Part shown: positions 1 to 64,000 of the stretch, piece by piece | Numbering within the stretch: the first letter of the stretch is position 1 | Layout: each line of letters starts with the position of its first letter | NCBI RefSeq assembly: GCF_004011695.2 | Contig: NC_082413.1 | Span: forward strand, 310,001-374,000 | Length of the DNA stretch: 64,000 bases | Direction of reading: 5' to 3' | From: Ascochyta rabiei | Taxonomy: Eukaryota; Ascomycota; Dothideomycetes; Pleosporales; Didymellaceae | The notes under the pieces: model-generated | Database searches by the model: none | Told to the model about the DNA's origin: nothing | The model's input: only the letters and a program-made list of their open reading frames with translations | Translations under genes and position numbers: made by a program

Positions 1-3000
1 TCTAGCAGCAGGAGCACGTCCTGTGGCCTTGGGCTTTGGCGTTGGCTCGTCACTTTCATCAGAGAGGATGTCGTTAGCGAGTGCATCTGCGTCATCCATT
101 GCCTTGTGTGAGTCGATCACCGTAGGCTTTTTTGCAGGCGCAGCCGTTATCTTTGATGTACTACTGGCCTTTTCGAGGCGCGCGGCGTAGGCCTTGGCTG
201 CTGGGCTCAACACTGCAGACTTCCTTGCAACAGGAGCTGGGGGGGCTTTCGCTTTCGGCACAGGCTTGGCTTTGGGAGCGACCTTGATCGGTTTGCTGGC
301 CGCCGTTTTAGGCTTGACAAGGTTGAAGTCGTCTTCTGAGTTGGATGTGAGCATCGTATCCTCGATGTTGCGAGGAGCGACTGTCTTAGATGAAGGCCGG
401 GGCATCAGCGCCTCGTAGTTCGTCTCATCTTCATCGATATCGATGACTGAGGGACTTGCTTTCTTTGCGACCTTGGGTACGCTGGAAGAGCTACTTGGCC
501 GGGCTATGGTGGAGCTCTTGAACATAGGAACCCCATTGGTGCTGCCGCCGATGGTTTTGACCATGGTGCTAACGTCGCCTAGGTCGTCATCGTCGTCAGA
601 GTCACTATCCATGGTGTACTTAGAAACTGGTTTGGCTGCAGCACGAGGGGCTCTTCCGTTGGTCTTAGTCGCAGGCTTCTTCGCCTCCTCTTTGGCGACT
701 ACAGCAAACACATCAGATTCTTCCTCATCGTCAGAAATGACGGTAGTTGCCTTCTTAGCGGCGGCAGGTCGACCTCGACCTTTAGCGACAGGCGCAGGCT
801 TTGGAGCAGGAGCTAGCTCTGGCTCAGCTGGACTTGAGGGTCCGTCAATCTGGGTTGGACTTTCTTTCTTGACATCACTGACGAGGTGTGAGAGAAGACT
901 GCCTTGCTTCTGAGGAGCTGAGGATCCGGATGCGGACTTTGTGGGCTCCACCGACGATGCCTTCCTGGCTGGTGAATCGGCTTCGCGGAGATAGCTGAGC
1001 AAGCCTTCCTTCCTCGGTTTGGCCTTCTTCTTAACTGGACCAAAGTCGTCGTCTGAGTCGTCGTCTGACTCGCTGTCGCCCATCTTTCTCTTCTTCTTGG
1101 CCTTGCCTCCCTTTGATGCACTGATGCCGAGCTTATAAGAGGCACGGCGGCCCATGCGCTGAATCTTCTTTGCGCGATCTGCCTCTTCGGTGAGCTGAAG
1201 GTTCCACTCCTCGACGAAAGCTTCGAGATCGATGTTCCAAAGGTCCTTCGGCGAGAGTTTGATCAGTGCATCAACCTCCTCTTCTCTGTCGCCAATCTGC
1301 TTCATTAGCTTTTCGACACGCTCCTGTGTCAAAGACCAGATGGCCATCTAGTAGTTGTCAGTACATAGTTCTGAGATCGTGTTGAGGAGAAACTTACGCC
1401 GAGGAGGTAGTCGTAGTCATGGGCGCTGACCTCAACCTCTGTTTCAGACTCCTCATCTTCCTGAACGTCCTCAGCCTCTCCGTTCTTCTTAGCATCGTCA
1501 ACCTTGGGGATAGGAGTAAAACCAAGCTTCTTCAACTCCTGGACGAGGACAGCTTTCTTCTTTTTCGATACAATAAGCTTGCCGTCGATGATCATTTTGA
1601 TAAACTTCGCCTGGTTGCTTAGCTTGGTGAGCTCCTTTTGCATAACATCTAGCTGGTGGGACTTTCGCTTCTCGTAGAATCGTAGACGAACATGGTAGAA
1701 CTCTTCGATGATATCGAGGACTGTGGCATACTTGTGAATGCGGCCATGAGCGTCAAAGGCGACAACGTTGGAGCATGATTGGGGCTTGTAAAGCTTGAAG
1801 GTCTCCTCAAGACCCTTCGCAAGGGCAGCGGTCATGTGCTTGTCTTCCATCTTTATGATGAAATGGACCTTATCAGGAGTGTTGTAGTCAATGTAATCCT
1901 TGATGAACGATGGGGTCTTCTCGGCCTTGATGATGTCCTCGAGCTTCTCTTTGAAATCTTGTGTCCAGTAGCGGACGGGCAGTTCGGTGATCTCGATTTC
2001 AGTGTCACTAGTCTGACGAATGGTACCGGTGAAGCGGAACTTGTCGCCTCCGAGCTCTTCAGTTGTACCAGTAAAGCCTTTGTACCAAGGAATCATTGGC
2101 TTCATGTCCTCCTTCGAACCGCCATCGGCCATGCGCAGTCTGATGTTCTCGACGATGTCCAGAGGGTTGAAGTTGGGGATTTCGGAACTCCAGCCAGTAC
2201 CAATACCGCTTGAACCGTTGACAAGGATCATCGGAAGAATCGGAACATACATCTCGGGCTCAATTTTGTTACCGTCAGATTCTCCGTAACTCAGTAGAGC
2301 ATCATCCTGAGGGTGGAAGATTCTACGTGCGAAAGGTGACAGACGAGTGTAGATGTAACGGGCGCTGGCAGCATCACCGCCACCCTGCAGACGGGAACCG
2401 AAGTTACCACTCGGCTCCAAGCAGTTGATGTTGTTTGAACCAACAAAGTTTTGCGCCAGACCCACGATAGTGCCTTGCATGGATGCTTCACCGTGAGCGT
2501 AGTCGGTAGATCCAGAGACGGAACCAGCCAGCTCGACGACCTTGACATCTTTGCGAATGTTTCGCCTGAAGCAGGTGTAGAGGACCTTTCGCTGACCAGG
2601 CTTGAAACCATCGATGACTGATGGAATGGATCGCAAGTTATCGGCCATGGAGAAAAGGATGAGTTCCTTGTTGACAAAATCATCGTAGGTTATCTCATTG
2701 GTGGTGAGGTCCAAATGATTGCCAGGAACAAAGTCGCGCAGCCACTCTTTACGTGCATCAGCCTTTTTCTTGGAGAATGCCAACTCGATGAGCTTCTCCT
2801 CTTCAGCTCGCATAGTGTGGAAGCGCTTCATATGTGTGTCAAGATCCTTGAAGTACACTTGGGCATCCTTGATGTCGCTGGTACCCAATCCCTTGTAGTA
2901 CTTGTGGTCCCATCCCTTCTGGTTCTTGTGCTGTTCTTTCCACTCCTCGTATTCAGGCATGGAGAAAAAGCTCTTCAAGCCTTTGGGGTTCTTTGTGTCT

Positions 3001-5190
3001 CCCTTCCAGACTTTGACGATGGGAGTGATGAACTCGAGAAGGAAGCCTGGGAGCTTGAGAAGGCTCGGGAACTGGCATTGGAGAAAGTTAATGAGTAAAC
3101 CCTTAATATGACTACCGTCATGATCTTGATCAGTCATGATCATAAGATGGCCGTACCGCAAGCTCTTCATGTCAGCCATTGTGTACTCTTTCTTGTGCTG
3201 GAGACCGAGAAATTTCTTGATGTTCTGAATCTCAGCGTTCTTCATGATCTGGTCCATGGACGCATCTCGAACGTTCAAGAGCTTACCGCGGAGCGGGAAG
3301 ACACCAAACAGATCCTGATTGACCACCGCACGACCAGCCAAAGCCAACACACTGGCCGACTCACCTTCAGTGAGGATGAGTGTGCAGAGGTGACCGTCTT
3401 TGGTTCCAGCCTTGTTGGCATCTGTGAGCTTAGCGTTGTTGATGCGATTGCGCTTGTTGCCGTCGGTCTTCTTCATCAACTGGTCCGCCTTCTGCTGAGC
3501 GAAGTGCATAATGTTCTGGATGACCTCAGTCTTTTCGATGGCCTTTAGGAATTTGTCGCTGAGCACAGGCTTGCTACCAAATTGGCTTGCCTTGGTTGTC
3601 AATTGCTCCTTGGTCTGGGATGTGAAAGCAGGGTTGACAATGGAACAGTTGACGAACAGAAACAGGTGGTTCTTGATCTGCGCAGGCTTGAGCTTGACAG
3701 CCGCTTTGTTTTTCTTGTTGACAATCGCCATGAGCTTGTCGATAATCTGATCGGCAATGAAGTTGACGTGCGTACCACCCGAGGTCGTGGCAATCGAGTT
3801 GACAAAGGATACCTGGTTAAAAGCTCCATCTGACACGGCAAAACCGATGTCCCAGCGGTCGTGCTTGTCTGTGATAATAACGTCCTTGCGTTCTTCACCG
3901 TCCTCTGTATTGCCCTGCTCCCTCGAGATAGCCTTAGTGTACATCTCCATGTACTTAGCGAAGCTAGTAACCTTGACGCGGTCGCCGTTGAGGTAGACCT
4001 TTATTCCACGAAGTGTACCAGCCATATCGTGAGTTCTCCTCTTGATGAGCGCCTCGAAGTCGTCGTCGATGCCGTCCATACCGAATTTGTTGTAATCGGC
4101 TCGCCAGGTGATCTTGGTGTAGTCGTCGCCCTTGATGTCGGTGATCTTGGCCTTGCCCATCTTGCTCATGTTGTCCGTCCATGTCTGCTTGTACTTCTTC
4201 TTCTGCTTTGAATCGACCGTCTCAACTGTGAACTCGCGACTGAAGACGTTGCAAAGCTTCGCTCCGTACCCGTTGCGACCACCGGTGACCTTTTGTTGGT
4301 CGTCATCGTAGTTCGAAGATGTGAGGAGGTGACCGAAAATCATTTCTGGCACGTAAATGCCGTGTTGCTGGCAGAATTAGCGCAGACCTTTAGAAGTTGA
4401 GGGAGAACTCATACATGGTGAATCTCGACAGGAATACCCTTGCCGTCGTTCTTGATCGAGACTTCGCCCGTCTCTCGGTCCACTGTGACACGAATCTCGC
4501 TCATATTCTTGTCATTTTGCTTATTGTCTGCGGCGTTGACCAGGATCTCATCGAAGATTTTGTAGAGGCCCGGTACGTAGGTGACGTCGCGAAACTCCAT
4601 GCTCTCGTTTGCTGAGTTGTACACCCACATTTTATCCGTCGTCCGCTCTACAGAGCCGATATATGTGTCCGGGCGCTTCATAATGTGCTCCAGATGCGAA
4701 AGCTGTGCGTTGTTAGCCTCCTGCTCGACTGCACCCAAGATTGAAACCCTACCATCTGGTATTTGCTACTCGCGCCGCCAGCGGCCTTCTTGCCTTTGGC
4801 AGATGGTGGCGCCTCCTCGACGCCGTCCATGCCGAAGCTTTCATTTGCAATGTCTGCAAGCACCTTGCCGCTGCTCTTCTTGGCTGCGGGCGCCTTTTTT
4901 GCCTTGGGCGGTGTGTCTTTGAGTAGCGACTCGTCGTCGTCGTCGTCAATTGGGTCCTCCATATCAACATCCGAGTTCTCGTCGTCCGAAAAGTCCTTTG
5001 CCTTCTTCTTGGGCGCGGCCTTTGCCCTAGGCTTCGCCGCTGTTGTGCCTGCCGGTTTCCCTCGCGGTTTGGGTGCGGCTGCTGCCTTCTTTGGCGCTAC
5101 CTTGGCCTTTGGTGCTGCCTTTGCAGCCTTGACAGGTGGCGCAAAGTCAGTGCTTGCGCCATCGTCGAAGTCGGATTCGGAGTCGGACAT
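1..5190 (-). CDS. TOP2: DNA topoisomerase II (3' end outside window)
   Basis: Type II topoisomerase that passes one DNA duplex through another in the nucleus, using ATP. Four exons: 4753-5190, 4415-4702, 1398-4367 and 1-1347, all joined in phase 0 across 47-50 bp GT-AG introns. This gives 1681 residues before the window edge, and the stop is not seen. An acidic, lysine-rich N-tail precedes the GHKL ATPase (HIMKRPDTYIGS near residue 150, EILVNAADN near 200, GRNGYGAKL near 275, QTK loop). The TOPRIM acidic site follows (EGESA near 575, DQDHDG near 655). The catalytic tyrosine is in ARYIYT, about residue 913. After YLLGMAIWSLT comes a long Ser/Asp/Lys-rich tail with nuclear localisation-like clusters, typical of eukaryotic enzymes. 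The start is the first Met of the open frame. The usual EGDSA motif reads EGESA here. Identity is certain from the motifs. Confidence 0.97.
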
Positions 5191-5921
5191 GGCGGCAAAG
5201 CGTTGTCGATGAAGTCCCGCAGGACAGTGGAAGAGAAGGAAAGAAGCGGAGACACAGTAGAGCGGTGGCTGTAATAAACTGTAAAGTTAGTAAGTGCAAA
5301 CACACACGTAAAGAGTGTCGCGAGGTGGTGAGCACGGCGTGGAGGCGTTGATGATGTTGTGTTTACTCGGGGGCGCCTACTGTTTTCTGTTTGGGGGTCC
5401 ACCTAATTAGGCACTAGCGCAGCGCGAGCGAACGGTGATCGTCAAAGCAGCGAGTGAAGGGTAAAGAAGAACATCAAAGAGCAGTGTGAAGACGGAGATT
5501 GTCTGCTGTTGGCTGCAAGAAGCTCGCCGGAAGGTTACAACACGGCAGAGGCTAGGCATGAGTTGGCGAGCATGCCAGTCTCCCGTTGAGAACGCTCCTG
5601 CGAGGGGATGAAAGCGGGATGCACGTGCTCAAGGTTCTGTTAGTCAGGAAAGGGCTAACAGAAAACAAATCCCAGCTGCTTCGCACAGGACGATATCATG
5701 AGAGGAAAGATTGTAACTCCTTGACGCGTCGCGAGGATCTCGCGTTCGCATCTCTCACCAATCAAACTTGCAGAGCCCCACTTTTACACTGTTTGCATGA
5801 CTACTCAGCTGGACGTGACTTGTAAGATTCTCTGACTACTCAATAATAGAGCGGCTGATTGACTGTTGGGCCAAGCACTCGTGTTGCCGCCTAGTTAAAT
5901 CGCGCATGCAACTCTGTGAGC
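5191..5921. other. Intergenic region upstream of TOP2
   Basis: Contains the TOP2 promoter and 5' leader and the 3' flank of the membrane-protein gene. I see no convincing gene, RNA or repeat in it; the short open frames lack fungal protein character. Confidence 0.5.
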
Positions 5922-7966
5922 CTATATATACCATCTCCTCCTATCTAAGCCTACGACCCTCCCATCGTTTGCGGCCAACGCAATAGCTCCCACCGGCTCG
6001 CTCGGACACACGTCTCCAATTCTTACTGGCAGATTGTGCAACAAAGCTGTTCTCTCAAGACCATGCAACGTCGTTCCACCCGTCGGCGTTGGTACATAAG
6101 GGTTCAGCATCGTCAAGCTGCTCGCATAGCCAATGATATCCGGGGCAACGGACAGGTACTTCAGGACCAGCCCAGCGTATGCGGCAGAGAGGAGCACCAA
6201 CGAACAAATCAGGAGTACAGCGAACCACTTCCAATTGACACGATAAACATCCACCCGCTGACTGGCAAGGTTCTGCGTGGCATTGAAAGAGATTGTTTCA
6301 CTGATCGATGTCCCAGATAAGTTGGTAGACTTTGCCCTGTCGAGGTTCCCCGCGAGCGCACGCGCAGCATATGTAGATTGAAAGAACGAGTTCCAAAGAA
6401 TCGTCAACCGCTCTGCAAAGACGTCTGGTGGGAGTTCATATAAGTTGACTCGGTTTCCACCACCACCGATGAAACTCGTGGGATCTATGAGCCATCTTTC
6501 CATGTTAGTCGCTCCTCGTGCGCTGGCATCGGCCACGCTGATGGTGTCTACGTTCGGTAGGGTGCTCATGAGGTTCCACATAACAACCCCCCGCATGAAG
6601 CTATCTTGGTCTTTCGTATATCCGTCGGTGAACATGTCGAGTTTGCGCATGGAAGTCGCCGTACATAGAGATTTATTACACTCTATGCTGGCCTCAACGT
6701 GGTCGTAGTAGTACTCGCACTCGGCAACCGATGCGGACTCGTCCCTCGAGTCGGTAAGGGATGTGCTAACGATTGGGCAGGGGTAATCGTCACATCCTTT
6801 TAGCTTGCATAAGCTGTCATCCGTGCAGTTAGGTTGCTGAATGGCTGATCGCATATTCCAAGTGCTCTTGATAGGCCAGGTCTCGTTTGCGACCTGGTCC
6901 CTGGACTTCTCTTCATTACTCGCACAGCTGACGTCGAATTGCCGTGCCTTGATGTTGAAGTGGTTCATGGAGCCAGCGGTAAAGTCTTCGCCGTCGAACG
7001 CCGACACAGGGATGCCAATCAAGGAACTCCACCTGATGGTCGTCTCGTTGTAGTCTGGTACGGGTTTCCAGTCACTGGAAGTGCTGTTTTGGAGAGCTCG
7101 ATACGACGGGAGCCTGACGTTGCCCCATAAGTCCGCGGGTCTGATCTGGTAGTCGGCGCTGCTCAACAGTGCAGCAAGAAACAACGATGTGAAAGTACTA
7201 CGTCCACTATTAATACCACTAGCACCCATCATACTGCTATTGTCGGTATTCAGTGGATTGAGGTAGTGCAGCGTTTGAGTCGTATTGAGAAAGCGTGCCT
7301 CTTGTCGAAGCACACGTAGCGCAGATTGGCCACCAAAGGGAGATAGGAGCCATATGAGTATCGAGCATACGCCCACAATACTGAAGTTGCGTAGGCAGAT
7401 CTGGCGTTCAATAGCCAGGAAGACTGATTGGCAGCCTATCAGTTGCTCAAGTCGTCCAAGGGTGGTCCCGCGTTCGGCAAGCCAAATTCCGAGATGACGA
7501 AAAAATCGGCCCATCAATGCTGCAAAGAGAAGTGGGAAAACAGTAGGTGTATAAAGTAGCATCTCCTCGAGCTTGCTGCTGCCTATCATAGGTGTTTTGC
7601 CATCCAATCTGGCGACCACGATAGCGAGAACTGTGTAAATCAGTGCAATGACCAGGATCTATTATTAAAAGACTACACACTTATGAATAAAAGTGGTGAC
7701 GATGCAAGCAACATGTCAAATGCCAGGATTGAACCCCGCAATGGCGTCAATGCTGCGACTTGCTGGGACTCGACAGGCCAATTATCAATATTTGGCTTGC
7801 CAGGAGAGGAATAAGTCTTAAAGTCGTTGAGGTGGTTGCTTCTTTCGTCCAGCGCTCTGGGTGGCGGTGCATAGCTGTGTGTTGGCTCTCCATCGTGTTT
7901 CGTGGTCAACTCGATGTTTTCCGCATATGGAGTTGATGTCCCATCACCAAGTGGTACGTACGACAT
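5922..7966 (-). CDS. Fungal-specific multi-pass membrane protein, function unknown
   Basis: Two exons, 7681-7966 and 5922-7630, give 664 residues. The intron (7631-7680, 50 bp) has a GTGTGT donor, a CACTGAT-like branch and ACACAG, and joins the frames in phase 1. Removing it restores the membrane segment LLFIILAIVVARL. A hydrophilic N-terminus is followed by three hydrophobic segments: around TPLRGSILAFDMLL, around LLYTPTVFPLLFAALMG, and FSIVGVCSILIWLLSPFGGQ. A long cysteine-containing, probably extracytoplasmic domain with many NxS/T sites comes next. A last membrane helix (WFAVLLICSLVLLSAAYAG) leads to a short tail containing APDIIGYASSLT. The LSPFGGQ and APDxxGYxSSLT signatures are ones I associate with a large family of uncharacterised ascomycete membrane proteins. 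No catalytic motif is visible and I assign no function. Confidence 0.8.
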
Positions 7967-8484
7967 GACGAAGAGGAACCCGAGCGATGGTAATGAGGGC
8001 TGATGTCGGTCTAGGAAATACGAGGAATGGGGCTCTGGTATAAGTGGAGTGCTTACAGCTCTGGCCCGCCACATTGCTAGCTTGAAACGGCCCAGAACGA
8101 TTGGCCCACCTGCTTACGCTGGTAGCGTATTGCAGCGGACGCGAGAACGCGAGACCGCAGGGCTTCACTGGTAGCAAGCAGCCTGCAAGAAATGCTCACT
8201 TAGATAGCGGAAGCGGCGAAGAGAAAAGGCGACGAAATTCTAAAAAGTGCAGCAGTTCCTAGACTCCAATCGAGTCCAGCATAGCGTTTGGTCGCGTTGC
8301 GTGCGGGAATAACAGGACGTAGGTGGAAGGCTGACAATTGTCGCTTTGGGGCTGCTGTCTTTGAGCGTACAGCGCTCTGGACAGACCATTGGGCAGCGAC
8401 AGTCCGAAATTAGACGTCGTTCTACCCTCCGCAGCACAGGTCAACAATAGAGCCTTGATCTTTTGATTCTTCTCCAAACTTCTA
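7967..8484. other. Intergenic region upstream of the membrane protein
   Basis: Presumed promoter and 5' leader of the membrane-protein gene. The open frame of its first exon continues upstream of 7966 to another ATG (8074), so a longer N-terminus is possible. No other gene is recognised. Confidence 0.4.
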
Positions 8485-8918
8485 ACGTACTCCACGGGCG
8501 AGTCGGACACACAGGCGAGTCGGACACTCAAATTCACACCAAAAATCACAATTCTTAAACCTTAATATCTCCACAACTACACAATAAAATTATTTAAAAA
8601 TTAATATACTACGCTGCATGTATATAAAGATAAAGACTATAGAAGCGCTTAGCTTTCCTCCTATTAATGTAGAAGTTAGTAAGTAAGATATAAAATACAG
8701 GGATTATTTTAGCGTACTTTTAAATACCTCTATGTGTATCTATAATAGAGCTTAGTGCTTCTAGACTCTTTATTTTTATATAGATGCAGCATAGATTTTA
8801 AATTTCTAGACAATTTTATTGTGTGGTTGTAGAGATATTAAGGTGTAAGAATTGTGATTTTTGGTGTGAATTTGAGTGTCCGACTCGCCTGTGTGTCCGA
8901 CTCGCCCGTGGAGTACGT
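8485..8918. mobile_element. Foldback MITE with TA target-site duplication
   Basis: A 434-bp non-coding palindromic element flanked by TA at 8483-8484 and 8919-8920. The outer ~105 bp of each end are inverted copies with only a few differences, starting ACGTACTCCACGGGCGAG. Weaker inverted similarity continues toward the centre: GCTGCATGTATATAAA on the left answers TTTATATAGATGCAGC on the right. The whole element could therefore fold into one long hairpin. The tip carries a tandem motif, GGCGAGTCGGACAC, twice 17 bp apart. TA duplication and an ACGT- terminus suggest mobilisation by a Tc1/mariner-pogo type transposase. The element ends 38 bp from the stop codon of the neighbouring Thg1-like gene, so it may lie in that gene's 3' UTR. 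The core is very AT-rich. Confidence 0.9.
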
Positions 8919-8956
8919 TATTTGCGTTCGCGTTTTCTCGCCACCGAATGAATCTC

Positions 8957-9790
8957 TTACCAATATTTTTCCGTCACCAATCTCAAGTTCTCCGCCGAAT
9001 AGACCCTAACGCCTCTCTCTTCAACTCTCGTCCTCGTCCTCAACGTCTTTTCTGTCTCGCCTGTCTTCAGATTCACACCCTCATGTTCCACCTGCTCTCG
9101 CTTCAGCAAGCACCCCTCAATCGCCCATCGTGGTACTGCTTCTTCAAAAACAATGCCTTTCTCGTTTCGCATCGCCTCCACCAATTCTTGAGTCTTCTTC
9201 CCGTGCATCTCTCTGGTCGAGTACACCGTGCGCGCAAATGCTCCAACCGAATTACGCACGGCATCGTTGCGACATCTCCACATTATGCAATTAAGCGATT
9301 CTTCCACAGACGGTACAGCGAAGAACCTGGCATCGAAATGTGCAGTACCTAAGCGCCCAAAAGCTGAGTCTTTGACTTTTGGTTCTGGGCTTGCTGTCAA
9401 AAATGCGGCAAGATGTGCATTGAAGCGAACCGAACAGTAGCTCGCCGCCAAACTCGACAGCTTCTGAATGCGTTCGTTGAATGCTTGAACGCCAGCTGGG
9501 AAGACCAGCGTTATCTCATCAGACTGTGTGTATGCGACTGTCGCCGTTGGAAAGTACGCAAGCAGATCTGTACAAGTTGCTATCATCGCATCGTGTATAC
9601 GCTGATCGAAGGGGCGGCAGAAGTGGCTCGTAAACTTCGAGAAGGCATGGCCGTCGAGACGTAGAATTGCTGGGGATCCGGAAGGTAGGGTGAAATCGGA
9701 AATTGTCTCGTATTGCTTCATGCGAGTAGCCAGAGGCTGAGCTTTGCCAGCTGGCTGTAGCGTCTGTTCTTCCATTTTTGGTGAATGCAT
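8957..9790 (-). CDS. Thg1-like 3'-5' nucleotidyltransferase, bacterial-type
   Basis: Single exon, 277 residues from the Met at 9790; a second Met lies five codons in, and conservation begins at MKQYE about 25 residues in. The family adds nucleotides to RNA in the 3'-to-5' direction: Thg1 adds G-1 to tRNA-His and Thg1-like proteins repair tRNA 5' ends. The metal-binding aspartates are visible in RLDGHAFSKFT and YTQSDEITLVF, followed by the C-terminal MHGKKTQEL and WAIEGCLLKRE blocks. The RLDG...FSKFT plus YTQSDEI form and the HGKxTxEL block are what I associate with bacterial Thg1-like proteins. Yeast Thg1 reads RIDGRGF and YGYSDEYSF. I therefore infer a second, bacterial-like paralogue, perhaps acquired by transfer. 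The frame is open upstream to 10192, but that part has no family similarity. A MITE lies 38 bp past the stop. Confidence 0.82.
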   Translation of the reverse strand: MHSPKMEEQTLQPAGKAQPLATRMKQYETISDFTLPSGSPAILRLDGHAFSKFTSHFCRPFDQRIHDAMIATCTDLLAYFPTATVAYTQSDEITLVFPAGVQAFNERIQKLSSLAASYCSVRFNAHLAAFLTASPEPKVKDSAFGRLGTAHFDARFFAVPSVEESLNCIMWRCRNDAVRNSVGAFARTVYSTREMHGKKTQELVEAMRNEKGIVFEEAVPRWAIEGCLLKREQVEHEGVNLKTGETEKTLRTRTRVEERGVRVYSAENLRLVTEKYW

Positions 9791-11541
9791 ACCGCACTGT
9801 AATCGTTTTGAGGAGGGGGGTGTGGTTGTTTTTAAGGATTGACGCCTGTAGGTATAGTGCAACTGAGTCATCATCATGCTCACGTGTTTCCTACCTGGTT
9901 GCAACACTTTGTGAAACATAGCTGTGAAAGTGTACATGGGAAAAAGCGATTCAGTGTTCATAGTGTGGCTGCTAATCGTAACACAAATCTGATGGGCGAT
10001 TCTTGAGTAACTACTGGTACCTAGATACCTACCTAGCGTCTTGCCAAGGCAAGGCAAACAGAAATCCAACGACAACGCCGCAACTCCCATGTCTGACAAC
10101 CAACATAGCCCATTTAGCCAACCCCGAAGTGCAGGGCAGTGAGCGAAGAAGAAGACTGTAGTTAGGCGCACTGCTAGGCAGCTTCTATCCACGCTCTCAG
10201 CGCCACCACGCAGACATGCTGCCAGAGTTTACCTGCAATTTCCTCGCCACACTTGCGCACCCACCTTAGACATTAGTATTAGGCGCAATCTTCACATGAC
10301 ACTAGAGCGAGAAGAGCAGACGCCATTCTCTCTTTACGTTCATCCTAGCTCTGCTGTATTAGGTACCCTGTGCTAAATCACCTTGTCCCTGTATTTAAAC
10401 GCACTACCAGACGAGATTTAGCTTCACATTCCTACGTTTTGCTCTGATCCTACTTTCTTTCGGCTTTTGAGAGTGTCGTCTAGACTCCGTACAGGAGCCA
10501 GTGAACTCTTTTAGGCTTATCCAAACGCGCACTGCCTTGTTAAGGCACAATGGCTCCCTAACGGTGGCTACCCCGGCTACACCTACAGCGATCTAGCGTT
10601 CCTAGCCAATGTGCAGAACTTACAGGTAGACTATAGAGTTAGATCACAGAACGCCATTTACCCACTACACGACGAAACAGTACAGGTTTGACAAGATCGA
10701 ATTGTAAACCTCTGGAAGTTCTTTACAAAGAGATGTCCAAGGGCAAAGGAAGCAATTGTAAACCGGTCTTGGATGTATGCACCAATAAGAAAGGAGATTA
10801 AGTTTGTACCAAAAGCGCTGCAGCTCCTGGTTCAATTTTCTCCCCTAGAGATTGCAGCGTCTATCTTTATTGTCGAAGGTGCAGATGTTCCTGCAGATCT
10901 AAGTGCATGGGCTTTGTCTGCTAAGAAGTGGCAACGGGGAGTACACCGACTGTGTGCAGATACCTTGTAGGGAAGGATCAAGTTAGGCCGAGACTAGAAA
11001 AAATCCAGTGTAGAGACTCGCTTCTTATGTTGGAAGAAGATGGGTTGTGGTCAATCATTATAGAGGCCTTAAATCGCTATCACTTTAACAGTGGAAGGAA
11101 CAGGCCCTTCTGGTGTCTGTTAGCTGGGTGCGACGTGTACTTCCAAAAATCAGGACAGTAGGAAATCCACGCAGCAGAGTTGCACAGTTAAGATCAGGTA
11201 GACAGCAGCCAAATTCAGATGTTGCCGCAAGCCATAAGGGGTGAGTTTGAGGAGCGCGAGGCGATTTTAGCAGAAAAGAGAGAGGAGATCCAGCAAGACG
11301 CTAGGAAGATCTGCAAAGAGTAGAAGGAAGGACGTAAAGCGCAGCAGAGAGCAATCTTGCATATATGGGTAGAACAGTTAGGAAATGACCAGGAATGGAA
11401 GACAGGAGAAGAAAATTGTGAAAGAAGCCGGGTTTAGCACGAGTTCTGGCAGGAAATGGATTAAGGCGTTTGATAGAAATGTAGAGTTGAATAACATATT
11501 CTGAACGCTATACTGTCGAGGCAGCGATATTCTTTTCCCTC
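9791..11541. other. Gene-poor region with decayed protein-like sequence
   Basis: The first ~500 bp are probably the promoter of the Thg1-like gene. From about 10550 to 11480 the + strand shows protein-like fragments (for example 10773-10970 and 10928-11161, then a Lys/Glu/Arg-rich stretch near 11240-11340) broken by stops and frame changes. This looks like a degraded gene or transposon, but I cannot identify a family, terminal repeats or target duplications. Confidence 0.35.
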
Positions 11542-12690
11542 TCAGAGCTGCCCTTGGGTTCCCTTGTCTTCCTTTTTCGGTACATTCTTCAAACATAATG
11601 CATTGAATAGCCGTCCATTCCAAGTTCCTATGGGTGTACCGGCGGCCACGATGCACCAAAGGAGTATCAGTGAAACAGCGAAAACTGTACCAAAACCCCT
11701 AACAGAACAAGCTGGGAAAGATGCGTCCGAATTCGAGGGTGCTCAAGGCCATGACTCCAAGGGGGAACGCAAAGCCCCACTAACCCATGTTGAAGTCGAG
11801 ATTTGAAGATCGAGGCGAGAGCGAAATAGAGCCAGGTTAACCCAAACGCCCACATGATGAGAGCAATGAATGTTCCTGTCACCCGCTATACGCACATCGT
11901 AAAAGAACTCAGTCTCTCGAAGCACGCGACAAGCAATGTTGCCAAGGTAGGTGACAGCATAGCCACCCATCCCTAGTGATCCGAGAGGGAAAAAAGACGA
12001 AATGACAATCTCGCGAGGTGGCAGCTTGTGGAGCGCCAGACGCGTGTAGTACATGACAAGGACAGTCATCACTAGAGGTGTTGCCAGTCCCCACATGATG
12101 TAAGATGCAATTAGTGTGCCCAATGCATTCTCTGGATCTGGGAGGTGTTCAGCTACTCGAGCGCCTGTTCCCGCAGCAACGATGGACGCGGCGATAGGAA
12201 GCAGCTGGACAGCTTTTATTCTATCGAGGTTCTGTCGGTTAGGCGCAGAGATCAGTAAGACCGTCAGCGAAATCGTCACCTCGACAGGCACAACCAAGTC
12301 GATCATCCAGCAGACCCAAGCAAACGTGACAGCCCACGGACCCCAGTACAGAATGCGTAAAGTACACTAGGCCGAGATCGGCGTTACGAAATCCATGGGT
12401 ATAGTATCAAGAAAGAGGGAATTGGTGCTATCAGCAGCCATAGCTGTCCATATCTCGGGATACAGTGTGTATCGCATGACAGAGACAGAGAACGCACACG
12501 TAAACAGCACCGCGTTCAGTCCAAGGAAGACGACAATGAGCCAGTACAGCCACTGGGTCTCGAAAGGGATCGCAGCAAGTAGCAGTGAGACGATTCCAGT
12601 GCCCATCGTCAAGCTGAACCAAGATGGAGAGAAGTTCCTGACTATCTGGCGCCAGCCGACCTGCTTGCTGTTAGCACTCAGTTTCATCAA
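11542..12690 (-). pseudogene. SSU1-type sulfite efflux pump pseudogene (TDT family)
   Basis: The parent family (SLAC1/TDT, yeast Ssu1) exports sulfite across the plasma membrane through ten helices. The start at 12690 and the N-terminal signature NFSPSWFSLTMGTGIVSLLL are intact, and YPEIW is retained. Similarity continues across the whole family length to GTWNGRLFNALCL near the C-terminus, but the frame is broken. There is an in-frame TAG about 107 codons in (near 12367). A frameshift near 11880 precedes TGTFIALIMWAFGLTW. A TAG replaces the first Trp of the FNMGWWGF block. A further frameshift and TAG occur near 11690. The DNA alignment runs through the first stop with no gap, so an intron does not explain it. 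The TGG-to-TAG change fits RIP or simple decay. I see no intact second copy in the window. Confidence 0.88.
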
Positions 12691-13302
12691 TCACTGCGTC
12701 TATTACACACATCGTATTCTGTTGAAGGAGGGGACGTCTCAGTTCTCAGTGTGTCATTACAAAGGGTTGCAGTCGGTCTGACGCTGCCGGTAGATCTCTG
12801 TCGACTAGGTTGTGCGCATTACCGGTAAGCTGCTGGCCCGGAACCAATGCGCTCGACCTCGTTTTCATCCGTGATCACAATAGTCATCGGTTACTGTCCG
12901 ACACGCAACAGCAAAGACTAGAGATGTGATCGAAGACATTGTGAAGTTGGAGGCGTTGCTTGCGGAGAGCAGTCCGGTACTACCGCTTTGCAAATCAAAA
13001 TCCACGTGATGACACGGCGAAAGCGGGATCCAGCCTCACTCAAGGGCCCCACCCATCTCACACAGCTCTACCTTCAGCCTGCTCGACAAACAAGCATTGG
13101 ATACATCAACGACATTTATTCACAAACATTCCATGGACATCTTATCCCAAACACCTCTGTTGCCCACACTTCCCACGGGCCTATGGAATCTCGGGCTTCT
13201 CCAACCGCTTAGCCTTGTACCCTGATCCCCGCACCAGATCCTGCAGACCCTGAAAAGCATCAGGACCCTTTATCAATCCACCAGATATTGTAAGGGAACA
13301 TT
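12691..13302. other. Intergenic region between SSU1 pseudogene and F-box-like gene
   Basis: Divergent promoter region. No gene or RNA recognised; short overlapping + strand frames at 12960-13253 look like chance. Confidence 0.4.
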
Positions 13303-14133
13303 ATGACTGGCTTCTTGGACCTACCACTTGAACTCAGAAACTACGTCTACGACCTGCTCCTTTATGAAAGCCTCGCCACATCGTTTCGTGGGGTGATGGT
13401 GGTCTCGGAAGCCTACGTCAAGCGTGACCTTCCCCTGAAGTCCTACCGCGGCCTCCTCCTCGTATGTAGACAAACGTATCGAGAATTCAAAATCGCAATC
13501 CAACATCTCGCCGCCTCAAAACAGCTGATTTACGAACTGGACATCACCTTCTCGCATGGTCGGCCATACTTTAGTCTAACCTGGCAACGATTCGCCGCGT
13601 TATCGACAACGATAAACGAACTCCTCATCAACGTAGACTTGCGCATCCAAGAGCCCCTAGGCACATTCAGCACCTCGATCCCTCACGACCACGAGCTAGC
13701 GCACCTCCTGGAAGATCTACCCGAGTCCTTTGCCGTGCAACTCTTTGACTACATAGCCATTCTGCTTAAATCACTCTTCAATCTGCTCCTCGCTGGAAAC
13801 CCCTCCACTTCCGTTCTGTACACAGAATCCATGACGCTGAATCTGCGGACGCCCACAAGACTCACACTGTCGGGTGGGAGCCATCACAACCCGCATGGCT
13901 GCTCGCGCAGGATCCCCGTAGATAAACTGGAGGTCGGCAAGCTGTGGGCGACGATGCGAAATACACTGCAGGCGACGAGTAAGGGATTCCAGGCGTTTGA
14001 GGCAAGAAAGTGTGAAGAGTTGTTTCCGCGCATTCAGATTGGGTGTTTGAGGTTTGCGACTGAGGGGAGAGTGTGGGGAGAGGGCCACAATTTGATTTTA
14101 GCAGAGAGGGATTTCATGTGGTTGAGGTACTGA
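13303..14133 (+). CDS. F-box/2EXR-like fungal protein, function unknown
   Basis: Single exon, 276 residues. The N-terminus (FLDLPLELRNYVYDLLLYES) has the LPxELRxxVYxxLL pattern seen at the start of the many F-box-like or 2EXR-type proteins of filamentous ascomycetes. A second block (LLLVCRQTYREF) matches the LLxxCRQxxxE helix that usually follows in these proteins. The remainder is leucine-rich with no recognisable catalytic motif, signal peptide or membrane helix. Such families are large and poorly characterised. A role as a substrate adaptor for ubiquitin ligation is possible only if the F-box-like helix binds Skp1, which the sequence alone does not show. Confidence 0.75.
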   Translation: MTGFLDLPLELRNYVYDLLLYESLATSFRGVMVVSEAYVKRDLPLKSYRGLLLVCRQTYREFKIAIQHLAASKQLIYELDITFSHGRPYFSLTWQRFAALSTTINELLINVDLRIQEPLGTFSTSIPHDHELAHLLEDLPESFAVQLFDYIAILLKSLFNLLLAGNPSTSVLYTESMTLNLRTPTRLTLSGGSHHNPHGCSRRIPVDKLEVGKLWATMRNTLQATSKGFQAFEARKCEELFPRIQIGCLRFATEGRVWGEGHNLILAERDFMWLRY

Positions 14134-14513
14134 AGCTTCTAGAGGTGGCTTAGATCCTCGAGGGTTAGATTGTTTACGACGATGATGAACACGGCCGCTG
14201 CAATAGCATTGAAGCGTACAGAGCATTCACGGAGTTTTGGTACATGGTGTATTGTGGCATATTATGCATTTTGCGGTTGAGGGTTATATATGAATATAGA
14301 TTCGGTCGCATCTGGGGTTCGCTAAGAAAGACGGTTGAGCACAGCGGGCTTTTGCGAAGGATTTCAATGGCTACAATCTCAAATTTGAATTCCAATATAC
14401 TCTAACATTACCAGCGTTGTGTCTCGGGTTGAAAACCCTGTAGGCTCGCAGTACAAGCATCTGGCCCGAGTCTACCCTCCAAGACCGTCGTTGTCTGCCG
14501 AGATGGTACCTGT
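14134..14513. other. Convergent intergenic region
   Basis: 3' flanks of the F-box-like and BYS1-like genes. Nothing else recognised. Confidence 0.4.
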
Positions 14514-14969
14514 CTATGCAGCACAAACCTCGAGCGTCAGACCTGTCTCTCCAAAGTATGCCAAAGTGTGGTTCGGCTGCGGTGCACCATTCCATTCAAT
14601 CGTGGGCACATCCTTGCCTTTGTCGCCCTTGACCGTGAGCTTCTGGCCCCAAAAGTCGAAGCCATATACGGTGCTGAGGTCGTAGTAGATGTTCTGACCC
14701 TTGTTGTATGTGTAACTGAAGTGCAGAGTGGGCTTGGCGGTCCAGAGAGCAGCGGCGGACCTGGTGACCTTGATCGCGGTGCCGACACCATGGAAGTATT
14801 CCTCCTCAGTCCAGAGGGTGTCAGGGTGCACCTCGGTCGTGTTGCCAGCTGTAGCACCGACAGAGGTAACGAAAATGGTGAAATTGCAATTGTTGTGGAC
14901 GACGATGGAAGGTGCAGCGAGTGCGGTAGCCGCAAGGATGAGACCGCTGAGGATGGTCGAGAAGTGCAT
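14514..14969 (-). CDS. Secreted BYS1-domain protein
   Basis: Single exon, 151 residues. The N-terminal hydrophobic stretch ending in LAATALAAPS is a clear signal peptide with an AxA site near residue 19. The mature part begins IVVHNNCNF and resembles the BYS1 family (named for the Blastomyces yeast-phase-specific protein), a small secreted beta-rich fungal family distantly reminiscent of thaumatin-like folds. Supporting features are NNCNFTIFVTSVG, a central KPTLHFSYTYNKGQNIYYDLSTVYG block and a C-terminal LEVC. Potential N-glycosylation sites are NFT, NTT and NHT. Two cysteines (NNC and EVC) remain after signal removal and could pair. The role is unknown; such proteins are often extracellular and strongly regulated by growth phase or host contact. 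Confidence 0.82.
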   Translation of the reverse strand: MHFSTILSGLILAATALAAPSIVVHNNCNFTIFVTSVGATAGNTTEVHPDTLWTEEEYFHGVGTAIKVTRSAAALWTAKPTLHFSYTYNKGQNIYYDLSTVYGFDFWGQKLTVKGDKGKDVPTIEWNGAPQPNHTLAYFGETGLTLEVCAA

Positions 14970-16162
14970 CGTGTTTTAATTGATAACAAAAATGGCCGAT
15001 TGTATTGCTTTATGCTAAAGCTGAAGTTTGCACTGAAGATGAGGCGTGGGATTTGAGAGTAGCGAAGCGGCCTTTCTCTTATACTCGTCAAGACAGCGCC
15101 TTGCTCTTCAGTGGATATTTGTGACATAGTCAATTTCGAAACCGATGCCTCTTGTGCACTGGTACCGCCTCATGTAAGGTACCACAACTGTCCTCTTACA
15201 AACCCTGAAGCATGGTGCCATACTGTCTGTTTGCACTCATTTCCACCCGTGAGGCGAAATCTGCTTTGCAAGCTGTGAGCAAAGCCAAGAGATGGACAAG
15301 GCAAGGTTGAGCTGCGATCAACCGGCATCGTACGAAAATGGTCACTCTGATGATGTTGTGATACCAGGGATTTGACGCAGGTACAAATGCAGGTACGAAC
15401 CGATGGTTGTACCCGTTAAAATTGCTATTTGAGAAACACGAGTGGCGAATGATTATAGATGTGAGTAAGTAGAAAATCAGCTGTAAAGGTTAGAAAAATA
15501 GGAACCGACAAAGCCTGTTGGTCAGGCGGCTTGAATAAACCGGTGAGCAGGGTTGCTAGATACTATGTGCCAATATTGCTGTGAGAGAAGAAATCGTAGG
15601 GTGTGGTACGAATGTTCCTACAACAAACTTGTCAACTGTCAAAAGAAAGTGACTGTGTTCAAATTGTCGCAGCTTCAATGATCACAGGGCTGCCACAAGG
15701 GGACAGGTCCACTGGCGGGTAACCTTCACGGGACTTTCGTGCTTGTGGATGTCGAGAAGAGATTGCGAAAACTGGCATTGGCAGGTTGCCTACGCAGCAT
15801 GGTTGCCGGCATCTCGCACGCTCAGCAGAGAGAGGAGCAACGCAACAGCTTTTTTTGCTAGAGCGAGGGATAGTTTTGGCCAGGTCAGGGTATGCAACGA
15901 CAGACGTAAGGGTCGTGATCACAATGTGAGGTGGAGGAAGTGGTAATGACGAAGTCGGCTTACCGAGGGGAAGGCACGTTCGGCTTAAGCCCGCGGTCGC
16001 CTCAAACCTCGGCTCAACTCCACATTCCGGTGTCAAGCTCCTGTGCTCCGCCTGATGAAGTACGGAAAGTGGCCGCCATGTGATAGTCGCTTCTCAACTC
16101 GTTAGAGCTTTTCTCTTTGCGATTCACCCGCTTCCAAATTATTCTCCCTCTTTGCAGAAATC
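14970..16162. other. Divergent promoter region, BYS1-like and thiolase genes
   Basis: 1.2 kb without a convincing gene. The 125-codon - strand frame at 15659-16036 is proline/serine/cysteine-rich and has no recognisable domain; I treat it as chance. Confidence 0.4.
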
Positions 16163-17517
16163 ATGTCATCATCCGCCCTTCGCACATCCATGAGAATGGC
16201 GTCGCGGCCACAGCAGCGCTTGGCCAGCATTCAAAGACAATTCAGCAGCTCTGCGCCACAAAAGAAGGAGATCAAAGATGCATACATCATAAGCGCTAGC
16301 CGAACGCCGACTGCAGTGGTATGAATCGTTCACCACCTTGTGGTGTATCTCAACTGATCGTGTCGCAGTTCAATGGCAACTTCACCACCGTCTCAGCTAC
16401 TCAGCTCGGTGCCACAGCCATCAAGTCGGCCCTCGAGAAGTCTAAAGTCCCAGTCTCCTCCATCGATGCTGTATACATGGGCAACGTGCTGTCTGCTGGT
16501 GTTGGACAAGCACCGGCAAGACAAGCAGCCATCTTCGCTGGCCTGCCCACCAACATTGAGGCAACCACCATCAACAAAGTATGCGCTTCAGGCCTAAAGG
16601 CGGTCAACATCGCAGCATCAACCATTGAGTTGGGACAGGCTGAGGCACAGATTGCAGGTGGCATGGAGAACATGACCCGTGTACCGTACTACCTAAACCG
16701 CGCCAGCCAACAGCCAGCATTCGGCCATCAGAAGATGCAGGATGGACTGATCGCCGACGGACTCTGGGATGTGTATAACCAAATCCACATGGGTAACTGC
16801 GCCGAAAAGACCGCCAGAGACCACAACATCTCACGGAAAGATCAAGATGACTATGCCATCCTGACCTACAAACGAGCACAGCAAGCCTACAAGGACGGGC
16901 TGTTCAAGGACGAGATCGTTCCGGTCACAGTCAAGTCCAAGAAAGGCGACGTCGTCATCTCAGAAGACGAGCAATACAACAAGCTCAAGCTTGAGAAGGT
17001 CCCTACGCTGAAACCTGCTTTCTCGAAGGACGCAGACGCCTCGGTTACCGCGGCCAACAGCTCGCCCCTCAGCGACGGCGCATCTGCATTGGTACTCGGT
17101 AGCAAGGAGATCGCGCAGCAGTACGGCAAGGACAGCCGCGTCCTTGCAAAGATTGTCACTTACTGCGATGCCTCGGTCGACCCGATCGACTTCCCCATCG
17201 CGCCTGCCTCCGTCGTCGAGAAGCTGCTGAAGCAGTCAGGCCTCAAGAAGGAGGACATCTCGATCTGGGAGTTCAACGAAGCCTTTGCTGCCGTCATCAA
17301 GGCGAACGCTAAGATACTTGGTCTTGGGGAGGACAACGTAAACCCAAGGGGTGGCGCCATTGCGCTGGGTCACGCACTGGGCAGCTCGGGTAGCAGGATA
17401 TTGGTCACGCTGCTGCATCAGTTGGAGGTTGGGCAGTATGGTGCTGCGGCGATTTGCAACGGCGGTGGTGCGTCGAGTGGCATTATTGTGCAAAGGGTCA
17501 GTGCCGATTCGTTGTAG
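16163..17517 (+). CDS. ERG10: Acetyl-CoA acetyltransferase (thiolase), mitochondrial type
   Basis: Condenses two acetyl-CoA to acetoacetyl-CoA or cleaves it thiolytically, feeding the mevalonate and ketone pathways. Exons 16163-16318 and 16369-17517 give 434 residues; the 50-bp intron (GTATGA...CGCAG) is phase 0. The nucleophilic cysteine is in [10 protein letters not shown] (Cys124). GHALGSSGS carries the catalytic His (about 387) and CNGGGASSG the second Cys (about 415); FNEAFA is also present. The first ~33 residues are Arg/Ser/Gln-rich with no acid ([20 protein letters not shown]), which reads as a mitochondrial targeting peptide. That favours the mitochondrial (Erg10A-like) paralogue over the cytosolic one. 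Peroxisomal 3-ketoacyl-CoA thiolase is unlikely because there is no PTS2 motif. Confidence 0.93.
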
Positions 17518-17893
17518 ACGAGCTGTAAGGAGATGCTGGATGAGCAAAATGTAGATACGTGCAATTTCATGCCATGCTGAAATCATCATCCAGCACTTTG
17601 TGGGCGAATCTTTGTTGTAGAAATTCCAGAGGTGCAGACAAAGATTAGCTGAGTAAGTATGGCGTCACGAACAGAACGATCTCACACAACTCAACTTGTT
17701 GAAGGGGGTATAATGCAATTCATCCATTCATGAATCCATGAAATTTCTTTTAGAAGAGTTCTGATCGACCATCGCCGTGCGCTCAATGAAAAGCTACACA
17801 ACGCAGAACACCCTTTTCCATGCACGCCAGTCCATAAGCTTGAGAGATTCGACCAGACGTCCCAGAGACCACGCAACGCCCTCGGCGCTACAT
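17518..17893. other. Convergent intergenic region
   Basis: 3' flanks of the thiolase and RPL15 genes. No additional feature seen. Confidence 0.4.
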
Positions 17894-18740
17894 TTACCTG
17901 TAGCGCCAGAGGGAGAGGGTGTTGTGCCTCTTCCAGGTCTTCCTGCGACCAGCGGTGGTGTTGTTGTACTTGTGACCACGGCCAAGACCACGGCTCTTCT
18001 TGCCGGTGGCGGTAAGACCACGAGACTCGCGGTGCTTGTGGACGGGGGCGACGATCCAGTTGATGCGGGCATCGCGGCGAATAGCCTTGTGCTGGGGGTC
18101 GACAAGGATGACCTCGTAGTACTTGTAGGTCGAGTCCTGGTTGATCCAGTACGAGTTGAGAACGCGCAGGTTGGCGCAGCGGCGGCCGACACGCTCCTCA
18201 GCGGTGCTCTTGAGGGAGCGCTGGTACTTGAGCTGGTTGATACCCTGATTGGTAGGCTTTCCTGTGCAGGCATTAGTCTTCTGCGTGCGTTTTCATTCCG
18301 ATCGATCAAGCATACCGTAGGTGGCGCCCCTAAGAAATAAATGTTAGCACTGTCGCATGTTGTGTTGTGTGTGAGGGTACGTACTTGGGAGCCTGCCTCT
18401 TGCGGCCACCGCGGCGGACACGGCAGCGGTAGATAACGTAACCCTGCTTGGCCTTGTACCCAAGACGGCGGGCCTTGTCGGGGCGCGAGGGACGGCTGGC
18501 GCGGTGGATGACCTTCAGTTGGCGAAGCTATCGATGCACTCTCAGCTAATGTTCAACGAGTACACCAATTGAGACCGGTGTCTCAGGAAATGTGATTCAT
18601 ACCTCCCAGCACTGCCACAATGTTAGCAAAGTCCTCGTTCCCTTTTAGTTGTGTATACGTACGCGAACGCGCATCAAGAAGCGCATCATGTCCGACTGCT
18701 TCTTCTTCTGAAGTTCCTCAACATACTTAAGGGCACCCAT
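17894..18740 (-). CDS. RPL15: 60S ribosomal protein L15 (eL15), with micro-exons
   Basis: Structural protein of the large ribosomal subunit. The coding sequence needs five exons: 18663-18740 ([15 protein letters not shown]...), 18603-18611 (9 nt, Cys-Trp-Glu), about 18385-18527 ([13 protein letters not shown]...), 18316-18329 (14 nt) and 17894-18261 (to SLWRYR). All junctions are GT-AG and in phase, giving 203 residues, the usual eL15 length. Without the 9-nt exon the conserved RVRCWELRQL segment would be interrupted; without the 14-nt exon KGATYGKP would be lost. The start ATG follows directly after a CTCAG acceptor, so the 5' leader is spliced too. The protein is very basic. Identity is certain; the exact end of the third exon is good to a couple of bases. 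Confidence 0.93.
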
Positions 18741-18960
18741 CTGAGCGGTTGTTAGTACTGCGTGTACGGAAATTTCGATCGTTGATTGCGTTGGTCGCTT
18801 GACTGATCGATTCGTTGCTGTGGGAGACTCACTTTGTCTGGTCCTGGTGTTAGTAGGGTCGTTGACGGTGGAGGTTGACGATGCGCAAATCTCGAAGAGA
18901 TCCGAAATTTCGAATAAGCGAGGTGGGTGGAAGCTCTTGGCGCGAGAGCAGTCCACTTAC
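18741..18960 (-). other. Two probable 5'-UTR introns of RPL15 with an 11-nt exon
   Basis: Reading the - strand, a GTAAGT donor at 18960 leads to a TACTAAC branch and CACCAG acceptor ending at 18844. An 11-nt segment follows (18833-18843). A GTGAGT donor at 18832 leads to a second TACTAAC branch and CTCAG ending at 18741, right before the ATG. Two perfect branch sites in this arrangement are unlikely by chance. Skipping the 11-nt exon is an alternative. Confidence 0.65.
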
Positions 18961-19931
18961 CGTGTGGGCTAAGCCAGAAGCAGCAACACCGTTTTTGTAC
19001 CGCAGAACTTTAACATCGTCCGCAGCTCCTCCGATCATTTGCTTCCCTTTTTCTTTTCAAGTTGCGGAACTGTCTGCTTGTGCGGGTACGTTGAGCTTTC
19101 AATGTTGCCACATTTATTGCTGATGGCTGCGACGACGAGGATACCATGCATGATTCTAATTCCCTCCTTCCGGTCGCTCTGTAGTTCACCAAAAGAACCA
19201 TGGGCACACATCTTGTGTCCTTCTCCGGCTCTAATCAACACCCACGTGCATCTACCGCTGCCGTTTCTGCATACAAAGCTAACATCTTCTTCATCCTTAC
19301 TTCCATCTCGCGTTTCATGATACTCGGTACACGAGCGTTCTCTGAATAACACATGGCGATTTGCGAACACGTGTGTCCCCAAGAAAATCCCCAGTTTCAG
19401 CGGTTTAATGATTATATATACACATCACACGCATCCTCACAATCTCAAAAAGAAAACAAAGGTTTCTTAAATTGCTTGAGGCTCGTAATTTACCTTCGGT
19501 GCTTTGTAATCGTCAACGAAACTCCAAACGCCAATACCCACGCGCCTGGAAATATGTCCAGGGAGTTATGCGCAACGAAAACCAAAGACTGGAAGATGAC
19601 AGAGTTCGTAATTTAGGTTGAGGTGGTGTTCCGAAGAAGCGATAGACGGGGCTGGGGAGATATATTCACATGACAGCCAGGGTTGGTGTGAGAATGTATG
19701 TACGCATTAATAAACAACATCTGAAAGTATGACTGTAGCCTTGGTGCTTTGCCGTGGTCGTGAGTAGGTCACAGTGCAGCTGCTCGGTTTTACGTGTGGA
19801 GGGCGAGAAGTACTTCTCGAGGTTGCTCTGCAAGAGAGCAAGCATTACGTGGTGGTGGTGATGCGCTGGGGCAATTTGCAATATACACTCTCTACATTTC
19901 ATCTGCACTGCCTGTTGCTATCTCTGTATCC
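18961..19931. other. RPL15 promoter and HIS5 3' flank
   Basis: About 1 kb, probably the RPL15 promoter and first non-coding exon on the right of the introns and the HIS5 3' flank beyond. No other gene recognised. Confidence 0.4.
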
Positions 19932-21339
19932 CTACCCTACAACAGCGCTGGCCTCTTTCTCCTTCTGCTCCTCATCCTTACCACCCAGGCTCTCCCTCTT
20001 CTCATAGACGCCCTGTAGCACAGCCTTGATCTCCTGCAGGAACCTCGTGCATTCATCTTCTGTGCCGACTGTGATCCTGAGGCAACCTTCACAACCGTAC
20101 TCTTTCCCTCTAAACCTAACAACAACACCCCTCTCCTCAGCCAACCCTTCATACACCGCAAGTGCGACCTCGTTGCTCGGCTTCCCGTTCGGCTTGTCCA
20201 GCATCTGGTAGAGCAGGAAATTGCTCTCTGTCCCGCCGTGCAGTTCGCCCACCCCCGGAACCTTAGGCAGTTCTTTGATTAACCTCTCCCTCTGCTTGAC
20301 GATCAAGTCCTTGTTTCTTGTCATGACATTGAGGTGTTTTGGACTCAGTGCTGCCTGCGCAAGCTGCGATGTTGGGTTCGAAATGTTGTACGGCGCCTTC
20401 ATGTTGTTCAGGATTTGTGCGACTGCCGGATCTGCGAACGCAGCACCAAGCCGGATGCCAGCGAGTCCAAAGGCCTTGGACAGCGTCTGCATGACGACGA
20501 GGTTCGGCCATTCGGCGACCCATTCCGCCATCGAAGAGCCTTCGGGCGCAAAGTCGATGTACGCTTCATCCAAGACTACCACGCCATTCCACCTTGTCTC
20601 TAATATGGCCTGTACATCCTCTTTTCTGAGCAGCTTTCCCGTGGGATTGCCGGGCGAGCAAAGGTATGCGAGTTTTATGCTGGGATCGGAGGTGAGCGCT
20701 TTCTGGATGGCGGGCACGTCGAGATCGAAGGTAGGGAGCTGCAGGGGGACTTTGACCAGCGAGACATCGTTGACCTGCGCGGAGACGCTGTACATGCCGT
20801 ACGTGGGGGGGCATGTCAGGATCTTCTCTTTGCCCGGGGCGCAGAAGGCGCGGATCAGAGCGTCGATGGCTTCATCAGATCCGACGCCCACAAAGAGGTG
20901 CTCCGGGCCGATGGTCTTTGATGTGTGGGTGCGCGTGTTGCGGAGATTGCAGAGAAGCTGCTTGAGGTCTGCTTGGTGGCTGTATGCATGGTGAGCAAGC
21001 GTTTCGGCTTTTTGGCTGGTATGCGCACGGGTCTGGGTAGCGGTTGAGGCCAAGCAGGTCTACGTCGATTGATGCAGACGAGTCTGATGTGCCGGTGACA
21101 TTGGCGCCAGGCAGTTGCCCCTCTCCGGTCAGTGCCAGGCCTGGGCCGTATGCGTTCTCGTTCGCGTCGAGTAGGATGTTGGTGCCGTCGTCTTTGTAGT
21201 CACTGGCATCGTAAGCGTCTGCGTACAGCATTTACGCGTAGAGCTTCACCTACTCGCGCGCACAGCGGTACGGCTCCAATGCGAGGATGTTGGGTCGCGC
21301 GCATGTCTGCAGATCGAACGCTGTGTTCTTGGAAGGCAT
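19932..21339 (-). CDS. HIS5: Histidinol-phosphate aminotransferase
   Basis: PLP-dependent enzyme of histidine biosynthesis converting imidazole acetol phosphate to L-histidinol phosphate. Three exons, 21254-21339, 21029-21202 and 19932-20979, give 435 residues. The introns are 51 bp (GTAGGT...GCCAG) and 49 bp (GTGCGC...ACAG). The N-terminus FDLQTCARPNILALEPYRCARD runs across intron 1 into LLDANENAYGP, and NRYPDPHQADLKQLL spans intron 2; both are family signatures. The fold-type I aminotransferase motifs are VGVGSDEAID, the SPGNPTGK loop, LDEAYIDFA and the PLP lysine in SKAFGLAGIRLG. The start at 21339 (MPSKNTAFDL) is preferred; an in-frame ATG lies 34 codons upstream. The second donor is GTGCGC rather than GTxxGT. 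Confidence 0.95.
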
Positions 21340-21704
21340 TGCGAGTGATATGCGAGGATGGACGCGATATAATGTCGTGGGAGGTGATGGCGGGGACCTT
21401 TTGAATGGGTACCGCGGGGCTGCGGCGACGTCAGGAGTCATCGCGGCCTCGAGATCTTATCACCGCGATGACTCTACGAAGAGCTCAATCGCACGGCGGC
21501 ATCTCCGAAAGACTGCCCTACTCAAGACAGACGCACGGCCTCATGACATGTGGAGAACGAGCTGAGGTATTGGTGCGGTGAACCGAGGCTTGCATACAGG
21601 GGAGGGGGTCAGGAGTAAGCAAACTCAAGAGGGTAAAGAAAGGATGCAACACGACTTCAAGTACCAGGATCGCTACGCTGTAAAACATGACCAACACGAA
21701 CCTC
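21340..21704. other. Intergenic region between HIS5 and the bleomycin hydrolase gene
   Basis: Short HIS5 promoter region and 3' flank of the peptidase gene. Nothing else recognised. Confidence 0.4.
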
Positions 21705-23341
21705 TCAGGCCAAAGCACCCATAGGATCCCAAAGCTCAAGCATCTTCGGCTTCTGCTCTAGCACCTTCTTCACTGTCGAGCTCACCACACTTGGATCCAC
21801 CACCGCCTGGTACACGAACTCATCCATCCACTTGTCGCTCATCACAAAATACCCTTTCTCGCCCACCCTTTCGCTCCAAGAGTTCTCAACCCTCCATCTC
21901 ACAGGCTTGCCGTCGACAACATGCACGGCCGTCAGCACCATAGCATGCGTCATCTGGCTCTCGCCGGTCTGCAGACGCTCGGCCTTCGACATGCCTAGCT
22001 TGATGTTGAAGCCTAACTCATACTCGAAAAGATCGGTGTCCATAATGCCCTTGGCTGAGTCGGAGTATTTACCAACATCTGAGCCGAAGAACACAGGCAT
22101 GCCGCGTTTGAGCATTGCGATGCACGCATCTTTGATGGTCTTCATGTCTGTGTTAACGTATGTGACTGGCCGACCTTCCCACACATTGCCCAGGCGGTTG
22201 ACGCTAAGCAAGCGATTGTAGGGGTTGCGAGGATCATTGACGAGAGAGAAGAGCTGGTGGACATCTGTGCCTGAAAGAGCCCGTACGGTCCTGCTGTCTG
22301 ATAGTTCCTTTGCAAAGGCAGTCGGGCGTGTCTTCACGGTTTGGAAGTTACCATCGCGGTCGTAGAATTCCCACGTAAAGGCCTTCTCTGGCGCAGGTGG
22401 TGGTCCAAGCATCAATGTGAGGATCAAGTGGATCTCGCGCATCATTGTGGCCTTCTCGGCTGCGATGCTTGCCTTGATGGCATTGGGCGAGGCGTTGCTG
22501 GATGCGATGGAACGCAGTCGAACAGCATCCTCCCGCAACTTAGTGGTGATGAGGTTGTCCATCACTCTCGAGTTGCTGGCGTTGAAAGAGTCCGGGTAAA
22601 GCGTTTGAGGAACCAGTCCGTATTTTTCCACCAGATTGGCTACCATGTCCCATTGTCCTCCGTCACCAACTGGACTTGCCAGCAAAGCCTGTACCAGGCG
22701 GCTATCGATGCTCTCAGACGCTGTCTCAAGAACATTCTCCAGAAAGTAGTTCGCTTTCTCCATTTTATCCATGAAAAATAAATATGCTTGGGACAGCTGA
22801 AAGTTATCCAACTTGTACTTCTTCATAATGGCGATGCGGAACACGTTGGTAGACGCGAAGAGCCAGCATCTGCCCGATGAAGCTTGGTTTGTGATTGGCG
22901 AGCCTTCAATGGGAATCTTGATGTTGAACTGGTTGGTGTCTGAGATTGCAGCTGCGCGAGAGGATAGGACAGCAGTTGCTGGATTCGAGCTTAGAGCTAG
23001 TAGAGCAAGGCGGTTCTGTAGTGATATTAGTTACATAGATAACGCGGAGCAGTTTGTTTCGCACCTTAGGGTCTTCCATGACCCTTCTTTCCCACTCCTC
23101 GACGTCTTTGATAGAGACATTCTTCGTCTGCCTTGAGAGTGGTGTATACTTAGGTGCTGCGATACGATCAGAGCTCGCCTCCAGGATCAGTCACTGAATA
23201 CCTACGAGCATCACCAGCGACATGCACAAACCCATCTTTTTCACTCGTAGCTCGATCTTCGTTCAGGTGGAGAGCTTGCAGGCGCTCTCGCAGCTTCTCG
23301 TTGACAGCAGCATCGGACGGTCTCGACTGGTTCGCACCCAT
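21705..23341 (-). CDS. LAP3: Bleomycin hydrolase / aminopeptidase C1B
   Basis: Papain-fold cysteine aminopeptidase of the Gal6/Blh1/Lap3 family, which forms cytosolic hexamers and detoxifies homocysteine thiolactone and bleomycin. Exons 23206-23341, 23065-23156 and 21705-23015 give 512 residues; introns of 49 bp each (GTAGGT...CGCAG and GTGCGA...TACAG) keep the frame. The catalytic Cys126 is in SSGRCWLFA, the His in MTHAMVLTAV and the Asn in VENSWSE. The C-terminus ending LWDPMGALA matches the family tail that enters the active site and limits cleavage. The MGANQS start carries an N-terminal Gly that could be myristoylated, an inference only. The start is the first Met in frame that fits family length. 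Confidence 0.94.
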
Positions 23342-23760
23342 AATGCGTACTAAGTTGATAATTACACAGGAACTCAGGAACAGAAGAGCTTCCAGCATGA
23401 AGTTGGGGTGTAGGTGGGCACCGTGATGGTCGCCTGCTTATCGATTCGTTATCGCGGGAAGCTATGGCGCGTGGCAGGGCATGTGATGCATCAGATGGCT
23501 AGGCGCACCTTCCCCATGCCGCGGGTCATGAGGCAAACGATAGCGGATCCGATTACAAACGCTGGAACGCAATATATCAGTCATGATAAGAAGTCTTGTT
23601 AGGCAGGTGCCATGACGAAATGGGTGTGCGGAGTACAAACAACCAAAGGACGCTCCTCCCGATCATGAGCTCCACCAGACCAGGCTGAAGCACTTTTTGA
23701 ATGTCTTGATATTTAGAGCCGGGTGATCATATTTCATCAAATCGAATGACACGGTTTACC
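23342..23760. other. Intergenic region upstream of the bleomycin hydrolase gene
   Basis: Promoter region of the peptidase gene and 5' flank of tRNA-Trp. No other feature recognised. Confidence 0.4.
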
Positions 23761-23842
23761 GGCCCGATGGCGCAATGGTAGCGCGTCAGATTCCAGTTAA
23801 GGTGTCTCCTGAAGGTTAGGCGTTCAAATCGCCTTCGGGTCA
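23761..23842 (+). tRNA. tRNA-Trp (CCA) with a short intron
   Basis: The 7-bp acceptor stem pairs GGCCCGA with TCGGGTC, leaving discriminator A. The D-arm has GCGC pairing around AATGGTA, and the T-arm is AGGCG, TTCAAAT, CGCCT. The anticodon loop reads TTCCAG and is then interrupted by about 10 nt (near 23797-23806) before TCCTGA. Removing these leaves a 72-nt tRNA closely resembling eukaryotic tRNA-Trp. The A31/C39 position would be a mismatch in this alignment, so the exact intron ends are uncertain by 1-2 nt. Confidence 0.88.
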
Positions 23843-24391
23843 TTCTATTTTTTGCCCACAAACCACGTCCAGTTTGTCTGCGCACAATCACCTTTTAAGG
23901 CCGGCAACGGCCCGTTTTTTGCTCCTTGCTGACATGTTTCAGCCATTCGGCCCCCGCTTACAATTCTTTTAACAATCTGCTCTCCACAACGTCTGACGCC
24001 TCAATGACCCTTGAATCACTAGGTATGCTGCTGAAGTCATAACCTGACTGAAGCGCTTTCTCGCTTCACTAGCTACATCTCTTCACGCAATTGGTTGCCT
24101 TGCATCTTGTTGGCCCTGAACAATGCATTGTTCGTGATCATCAAGGAATGCGCAATGTAGCTGGGAGATGAGGATGCCCTGCGCCAGGCCGCCAACGCGT
24201 GTTTCACCCACATTCACAGCCAGCCTTGGACGCCTTCTTTTGACCCCTGGGTATCGATCTGCAACATCTCCGGATTTCTGCTTAGCACGTCTAACCCAAC
24301 ACTCCTTTGATAAGTTTGCAGTTGCCCAGTAGATGCGATACCATCGTCCCTTCACTGCTCAACTGCTAAGTAAGCATCCACAGCCCTCATC
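23843..24391. other. Intergenic region after tRNA-Trp
   Basis: Apart from the T-run terminator and the presumed promoter of the tetraspan protein gene, nothing recognised. Confidence 0.4.
23848..23853 (+). terminator. Pol III terminator of tRNA-Trp
   Basis: A run of six T starts six bases after the tRNA end, as expected for RNA polymerase III termination. Confidence 0.8.
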
Positions 24392-25133
24392 ATGGCGAGT
24401 CAACCAGGGTTATGGAAGAAGCGCGTACTCATACCGTTCTGGTGTCTGCGTATCTGCATCATGATATTCCTGATAGGGATTTACGCCATTGCCCTTCACG
24501 CAGTCAATAGTGTTGGAGAGTTTGTGAAACCAGTTATCGCGTAGGTCTCTCATTGACTATTGCTATCGCAAGTGCTAACTACATACAGGAGCATTGTAGT
24601 CTTCCTCCTATTCATCGTCATTTGTCTTCTTATCGATATCCTCGCCATTGTGCTTTTCTTGCGCGACGCCTTGAAACCCGGGACATTCCTGATCATGAAC
24701 TGCTTTCAGACTGGTTTTTTCGGGGGCGTTTTGATCATGGATCTTGTGGCTGTCGCGAGAGGAACGAGCTCAGAAGGCATCGGGGGTAGCATCTTCGTCT
24801 TGTAAGCATACGAAGTGGGTAGCGGGAAACCAGCCACTAACACCCCACAGCCTCACATTCGTCGGTCTCCTCATCTACTCTGCCGTCGGCTACCACCGCG
24901 CGAAAAAGCAAGCTCAACGAGGCAACTACGCTGTAGCGTACAATCCCACCGTACCTACCGCATATGCACCGCCGCACTTAGACGCCCCGCCATATCAACT
25001 GCACACTGCATATCATTCGCAGACGGCCGCGCCTGTCGAGCTTCAAAACAGCCACTATCTGCCACCATACCAAGCACACGGCGCAACGACCGATTCCTAC
25101 AATCAGGGGCAGATGAAGCCAGCGCATATATAG
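24392..25133 (+). CDS. Small four-helix membrane protein (MARVEL-like)
   Basis: Three exons, 24392-24540, 24589-24801 and 24851-25133, give 214 residues. Both introns are 48-49 bp (GTAGGT...TACAG, GTAAGC...CACAG) and join cleanly. Four hydrophobic segments are visible: ICIMIFLIGIYAIALHAV, SIVVFLLFIVICLLIDILAI, a third around CFQTGFFGGVLIMDLVAVA and the last around TFVGLLIYSAVGY. A cytosolic tail rich in Pro, Tyr, Gln and His follows. The layout matches small fungal MARVEL-type tetraspan proteins (Nce102-like in topology), which organise plasma-membrane domains, but I see no diagnostic motif. The tail contains repeated PP/PY pairs (APPY, LPPYQ) that could bind WW domains. Function unassigned. 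Confidence 0.82.
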
Positions 25134-26160
25134 TCTGACTGGGAAACGGGGCTTGCTTCTTAAGTGTATGCAACAAACAGTAGATCACCTCTGGTGTACG
25201 CGCTCGAGTACTCCACTTCTGAAGGTTGGCAATCGTCGTATGACTTTTAGTAGCAGCCTTGAGCACTTGCAGAAGCGCGAGAGCATCAACGTCCACCACA
25301 AGCCATGCAACTATGTCTAGCGGATGTACAAGGGCGAAGCAGGGATGGAGCTGATCACATTCGGCACGCAGACAAAGAATCCTAGTTGTGCACTGGAAGC
25401 AGTAGCATGGTTCTGGTTTTGAACCTCAGATCTTGTTCGTATTTGCGAGAGCTTAGCATGGGGTCTCGTGGGAGTAATATGCTTATGCGATGCAATACGT
25501 CTTCAAACGTGCCAGATGGAACATACTCAAGTGGCAACGCACCTTTGCCCCTGATCCATGGAACGGGCCGTTGTCGTTTAACTACACGTAATGGCGGACT
25601 TCTACCATTTAAGGAAGGTGCACGACCTTCGGCCACGGCGTGCAGTGAATGTACATTCAGCCGCGTCCTCGTATGTCACTGTCGAGACAAATTGCAGGGC
25701 TGGTCAAGGAATTGAAACGCATGGAAAGCGCACGTGTGAATAGGCGTCGGAGGCGCCTGCCAGAAAGGTCGCCGCTGCCGAGGCGCCCATGTTCGGTCAC
25801 AACGCGACGCCCTTTCACGGCGGCATTACCAACCACTCATAGTTGTAAACCCGCTTCTCGCCGCGACCTCAATCTATCCTATGTGCAATCAAATCACGAT
25901 ATGCAACACGTTCGACTAGTCGTGTTATATTTGCTCTGCAGTAGACCTGACTGGTGTTTGCATGTCTGCCGAGGTGGAGTAGGATTTGAATATAGCTCAG
26001 GAAGCCTGTGCTAACCTGGCGAGTATCGCAGATACTTTAGGTATAAATGAGCATGTCTACTCATAATGAAGTGTAGCAGGCAGGCCCGCAGTTCTTATTT
26101 TGCTGGACCCAGCTTTGCACCGTCAACCACCTTCGTTTCGTCCGATACCCTCGCTACACC
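25134..26160. other. Intergenic region upstream of the SurE-like gene
   Basis: About 1 kb. An 84-codon - strand frame (25382-25636) has a somewhat protein-like sequence (LEYVPSGTFEDVLHRISILL), but I recognise no family. It could be a fragment of a decayed gene. The right part is the promoter of the SurE-like gene. Confidence 0.35.
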
Positions 26161-27127
26161 ATGCGCTACTCACTTCTCATCGCTGCCGCTTTACCTCTCG
26201 TTCAGGGCGTTCGCATTGTCCAGAGCAACGATGATGGCTGGGCTGAGATTAACCTGCGGACGTTCTTCAATGTTCTGAACTCTGCTGGCCACCAAGTGGT
26301 TCTATCTGCTCCAGCTGAGAACCAATCAGGCAAAGGTAGGTACCTTTTTGTTATGCATGTGAATTAAAAAGATCGGTTTGCTGACAGAGCCAGGTTCATC
26401 TGATGCGACGCCTGAAATCGTCGACTCTGACGGCTGCATCCACGCTTCCTGCCCTGGCGGCAGCCCGGCCACCGGGTTCAACGCCTCAGACCCACGCCTC
26501 AACTACGTAAACTCATACCCCGTAACCTCTATCAAGACCGGCATCTCAACCACTGCACCGAAGCTTTGGTCCGGCGCTGCTCCTGAACTAGCCCTCACGG
26601 GTCCTAATGTCGGTGGTAATGTGGGCGTCCAAGTTCCCTTCTCCGGTACCGTCGGCGCAGCCACGTACGCCGCGAAGACCGCAAAGATCCCTGCCATTGC
26701 ATTTAGCGGCCAGACAGGCGATCCTACGGCTTGGGACCAGCCTACACCTCTGTATAGCAAGATCTATGCTGATCTGGCACTCAACATCACAACTACCATC
26801 ATCAATTCTGGAAAGCCGTACCTCCCAGACAACACATGGCTGAACGTCAACTTCCCGGCTGTGTCGAGCACAAAGTGCAACAACGTGAACCAGTTCAAGT
26901 TTATTTTCACTCGTGTCAATACCGGTCTTGTTGGTAGTGCTCCCGATATTACTGTTTGCGGAACCACGGCGAGGCTGCCATGGGAGGCGGACGTCGCGGT
27001 CATCAGGGGAAACAACTGCTACGTCTCTATCTCGCCCGGTGATGCGAACGATAAGACGACTGCAGCAGCCGCTCAGCAGCAGATCATCTACGACAAGCTG
27101 AAGTCGATTTTGTCGTGCTTGTCGTAG
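26161..27127 (+). CDS. Secreted SurE-like acid phosphatase/5'-nucleotidase
   Basis: SurE-fold proteins are metal-dependent phosphatases acting on nucleotides or polyphosphate. Exons 26161-26335 and 26388-27127, joined across a 52-bp intron (GTAGGT...GACAG), give 304 residues. The N-terminus MRYSLLIAAALPLVQGVRI is a signal peptide with cleavage near QG. The metal-binding SNDDGW motif follows directly, as at the very N-terminus of SurE; APAENQSGK supplies the second conserved block. Later parts (PAIAFSGQTG, LPDNTWLNVNFP) match the fungal secreted branch. Cysteines at CIHASC and SCLS suggest disulfides in the extracellular protein, and NxS/T sites are present (NAS, NIT). Substrate preference cannot be read from the sequence. 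Confidence 0.9.
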
Positions 27128-27992
27128 GTTGATAGGCATCGGGAGAATAGAGATAGTCATATAATACTTCAGTGGCCTCTTTGGGTATCTAGATTAAACT
27201 CCGTCGAGCATCAACACACCCCATGTACTTTTGAATTTCTGGAATTTAGTCACAGACACCTGATAAAAAACCCTCAGTCGTGACAAAACGTCAGCATGCC
27301 AATCTAACCATTTATCCTTTTCGGCCCAACATGCATCCCTCCTCCTCTTCGCATAATCGATGCCAAAACCTCACATTCTCTGATCTTCTTCCACTACGAT
27401 ACGGAGAGGAATGAAAAGCGAGTTGGGTGTAGCTGGATGAGTATCGAGGATTATCGAGGACGGTTGTTGGTGGTCGAGGGTGATAGTGATTAGCTGCATT
27501 TCGCGAGATGTAGTGTACAAAAACAACGTTTCTCACCAAAGCTGCCCTGACGAGCGCTGGCGTTCAGGTAGTCTCAACCACTCTGGCATCGCTGGCGGCC
27601 CTCCTCGCAAAATCAAGGGCGTTTTGGTAATAACGCCACTTATTATTGCAAGCATGGCACGTAGTGCGCTTGCCCAATGGACCAGCGCGGAAGTACGACT
27701 GGTTCTCATTGCAGCCAGAGTTGTCAACAAACAAAATTGATCGACATTTTGATTCGTGAACAGACCAAGGGCTGGGACTTGCACAGCTCCACGGATAGCG
27801 GTATGCAACGTGCACGCTCAAAATGGTATCAAACAGGCGATCAAATTTGTTTGTTGACAACTCTGACAATTTGCAGCAGCCCAGGCAGGCCGCTTTTGAG
27901 AGCGGAGGTTGCTGACTGAGCCACTGTCTACCGCAAGGAGTGCACAATGTCTAAGGTCATTGAGGACAAAACATACCACATGACTGTGGACG
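27128..27992. other. Intergenic region holding an inverted-repeat element
   Basis: Contains the 148-bp inverted repeat described separately. The overlapping short frames on the - strand at 27533-27947 run through that repeat and look like chance. Confidence 0.4.
27717..27864. repeat. Inverted repeat with 27-bp arms
   Basis: Arms at 27717-27743 and 27838-27864 are reverse complements except for one position (AGAGTTGTCAACAAACAAA...). Weaker pairing (about 13 of 17) continues inward. The 94-bp centre is unrelated to known genes. It may be a tiny MITE or solo terminal repeats, but no target duplication is evident. Confidence 0.6.
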
Positions 27993-28289
27993 TCAATCAA
28001 CACTATTGCATGAGTCGTAATTGTGTCCCACACCGTGCACGCGTTGTGCGTCCTTCAAGTCCGCCAGCTCTTGCTGCAGCGCACGATGCTCTACGAGAAG
28101 TCCCTCATGGCTCTTGCGGCTCTCCTCAACTGCCTGCCCGGGGGCATGTGCCATGTCCTGTAGGTTCGTTAGTTTGACATATAGTTCTCAGAATCTTTCA
28201 CGCAAAGTAAAGGCCTGCAGTGCATCACTCGCTTCTGCACCAAGTGCCGCTAATCGAGCAGCAAAGCTGCCATCTGTGCTGTCCATCAT
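27993..28289 (-). pseudogene. Possible small coiled-coil protein gene broken by TGA
   Basis: From an ATG at 28289 (MMDSTDGSFAARLAALGAEA) a frame runs to LRERF and then meets TGA. The same frame continues without a gap through ELYVKLTNLQ, then through a Glu/Leu/Gln-rich helix with coiled-coil spacing (EESRKSHEGLLVEHRALQ) to a stop at 27993. A single CGA-to-TGA change would explain this. A 44-bp GT...CTAAC...ACAG segment overlaps the stop but would shift the frame if spliced. I recognise no family. Confidence 0.35.
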
Positions 28290-28887
28290 GTTGTCTAGTC
28301 GTTATTACAGTCGTGGAGTCGATCGAGAGAGGGTTTTGGAGAGGATAGTAGAGACGAAGAGGAGGAGGAGGAGGCAGAAGAAGAAGGAAGGCAGAAAGGA
28401 GCATGAGGAGAAAGGCAGACGGCCGCAGTGAAAGGAGGGTCACTGCAGCAATTGCGACGCACGTATCTTCACTTTGACCAGTGTGCTTATCATGGAACTG
28501 TCACTGACCGAATCCTTCCTTTCACTGTTCACCGTCCAAGGGAAGTGAACGGGAACTGGCAAGAGCTGGAGATCTTGTCGAAGCCTGCCTTGCAGCTGAA
28601 GAGACAGAAGTTGTTAGGTGGTGTACAGTTTTAGTATGTATATATGACAGCTAAGTAAAAGCATGTCGCTATGGTGTGACACATGCCGTAGGCACCAAGC
28701 CTTACTTTAAACACCTCACTGATGCTGCCTTGATTCGCTATTTCGGATCACATGTTGTTTGGTGTCGTTCGCCAGGTCACCATGCGCCCCTCGACTTGTC
28801 GCAAGATTCCAGGGATATGCGTGACGAGTCGCAGATGGAGGATAAGGATAATGCGTTAGGATATATGTACGCTCAACTATTCACAAA
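28290..28887. other. Intergenic region between coiled-coil frame and GUT1
   Basis: Includes a purine-rich tract (about 28350-28420, GAGGAGGAGG/GAAGAAGAAGG type) and the 3' flank of GUT1. No gene recognised. Confidence 0.4.
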
Positions 28888-30704
28888 CTATGAAAACTCG
28901 CCGTTGGCCTCGTCGGCATCGAGCCAACCTTTGCACATCTGTACAGCACGGTCCCTGAAAGATACGTTAGCTATGCCCGGCGTCTGTAATGGGCATTCTA
29001 GAACTTACCACTTCTTGAACATCTTTGCGCCTTCCTCCTGGCTGACGTTGGGCTCGAAGACCATACGGTCCTTCTGGTTGATCTCCTTCAGCTCGTCGAA
29101 CTCTTTCCAGACATCAACAGCGAATCCAGCCGCGATGGCAGCACCAAGTGCAGTAGTTTCGCGCATGGCAGGGCGGTCGACTGGGATACCAATAATGTTC
29201 GCTTGCGTCTGCACACAGTGTTAATGATGCGCCCAGTTCTTGATGTGATTTGTGTACTGACCTGCATGCAAAGGTTACTGTTACTCATCCCACCATCAAC
29301 AGCCAGCATGTTCAGCTTGTGCCCAGAGTCCAGCTCCATAGCATCGAGAATAGCCTTAGTCTGGAAGCAGGTGGCCTCGAGGGTTGCTCGCGCAATGTGA
29401 CCCTGCTCTGTGAATTGTGTAATGCCGAAGATTGTGCCCTTCGCATCGTCAATCCAGTAGGGTGCAAAAAGACCGGAGAAAGCTGTGACGAAAACACACC
29501 CTCCGTTGTCTTCTACACTCGCGGCAAGGTCACTAATCTTGTGTGAATGTGTAATGAAACCCATATTGTTCATCAGGAACTTGACACCAGATCCAGCGAC
29601 AGCTATGCTTCCCTCGAGGGCGTACACAGGTTTGCGCTTACCGCCAAAGTCGTATGCGATAGTTGCAAGCAGGCCATGCTTCGATATTACTGGTTTTTCG
29701 CCGACGTTGTAGAGCAAGAAACAACCAGTTCCGTATGTGTTTTTGGCAGATCCGGGTGTGAATCCTTGTTGACCAACCAAGGCTGACGACTGGTCACCGA
29801 GGCAGCCCGCTATCGGTACGCCCTTGAGGATGCCTCTTGTCAGAGAGCCGAAGGCGTCAGGAGAAGACGATGGAACAATCTTGGGCAGGTTCAGCTTCTT
29901 GCGGTCAAGCTTGAAGAAGTCCAAAAGCTTGTCGTCGTATTGTACGGTGTGCAGATTCATGAACATGGTTCGCGACGCGTTTGTGCAGTCTGTGACGTGG
30001 ATGTCGCGCTCCTTTCCACCGTTCAGGTTGTATAGAATCCAGGTATCGACAGTACCGAATGATAAGCGGCCTTCGTCGTATGCTTTTCGGACCTCTTCGA
30101 CGTGGTCGATCAGCCAAACCAGCTTCACTGACGATGGGTATGTGGACAGCGGCAGTCCAGTCAACCCAAGCAAATCGTCCGCTCCTTCTCTATTCTTCAA
30201 CTCTCGCACTAAACCCTTGGTTCTTGTGTCGGGCCATGCGATTGCGTTGTAAAGTGGCTCACCGGTGTTGGTGTCCCACACGACAGTGGTTTCACGCTGG
30301 TTGGTGATCCCAATAGCTTTAATGTCTGCAATGTCGTAGTTCATGTCCTCAAAGATTCCAGTAGCTTTCTCTATACACTGCTCAACAGAGCTGACGAGCT
30401 CATAGGGATCATGCTCGTGCCAACCCGACTGGGGGTAATGTTGGGTGAACTCGATCTGGTGTTGCGCAACGGGCTAAACGGCGAGTCAGTTGCGAATCCT
30501 CCAAGCAGGCACTGGCGGACTTACCTCTCCCATTCCATCGAAGATGATAAATCTTGTACTTGTGGTTCCCTGATCAATGGAGCCAATAAAGACCTTCTCG
30601 AGCTTCTCCTCGTCGAGAATCCCATCCGGCGAGCCATCTCTCACTTGCTTTTTGGGCACCGGCTGCGGCTCGACGCCCTTCGCAGAGATCTCTTGAATCG
30701 CCAT
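28888..30704 (-). CDS. GUT1: Glycerol kinase
   Basis: FGGY-family kinase that phosphorylates glycerol to glycerol 3-phosphate for catabolism and lipid synthesis. Four exons, 30525-30704, 29262-30473, 29009-29208 and 28888-28954, give 552 residues with GTAAGT, GTCAGT and GTAAGT donors. The last exon is only 67 bp and encodes the C-terminal RAVQMCKGWLDADEANGEFS. The N-terminal phosphate-binding motif GSIDQGTTSTRFIIFD follows a ~40-residue extension. The family signature region GVPIAGCLGDQSSALVGQ and the C-terminal nucleotide-binding block LAVDGGMSNSNLCMQ are present; ALGAAIAAGFAVDVW is also typical. The start is the first Met of the frame. Cytosolic or loosely mitochondrial in other fungi. Confidence 0.95.
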
Positions 30705-31552
30705 GTTGGTTGCAGAAATGCGAGAATTGTGCAGCGTTGCTTTGTATTGCAGTGGAGTACGGCTAATTATTCCGCGCGCACTGGAGATTTTCCGGTGTGC
30801 GCGTCGCGTACAATTGGTTGTTATAGTTCCGAGGTGGTTGTGCCGCAAATGCACGAAGAGGGATGCCGGTCGCGCGAAAGAACACCGAACTATGATGGTG
30901 CGAGGATATTTAAGGGCTGGAGAAAAAATGATAGAGGACTGTGCAAGAGGAAGGCAAAGAGATCATCGTACGGCGCGCAAAGTATTCAGGAACAAATCGG
31001 CACGCGACAACGATAATGCGCGTGGGCTTATGACGATGAGGGGTTGGTGTAGAGAAAGCGGGGGACCTGGGCTATGAGGGGAAACAATTCGTGGGCGCGG
31101 ACAGTCAGGTGGATGCACGAAATCTCAGCCTCAAGCAAGCTAAACAGGGTAAGCCCTCCTTGGTCGCTTTGCGACTGTTCCAAGTATCAATCGTCGATTG
31201 TTGCACCTGCTAACTGGGCCTAAAAGCGCAGCTAGGCAGTCCATCCGCGCGTCTTGATCATTGTGATATCAATACAGTGGGCCGATCGGCATGGTCGGCT
31301 CCACAATATAATTGATGGCATTATCAATCGCAGAGCCGCAAACTGTTTGACAAGGATACAAACCCCATGCTCGGGATATCGGTAACGGCACATGTTGACC
31401 AAATCCAGAGACGCGATTACTGTCAAAGCTCAAGTATAGCCATACACATTCAATTACACACCATTGTGCGCAGCTTGGTCCCCACAGAGGACTCAGGAAG
31501 CTTCGTCACGCGTTACCCGCAAAAACAATGGATCATGCCGATCCTACAGAAC
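30705..31552. other. GUT1 promoter and DUF3429 gene 3' flank
   Basis: About 850 bp of non-coding sequence. The + strand open frames at 30411-31077 overlap the antisense of GUT1 exon 1 and its promoter and have no protein character. Confidence 0.4.
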
Positions 31553-32739
31553 TTAGTGCTTGTCTCTGTCGTCGCTGGCCGCTGCATCCTTCTTGGCAGC
31601 AATTCTGGCCTCTTCTTCCTCTGCAAGCTTGTACTCAGACCCCTCGCGGAGAGCCTTGACTCTGTCGACCGCACCTGGCATCCTTCCGACCTTGGCCGAG
31701 ACCTCACCACGGCCAATTAAAGTGACAACAATGCTGACACCGACGATGAAAGTCAAGATGAATCGGTACTCGCGGTCTGTGGTGATAGCGGGGTTAGCCG
31801 TTGATATCCGAATGGCTGAGATGGAGTAAACTTACACCATGGAGGCGTCCAGCCCTTGAGCGCGGCACGAGTATCGATGAAGTACAGCCCAACAAAGCTC
31901 AAGAACTGGGTGATCAGAGCATACTCAATGGGCATAACGGTTGCACTCCAGCCAGCCATGGGAGCGAAGACACCAATTGCGTAGCGAGGATAGCCGTGAA
32001 CTCCCCCGTACTTGGCCCATTCCAAGCCCCAGTGGATTGCACCCAAGAACGAGATGATCTGTCGGTTATCAGCAAGGCAGTCATCGGTCGCGATACGGGA
32101 GCAAACATACGCTGGCTCCATATCCAATCTGAATAGGCTCAAGGAGATGCAGTAGTTGTGTTGCTGAGTGCTCTGATAGAATCGCGCCTTGCCCAGCGAC
32201 CGAGTGATTGATCTCGTATGCGCATAGAACCGTAGCAAGTGAAGTACCAAGGTAAGGAATAGTACCAGCAAGACCCATGTAGTAGGCCTCTCTTGGCACG
32301 TCTTTCAGACTGAAGGTTTCGCGAATGGTTTCCTGCATGATTCAGCAACATTCAAGAGCTATCGATGCGCCCAGCTTACCAAGTCGCTCTTCACACCCTT
32401 CATCATATCGACATCTGGCTCAGGCGCAGGGGCGCCATGTTCGGAGAGGAAGGGATGAATTGTGCTGGTCGTCGACACGCGTTCTGGTGTGGGTTCAAGC
32501 TTCTCGTGTGCATATTTCTCCTCCGCCTTCTCCTGCTCCTTTGTGATATTTCGGCGAAGGATTGAAGATTTGATCAGAGTTATGCGTGCCAACTGCGATG
32601 TTTGTGGCCGCTTGGACGCCAGAGAACCAAACTGTGTGGTCCATTGATGTGCAGGGGCCGTCCGTTGAGCGGACGCGAATGGGCGCGCAGCGGGCGCGGT
32701 AATTGATCTCGCGAAGCGCGTAGCACCGTTGCGAAGCAT
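31553..32739 (-). CDS. Mitochondrial DUF3429 membrane protein
   Basis: Four exons, 32380-32739, 32111-32332, 31836-32058 and 31553-31776, give 342 residues; introns are 47-59 bp with GTAAGC, GTATGT and GTAAGT donors. The first ~60 residues are Arg/Ser/Ala-rich and almost free of acids (MLRNGATRFARSITAPAARP), a mitochondrial presequence. The conserved region contains GLAGTIPYLGTSLATVL, a FLGAIHWGLEW block that I regard as the hallmark of the DUF3429 (TMEM69-like) family, and further membrane helices (MAGWSATVMPIEYALITQF, FILTFIVGVSIVVTLIG). A charged C-terminal tail ends in ASDDRDKH. Probably inner-membrane; molecular role unknown. Confidence 0.88.
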
Positions 32740-34813
32740 TGTGAGAAGACTGGGTATATTATGAAGGACAGCAGCAACGGGGAATCGACACTGAACGCTG
32801 GAGAAGAAAAGGGAGGCTTGCTGTCGCGTCCGAGCTGCGGCTGGCAAGCTTGTCAACCAAGCTCGAGCTCTCATCCCCGCAACAGCATGTGACGTCATGC
32901 ACATGTCAAGCTTCGGCAGCTGCGGAAGTTTATAGTACGCAAGCTAGTCCATTGATCATCTAACATTCCGCGTGCTTGCATGCAATTCGTCGGGGTATCA
33001 CATCGGCCAATTGTATCAGTCTCAGACAGCGTCCGGGATGTTGCGTCGAGCTCCAAGTTGATACATATCACCTTGTCCCTCGACTTGAATCGTAATGCTG
33101 CAGAGCTGGCATCACAGATGGTCCGATAAAAGGTAGTTCCCAGATGAGGACCTTAAAAGCTCAATAGTTCGAAGAGGATGGTGAGAATTTTTCGTGTTCT
33201 CGTCGTGTCGCTCGATCCAATGGTCTGTTCATTCGTGGATGGCTTCGACAACTCTGTATCACACGCCAGCATCTTTTATACGATACTAAACGACCTTCGA
33301 GAACGGCGGAGGGATATTGGTGGCAGGGGGTAGTCGAGAGTAGTCGAGAGTCATCGAGAATGCCTACTCCCCAGGCTAGTCGACAACAGTCCAGTCCAGC
33401 CAGGGGCAAGAGAGATTTTTGCTTGCACCTAAGTAAACTTTTTTTCTATTCTCCCAACTCTGCCCGCTATCTACTGGCTCGCTCTTTGCAGGCGGCCTCG
33501 TTGCTCTTAATTCATGGAACGAGTTTTCGGACCGGTCTTTGGCACTGCAAGAAGAGGAATTGTACTCAGCGACTGCGGGATGTGGGTGTTAAGAAAGACA
33601 CCACAGACCGCCACCTGATACAAGAGCTAGATCTTACGCTTAGAAGCATCTTGAAGCTGATGCTTTTCGATTTTGGTGTGCTGACGAAAAGAGAGAGTAT
33701 CAAGATTGCTTTCCGTAGTGGTTAACTGTTTAGCTAAACCTACTAATGAGCCTCGGAATAAGGTTGAGCTCTTTGTTGCGGAAAAGTGAAAAGAGCTTAC
33801 AAACGAGAGGTAGGATATCATTGCGTTAATAATTAGGTTCTAAGATTTTTTATCCTTTTTTTTGGAAAACAAACTTTTTGGATGAATATTTCTAGTAAGT
33901 AGCCTCAGAGGAGCTACTCGAGCACCTCCCATTCTTACCATGTCTATGAATACACTGCTATTATTTTTCTAGTGTTCTGAAAGACCGAGAAGGTGGTTTT
34001 TCACCATTTGATACGGGTGGAAGGTGGGATCCGAGTGGAAGCCCCACGCGTTTGGTACTGTAACATCCAACGTATTGTACCTCGCTTAGAGAAGACGGAT
34101 CATAGCGAACCATGGGTAGGGCAAGGCTTGAGTGTACTTTTTGCAGTGTTTGCTCGTGCTTGAGCGATGGTTTCTCAAGCGCGCATGTGAAGGTGATTGG
34201 AACTTTACCTCCGTGTTCGTTCGCAATGCTTTGAATGTAACACATCATCGCAATACTGCTCGCCCACATCGCGACTGAAGTTCTTCACGGTCTTACACCA
34301 AATTCAAACATACAATCTCAGGCAGAGCGTTTTTAGCGGTATCAATCATGGAAGTAGGGCATATGGTTTGACTTTCAATATTCACCAAAGAGGTGCTATC
34401 CTCAACCCACTGTGTTACTGATTGAAAAGATTTCGTCATAATTTTGTAGCCAACGGCGGTATTCAACTCTCAATAGACGATTGTGCTAGGCATTGAAAGC
34501 TCCAAGTCGAATGACTGCGGCCCGGCCGCAAACAGTGCTGTTCATTCAAGGCGTTGTGGCGGTGCAGGCAAAGCTCAATTAGAGTTGCCCCATAAGCTGT
34601 CGACCTGTTGGCTGTTTTCACCACACGGAAGCATTTGTGAGAAGCCTGTAGGATTTGCTCGACAGGATTCTCGAAGTTGCTTGTCGACTGTCAAAGATCT
34701 GGTGAGGTGGCGACAGTGGGGCTGGTCTTTCGCTTCCCATGCATGGTGGGGTAGTTTCGTCATAGCAACCGCAGAACAGTCGCTGAAGAACGGCAGCAGA
34801 AAGAATGCACCGG

Positions 34814-34821
34814 AAGCTTCA
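34814..34821. promoter_or_regulatory. Heat-shock-element-like palindrome (distal)
   Basis: GAAGCTTC, an exact nGAAnnTTCn pair, about 350 bp before the Hsp70 start. Only two of the usual three units are clear. Confidence 0.35.
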
Positions 34822-34943
34822 ACAGGGCGCGATGGCGGCACAACTGCCCGCAAATGACTTTAGTGGAAGGGAAACAAGGCTAAGTACCCTCAGCAACAAT
34901 CAGGCAGCGTTTCGGTGTGGGTCGCGGCGTTTGCGCGCCAACC

Positions 34944-34963
34944 AGAAGCTTCCGTGATGTTCT
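34944..34963. promoter_or_regulatory. Heat-shock-element-like site (proximal)
   Basis: A second exact GAAGCTTC (34945-34952) is followed by GATGTTC, a near third unit, about 210 bp upstream of the Hsp70 ATG. Two copies of the same palindrome upstream of an Hsp70 gene suggest Hsf1 binding. Confidence 0.45.
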
Positions 34964-35167
34964 CTTTCTGCGAGTTTCCACGCCCTTCTCTAACAAAAAT
35001 CTGTCTCGCCCAGCACTCTTAAAAGCCCACCCCGCCGCTACAGTTCCTCCTTTCCAGATCATCAAACAAACACGACAGCAAAGCCTCACTTAATCAAGTC
35101 ACCGACTTGTGAGCACTCTAAAGCGTTTCTTTTCTTTTGATACCCCACACCACACACAACCGCAATC

Positions 35168-35782
35168 ATGTCTGCTATCGGTATTGATCTCGGAACCACG
35201 TACTCTTGCGTTGGTATCTTCCGCGATGACCGCATCGAAATCATTGCCAATGACCAGGGTAACCGAACTACTCCCTCGTTCGTCGCATTCACGGACACTG
35301 AGCGCCTCATTGGTGACTCCGCGAAGAACCAGGTCGCCATGAACCCTATCAACACAGTCTTTGACGCTAAGCGTTTGATCGGACGTAAGTTCGCCGACGC
35401 TGAGGTCCAGGCCGACATGAAGCACTTCCCTTTCAAGGTCATCGACAAGGGCGGCAAGCCCGTCATTCAGGTCGAGTTCAAGGGCGAGGAGAAGACCTTC
35501 ACACCCGAAGAGATCTCGTCCATGGTTCTTGTCAAGATGAGGGAGACTGCTGAGTCCTACCTCGGTGGTACCGTCAACAACGCCGTCGTCACAGTCCCTG
35601 CCTACTTCAACGACTCGCAACGTCAGGCTACTAAGGATGCTGGTCTCATTGCTGGCCTTAACGTCCTCCGTATCATCAACGAGCCTACCGCCGCTGCCAT
35701 TGCCTACGGTCTCGACAAGAGGACTGAGGGCGAGCGTAACGTCCTCATCTTCGATTTGGGTGGTGGTACATTCGATGTCTCC

Positions 35783-35814
<32 letters not shown>

Positions 35815-37159
35815 CAAGTCGACTGCTGGAGACACTCACTTGGGTGGTGAGGACTTCGACAACCGTCTTGTAAACCACTTCACCAATGAATTCAAAAGAA
35901 AACATAAGAAGGTATGTAAAATCTCAATCGCAATCTCAAAGATTCATTGACTAACCCCACGCTAGGATTTGACTTCCAACGCGCGCGCCCTCCGCCGTCT
36001 GCGTACCGCCTGCGAGAGGGCCAAGCGCACTCTTTCCTCGTCCGCTCAGACCTCTATCGAGATCGATTCCCTGTACGAGGGTATCGACTTCTACACCTCA
36101 ATCACCCGTGCTCGTTTCGAAGAGCTCTGCCAGGACCTCTTCCGCTCCACCATGGAGCCCGTCGAGCGCGTCCTCCGCGATGCTAAGATCGACAAGTCTT
36201 CCGTCCACGAGATCGTCCTCGTTGGTGGTTCTACCCGTATCCCCAAGGTTCAGAAGATGGTCTCCGACTTCTTCAACGGCAAGGAGCCCAACAAGTCCAT
36301 CAACCCCGATGAGGCTGTTGCCTACGGTGCCGCCGTCCAGGCCGCTATCCTGTCTGGTGACACTTCCTCCAAGTCCACCAACGAGATCCTCCTGCTCGAC
36401 GTTTCGCCGTTGTCTCTCGGTATTGAGACCGCTGGTGGTGTCATGACTGCCCTCATCAAGCGCAACACCACCATCCCCACCAAGAAGTCTGAGGTCTTCT
36501 CTACTTTCAGCGACAACCAGCCTGGTGTCCTCATTCAGGTATACGAGGGTGAGCGTGCTCGCACAAAGGACAACAATCTCCTCGGCAAGTTCGAGCTTAC
36601 CGGCATTCCGCCTGCGCCCCGCGGTGTTCCTCAGATCGAGGTCACCTTCGACCTTGATGCCAACGGTATCATGAACGTCTCTGCTCTCGAGAAGGGCACC
36701 GGAAAGACCAACAAGATCGTCATCACCAACGACAAGGGTCGTCTTTCCAAGGACGAGATCGAGCGCATGCTTGCTGAGGCCGAGAAGTACAAGGCTGAGG
36801 ACGAGGCTGAGTCCGCCCGTATCTCCGCTAAGAACGCTCTCGAGTCCTACGCCTACTCGCTCCGCAACACTCTCTCCGACTCCAAGGTCGACGAGAAGCT
36901 CGATGCCGGCGACAAGGAGAAACTCAAGGCTGAGATCGACAAGACCGTTGCCTGGTTGGACGACAACCAGACCGCTACCAAGGACGAGTACGAGTCCCAG
37001 CAGAAGGAGCTTGAGGGTGTTGCCAACCCCATCATGATGAAGTTCTACGGCTCTGGCGGCGAGGGTGGTATGCCCGGCGGCATGCCCGGAGGCGCTCCCG
37101 GTGGCGCTGCTCCCGGCGCTGGCGGCGATGACGGCCCCACTGTTGAGGAGGTTGACTAA
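35168..37159 (+). CDS. Cytosolic Hsp70 chaperone (Ssa type)
   Basis: ATP-driven chaperone of the cytosol and nucleus. Exons 35168-35911 and 35966-37159, joined in phase 0 across a 54-bp intron (GTATGT...CTAAC...CTAG), give 645 residues. All Hsp70 signatures are present: [13 protein letters not shown] near the start, [15 protein letters not shown] near residue 200 and [14 protein letters not shown] near 340. The C-terminus has [14 protein letters not shown] repeats and ends EEVD, the TPR co-chaperone anchor of cytosolic forms. There is no signal peptide or HDEL, excluding BiP. Codon use is strongly biased to C-ending codons, as in highly expressed fungal genes. Heat-shock-element-like palindromes lie upstream. 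Confidence 0.97.
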
Positions 37160-37749
37160 GCGGATCGCTGCCTTGAGTCGTCTTCTTTGTCTTTCTTCCT
37201 TTGAGCATAGACTTCTTCATTTGGGCGGTCTTTGGAGTTCATGGCCATAAAGGCCTTTTCACGGTTTCATTTGCATCAGATGAGTTACGATAATGACTGG
37301 AAAAGTTTGGTGGAATGCATGCGATGTTATATCCCGAGCAGAATTCACATAATAACTTCAACACATGCTTTCTTGATTGTGATGATTCTTGGGGTGTTGG
37401 TTTCTGACTATCCCTTATGATATGACTTTCCTCTGATTCTGTAGTTGCAAGGTCGTTTCATTTTGATATCGTTAAGTATTGCTCCTGATCAAAGCTGAGC
37501 TACCTAATCGATCGAGGTTAGCTGGTGATCTTTGTGGGCGTGTAGCCACAATATAGTGTGTAATTATCCTCCAAGTATTCGAGTGATACGGTTGGTAGCA
37601 GCCGTGACTACAAGGTCCTTCCAAAATCATGTCGCCCCAGTCCCATATGCACTCAATGACGAGTGTTCATTTGCATCGTACACATCCAATACACAATAAC
37701 GTACAACGGCACAATCCAAATCATACAAGTCCCCATATTATCTCACGTA
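37160..37749. other. Convergent intergenic region
   Basis: 3' flanks of Hsp70 and the Emi1-like gene. Nothing else recognised. Confidence 0.4.
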
Positions 37750-38343
37750 CTACTCCTTGCCGGCTAGCGAAAAAGCATTCCGAACCTCCTCGCCAGGCCC
37801 CCTCCTCGTCCACACATCCTCGCTGTTCGGCTTCTCCTTGATCGCCTTCTCCTTCTGCGCATAGCGCTCCATGATCAGCTGCTCTTTGACCTCGGGCCCG
37901 GAGTAGCTGTTCTTTGTGCGCATGCAGAACCAAAAATCGTTCCAGTGGTCCGAGCAACTGCGCAGCTGGCCGTAGCGGTACAAGTCGTTGAAGTGGCCGC
38001 CGAGGGAACTGCAGTAGAAGGCTGAGTCGAAGGCGGCGCGGCAGGACATGGAGCGGGGCAGGGTGGGGTCGAATTCTTCGTCGGGCGGGGGTTGACTTGT
38101 CGAGGGAGAGGAGGAGGGGGAGGGTGTGGCTAGCGAGGGAGGCGCGAGATGTGGGTGCGCAGCGTAGAAGTCGGGGTCGTGGGGGGCTTCGGAGGGCTTC
38201 GAGGGCGGTGGTGTGCTGTATTGCGATTGTGCGGTGGGTAGCGCTTGCCCTGTCGCAGGGAGCAGCTGTACTTGTTGTTTTGTGGCAGGTGCCATTACGG
38301 GTTTGGGCGCAGCATCTGCGCTTGAGCTCGAGAAGGGCCACAT
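37750..38343 (-). CDS. Emi1-like twin CX9C protein (DUF3128)
   Basis: Single exon, 197 residues from MWPFSSSSA; the frame is open further upstream, but that part is less typical. The N-terminal ~110 residues are Pro/Ser/Gln-rich and low-complexity. The C-terminal half has two CX9C motifs (CRAAFDSAFYC and CSDHWNDFWFC) in a helix-hairpin arrangement, with CMR following. That is the DUF3128/Emi1 pattern: in yeast Emi1 is needed for early meiotic gene induction and for mitochondrial respiration. Twin CX9C proteins are usually imported into the intermembrane space through Mia40, which I infer here. It is divergently placed 751 bp from VPS13. Confidence 0.85.
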   Translation of the reverse strand: MWPFSSSSADAAPKPVMAPATKQQVQLLPATGQALPTAQSQYSTPPPSKPSEAPHDPDFYAAHPHLAPPSLATPSPSSSPSTSQPPPDEEFDPTLPRSMSCRAAFDSAFYCSSLGGHFNDLYRYGQLRSCSDHWNDFWFCMRTKNSYSGPEVKEQLIMERYAQKEKAIKEKPNSEDVWTRRGPGEEVRNAFSLAGKE

Positions 38344-39094
38344 GGTGACGATGTGTGCAACTGATGAAGGTGTCGAGGTAACGAATGCGCTGTTGGAGCG
38401 TGGGATACTGTCGTTGACGCTGGCGTCGTTGTGGTTGGAGACTATCAAGGTCGAATTTGGCCGCTATCGATGTCGATGTCGTTGTCAATGTCAATGTCAA
38501 TGTCAATGTCTATCAACTTTGGTAGACTCCAGCGCGCTCAACTGACAGGCGCTTTGACACGAGAAAACGCGACTGGGGTCGAAGCATGCAGCGAATCACA
38601 GTCGACTACAGCTGCTGTTCGGCAAATCTCATGTGACGCGGGATGAATTTTGGCTGCCCAATACGTCATGCACTGCGCGGGCTGCAGCTGCCTTGCAGTC
38701 GATCGCTGTGCTCCACCCGTCTGTCTTGTACGTGTGGTTCCAGACTGTCACCGTGTCTCATCAAACGGTTTCCTGCTTGCGAGCGTCTTTTCATTTCGCC
38801 ACTCTCCTTGTGACCTCTGATTCAACCTACGTCTACGTCCTCGGCACCACTCGACGCGTCCCGCTGCACAAACAAAGCTCGACACGGCATTGTGCGTGCA
38901 CCACCCCGCCTTGTTTATACGGTCTACGATACCCAACCTCGCCTTGAATTCGCACCACCGCCCGAGCTCCATGACTTCACGAAGTCTTACGACATAACGA
39001 CCGATCCTCTCTTGGCCCCGCAGACCTCCCACCCGCACCTTTCGCCCACACTTAGACCACGCCCCGACCCGGGTAACGGTCCATCGCCGCCGCC
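38344..39094. promoter_or_regulatory. Shared divergent promoter region with hexanucleotide repeat
   Basis: Lies between the Emi1-like gene and VPS13. It contains an imperfect 6-bp tandem repeat of GATGTC then TCAATG units at about 38467-38510, close to the Emi1-like start. Pyrimidine-rich sequence precedes the VPS13 ATG. Confidence 0.45.
38467..38510. repeat. Hexanucleotide microsatellite (GATGTC/TCAATG)
   Basis: About seven consecutive 6-bp units, the last four being exact TCAATG copies, about 125 bp upstream of the Emi1-like ATG. Length variation between isolates would be expected. Confidence 0.7.
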
Positions 39095-42000
39095 ATGCTT
39101 GAAGGGCTCGTTTCTAATCTGCTCAATCGGTTCTTGGGCATGTATGTTCAGAACTTCGATCCCAAGCAGCTCAACGTTGGCATCTGGTCTGGTGACGTCA
39201 AGCTACGAGACCTCGAGCTCCGTCGTGAAGCTCTCGACCAGCTGCGTCTGCCCCTCAACGTCGTCGAGGGACACCTGGGCTCCCTCACACTCTCCATTCC
39301 GTGGTCGAATCTTCGAGGGAAACCATTGAAAGTGCAGATCGAGGACGTCTTTCTCTTGGCTGCACCAAAGGAGGATGCCGACTACGACGCAGACGAGGAG
39401 GAGCGACGAGCGCACGCTGTCAAGATGGAGAAATTGGACAGTGCAGAGCTGCTGAAGGAGCGCAACACAGAAGGCATGAGCGCTGAGGAGCAGCAGAAGA
39501 ACCAGAGCTTCACTGCAAGCATGGTTACTGCTATCGTCGATAACGTTCAGGTTACCATCAAGAACATCCACATTCGATACGAAGACTCAATATCAGACCC
39601 CGGGCACCCCTTTGCCTTGGGTCTCACCCTCGCCGACTTCAGCGCGATCAGCACAGACGAGAACTGGAAGCCTACCTTTATCGAGGGCAACGCCGTCTCG
39701 ACACACAAGCTGGCAACACTGGGCTCTTTAGCTGTGTACTGGGATACAGATGCAAAGCTGCTTGGTACAGGGAAAGGCAACGACAGCAAAGATGAACAAC
39801 ACATTGAACACTCCGACTTCATTGAGACTCTCCGCGACATGATCGCAAGAGGCGACAACCCTGAGCTTGGTGATCACCAATTCATCCTCAAGCCCATCAG
39901 TGGTCGTGCAGGACTGGAAATCGACAAGACCGGCAAGGCCGACCGGCCGAAGATGAAGGCCCGCTTGCTGTTTGACGAGCTGGGTTTCATCATCGATGAG
40001 GACCAATACCGCGATGCACTCATGTTGGTAGATCTCTTCCACTATTTCATCAGGCATCAGGAGTACAAGAAGTTCCAACCCAAGTCGTCGCCAAAGGAAG
40101 ATCCTGCCGGCTGGTTGCGGTTTGCGGGACAAGCTGTGCTTGACAAGATCCACGACCGCAATAAGAGGTGGAGCTGGGCATACTTCAAGGAACGCCGCGA
40201 TGACCGTCTACGCTACATCGAGCTGTTCAAGAAAAAGAAGAAGGAAGAGAAGCTGGCGCCTGCTGAGGCCGATGAGCTCGATAAGTTAGAAAGGAAGCTG
40301 ACTTACGAAGATCTGCGCTTCTGGCGGTCTTTGGCTCGCAACCAGCTGCGCAAAGAGAACGTCGGCGTGAAGAAGGCGCCACAGAAACAGGGCTGGGGCT
40401 CATGGATTGGTTGGGGCGCCAAACAGGAACAACACACCGACGAAAATACCCAGATAACAGAAGAGCAGCGCAAAGAGCTATACGATGCGATCGACTGGGA
40501 CGAGAAGAAAGCTATTGCCGAGTCGGTTGACATGCCACGCGAATATGTCAAGATGGAAGTGAACATGAGCCTCCGTACTGGCAGTTTTACACTCAAGCGC
40601 GATCCTCACGGCAAGTCGAATGAGATACTCCGCCTGCTCTTCGACGGTTTTAGTACACAGCTACTGCAACGCACAGACTCGATGTTCGTCAAACTCGCCC
40701 TCGAAGGCATGCGCTTGTACGACGGCACAACTGAAGGCAGTCTCTTCCCTCAGATCATCACCATCAAGGACGCGCCGCCAGTACCTGATGACAAACGTAT
40801 CGAAGAGCTCGACGATGACGAGAACGAGAAGAGGGAGGATGATGAAGATGAGGACGAAGAAAAGGAAGATCCCTTTTTCCACCTCACTTTCGAGCAAAAC
40901 CCTCTCGACAACAGCGCTGATACTGCCCTGACGATGAAGTTGAAAGGCATGGAATTTGTCTACAACCCAAGATTCGTGGTCGAAACTGCGAGGTTCTTCA
41001 AGCCTCCAGCGCGGCATATGGAGTCGATTGGTGCGCTCATGGAGACTGCTGGAGCCACCGTTGACACTATCCGGCAACAGACTCGTGCGGGCCTGGAGTT
41101 CGCTCTTACCGAGCACAAGACCATCAACGCACAGCTGGACCTGCAAGCGCCCCTCATCATTATTCCAGACTCTGTCACCAAAAAGTCAAGCAATTGCCTC
41201 ATCCTCGATGCCGGTCACGCAAGCGTAACAAGTGAGCTCGTCGACAAAGACACACTGCACGACATACAATCGAAACAGCAGCAACAGTATACTGATGAGG
41301 ATTTCCGACGTCTGGAGAATCTAATGTACGACAAATTCACCCTCAAGCTGCAGTCAACGCAAGTGCTTATCGGACCCTCTATTGAGGAGACTAAAGCCCA
41401 GCTCGAGGAGAATGCGACATCGAAGAACTTTCACATCGTCGACAAGATCAACATGGACTTCAAAATCGAGCTTTGCATCATCCCCAAGGCTTCGGACCTT
41501 ACCAAGTTCCGTGTATCAGGAAACCTTCCTGTGCTGCACGCCTCGATATCTGATGCGAAGTACAAGAACTTGATGAAACTCATCGACGTTGCGGTACCCA
41601 AGTTCGACAATGACAGCGCCACAACCAAGGAGGTCGCTGAAGGCGCAAAGGGCCCATCCAATCTCAAGCCGAGCGCCGATGCGGAGACGAGTAAGGATGC
41701 GCTTGGGCGGCCTCGCTCCAAGTCTTTCCAGTTCTCTGCTCAAGAACATGAACTTGTCATGGAGGAAGACCATGATGGTGACCATGATGAGAAGTTCGAG
41801 GACGCTCCAGAAGCCGCAGATCAGAAGAGCTCGCATGTACACCAGCGTAACTTTGAGTTCAAGTTTACTGTGGACAAGCTGCAGGGTTCGCTGTACCGGA
41901 CTGACTCGGAAGGTCGTAAGCCAGATCAGCTTCTTGTCGAGCTGATTGCAGAACACTTCGATCTAGATTTCTACCAAGAGCAGTTCGAGATGGGCGCAGA

Positions 42001-45000
42001 CGTTCGCCTGAGGAGCTTGGCCGTCGAAGACCATGTTGAGGAGAACCCACTACCAGATTTCCGTAACATCATCTCCTCCGAGGATGACTCTGCAGACGAG
42101 CAGAAGGACCTGTTCTCATTGAAATTCACCAAGGTCAATAAAGAGTCACCAGAGTTCCAGACAAAATTTGAGGGCATTGCCACGAATCTGGACGTTGCTG
42201 TTTCAACCATCAATTTGATTGTCACCAGAAGGACTTTGCTCACTCTTCTCGACTTTGTCCTTATCACTTTCACAAACCCGGATCAACCTCAGAATCAACA
42301 AGCCCAGATTGCTGCGAAGTCTGATGAGCAGGAAGTAAACAAGTCGTCTGACGCCGAGCCAGACAAGATACGCATTCGTGCTGAGCTGAAGCGTATTGCG
42401 GTCGTTCTAAACAACGATGGTATACGTCTCGCTACCCTGAGCTTGAATTCTGGCGACGTTGGCATTATGCTGAACGGAGGAACAATGCGCATTGGCGGTC
42501 GACTTGGTAACCTATCACTCATCGACGAGGTTAATCAGGGTGTTCCAGAAACATCGTCTTTACGACAGCTGGTGACGATCGAGGGTCAGAATTTGGCAGA
42601 CTTCAGCTATGAGACATTCGACTCCAAATCAGATAGCTACCCTGGCTACGATATGTCGGTAGCATTGAAGACGGGCTCCATCAAGATCAACTTCCTTACG
42701 GAACCATTCCGCAAGATTATGGAGTTTGCTGTCAAGTTTGGAAAGATGCAGGCTATCTTCAATGCGGCTCGTCAGGCTGCAGCGAATCAAGCAACCCAGA
42801 TCCAACAGAACCCCGCCAAGTTCCATTTCGACATTACTATCAGTACCCCGATCGTTGTATTTCCACGCATGGTAATATCGGACAAACCAGAACGCGACAC
42901 TCTGATCGCAAATCTAGGAGAGATCTACGCAAAGAATGAATTCACACCGCTAGATGACTCGAAGAACGCAGATGTTGCCAATAAGATCTCTGCTGGTATC
43001 AGAAACATCAAACTTACTTCGAACCTCCACTACGAGGACGACCACTCCGAAGCGCTTGAGTTGATCGACAAGGTCGATCTCAATTTCAACATCACTATGG
43101 TTGAACACAAGGCTGGCCAACATCGCCCAGATATGGAGATTATTGGATCCATGTCCGACATCAATCTATGCCTCACTCCGGAACAGATGAAGTTCGCACT
43201 GGAGCTGTCTCGTACCATTCCCCAGGCCTTCGCAACAGAAACGGATGCAATTGACGAGGATGTCAAAGAAGAGCTTCCAGAAGCCAAGACCGAGGCAGTG
43301 CGACAAATCACAGTTACAGAGTCATCAGATGATGAACCCTCGACAGATGTTGTTTCTTCGCAAGGGCCTGAGCTGTCAACTGATGCCGATAAGTGGACGA
43401 AGCTGGACTTCGTGTTCAAGGTCGGCGCCATTGCCTTGGAGCTTATTCGATCGAAGGAAGGTGAGCCGATTGGCGACGTGGAGGCCGCAAGTCTTTCGAA
43501 GTTCTCTCTTAATGATACGAACGTGAAGGTACGCATGATCAGTGACGGTGCCATGGAAGCAGAACTCGCGGTGCAGTCGTTCTCGATTCGTGACAGTCGC
43601 GCACAGGGAACGAACAAGTTCCGCAAGATCATGTCTTTAATCAACAACGACGTCAAGCAGCAGTTCATGGCTAGTGTTTCGATCTCTGGTGGAAAAGAGC
43701 GCAACCTTATTGCACTTCTTACGGTCGACAGCCCAAGAATTATCCTGGCACTGGACTATCTGTTTGCTCTGCAGGCTTTCATTAACGCCGGCCTTGATAC
43801 GGATGAGCCGCTGATTATTGACGAAGAGCTTGATGACGAGGAAACTGATAGCGACGACGAGATCATGTCGCGAGATGAATCTCAGGCACTGCAGAAGCCA
43901 GAGGCCCTCGCCGATCCAGCGCAGAATGGCATGAGCATGTCGTTCCGCGTAAACTTGGTGGATGCACAGGTGGTGCTCATCGCCAACCCAGCACTAGCCA
44001 ATTCTGAAGCTATAGTGTTGGGCACTAAGCAGGTCCTGGTATCGAAGCAACAAGCTATGACACTGCAGGTGGATAAGATTGGCATGTTTTTGTGCCGCAT
44101 GGATCGCTTTGAGACAAACCGACTGCGCATTCTTGACGACTTTAGCATCCAAACAGCTTTGGATATGCGCAACCAGAGCTCGAGGTCATCTTTGATCAGC
44201 ATCAATATTGACATTGAGCCTCTCGTTCTCCGCCTGTCGCTCCGCGATATTCTGTTAGCCATGCAGATTGTAAACCGCGCATCTGCAATGCAAGCTACCG
44301 ACGACAAGAAGATGCTCGAGGAGGGTGCAAAGCAGCTTAAGCCCAGCACACCTTCCAAAAAGCCAAAGTCGACTGCAGTGGCCAGCACAACAAGGCCCCG
44401 AGCCAAGTCTATCGCGAAGACCAAGCGATCGAGCCAGAACGAAATGCAAACGCAGCAATCACAAGCTGGTTCAGCAGTTCTCAAGCGTGAAGAGATGCAC
44501 GTCAACCTCGAAGGCCTTCGTGTCGTTCTCATTGGTGATGTGCACGAGATGCCAATGCTTGACTGGAGGGTCAAGAAGTTTGGTGTCGACGTTCGGGACT
44601 GGTCAGGTGCCATGGTCGCCGATACTTCGCTCGAGACTCTGATCAACGTTTATAACTTCTCGAAATCTGCGTGGGAGCCATTGATCGAGCCGTGGAGTGT
44701 CGGCTTCCATATGGCGAAGGATTTGAACCCTGATCGTCTGTCTGTGGAGCTGTACTCTCGCAAATCTATGGAGCTTACGATCACAGCGGCAACTATCGCC
44801 TTGGGCTCCAAGTCATTCGACTTCCTTACGGCTGACGAAGACATTCTCTCCAAGCCGCGCGCTAGCGATGCACCGTACCGTATCCGCAATTACACAGGCT
44901 TTAGCCTCGATGTTTGGGCGGAAGGCAAGGAGCAGGAAGGTTATGCGGCGAAACTGGAGGATGGTGAGGAGAAGCCATGGCGATTTGAAGATCCGATGTC

Positions 45001-48000
45001 TACGCGCGAGACATTGTCAACGGATGGCGCAACTGGCATGCTCGGTATTAGGCTCGAGGGCAGTGGCTTCGACACCCTCGCGCGCATACCTGTACACCGC
45101 GAAGGAGAGTCGCTGTACAATCTCAAGCCCAAGCAAGACAGGGTGCAGCACCGCGTGCTTGTGGAGGTGAAGCTCGGTGCCGACAACATCAAGAACATCA
45201 CCTTCAGATCTCCGCTGTTAGTCGAGAACAACACGCAGATACCCATTGAAATCGGTATGTTCAGTCCAGAGGAGGGCCACCTTCTCAAGATCGACAAGAT
45301 CGCACCTGGTGATGCACGACCAGCACCTATTGGGTCGGCATACATGCACTCAATCGTCATTCGACCAGATCAAGGTTTTGGATATGCTTGGTCGAACGAA
45401 CGCCTCTTTTGGAAGGATCTGCTCAAGCGCCCGACCAGGACCATCACTTGCCGCGGCGAGCAAGACGAACAGGCACCGCCATTCTACTTCCAAATGCACG
45501 CAGCCTACGACAAGAAGGACCCTCTGACTGGCACGTATCCTTACATGCGATTGCGACTGCAAGCACCAGTAGAGGTGCATAACCTTCTGCCGTACGATTT
45601 CAAGTACAGGATCTACGACAGCAGTACCAAGAAAGACTGGACCAATTTCCTCAGAAAAGGCGGCATCAGTCCTGTCCATGTTGTTGAACTGTCTCATCTT
45701 CTGCTTGTCAGTGTGGAGATGCAAGAAGGCCCGTTCAAACCCAGCAAGTTCGGCATCATTAACTCCACTGATCGGGAGAGTTTTAGAAGGGAGAAGGTAC
45801 TTGAGGTCAAGGACGACAATGACACAACTCTGCACCTCAACATGCACTTCTAGTAGGTTGACTGCGCAGAACTTGCAAGCATATACTGACTTCCTCCAGC
45901 AACTACCCTGACGGTGGAGGTGCCTTCAAGGTCGCGATCTTCAGTCCTTACATCGTGTTGAACCGCACTGGTCTCAGCCTGGACATCAAATCACAGCAGC
46001 AGCAGTTCCTGGGCGGGGGCAGGTCTTCAGGAGCCCAAGGCACGTTCAGAGATGACCAGACCGATGCCGGAAAGGCGCTACCCTTCATGTTTTCTTACCC
46101 GTCCGAAAACAAGAAGAATCGTGCGCTTATCAAGGTTGGTGACTCCAGCTGGAGCAAGCCTCAAAGTTTCGACGCCATCGGAAGCACATATGCAGTCTCA
46201 ATACCTGCGAGCAATTCGAGATCAGACATGCACCTTGGTGTGTCTGTTGCCGAGGGCGAAGGCAAGTACAATCTGACAAAGGTCATATCTATCGCGCCAC
46301 GCTTCATCGTCAAGAACAGAATGAACGAAGAGCTGCTTATTCGCGAGCCTGGCCAGTCTGACTGGATGTCGATGAAGGAAGGAGAGCTGCTACCTCTCCG
46401 ATGGCTTAAGCAAAGAAGCTCGCCGCAGCTGTCGCTCTGCTACCCCGGAGTCAACAACCAATGGTCTTCGCCATTCAACATTTCAAACGTCGGCAATGTG
46501 CATGTCAAGCTGTCGAAGACTGGTCAACGTCAAAAGTTGATGCGCATCGATGTTCTAATGGAGCAGGCCACAATCTTTGTCCACGTCAGTGTCGAAACGA
46601 AGCACTGGCCGTTCTCATTCAAGAACATGAGCGACCAGGAGTTTTTGTACTGGCAACAGAACCCCAACCTTGACGAAGATGAAGACGATCGCGGCACTGG
46701 CTTCAGACCTATCAGGTACCGTCTGCCACCAAGGAGCATCATGCCGTACGCTTGGGACTTCCCTGCAGCCAAGAACAAGGAGATTGTCATCAGTGCGAAC
46801 GGCAGGGAACGACACGTCAAGCTGGCAGAGATTGGACCGCTAATCCCATTCAAGATTCCACCCGGCCAGCAAGGAGGTGGCATGAAGGTCATCGACCTCA
46901 ACGTTGTTGCCCAAGGTCCCACACAGACACTGGAGGTCTCCAACTACAAGTCTTCCAAGAGTGTGTACAAGCAGAAGCATGGTGCTGCGTCGTCATCGAC
47001 AACAACAGGTTTCGAGGTCAAGGACCAGGACACTGACGTTACATTCAAGGCACAGTTGCGGTTTGCAGGCATCGGTATCTCGCTTGTCAACCGCCATCTG
47101 CGCGAGCTGGTATATGTCACGCTGCGTGATCTCGAGTTGAAGTACTCGGACTCGGCACTATATCAGATGGTCAACGTCCAAGTGAAGTGGGTTCAGATTG
47201 ACAACCAGCTGTACGGCGGCATCTTCCCCATCATCTTTTACCCCAGTGTGGTTCCGAAGACGGGCAAGGAGATGGAAGCACATCCCATCTTCCAGACCAG
47301 CATTACTCGGGTCAAGGACGATTCGTACGGCGTCATGTACATCAAATACTTCAGTTTCCTGCTCCAGCAAATGACGCTCGAAATTGACGAGGACTTCATC
47401 TTTGCGATGATCGACTTCGCCAACATCCCTGGGGCTTCGTGGTCCGAGAAAGCAGAAGGCAAGCTTTGGGACGATTCACTTGATATCCCGGAGCCGAAGC
47501 AGGAGCAGACCGGGCAAGATGTCTACTTCGAGCTGCTTCACCTGCAGCCCATGCAGATTGATTTGTCATTCGTTCGAACGGAGCGCATCAACGCCGAGGA
47601 CACTATGTCGAGTTCCAACCCCTTTATGTTCGCAGTCAATGTCCTTACCATGTCGATCGGCAACGTCAATGATGCGCCAGTCCGCTACAACTCTCTCATC
47701 CTCGAGAACGCTCGCATCTCGACCTCTGCTCTTATCAACAATATTAAGAACCACTACGTGCAGGAGTCGCTGAGACAGGTTCACGTCATCATTGGCTCAG
47801 CTGACTTCCTCGGTAATCCAGTGGGTCTTTTCACTAACATCAGTTCTGGTGTTGCCGATATCTTCTATGAACCATACCAGGGTCTCGTCAAGTCCGATCG
47901 CCCAGAAGATCTCGGCATTGGTATCGCAAAGGGTGCTTCAAGCTTTGTCAAGAAGTCTGTCTTTGGCTTCTCAGACAGCATGGCCAAGTTTACAGGCAGT

Positions 48001-48735
48001 ATGTCGAAGGGACTCTCCGCCGCAACTCTCGACAAAGAGTTTCAGGACCAGCGCCGCAACACCCGCTCTCGCAACAGGCCCAAACACGCTCTCTATGGTA
48101 TCACAGCAGGTGGCAACGCCTTTGCCAACAGTCTTGCTTCCGGCCTCGGAGGTCTCGCACGTCATCCCATCCAAGGCGCCGAAAAGGAAGGAGCCCTTGG
48201 CTTCGTCAAGGGTGTTGGCAAAGGTCTTCTTGGTGTCCCTACCAAAGCTGCGATCGGTGCCTTTGACCTGGCCTCCAACATGGCCGAAGGTGTGCGCAAC
48301 ACAACTACAGTCTTCGACCAAGAGGGTCTCGATCGCGTGCGCCTAACGCGCTTCATTGGCACGGACGGTATCGTGCGCCCGTACTCCCAGCGTGAAGCGC
48401 TTGGACAGTTCTGGCTTAAGACCCTCGACAACGGAAAGTATTTCAACGAAGACTACATTGCGCATCTCGAGATCCAAGGCAAAGACGTTCTGATCATGCT
48501 CACGTACAACGCCATCATGATGGTCAGGACGAAGAAGCTGCAGACGGAATGGGATGTACCGCTCAAGGATGTGCAGACTATCAGCAAGGAGAGGACAGGG
48601 CTGAGCATCACACTCAAGGGCGGCACCAATGGACCGTTTGTTCCTGTAGGGGATGAAGGGAGTCGGAATTGGTTCTACCGGCAGGTTGCTGTGGGGGTTA
48701 ACGCGTACAACGATCGGTGGAACGCTAAGGGTTGA
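39095..48735 (+). CDS. VPS13: Vacuolar protein sorting-associated protein 13, lipid transfer bridge
   Basis: Large bridge-like lipid transporter at membrane contact sites. Exons 39095-45852 and 45900-48735, joined across a 47-bp intron (GTAGGT...CTCCAG) in phase 2, give 3197 residues, very close to yeast Vps13. The N-terminal chorein domain begins MLEGLVSNLLNRFLGMYV and has NVGIWSGDVKLRDLELR. A long series of beta-rich repeats follows, interrupted by acidic loops (for example near residues 575-590). The VAB/SHR-binding region lies at about residues 1900-2550 and starts near NYTGFSLDVWAEG. The ATG_C-like part (around GLFTNISSGVADIFYEPYQG, about residue 2890) and a C-terminal PH-like domain end the protein. 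The intron falls inside the VAB region. The start matches the family exactly. Confidence 0.97.
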
Positions 48736-50082
48736 AGAGGCAAAGGTGGAGGTGGATGGTGCAGAGCAGAGCAAGTTTCTTAGCGATGCATTGGATAAGA
48801 TTGGTCTTTCGAAGCAAGCAACATGACTAATGAGTACGTAGCTAACGAGTACACATGTTTATGTAAATCCTCTATTTATACGGTTTATCAACATTTGAAT
48901 CCGTCACAGTCGCCACAGCGCCCTAGAGTGTTTTGATGAGAAGTTTGCAAGACACGAACGAGTGTGTCAACCATCACTTACCGCGATGCGAACACCCTGC
49001 GATGTATTTAGCCCCATAAACGTATGATGCAGCGAAACGATGTTATATAGCAAAACACTTATCTCGCACCTTGCCCACCTATCCGTTTAAACCCCCACTT
49101 CCAAACCTCCGTTGCCTGTTGCTACTTCCGGGTGCTAGGAATGGTCACTTTTTCTCTGGTCTCGAGTGTACGAGATATGCCGAAAACTCTAGCTGTCACC
49201 AATGGGGCAAGTCAAGGTAATGCGGCGTACGGAGATGTCTACCTCACTGGCACTTAGAAACAAAAAAAATCCCAATGTGATTTCAGGTAATGCATTCATA
49301 AACTGAGGGAAAATACGGGTTAAAGTTGATTGTCGAATAATTCGCACACTTGCGAAGAAATTGTGGGTTGTAGTAGTGTAAAAGCTGGTGGCGAGAACCT
49401 AGCATGAGTGGTTCGAGTGGAGTGGAATAAGTGAAAGCCGGGACGACGACAGTTTGTAGGTAATAATGTTATGTAAGAGGTGGGAGTCGTAGCGTGACGA
49501 TCAAGAAGTATGCAAGTGTAGCTTGGATATTGTCGATGAAGAAGAATGAACAGAGCGTTTCTTGGACCAAGTTTCAATGGCCAATACAGGAACGTTAAGA
49601 AGAAGAGGTCTGCGACGAGGTACGATCGCCTAGTAAACCCCAGTAACGCTCGACAGTGACAAACTTTGTGCGGGTAGTTTTGTGGAAGCGTACGTACGTT
49701 CTTTGCTGCTGCTTTTTCGCGAGATATAAATAATACCCAGAACGATGGTCAGTATTGTTCACACCGTGGTTATCGAGGAGGCCATTTTTTTGGTGGTATT
49801 TGCTCGCCAGAACAACCAGCTGAGAATACACATCTCAACACAGTGGCATTGCAAAAGCCCGTGTAGTCTATTCTGAGCATGCCTTATCGCTGGTCAGCGT
49901 CGCATCGAGTTTTCTAGAAGATCCCTGCGCATTGCACAAAAATGTATTGTTGTCCATCTGTGAAGTCATTTTTTCTAGCCACCAGGAAGGTTTGATACAC
50001 TACAAACGCACAAGATTCTCAAAAAGGCTGCAATACGGTTTTGCGATATCCTACCCTTCAGGGTTACGAATTTCCAGGGTTA
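48736..50082. other. Intergenic region after VPS13
   Basis: 1.3 kb of non-coding sequence between VPS13 and the pogo element. No gene, tRNA or clear repeat seen. Confidence 0.4.
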
Positions 50083-50136
50083 ACGTGTTTCACCAGTAAG
50101 CGGCCAACACCAGTATCCGGCCAACCCCACCAAAAC
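50083..50136. repeat. Left terminal inverted repeat of pogo-like element
   Basis: 54 bp starting ACGTGTTTCACC. It contains GCGGCCAAC and CCGGCCAAC as a tandem pair about 17 bp apart, plausible transposase-binding sites. Confidence 0.88.
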
Positions 50137-51861
50137 CAGCCTAACTTGGCGTGCAATTACTCTACAACCACGCAGTTGAATTAAGTAAGGTTTTAAAGCA
50201 TAATAGATTAGATAGCTCTATATTAAGTCCTGTTGTAGCCTTGCATGTGGCATTTGCTACACGTTAGTAGTGCTCGCTGACGCTGTAGGGCAGCGTCAAC
50301 CTGGGCCTCCTCCTTAACTACATTATTAGCCTATAAGACTAGTAATTAAGCTTCCTTAACCTATAGAGCTCTCCTACGTGCTATATACTGTCTATACTTT
50401 TAATACTTATATTACTAGTATTAATTTAAAGCACGTAGCTTAGTGTTCTTCTAAGTTAAGATTGTTGCTAACTGCATTACAAGCTAATAACCCTTAATAA
50501 GCTAGGATATAGCTTAACTAGTTAGACTCTATAACTAACGCTTAAGGAGATCTTATATAAGGCAAGCTTGCTGCTAAAGCTGGTTAACTGTACGTGGTGT
50601 CTCTGCTGTCTACAGCCCTGCTGGTCCTGCTGCTGTCCCTGGTAGTAATAGTGTTCTAATAACAGTAAGGCATAACAGGACACGCTCTAGATTAAATAGG
50701 ATAAGCCCTGTTGCTTAAAATCCAGCCTTAATATTGCTCTCTAATAGAGTAGTTAGTCTAATCCTTAGGTATATCTATAGGAAGTCAAGCTTATTAATAT
50801 AGAAGATGCTTTAGCAGGCAAGCTTAGACACCTTATGTCCATACACCACCTTAAGAGGAGAGTAGTAGCTAACGTCTAGTAGCTAGAGAAGGTGTAAGGT
50901 GTAAGGAGGTATATAGAGGGTAATAATTATATTATTCTTATAGTACTAATTAAACTTAGGTGTAGCATGGCTGCTGTAACTGTTAAGGATAAGTAGCTAA
51001 TAAGTACTTAATAAGCGAGTCTGTGTGTGCCTGTTAAAGTGCTTTACCTAGTCAAGGCCTAGCTTATCTATTATCCAGCCGTTATTACTAACAGCAACAG
51101 TCCAGTTAGGTAGGAGGTCTTAATACCAGCTAGCCTAGTAGAGCTTCCCTGCTAGTATAAGGAAGGGTGGGATAGACTAACCTAACGCGTTAACACACTT
51201 AATTATTATTACCTACTTGCAATTGCCTGGCTAAATAACAGTAGCGCGTCTAACTGTATTAGAGCTAGTAATAACCTTAAATGTTAAGGTAACACCTATT
51301 ATAAACCTAGTCTTATTAAAGTTGTAGATGTCCTTATTAGGTATCCTATATATAAGGCGTGTCTCCTCTACTAGCCTGAACCACGCGCTAATCCTAACAG
51401 GATCTTTACAGCGTGCCCTTTGTAAATAGAATTTCCTATTCTACTTTGTCTAGAGTTCTGGCTGGCGCTTAATAAAGCGTGCTACCTAGTTCTTGCCTAG
51501 CAAAGGAGGAGGAGGATTTTGGCTGCAGGCAGTAAGGAGAGTGTCTGCTATTTGTTGCATATTAATAATCTAGGGTAGAAATCTATAATAATTAAGGTCT
51601 AAGATCTACTAAATAAGGGACTACTCTTTAACAGGGCTAAGCTTAAGGTTAACAGACATTGTTGCGTCTTTTAACTTAATACCCTAGAGGCAGCAGCAGA
51701 GTGTTGTATAAGGCACCTGGTAGAGCAAAGCAGCCCTATTTTTTAACTAAATACGTCCTAATTTAACAGCAGAGGCAGTAAGAAGGCATCTACCCTCTGT
51801 AAGGGAGGCTTAAGTACGTTGTGGTTGAGCCATCACAGTTGGGATAAAAGAAGTTTGACGC

Positions 51862-51915
51862 GTTTTGGTGGGGTTGGCCGGATACTGGTGTTAGCCGCTT
51901 ACTGGTGAAACACGT
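51862..51915. repeat. Right terminal inverted repeat of pogo-like element
   Basis: Reverse complement of the left repeat with one transition (GGCTAAC for GGCCAAC), followed by the TA duplication. Confidence 0.88.
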
Positions 51916-52153
51916 TAAGGATCGAGTCCGTTGTGGTAGTACGCTAACATCCATCGCCGTGAAAACTCACCCTACGCGAAAATTCACAACAACACAACCC
52001 GTTGGCGATAATTCACAAAACTTGTACTCGAGGTTCCCCAGACGGCGCCGAACCAGCCCTCAAGTTTGCAAAAGAAATGGACCATGTGTTGCGTTGATTT
52101 CACCGAAACCACTTCCCCAACCCATGGTAACCCCACGGAGCCCCCAGATAACC

Positions 52154-52158
52154 AAAAA
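52154..52158 (-). terminator. Pol III terminator of tRNA-Pro
   Basis: A run of five T on the - strand starts seven bases after the tRNA 3' end. Confidence 0.75.
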
Positions 52159-52164
52159 TGTTGC

Positions 52165-52305
52165 GGGCCCCACCGCGATTCGAACGCGGGGCCTCCTGCA
52201 GACTCGAGAGTGAAATCCCAAAGCAGGAATCATACTGAATGTTTGTTAGTCAATTGAAGCGTAAAGAGGGCTAATTGGTTGTCTTACCCACTAGACCATG
52301 AGGCC
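52165..52305 (-). tRNA. tRNA-Pro (UGG) with two introns, one spliceosomal-like
   Basis: Exons on the - strand are 52288-52305, 52217-52234 and 52165-52200, together 72 nt, the normal tRNA-Pro length. The joined RNA has acceptor pairing GGCCTCA with TGGGGCC plus discriminator C, the D-arm TGGTCTAGTGGTATGATT typical of eukaryotic tRNA-Pro, the stem CCTGC/GCAGG around TTTGGGT, and the T-arm CCGCG-TTCGAAT-CGCGG. A canonical intron of 16 nt (52201-52216) follows G37. A second insertion of 53 nt (52235-52287) splits the D-loop right after the two conserved G residues. It starts GTAAGA, has TTGACTAAC 12 nt before its end, and ends TTCAG. The A box (52288-52298) and B box are both intact, and a T5 terminator follows. 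It could be functional or a tRNA relic; the preserved pairing argues for function. Confidence 0.85.
52235..52287 (-). other. Spliceosomal-type intron within the tRNA-Pro D-loop
   Basis: Donor GTAAGA, branch CTAAC, acceptor TCAG and a length of 53 bp are indistinguishable from mRNA introns elsewhere in this window (47-60 bp). Exact removal restores the consensus AGTGG-TATGATT of tRNA-Pro. Confidence 0.75.
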
Positions 52306-53461
52306 GCTATTTTGATGATGATCAAGACATTTAGATAATAAATATCCCGCGTTGTCTGATGCCTAACGAGCATCCCGTTGCCGAGATACGTCGAACTGAT
52401 CGTTTGGACGGAACCCTGCGGGACTTGACACTTACCAGCCAAGCGAGGGTACAGCAACATCAGGACACGTCACATGGTGTCCATTCGAGTAACGAGCTCA
52501 ACGGGTTCAGACCTCCAAACATCAATTTGTATTGAATGCATCATATCGGTCACAGTATGTATGACTGCGCAGACCTGTTGTTCTACTGTATACCTTTGAT
52601 CGTTCCGAGAAAAGGTCTTATAATCGACAGCAGCATGGAGACAAGCTCAGATGTAAGCAACAGCCAAAACAACAATATTGGGAAGAGTTCCTATTGACCT
52701 CGTCACTAAGAATCCTGTACTCTGCCTCTTGGCTTCGGGGATCTTCGTGAATGCTGTACCGTGTAAACGTGAACTGGGATGCCGTGTTCGAAGCATGGAC
52801 ATGCCAAACCTCGGTGCGCAGAACCGCCCGCACATGTTCTCATGTTGCAGAACGACTCGGATGTGACATATCTTAATTTGTTCTGGCTGCATCGTCCTGA
52901 GATCTTCAACAACATTTCAGCTGTTGCCTTTAATGGCTAAGGAGACGTATATTATCTTGAAGAGAACGGCCAGTTGATAATAGTTCTGGGAGCTGCTCTG
53001 AGTGTCACAGCCTTTTATAAAGGCACGCACGCTTGTGTCCCCTGCAGTAGAAGAGTTATTGATCTTAGAGGGAGACAAAGGTGTTTGCAGGTTTCTAAGT
53101 CTGCTCAAAACCGAGTCCACTGTGTTTAGCGCACAACTCTGGGAATGCAGCAGGAAGATTAAACGTGCACAAAAACCCAGCCTGCATTCACTACAGAACT
53201 TCGGGAATGAGCACGAACGAAGCCTTGTCAACGTTCCTGAGCTTGAGCGCGCAATCAATGCACAATTTGAAATTAATCGCACACCAGTGAGAGACACACA
53301 GGGAAGACAATGATGCAAACTTGGTAATTGGGTATCTTGTCCCGGCGACAATTGTAGCGCCTGATCTCCCCACTCTGCTCCTGTTACGCCAGTTTCCAAA
53401 CAGCAATCCGACAGCTCCATGCGAAAACAGAAGGAGATAGCCACACTCAGCCATGAGCTTT
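52306..53461. other. Intergenic region between tRNA-Pro and SNF12
   Basis: 1.15 kb. The 214-codon - strand frame at 52917-53561 overlaps the end of SNF12 in another frame, is Ser/Cys/Leu-rich and resembles nothing; I treat it as chance. Confidence 0.4.
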
Positions 53462-55217
53462 CTAGTGCGACTTGACGTTCTGCGCCCTTGCCAACCACAG
53501 CGCAACACTCTCCTTTGCGATCTCGCTGCCCCAGACACCGTCCGCTCCTCCACGCCTCCATTCCTCTCCAGATACGTCCTCGCCACCGCCCCTTGTAGCT
53601 TCGCCGAGTAGAACCTCGAGGTCGCGTTTCTGAGATGACAGCCAGCGCTTGAAGAACGCCACGGGATCCTTGGCCATGCTGGTGAAGAATGCGTGCTTGG
53701 CCTTTGACTGCCCGATGGCGCCCATGAGCAGGACCAGTTGCTCGTCCAGCTTCTGGATCTCTTGGAGTGTTTGGATGCTGTCTGGTCGTCGCAGAATGTC
53801 CTGGAACAAAGGCTGCATTGGGTCTTCGAGCGCCACTTGCACGTCGTAGACGGTGGGTTCTGAGGCCTTCTTGCCGCCTTCTGAAGGCGCAAGGTAGTCC
53901 TTGTCCACGCGAATTGTGTACTGTAGTTGGATGGGTGGGAGCGTCGTGAGATGCGGCTTGATGAGTTGTGGAAGGTTTGGGAAGTAGAACGAGTCCTGGC
54001 CGTTGAACAGGGCTTTGAGCTTTGCGTCGCAGGCAAACTTGCGCTCGTCGTCGTCTTGTTGCAGGTGCTGCGACCGCGCATACTCCCAGATGCCCATCAA
54101 CACGCCCGCACGATCCTCCTCGTCTGTATCTAGCAGCTCAGAGAGAGGCTTGCTCAGTCGGAAAACCTCGGGATTCTGGAACCGATGCAGATTGATTGTG
54201 ATGTTGATGTTCTCGTCGCCCTTGCGCTCGAATTCGAGCTCGCTGAAATTGCTCTCCTTTGCTGTAGGGTTCTCTGGTCGCTTCCACTCGATTTGTGTAA
54301 AGTTGTCGGGCTGGAGGTCTTTGTTGCGGTCAAAATCGATCGTGATTGCGCTGAAGTATTGCGAGAACATCTTCGGCTTTGAGACGGGTGCTTTCGACTC
54401 GGCGCCGTCCTCGTCCATGGCTGTAGTCATGGTCAGCTTTGCCCAGCCCAGCCCAGTTACGTCCAGCAACGAGCATATTTGTAAACGACTCGCGCAAAGC
54501 CTCCAAGACTGTGCGCGGGCTGTCACACTACAGAAGTGTACGTACCGTCAGCGTCCTTGCTCTCGTCATCTTCATCCTCGTCCTCTAGGCCCTCGTCACC
54601 GTCCTCGTTCAACAGGCGGCCCTGAATCTTCACCCGGTAGGTAGCATTGGTGTCGCTCTCGAAATCGAATGCGTCTGCGTCAATGCCACTGCTCTGCCAC
54701 GGTTGGTTTTCGGCCGTGTTGGAGACCCAAATGCGCATAGTACCATGGCGTGACGCTCGCGAGTGGTGCTTCGAGTCCATGACATCCAGCTTCTTGCGCA
54801 TCATGGTCGCGTCAAGCGCGCGCTCGACCTCGCGCAGCTCGCGGTAACGCGCAACACCGTCACCAATGCAGACGTCCTCGACGCCCTCAGGGATGTTCTT
54901 GTCGGTAGGATTCTTCGCGATTCGGCGCATCTTCTCGCGTCGTTCGGCCTCGGCGCGCTGCTGGGCCTGCATGTTTACGGCGTTGTACTGCTGCGCAGCT
55001 TGGTGTTGGGGATGCGCAATCGGGGCTGGTTTGCGGAACATGGCATCTAAGTCAGCCCTACTGATCATAACTGGCTTTCAGTGTAGGCGCAAGAGCTTGG
55101 TAGCGTGGTGGTGAGAGTCGCAGTGGGGAGTTACGTACCGGGCCCTCGCCGAGCGGGAGTTCCGAGTGTGCCTGCATTTTGCGGGTAATTGTAATTCCGA
55201 TAATTCGCCTGCTGCAT
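53462..55217 (-). CDS. SNF12: SWI/SNF chromatin-remodelling subunit, Snf12/Swp73 (SMARCD)
   Basis: Accessory subunit of SWI/SNF or RSC in the nucleus, equivalent to mammalian BAF60. Three exons, 55139-55217, 54546-55070 and 53462-54420, give 520 residues. Intron 1 is 68 bp (GTACGT...CCAG) and intron 2 is 125 bp (GTACGT...TACAG); both junctions are phase 1. A Gln/Asn/Tyr-rich N-terminus leads to a basic helix (QQRAEAERREKMRRIAK). The conserved DVMDSKHHSRASRHGTMRIWV region and an acidic stretch follow. The SWIB/MDM2-like domain lies around NLHRFQNPEVFRLSKPLSEL to WEYARSQHLQQDD. A C-terminal helix-rich part ends WLARAQNVKSH. The start is supported by the spliced MQQANYRNYNYPQN N-terminus. Whether it serves SWI/SNF, RSC or both cannot be told. 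Confidence 0.92.
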
Positions 55218-55699
55218 TGTGGGAAGCAACGACCTGGTAGAACGGCAGCGACGATGGTGTCGCGACTTCCTCGATGAAATGCGAGAGATGGAGGAAGGAG
55301 CGTCTGGGAAACGCGTCAAGGTAGCTGGGCGTGCACAGGGCTGACAATGATTGGCACGCCGCCCCCCTTAAACATTGAAGGCGGGGCACGACCACCGGCT
55401 GGGAACGCCGCACCTGAACTCAACAGTCAGTTTCGGCATCTTCAAACATGATGCAAACTGGTTGCGTCCCTGGAGAGCGGTGGGTAGATGCAACAAAGGG
55501 CCTCAGTACGCCCTTTCGAGTTGTTCACCGTCTCTGTTCGTTCTCCTTGGCGACTGACGATCAGCGACGCCCATGAAGCTAGGGATAGTTGAATGGACGT
55601 CATCATTGATCTTCTAACTTGGCTTCGAGGTTTCGTCTATTCTTCTGTTCGCTTTGCTCTTTGCATTGAACTACTGTACAGAACACATCAAACCAAGAC
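55218..55699. promoter_or_regulatory. Divergent promoter region, SNF12 and amidohydrolase
   Basis: 480 bp between two divergent start codons; no other gene seen. Confidence 0.4.
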
Positions 55700-57057
55700 A
55701 TGCCTTCTAAGCCACTGAGCAAGATCACGCGTGTGCGCCTGCCAGGCAAGCGCCCTTCCGAGTTGTGGGACGTCGAGATTCAGCAAGGTAGAATAGCCTC
55801 GGTGGAACCACACGACAAGGCTACATCTGGATTCGACGAAGAAGAAGTTCTAGAAGGGTTCAACAGACTGATCGCACCCTCGCTCTGTCATGCTCACATC
55901 CATCTGGACAAGTGCTTCCTGCTACAAGACCCCAAGTACGATGATTTGCAGATCGAGAGCGGCGACTTCAAGGAAGCCATGGAGCTTACGAGTACTGCAA
56001 AAGCCAGATTCGAAGAGGAAGACCTCCTGAGACGGGGCAGCCAGTTGATCGAGGAAAGCATACAGCACGGTGTCACCGCCATGCGAGCCTTTGTAGAGGT
56101 AGACGGCGTTGTGCAACTCAAGTGCTTGCACGCAGGACTGAGTCTGCGAGAAAAGTTCAAAGAGCAATGCAACATCCAGATCTGCGCCTTTGCCCAGCTG
56201 CCGCTTTTTTCTGGGGAGGATGATGGTGCAGAAGTCAGGAAGCTCATGGAGGATGCAGCGTCGAAGGAGGGTGTCGAAGTGCTGGGTTCAACGCCATACG
56301 TCGAAGACGATGAGAGCAAGTCGAAAGGCAATGCCCGTTGGGTGTCGGCGTTGGCGTTGAAGAGCAAAAAGCACCTCGACTTACACCTGGACTATTTCCT
56401 CGAGGAAGATAAGCAACCCCTCGTCTGGGACGTCCTGAAGATGCTCAAAGAGCAAGACTGGGCAAAGGCAGGCGGTAAACAGGTCACCCTCGGCCATTGC
56501 ACACGTCTGACACGACTTCACGAAAAAGAATGGCATCGTCTGCGGCGAGAGATTGGGGAATTAAGCGTGTCATTCATCGGGCTACCTACGTCCGACTTGC
56601 TCATGATGAGAACGCCAGAAAATGTGCGTGGGACGCTGCCGATCATAGAACTGATTAAACAATACGGCTTCAACGCTGCAGTTTCGGCAAACAACGTAGG
56701 CAACGCCTTCACACCGCAGGGAAACTGTGATCCACTAAGCATCGCGCAACTTGGTGTGGGTCTCTATCAGGCACCCACCAAGGAAGATGTCCAGCTGCTT
56801 TATGTAATTGCCCTTTCTTCTCTATCTCTTTCAGCGGCTTCGTTAACGCCACACTGCAGGAAACCGTCTCGTCTCGTGCGAAGGCTGCTATTGGCCACGA
56901 GTCTGCGACACTGGATCTCAAACCTGGCGAGCCTGCAGATTTCGTGCTATTTGACAGCATGGACAGCGGGTGGCGCTGCAGGAAGAGCATTGCCGAAGTA
57001 GTGTACGACGCTGGCACTGTTCGACAAACAGTGTACCAAGGTCGGTCGACCACATAA
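55700..57057 (+). CDS. Amidohydrolase, cytosine-deaminase-like
   Basis: Metal-dependent hydrolase of the amidohydrolase superfamily, probably acting on a heterocyclic or amide C-N bond. Exons 55700-56803 and 56860-57057 give 433 residues. The 56-bp intron uses GTAATT and the CTGCAG acceptor; the nearer TTTCAG would break the frame. The result joins DVQLLY to ETVSSRAKAAIGHESATLDL, a natural amidohydrolase C-terminus (ADFVLFD). The metal site HAHIHLDK is near residue 70; the variant with two His and a following LDK is typical of cytosine deaminase-type members. LGHCTRL supplies a later His, and FIGLPTSDLLMM and NAAVSANNVGNAFTPQGNCD match the later conserved strands. The exact substrate is unknown. 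No signal peptide, so cytosolic. Confidence 0.85.
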
Positions 57058-57430
57058 AGTAGCTGTGAACAAAGCATGTCGTTTGCTTGTGTTCCAGTCT
57101 TAGTGAAAGAGCGCAGTGGCGAGGGGATGACCTCGACGTCATGCGTCTGGCACATGGTCAAGTTGCGCGGCTGCCGTTTACAATACTGGGGTCAACAATC
57201 AATAAGTATCAACAGGGTCTCACCGTCTGGACACGCACAGATCTGCACACGCAAACTGCCTTACCGCCATTGAATCTTGTCGCACAGGTGCGCCGTGCTC
57301 ACCGCCCACGTTGTCTTCACTTCACCGCAGACGTATCTGCCGCCAAGAGTTTGCTATCGCAGAGACAGAAGATTCCAATTTACTCCCCGTTCATGCCTTG
57401 ATCTGTACTGCATTACTCAGAGCTACCACA
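57058..57430. other. Intergenic region
   Basis: 3' flank of the amidohydrolase and short promoter of the next gene. Nothing else recognised. Confidence 0.35.
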
Positions 57431-59366
57431 ATGTTTGATCAACTACCAGATGTTCAGTAAGACACTACATCTTCCAATCTTGCCCTTGTTGACTCATGTG
57501 CAGATTGCCTTCCGACAAGACAGCTAAAGACCAACCCAGCGATCTAGGAGGCCTTAGCCTCAAGTTCCTGAACAATCTTAAAGTATGTCTCGGGGAAGGT
57601 TCTACACACACGAGACCAAAGCTAATGCAACCCCTCAGACCCGCTTCGGTGAGCAATCACCTCAATCACTTAACGTACACGAGACACTCGGTGCCTTCAA
57701 AAGAGGCGAACTCGGCAAGCGAGAAGTGCACAAGGCTATACTCGATACTCTCGAAGGTCACGACGATCTCAGGCAAGGGTTGATGGATATCCTCCTCCAC
57801 CCAGAGGCTAAGTGGACCCCTGGCGACTTCCATCTACCCAACGAGCAGCAAATGCGACCGATCCTGGAGCCAACCCCTCAGTTTCTTCAGCCTACACATC
57901 AACTGCAGATGCGGCTACCGTCTTTTTCGTCGAGATGGTTCCCACTTCCTCAGGTCGATCGAACAGCTAGTTTGGGCATGTTTGGTGTTTGTAACGGCCA
58001 CAGCAACGGAGACTCACCACCCACGTTACCAGTACTTGCTCATTCCCAGCTACCGGAAACGGTTTCCAATCTTTGGACGGATCATAGTGTCGAGGCCATG
58101 CACACGATTATTGGTCATGACGAGGTAATGCCTCCTCCTATCCGCACGGCGTTCCGCAATCCTTGGGAAGATTCGAGCTATAATGAAGATTGGGCAAACG
58201 ACGGACTCAACTTTTTAGCAGACGTCACATATATTGACGAGCACTACACCGAAAACATGAAGTCACCATTGATGCACCTGCAAGAAGCTGAGTTCAGCTT
58301 CAAACCGTCTTATTCCAAGCAAGAGCCCCCTCAACATCTGCACAGTCCATGGCTCACCTACGATCTTTTACCACCACCAACAGATCACTACCTTAGTCGA
58401 TCTGTTCCAGAAGAGCAACATACTGGAAACAATCATGTACCCCCGACCTCAGTCTCCGTATCACCACCAAGCGCACAGAAAACAGAAGAATACACGGAAG
58501 AATTCGGAGAAGATATCATGAGAGACCGAAGTCAATCACTAGGAGGACCCTTCATTCATGCCCTCTGCGGCAAGGGCTTTGCAGCTCCGTCCAGGGTGAA
58601 GAAGCACCATTGGGGCAAGAAACACAATAACCTTGCCACAACGACAGGCTGCTGGGCTAAACACAAGAAACCAGATGTTGCCTGGGATGACCATCCAAGC
58701 TGTCAGGATGGGCGGTCGACGTCAGAGACAACGAAGCTCGTCGCACTATCGTTTTCTAGGCGAATCAGATCTAAGGCGGCAATACCAGAGCCCAAGACTC
58801 CAGCAGCTCTTGATACGTCCCAGCAAAACACGATCCCCGGGTTCCCCACACTGGATTATCTGCCGCACACAGTCGCCAGAGCTTTGAACACAGGCACTGC
58901 GACCGTTCACAGCCCACAAGAATTGGAGCCAGGTTGCCATGCTCAGATTTCACCTCGCAGCAGCTTCGATGGCCCGCTGACAGTGGTAAATGTGGTTTCC
59001 CAGATCGATGCACCACAGCCTCAAAGTCGGACAAACTCCATAGCCCTACACTTGGATGCCCAAGTTGCCGCGACTGAACGACATGCGCAGCACACGATCT
59101 TTGTGCCGTTCAAAGCTCTTACAAGCAGTTCCGACCCACGTTTCGTATGTCCTGTGGTGCCAACTGTGTTGGATACGATTACTCCCAGCATGGAGGTTCC
59201 CTCGACACCTGGCATGGGATCTCGCTTGAAGCACGAAAGCGACCGACGTTCATCGGTACGTTCGTCCGATGTCGAGGAGTTCCATACAGCCGCAGCTTGT
59301 TCGTGGCCCTTCGAGCCCACTGGAACTCACTCATCAGGTCCGACAAGGAAGAAGCGCAAAGTCTAG
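57431..59366 (+). CDS. Putative nuclear protein with degenerate C2H2 zinc finger
   Basis: I do not recognise a named family. Three exons, 57431-57456, 57504-57582 and 57639-59366, give 610 residues; both introns (GTAAGA...GTGCAG, GTATGT...CTCAG) are normal and in phase. Residues about 48-85 (RGELGKREVHKAILDTLEGH and DDLRQGLMDILLHPE) have the pattern of a paired amphipathic helix as in Sin3, with GExxxxEVxxxxxxLxxxHxDL. The long middle is Pro/Ser/His-rich and probably disordered. Around residue 325 a C2H2-like unit (HALCGKGFAAPSRVKKHHWGKKH) has the FxxPSxxxxHxxxxH core, but His replaces the first Cys. The C-terminus RKKRKV is an excellent nuclear localisation signal. A transcription regulator is the likely role. 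Shorter starts are possible. Confidence 0.68.
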
Positions 59367-60433
59367 TCGATGCTCAAGAGCTGCCTGGACACCCAAATTG
59401 CGCTTGAACGGGCTAGCATGTTACGTGAGGCTGAGCGTGGTCTTACACAATTAGCGACGATGTATCCGTCGGTTAGATTGGTGACTGGCGTGATGAGGCT
59501 TTGTTCGACGGCAAAGCTTGAGCAGCAGCGGCTTGCTTGCTGAGGTGAGATTGTATCGATAGGTAGGCAAGACGTTCGGTACACTTCCAGGAAATGTCAC
59601 TCACAGTGTCCACACTCAAATGGCAAATTCGGTAGTAATATCACACCTTGTATATATCAGATGACAGTTACGGTGCGGCTTGAGTACCTGTTGTAGTAAA
59701 TCATCCGTGCATAACTTCAATGTCAGCAAATAGTGTGGCACGGCCAAGCTTCCCCGCCTTGCAGCTTGGAAGCTACGAAAGCAAGGATGGCAAGGACGCC
59801 TCAGCCGTTCTCCACATCATAAATCAACCTCCCCAGTCCTGGCAGGCCACTCCGGTTTTTCCGCGAGTCGGCCAAAGACCGAGAGGCGTTTTTGCGGGCC
59901 TCTGATGCCTGTCCTTTACCGGCCATGGATATTCCGTAAGCAGGAGCTATGACGCTAGGAGTTTCGAGCAGGCCACAAGCTTGCAAGATGAGAGCTTACT
60001 CCAGAGCTTACCTGGCCTCATAACGCGCAACCGAGGATGCAGGTCACAACGCGAAGCACAACAGGTGTGCAACACAAGTATAAGGGGTTAATCAGTCTTT
60101 CGAAAGCTACAAAGCGGCACTCGAGCCTTTCGGCGCCGACTCCGTTATCCTTGTGTTCCTGAAAGATCGGCATGGAGAGCCCTCGTGCGGGGAAAGCGCG
60201 CGATTCTCCACGCGGTAACGACCCGCCTCCATCTTAGCAAACTCATGTTACGTCGTCAACGGGCTTGCACTAGTGAGAGAAAGAAAGAGGATTAGATCCT
60301 GGTCACCGGGTCCGTGGAGTGGTACGACGCACTACTTATGACCCCCAGCTTCTCCCCAGCTTCCAGAGCTCCACCTCTCCGCAAAGCTTGTCAATCTCCC
60401 TTTGCGAATTGAGCACCAGAGCGCAAGTCCAAT
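59367..60433. other. Intergenic region upstream of aldose epimerase
   Basis: 1.07 kb, no convincing gene; the promoter of the epimerase gene lies at the right. Confidence 0.4.
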
Positions 60434-61717
60434 ATGAAGATCACTTTCTTCTCAGTACTGTTCGCAGCGAGTGCCATTGCGGCACCGTCGTCCAGCTACC
60501 CGACCAACACTACCTCGGGTCCTGATGAGAACGGCAAGTACGAGATCTCTGCCGAAGGCATCCGTGGATTATTCATTCCTTACGGCGCGTCCATCTCCAA
60601 CCTTTTCATTCAGGGCAAAGATGGCGTAGAGCGCGACGTTGTGCTTGGATTCGACAACGCCTCGTATTACTCGGTAGATCCAGTCCACCCCCATTTTGGA
60701 GGTGTGCCTGGACGCTACGCAAACCGCATTAAGAACAGCACGTTCAACATTGATGGTGTTGACTACCATATCACACCCAACGAAAATGGTGGTGCGGACA
60801 CTCTGCACGGTGGTCTTGACGGATGGGGTAAGTGATTGATCCCGACATCACGGCTGAAGACTGACATTGGCAGATTGGCGCAACTTCACGGTTGTAGCAC
60901 ACACCGAGTCCTCGATCACTTTCTCGATTGTTGATCCTGACGGCAAGGAGGGCTTCCCTGGTGAGGTTATCAGCTACATCACCTACACCATGTCTCCCAA
61001 CACCTGGAACATTAAGATTGTTGCTCTTGCGACAACCAAGAAGACACCCATCATGTTGACCTCGCACACATATTGGAACTTGGATGGTTTTGCCAACCCG
61101 GACACACCCACTGCTCTTAACCATACCCTGCACCTGCCCTACTCTGGCCAGCGTGTTGGCGTTGACAACATCCTCATCCCTGATGGCACCATCCTGCCCA
61201 ACGAGAAGTACTCGGTGAACGATTTCTGGTCTTCTCCTAAGCAGATTGGTGCCAATCTCACAGCACCTGAGCTCCTTGGAAACTGTGGCTACAACTGCAC
61301 CGGATATGACAACTGCTACGCTGTCAACCGCGACCAGAGCGGTCCCTTCGATTGGCGCAACTCTGGACCTGTCGCCTCTCTTTCGAGCGCATGGTCCGGT
61401 ATCAAAGTCGACATCTTCACCGACCAGGAAGCTTTCCAGGTCTACAGCTGCGGCGGCCAGAATGGTAAGTTCATGTGCACGCGTCAAATTTCTACGAAGC
61501 TAATTTACTCCAAGGCTCTCTTCCCATCAAGTCTACCCAAGGTCTTGACAGCCGTCGCCGTACCGTTGAGCAGTACGGCTGTGTCGTCATGGAAGTCCAG
61601 GACTACATTGACGCCATCAACCAGCCTGAGTGGCAGCGCGAGAAGAGGCAGATTTTTGGTCCTAATGACCCTGCCTACACTCTTGAGGCTGACTATGTCT
61701 TCTCTACTGAGAGCTAG
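60434..61717 (+). CDS. Secreted aldose 1-epimerase (mutarotase)
   Basis: Interconverts alpha and beta anomers of sugars such as galactose or glucose. Exons 60434-60827, 60874-61464 and 61515-61717 give 395 residues; introns of 46 and 50 bp (both GTAAGT donors) join in phase 1. The N-terminus (MKITFFSVLFAASAIAAPSS) is a signal peptide, so the enzyme acts outside the cell, unlike the cytosolic Gal10-type mutarotase. Family motifs are YGASISNLFIQ, GVPGRYANRIKNSTF and LHGGLDGWG. The catalytic His is in LTSHTYWNLDG and the catalytic Glu in VMEVQDYIDAINQPEW. About six NxS/T sites and a cysteine cluster (GNCGYNCTGYDNC) suit an extracellular protein. Confidence 0.92.
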
Positions 61718-62032
61718 ATTTAAAAGAACTTGAATGTAGGATTACGACAGGCACTCAAACAGAAGACGACAGCGACAGCTGAAATCACTTTTTGTGTGAA
61801 AGTTTCACTGATCTCATCGTCGGTGGTTTATTGCCAATCTAATATCTAATGACATCTGGATACCCTCACATTTATTTTCTTGCGCCTGCAATCACTCTAC
61901 TCGTGCTCTTTTCGTACGAGAACAGACTTATCATACATTTCAATGGTCGAAGGGCTGTGTCCCTCAACTGTTGCCTGATACGACCTGATTAGAAACAAGA
62001 GAGTGGCCTTCACTTCACCACAATAGCCCCAC
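61718..62032. other. Intergenic region
   Basis: 3' flank of the epimerase and promoter of the last gene; no other feature. Confidence 0.35.
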
Positions 62033-64000
62033 ATGACGAGGATAACCGGAACACTAGCAAACAGTGAGCCTCAGTTCCGTCTATCTGTGCGCAATTCATC
62101 GATCTTGACGCTATCGCTATCGTTTCCGCCTTTCGATTTAAACTCAGTTGCAACCCCAACACATGCGCTTGTGGAGTCATTCAGCAAGCTCAGTATGCTC
62201 TCACCTTCCATACCGAATCTCTCGACGGAGTCATCTCCCGGTAGCCCACCAGCCGATATGCACAGCAAAGTGCAAGCTGAGACACCACGACACAGCAGAA
62301 CAAACACAATGAATAACGTCGTACGTGCTTTCAGCTCATCCAAGACGCTGCACCATGTGCTGGGCATGCGAGAATCAAAGCCTTTTGTTACGCCGCCAGA
62401 AGTGCCGCGTCACTTGAGGGAACAGTTCGAAGCTGGCCTGCAACGCTATGAACAGCTTTTTGCGGCAGGTGTGTTTGCGGAAATCAAAACCGAGGGCGTT
62501 CAGGCTATCAGATCGTTGCAGAAAAGCAAGGCTGGGTTAGCAGACATCCTGGAAGAAAAAGAGAGTCCAGCGCGCGAAACGACAGAGCGATCTGTGAGTT
62601 CTGATATTGATCTCGGTTTGAAGATCAACATTCCTAAGTGGACCTCCGACAAGCAGGCTGTGGCTGTCGCCCAGTGGTACACGTTCTTCGACAGCGATAG
62701 TGATGCCGCCCAAGACACTGCGAGCGAGCCAATAGAATACGAGTTCGATGTTGACGATCAAAACTTCTGGAGATATGGCTCAAGCGCTACCCTCGCTGCG
62801 AGTGATGACTCCAGACCTGGGAGCTCGGCGAGCAGGAGCGAGCTTTCATCAGCACCAGCGCCTTCATTCCCCCCGCGAACAAGCTCGCTTTTCCCACAAA
62901 AGACTGTCCACAGCAACCAGCGCGCATCAAACACATTGTTATGTCATGCCAGTAACAACAATCTTCCACCGGTGTTGCTCACTCAGCAAGCAAACAATTG
63001 TTATTCGAAGGAGAGAAGTGACAGTCTCGGATGCATTGACCTGTCACGCTCTGGAAGGACGGAATCACTGCCTCTTCTCTTCTCTTCTGAAGGTGTCGAG
63101 CAACGATCTGGGAGCCTCGAACAGACTTGGAGCAGCTCCGTACCTAGCGAGGATGGCAGCAATTTCGAGCCTTCTCACCATTCGCACCGTGCCAGTGTTC
63201 TGACCTTGGACTCGAAACCAGCATCACTATCTGTGCCGCAGATTACTGTGCAATTGACATCGCCAAAGAAGGCACAAATGTCGGGGAAACGTGCTCCCCC
63301 ATCAGACCAGAATGGTTTCGGCCCACGAGGCTCGCAGCGCGCTCGTCGTGATGATACCGTCGGCTTACCCACCCTTCCATCCTACGCTAGAGTATTGTGG
63401 AAATCCAGGTTCCCAGGAAACACCCATGCACTTCTGACGATCCTTCTTACGTGGTCACAAACAATGTGGTTGCTTCATCACCGACTACCGGACCCCAAGC
63501 TTTTCGCCATTCATCCAGCGTTCCCGTATTCAGTCTCCCCGCCGCTTGCGAGGCAGCTACTTTCAGTCAGTTTCTACGATACTAGTATCGAACCTCACAA
63601 AGAAGTGCGGTTTCTCGGTCCAGGTGATGTCGCAGAAATGTCGTACCACGAAGTTGACGTCTTCAACGATCCAGAGAGTCAACAAGATAATCAAGAGGAA
63701 GCCCAACCCAGCTTCCCCATAAATGCCATCAAGCAAACTCTCGGCCGAGCAGGTCCGGAAGGCACAAGGCACATGCGCTTCACAACCCCCCTCCAGCGAG
63801 CAAAAACAGGCTCAGGCCGCTGGTGCTATATCCTCCTCAAAGGCCACGAAACGCACTCCAGCGAGACACCACCACACATCGTACTAGCCTGGCACAACAG
63901 CGCCATAACAGCAACGAGCAACTGCCTCCACACCATCCACCCCGCCAATGCCCCGCCAGCAACCCCATCTCCACCCCCCAGCAAACTCAAGCGCTTCTCC
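62033..64000 (+). CDS. Hypothetical protein, 3' end outside window
   Basis: An uninterrupted + strand frame of 656 codons runs from the ATG at 62033 to the window edge; an in-frame TAG lies three codons upstream of it, so the frame cannot start earlier. Other in-frame Met codons follow at about 62192 and 62261. The first ~350 residues are Ser/Thr-rich with short helical parts (HLREQFEAGLQRYEQLFAAG, QKSKAGLADILEEKE). A more ordered part begins near residue 445 (YARVLWKSRFPGNTHALLTIL), which includes WYILLKGHET-like sequence (RWCYILLKGHET) and HIVLAWHNSAITATSNCLHTI near the edge. A Pro-rich stretch closes the visible part. I recognise no domain. It may be a fungal-specific regulatory protein. 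Confidence 0.75.
   Translation, partial: MTRITGTLANSEPQFRLSVRNSSILTLSLSFPPFDLNSVATPTHALVESFSKLSMLSPSIPNLSTESSPGSPPADMHSKVQAETPRHSRTNTMNNVVRAFSSSKTLHHVLGMRESKPFVTPPEVPRHLREQFEAGLQRYEQLFAAGVFAEIKTEGVQAIRSLQKSKAGLADILEEKESPARETTERSVSSDIDLGLKINIPKWTSDKQAVAVAQWYTFFDSDSDAAQDTASEPIEYEFDVDDQNFWRYGSSATLAASDDSRPGSSASRSELSSAPAPSFPPRTSSLFPQKTVHSNQRASNTLLCHASNNNLPPVLLTQQANNCYSKERSDSLGCIDLSRSGRTESLPLLFSSEGVEQRSGSLEQTWSSSVPSEDGSNFEPSHHSHRASVLTLDSKPASLSVPQITVQLTSPKKAQMSGKRAPPSDQNGFGPRGSQRARRDDTVGLPTLPSYARVLWKSRFPGNTHALLTILLTWSQTMWLLHHRLPDPKLFAIHPAFPYSVSPPLARQLLSVSFYDTSIEPHKEVRFLGPGDVAEMSYHEVDVFNDPESQQDNQEEAQPSFPINAIKQTLGRAGPEGTRHMRFTTPLQRAKTGSGRWCYILLKGHETHSSETPPHIVLAWHNSAITATSNCLHTIHPANAPPATPSPPPSKLKRFS

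Follow-up and report, generated by a model that had tools for sequence, protein, structure and literature searches.

Putative spliceosomal introns in a tRNA-Pro(UGG) gene and further nuclear tRNA genes of Ascochyta rabiei

Introduction

Can a nuclear tRNA gene carry an intron that only the spliceosome would remove? In textbook eukaryotic tRNA splicing, a protein endonuclease cuts introns at position 37/38 without involvement of the spliceosome. The 64,000-nucleotide stretch of A. rabiei DNA analysed here (the window) contains on its minus strand a tRNA-Pro(UGG) gene that is interrupted twice, by a 16-nt intron at 37/38 and by 53 bp inserted in the D loop. The initial annotation took these 53 bp to be a spliceosomal-type intron, supposedly gained by reverse splicing or insertion, and the gene to require both the spliceosome and the tRNA endonuclease. 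We analysed the anatomy of this gene and surveyed part of the genome for similar genes, for their conservation and for intact copies. Very probably, a functional tRNA-Pro(UGG) gene of the Pol III type is interrupted here by a 53-bp U2-type spliceosomal intron, and it belongs to a set of at least 17 genes of this kind. This reading is based on the anatomy of the inserts, their repetition, their conservation pattern and the fact that no intact Pro, Gln or Cys copies were detected; from these we infer the splicing, the machinery and the order of events.

Materials and methods

The genome surveyed comprised 40.9 Mb in 23 contigs, window included, of which contig C23 (55 kb, with many tRNA genes) is probably mitochondrial. 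The survey was partial and proceeded through searches with the joined tRNA-Pro D arm, the whole window gene and a B-box pattern (100 matches listed of 124, part of these read), together with a structural reader of fetched stretches. Identical gene-plus-flank sequences were merged before the uninterrupted genes were counted. Tabulated data on inserts, base pairs and T runs cover 16 genes and 19 inserts; the 17th gene (L138, with the 20th insert) was added afterwards from reading by eye. In the pattern searches for intact genes, 2 or 3 mismatches were permitted, and more diverged copies would escape them. Because the Rfam tRNA model search overlooked the window Pro gene and many genes with ordinary introns, its list was not used for claims of absence. 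The bulge-helix-bulge geometry tested was a 4-bp central helix pairing intron +2..+5 with exon 2 +2..+5.

Results

A 53-nt insert splits the D loop of a tRNA-Pro(UGG) gene

The window gene and its parts are arranged as follows.

52165..52305, minus strand: tRNA-Pro(UGG) gene with two introns, counted from position 1 through the discriminator base (ARAGORN Pro(TGG) once both inserts are out)
52288..52298, minus strand: A box TGGTCTAGTGG, intact (consensus TRGYNNARNGG)
52235..52287, minus strand: 53-nt spliceosomal-type intron in the D loop, between G19 and U20 (GTAAGA..CTAAC..CAG; gene L016 is uninterrupted here)
52282..52287, minus strand: putative 5' splice site GTAAGA
52245..52253, minus strand: branch-site-like TTGACTAAC
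52235..52237, minus strand: putative 3' splice site CAG
52218..52220, minus strand: anticodon TGG
52201..52216, minus strand: 16-nt canonical tRNA intron at 37/38, endonuclease type
52175..52187, minus strand: T arm / B-box region GCGTTCGAATCGC
52154..52158, minus strand: TTTTT just downstream of the gene, Pol III terminator-like

The insert has the position and composition initially described, beginning with GTAAGA, ending with TTCAG and carrying the branch-site-like motif, whose A lies 11 nt from the 3' end. Since the insert follows the A box directly, this box is left whole. With both inserts removed, ARAGORN called a tRNA-Pro(TGG) of 72 nt, as had been proposed; removal of only the 53 bp gave Pro(TGG) with a 16-nt intron, and with the 53 bp kept there was no call or a wrong tRNA. 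The accompanying description of full pairing was slightly generous: the D stem includes one G-U and one U-U, and a U-G occurs in the acceptor stem.

The boundary of the 53 bp can shift by one G. When candidate deletions were scored for the resulting tRNA structure, the GT-AG deletion ranked 23rd of the 2415 tried, with a score of 16.0 against a best of 17.0. As the structure score does not single out this deletion, the boundary is fixed instead by comparison with a second Pro(TGG) gene (L016, contig C8), which is uninterrupted at 19/20 and whose mature exons are identical to those of the window gene (71/71).

Elsewhere in the window, the tRNA-Trp(CCA) gene at positions 23761-23842 is an ordinary one, interrupted solely by a 10-nt insert at 37/38 and followed by a T run. 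For one protein gene of the window, the best matches among named records were from Hortaea werneckii (74% identity) and from a record labelled Quercus suber (72%), which suggests a Dothideomycete. A B-box-like match at 44719 was dismissed as chance, since neither Rfam nor the parser found a tRNA there.

Similar inserts recur in tRNA genes across the genome

The partial survey identified at least 17 interrupted nuclear tRNA genes carrying 20 such inserts at eight kinds of site, so that the window gene, at first taken as a single case, is one of a series.

Pro(AGG), L010 and L011: insert at 11/12
Pro(TGG), window gene: insert at 19/20
Pro(TGG), L016 (C8:920791-920929): insert at 24/25
Pro(TGG), L022 (C9:807097, minus strand): inserts at 11/12 and 24/25
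Pro(CGG), L013: insert at 34/35, inside the anticodon
Pro(CGG), L132: inserts at 15/16 and 34/35
Gln(CTG), L030, L097, L137 and L138: insert at 11/12
Gln(TTG), L087: insert at 11/12
Cys(GCA), L029 and L039: insert at 15/16
Leu(TAG), L040: inserts at 10/11 and in the variable arm
Leu(CAG), L127: insert at 10/11
Ala(CGC), L017: insert at 27/28

Two of the 20 inserts split the anticodon (C34|G35) and one lies in the variable arm. Because the 34/35 inserts of Pro(CGG) divide the anticodon, the anticodon itself would be made only by splicing. Introns at 37/38, all of the ordinary endonuclease type, are present in 16 of the 17 genes (16 nt in the window gene, and in 15 of the 16 others); L022, L132 and L040 each combine such an intron with two inserts. 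The same material yielded 59 uninterrupted nuclear tRNA genes.

ARAGORN returned the expected anticodon for 15 of 16 fully spliced genes, including the window gene. The remaining gene, Leu(TAG), gave only '???' when fully spliced and Leu(tag) when the 37/38 intron was kept. The two Cys genes were called Ala(tgc) with the 37/38 intron kept and Cys(gca) when fully spliced. From unspliced sequences, nothing was found in 13 of the 16 genes and a wrong anticodon in the other 3.

The deletion scan covered 12 of the 17 genes, namely those with a single insert except L137 and L138. A GT-AG deletion was the unique structural optimum in 3 of these 12 genes and tied for best in 6. In L013, which has a C at the expected G18, the best GT-AG deletion ranks 75th and differs from the proposed insert; in L016 the unique optimum ends in TG (GT..TG). 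The insert boundary is not always fixed by structure alone.

Two side observations concern other tRNA genes. L070 (C4:381982-382053) and L068 (C8:1398957-1399028) share the same tRNA-Thr-like body with anticodons TGT and TGC (alanine), respectively, a possible case of an anticodon-shifted tRNA. L035 (C1:3237226, minus strand) is a tRNA-Leu(TAA) gene for which the parser gave an unusually long 55-nt insert at 37/38, without GT-AG ends.

The inserts carry the signals of mRNA-type introns

All 20 inserts start with GT (GTAAGT, GTAAGA, GTAAGC, GTACGT, GTACGC, GTTAGT or GTATGT), and 18, among them that of the window gene, end with AG. A CTRAY motif with its branch A 10-12 nt from the 3' end occurs in 19 of 20; the exception, one of the two 34/35 inserts of the Pro(CGG) pair, has AATAAC at the branch place. 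Lengths are 50-59 nt, with one insert of 68. The Gln(CTG) inserts differ in their branch site but remain within CTRAY (CTAAT, CTGAC).

For comparison, the window contains 35 mRNA-type intron candidates consistent with reading frames, which are predictions and not annotated introns; a branch motif lies 9-12 nt from the 3' end in 17 of them, and 21 have lengths of 47-59 nt. From the reversed control came 11 candidates, one with a branch at this distance. The GT with a GTRNGY-like consensus, the CTRAY at short distance, and the length and spacing of mRNA introns are those of U2-type introns.

The 24/25 inserts of L016 and L022 depart from this pattern at one end. They keep GTAAGT and GCTAAC at normal branch spacing (10 and 11 nt), a retention that decay alone does not predict, but end in CTG (L016) and CAT (L022). 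Lacking AG, these two are at most candidate U2-type introns. The abstract of a survey of non-canonical splice sites describes more flexibility, in general, for the 3' splice site than for the 5' one; GT-TG and GT-AT introns are not mentioned in the part of that survey consulted (PMC7072748).

Exons are conserved while inserts drift

Mature exons are identical (71/71) within the Pro(AGG) pair L010/L011, the Cys pair L029/L039 and the Gln(CTG) genes L030/L097/L137, and the inserts of the same genes match in 73-80% of aligned columns (43/54, 42/55 and 44-47 of 58-62). An exact filled and empty site is provided by Leu(CAG), where L127 with the insert and L048 without it have identical exons (80/80). 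Where exons differ, most changes preserve pairing. In the comparison of the window gene with L022, the four differences make up two stem pairs, both changed in a compensatory way; of the nine between L013 and L132, six amount to three compensatory stem changes (3/3 pairs) and three are unpaired. Between the window gene and Pro(AGG) L010 there are 13 differences: both partners differ in five base pairs and a single partner in one, the remaining two being unpaired positions, which makes 5 of 6 changed pairs compensatory.

A run of at least five T starts within 17 nt downstream in all 16 interrupted genes measured, against a background of 216 in 18280 stretches (1.2%). In intact tRNA genes of the same genome, at least four T within 22 nt were found in 51 of 58. 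Judged by these sequence patterns, the interrupted genes are evidently under selection as tRNAs.

All Pro, Gln and Cys tRNA genes found are interrupted

The joined Pro D arm (up to 2 mismatches) matched the genome 11 times: five matches are the interrupted genes L010, L011, L013, L016 and L017, and the other six are not readable as tRNA genes. With the whole window gene as query, three Pro(TGG) genes were found, all interrupted. The initial annotation had named many intact Pro(UGG) copies elsewhere as evidence that would count against it; the genome holds two others, both interrupted, and no intact one was found.

The spliced Cys query hit two genome places, both interrupted, and the joined Cys pattern (up to 3 mismatches) had no match in the genome. 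The spliced Gln(CTG) query hit four places, all interrupted. With up to 2 mismatches, the joined Gln D arm, a pattern that an intact Gln(TTG) would also fit, matched all four of the interrupted Gln(CTG) genes and two further places; the latter (GGTTATCCCT; L139 and L140) were rejected as chance because ARAGORN gives no tRNA there. Pro, Gln and Cys isotypes are likewise absent among the 59 uninterrupted genes read. Within this partial survey, every Pro, Gln and Cys tRNA gene found is interrupted. Since the corresponding codons must be decoded and intact genes for these three amino acids did not turn up, at least some inserts should be removed from RNA. We regard it as a strong inference that the cell must remove some of them, unless intact genes were overlooked, are too diverged or lie in assembly gaps.

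Discussion

A spliceosomal intron whose host also needs the tRNA endonuclease, as first suggested for the window gene, remains the reading that best fits the sequences, and it is strengthened by the 16 further interrupted genes. A precursor would be transcribed from the internal A and B boxes up to the T run, and the spliceosome would take out the D-arm, anticodon-arm or variable-arm intron(s) via GTAAG, CTRAY and AG. The RNA would then fold, and tRNA endonuclease and ligase would remove the 37/38 intron. The tRNA endonuclease measures from the folded tRNA body; as a split D arm would prevent this fold, action of the spliceosome most likely comes before that of the endonuclease. Genes for endonuclease subunits are present in the genome (two PF01974 matches).

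The same endonuclease could in principle cut the inserts itself, as ectopic tRNA introns processed at bulge-helix-bulge motifs in the manner of archaea or Cyanidioschyzon merolae. The enzyme's genes are there, and ectopic tRNA introns do occur in some algae and nucleomorphs, according to the parts of two reports considered (PMC3978253, PMC4090602). We nevertheless consider this reading highly improbable. The 4-pair central helix is complete in 0 of 19 inserts (1-2 pairs in 18, 3 in one), and GTAAG ends, CTRAY at 10-12 nt and AG ends are not what an endonuclease substrate predicts. As for ordinary endonuclease-type introns, their position at 37/38 is occupied by the 16-nt intron, and the 53-nt insert lies at 19/20. 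Equally improbable is that the interrupted genes are decaying pseudogenes with the tRNAs supplied by other genes. Two inserts without AG, the missing G18 of L013 and the intact twin (L048) of one Leu(CAG) gene would agree with decay. It is difficult to reconcile with the failure of the partial survey to find any intact Pro, Gln or Cys gene, with exons conserved through compensatory changes next to inserts that drift yet retain splice signals, and with the retained T runs. Self-splicing introns were rejected because inserts of 50-68 nt are too short. Recent introner-type copies were rejected as well: a genome search with the window gene and its insert, run at E<=10 and passing over simple repeats and very frequent words, returned no other copy of the insert.

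A separate matter is which polymerase makes the precursors. Inserts at 10/11, 11/12 and 15/16 split the A box in 13 of the 17 genes, by which Pol III transcription should weaken, and spliceosome loading is usually coupled to Pol II. The precursors might then be spliceosomal substrates made by Pol II or from upstream promoters and not as ordinary Pol III genes. We think this unlikely, though less so than the two readings above, since T runs directly follow all 16 interrupted genes measured, much as they follow most intact genes, and the window gene keeps a complete A box. In addition, a spliced mRNA-type intron is described for fission yeast U6, which Pol III transcribes (PMC10484740). In genes with TGGT|GTAAG at 11/12, the 5' splice site recreates the first eight A-box positions (TGGTGTAA), which may be a reason for the recurrence of this site; the A box is recreated less well in the Gln(CTG) genes with GTACG.

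Favouring Pol III transcripts processed by the spliceosome, we think it fairly likely that in this lineage the spliceosome is an essential tRNA-maturation machine: all Pro, Gln and Cys genes found carry putative spliceosomal introns, two of them inside the anticodon, and the reading of these codons would depend on two unrelated splicing systems that act in order. As part of the same proposal, the spliceosome may accept, in one tRNA family, non-AG 3' ends set by branch-point distance. If the inserts are spliced as they look, the spliceosome handles Pol III transcripts at scale, translation would be coupled directly to the activity of the spliceosome, and complete isoacceptor sets of genomes of this kind can escape ordinary tRNA gene finders. 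In addition, the lineage would offer a natural system for studying spliceosomal intron gain, because each new site could be placed to the nucleotide in a 72-nt RNA whose structure is known.

Comparison with known systems

Canonical eukaryotic nuclear tRNA introns sit at 37/38 and are cut by a protein endonuclease. The window gene resembles this class in having such an intron (16 nt) and differs by its second one. Ectopic introns of C. merolae and nucleomorphs are also eukaryotic tRNA introns away from 37/38, for example in the D arm (PMC3978253, PMC4090602, in part). For C. merolae, bulge-helix-bulge motifs seem decisive, and the tRNA insertions of Guillardia theta are 3-24 nt long, as given in the part of the latter report considered (PMC4090602). 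In contrast, no insert examined here has a complete bulge-helix-bulge and all have spliceosomal signals. The portion consulted of a paper on nucleomorph small RNAs does not mention tRNA introns (PMC6461891). The exact pattern of the Pro 11/12 arrangement had 0 matches in viral contigs and 0 in prokaryote genome contigs, as expected for fungal DNA.

We found no earlier report of spliceosomal introns in tRNA genes in the open-access literature of PubMed Central. What is described here is probably a known intron type in a gene class for which no report was found, and the U6 intron is the nearest precedent. A. rabiei itself has a U6 copy (L136, C9:1076009-1076174) with a 66-nt GTATGT..GTTAAC..GCAG insert at ACAGAGAA|GATTAGC; as no T run follows its 3' end within the 196 bases fetched, this copy may be a pseudogene. 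Another U6 match (C14:905425-905524) covers the full model over 100 bases without a large insert, as far as match coordinates tell. The U6 snRNA intron of Schizosaccharomyces pombe is alike in being a spliceosomal intron in a small Pol III RNA gene of a fungus, and reverse splicing is suspected as its origin in the part of the report considered (PMC10484740). Such an origin is easy to imagine for U6, which belongs to the spliceosome; tRNAs do not. The S. pombe case also differs in extent: in A. rabiei whole tRNA isoacceptor sets are affected, and three genes carry two inserts together with a 37/38 intron.
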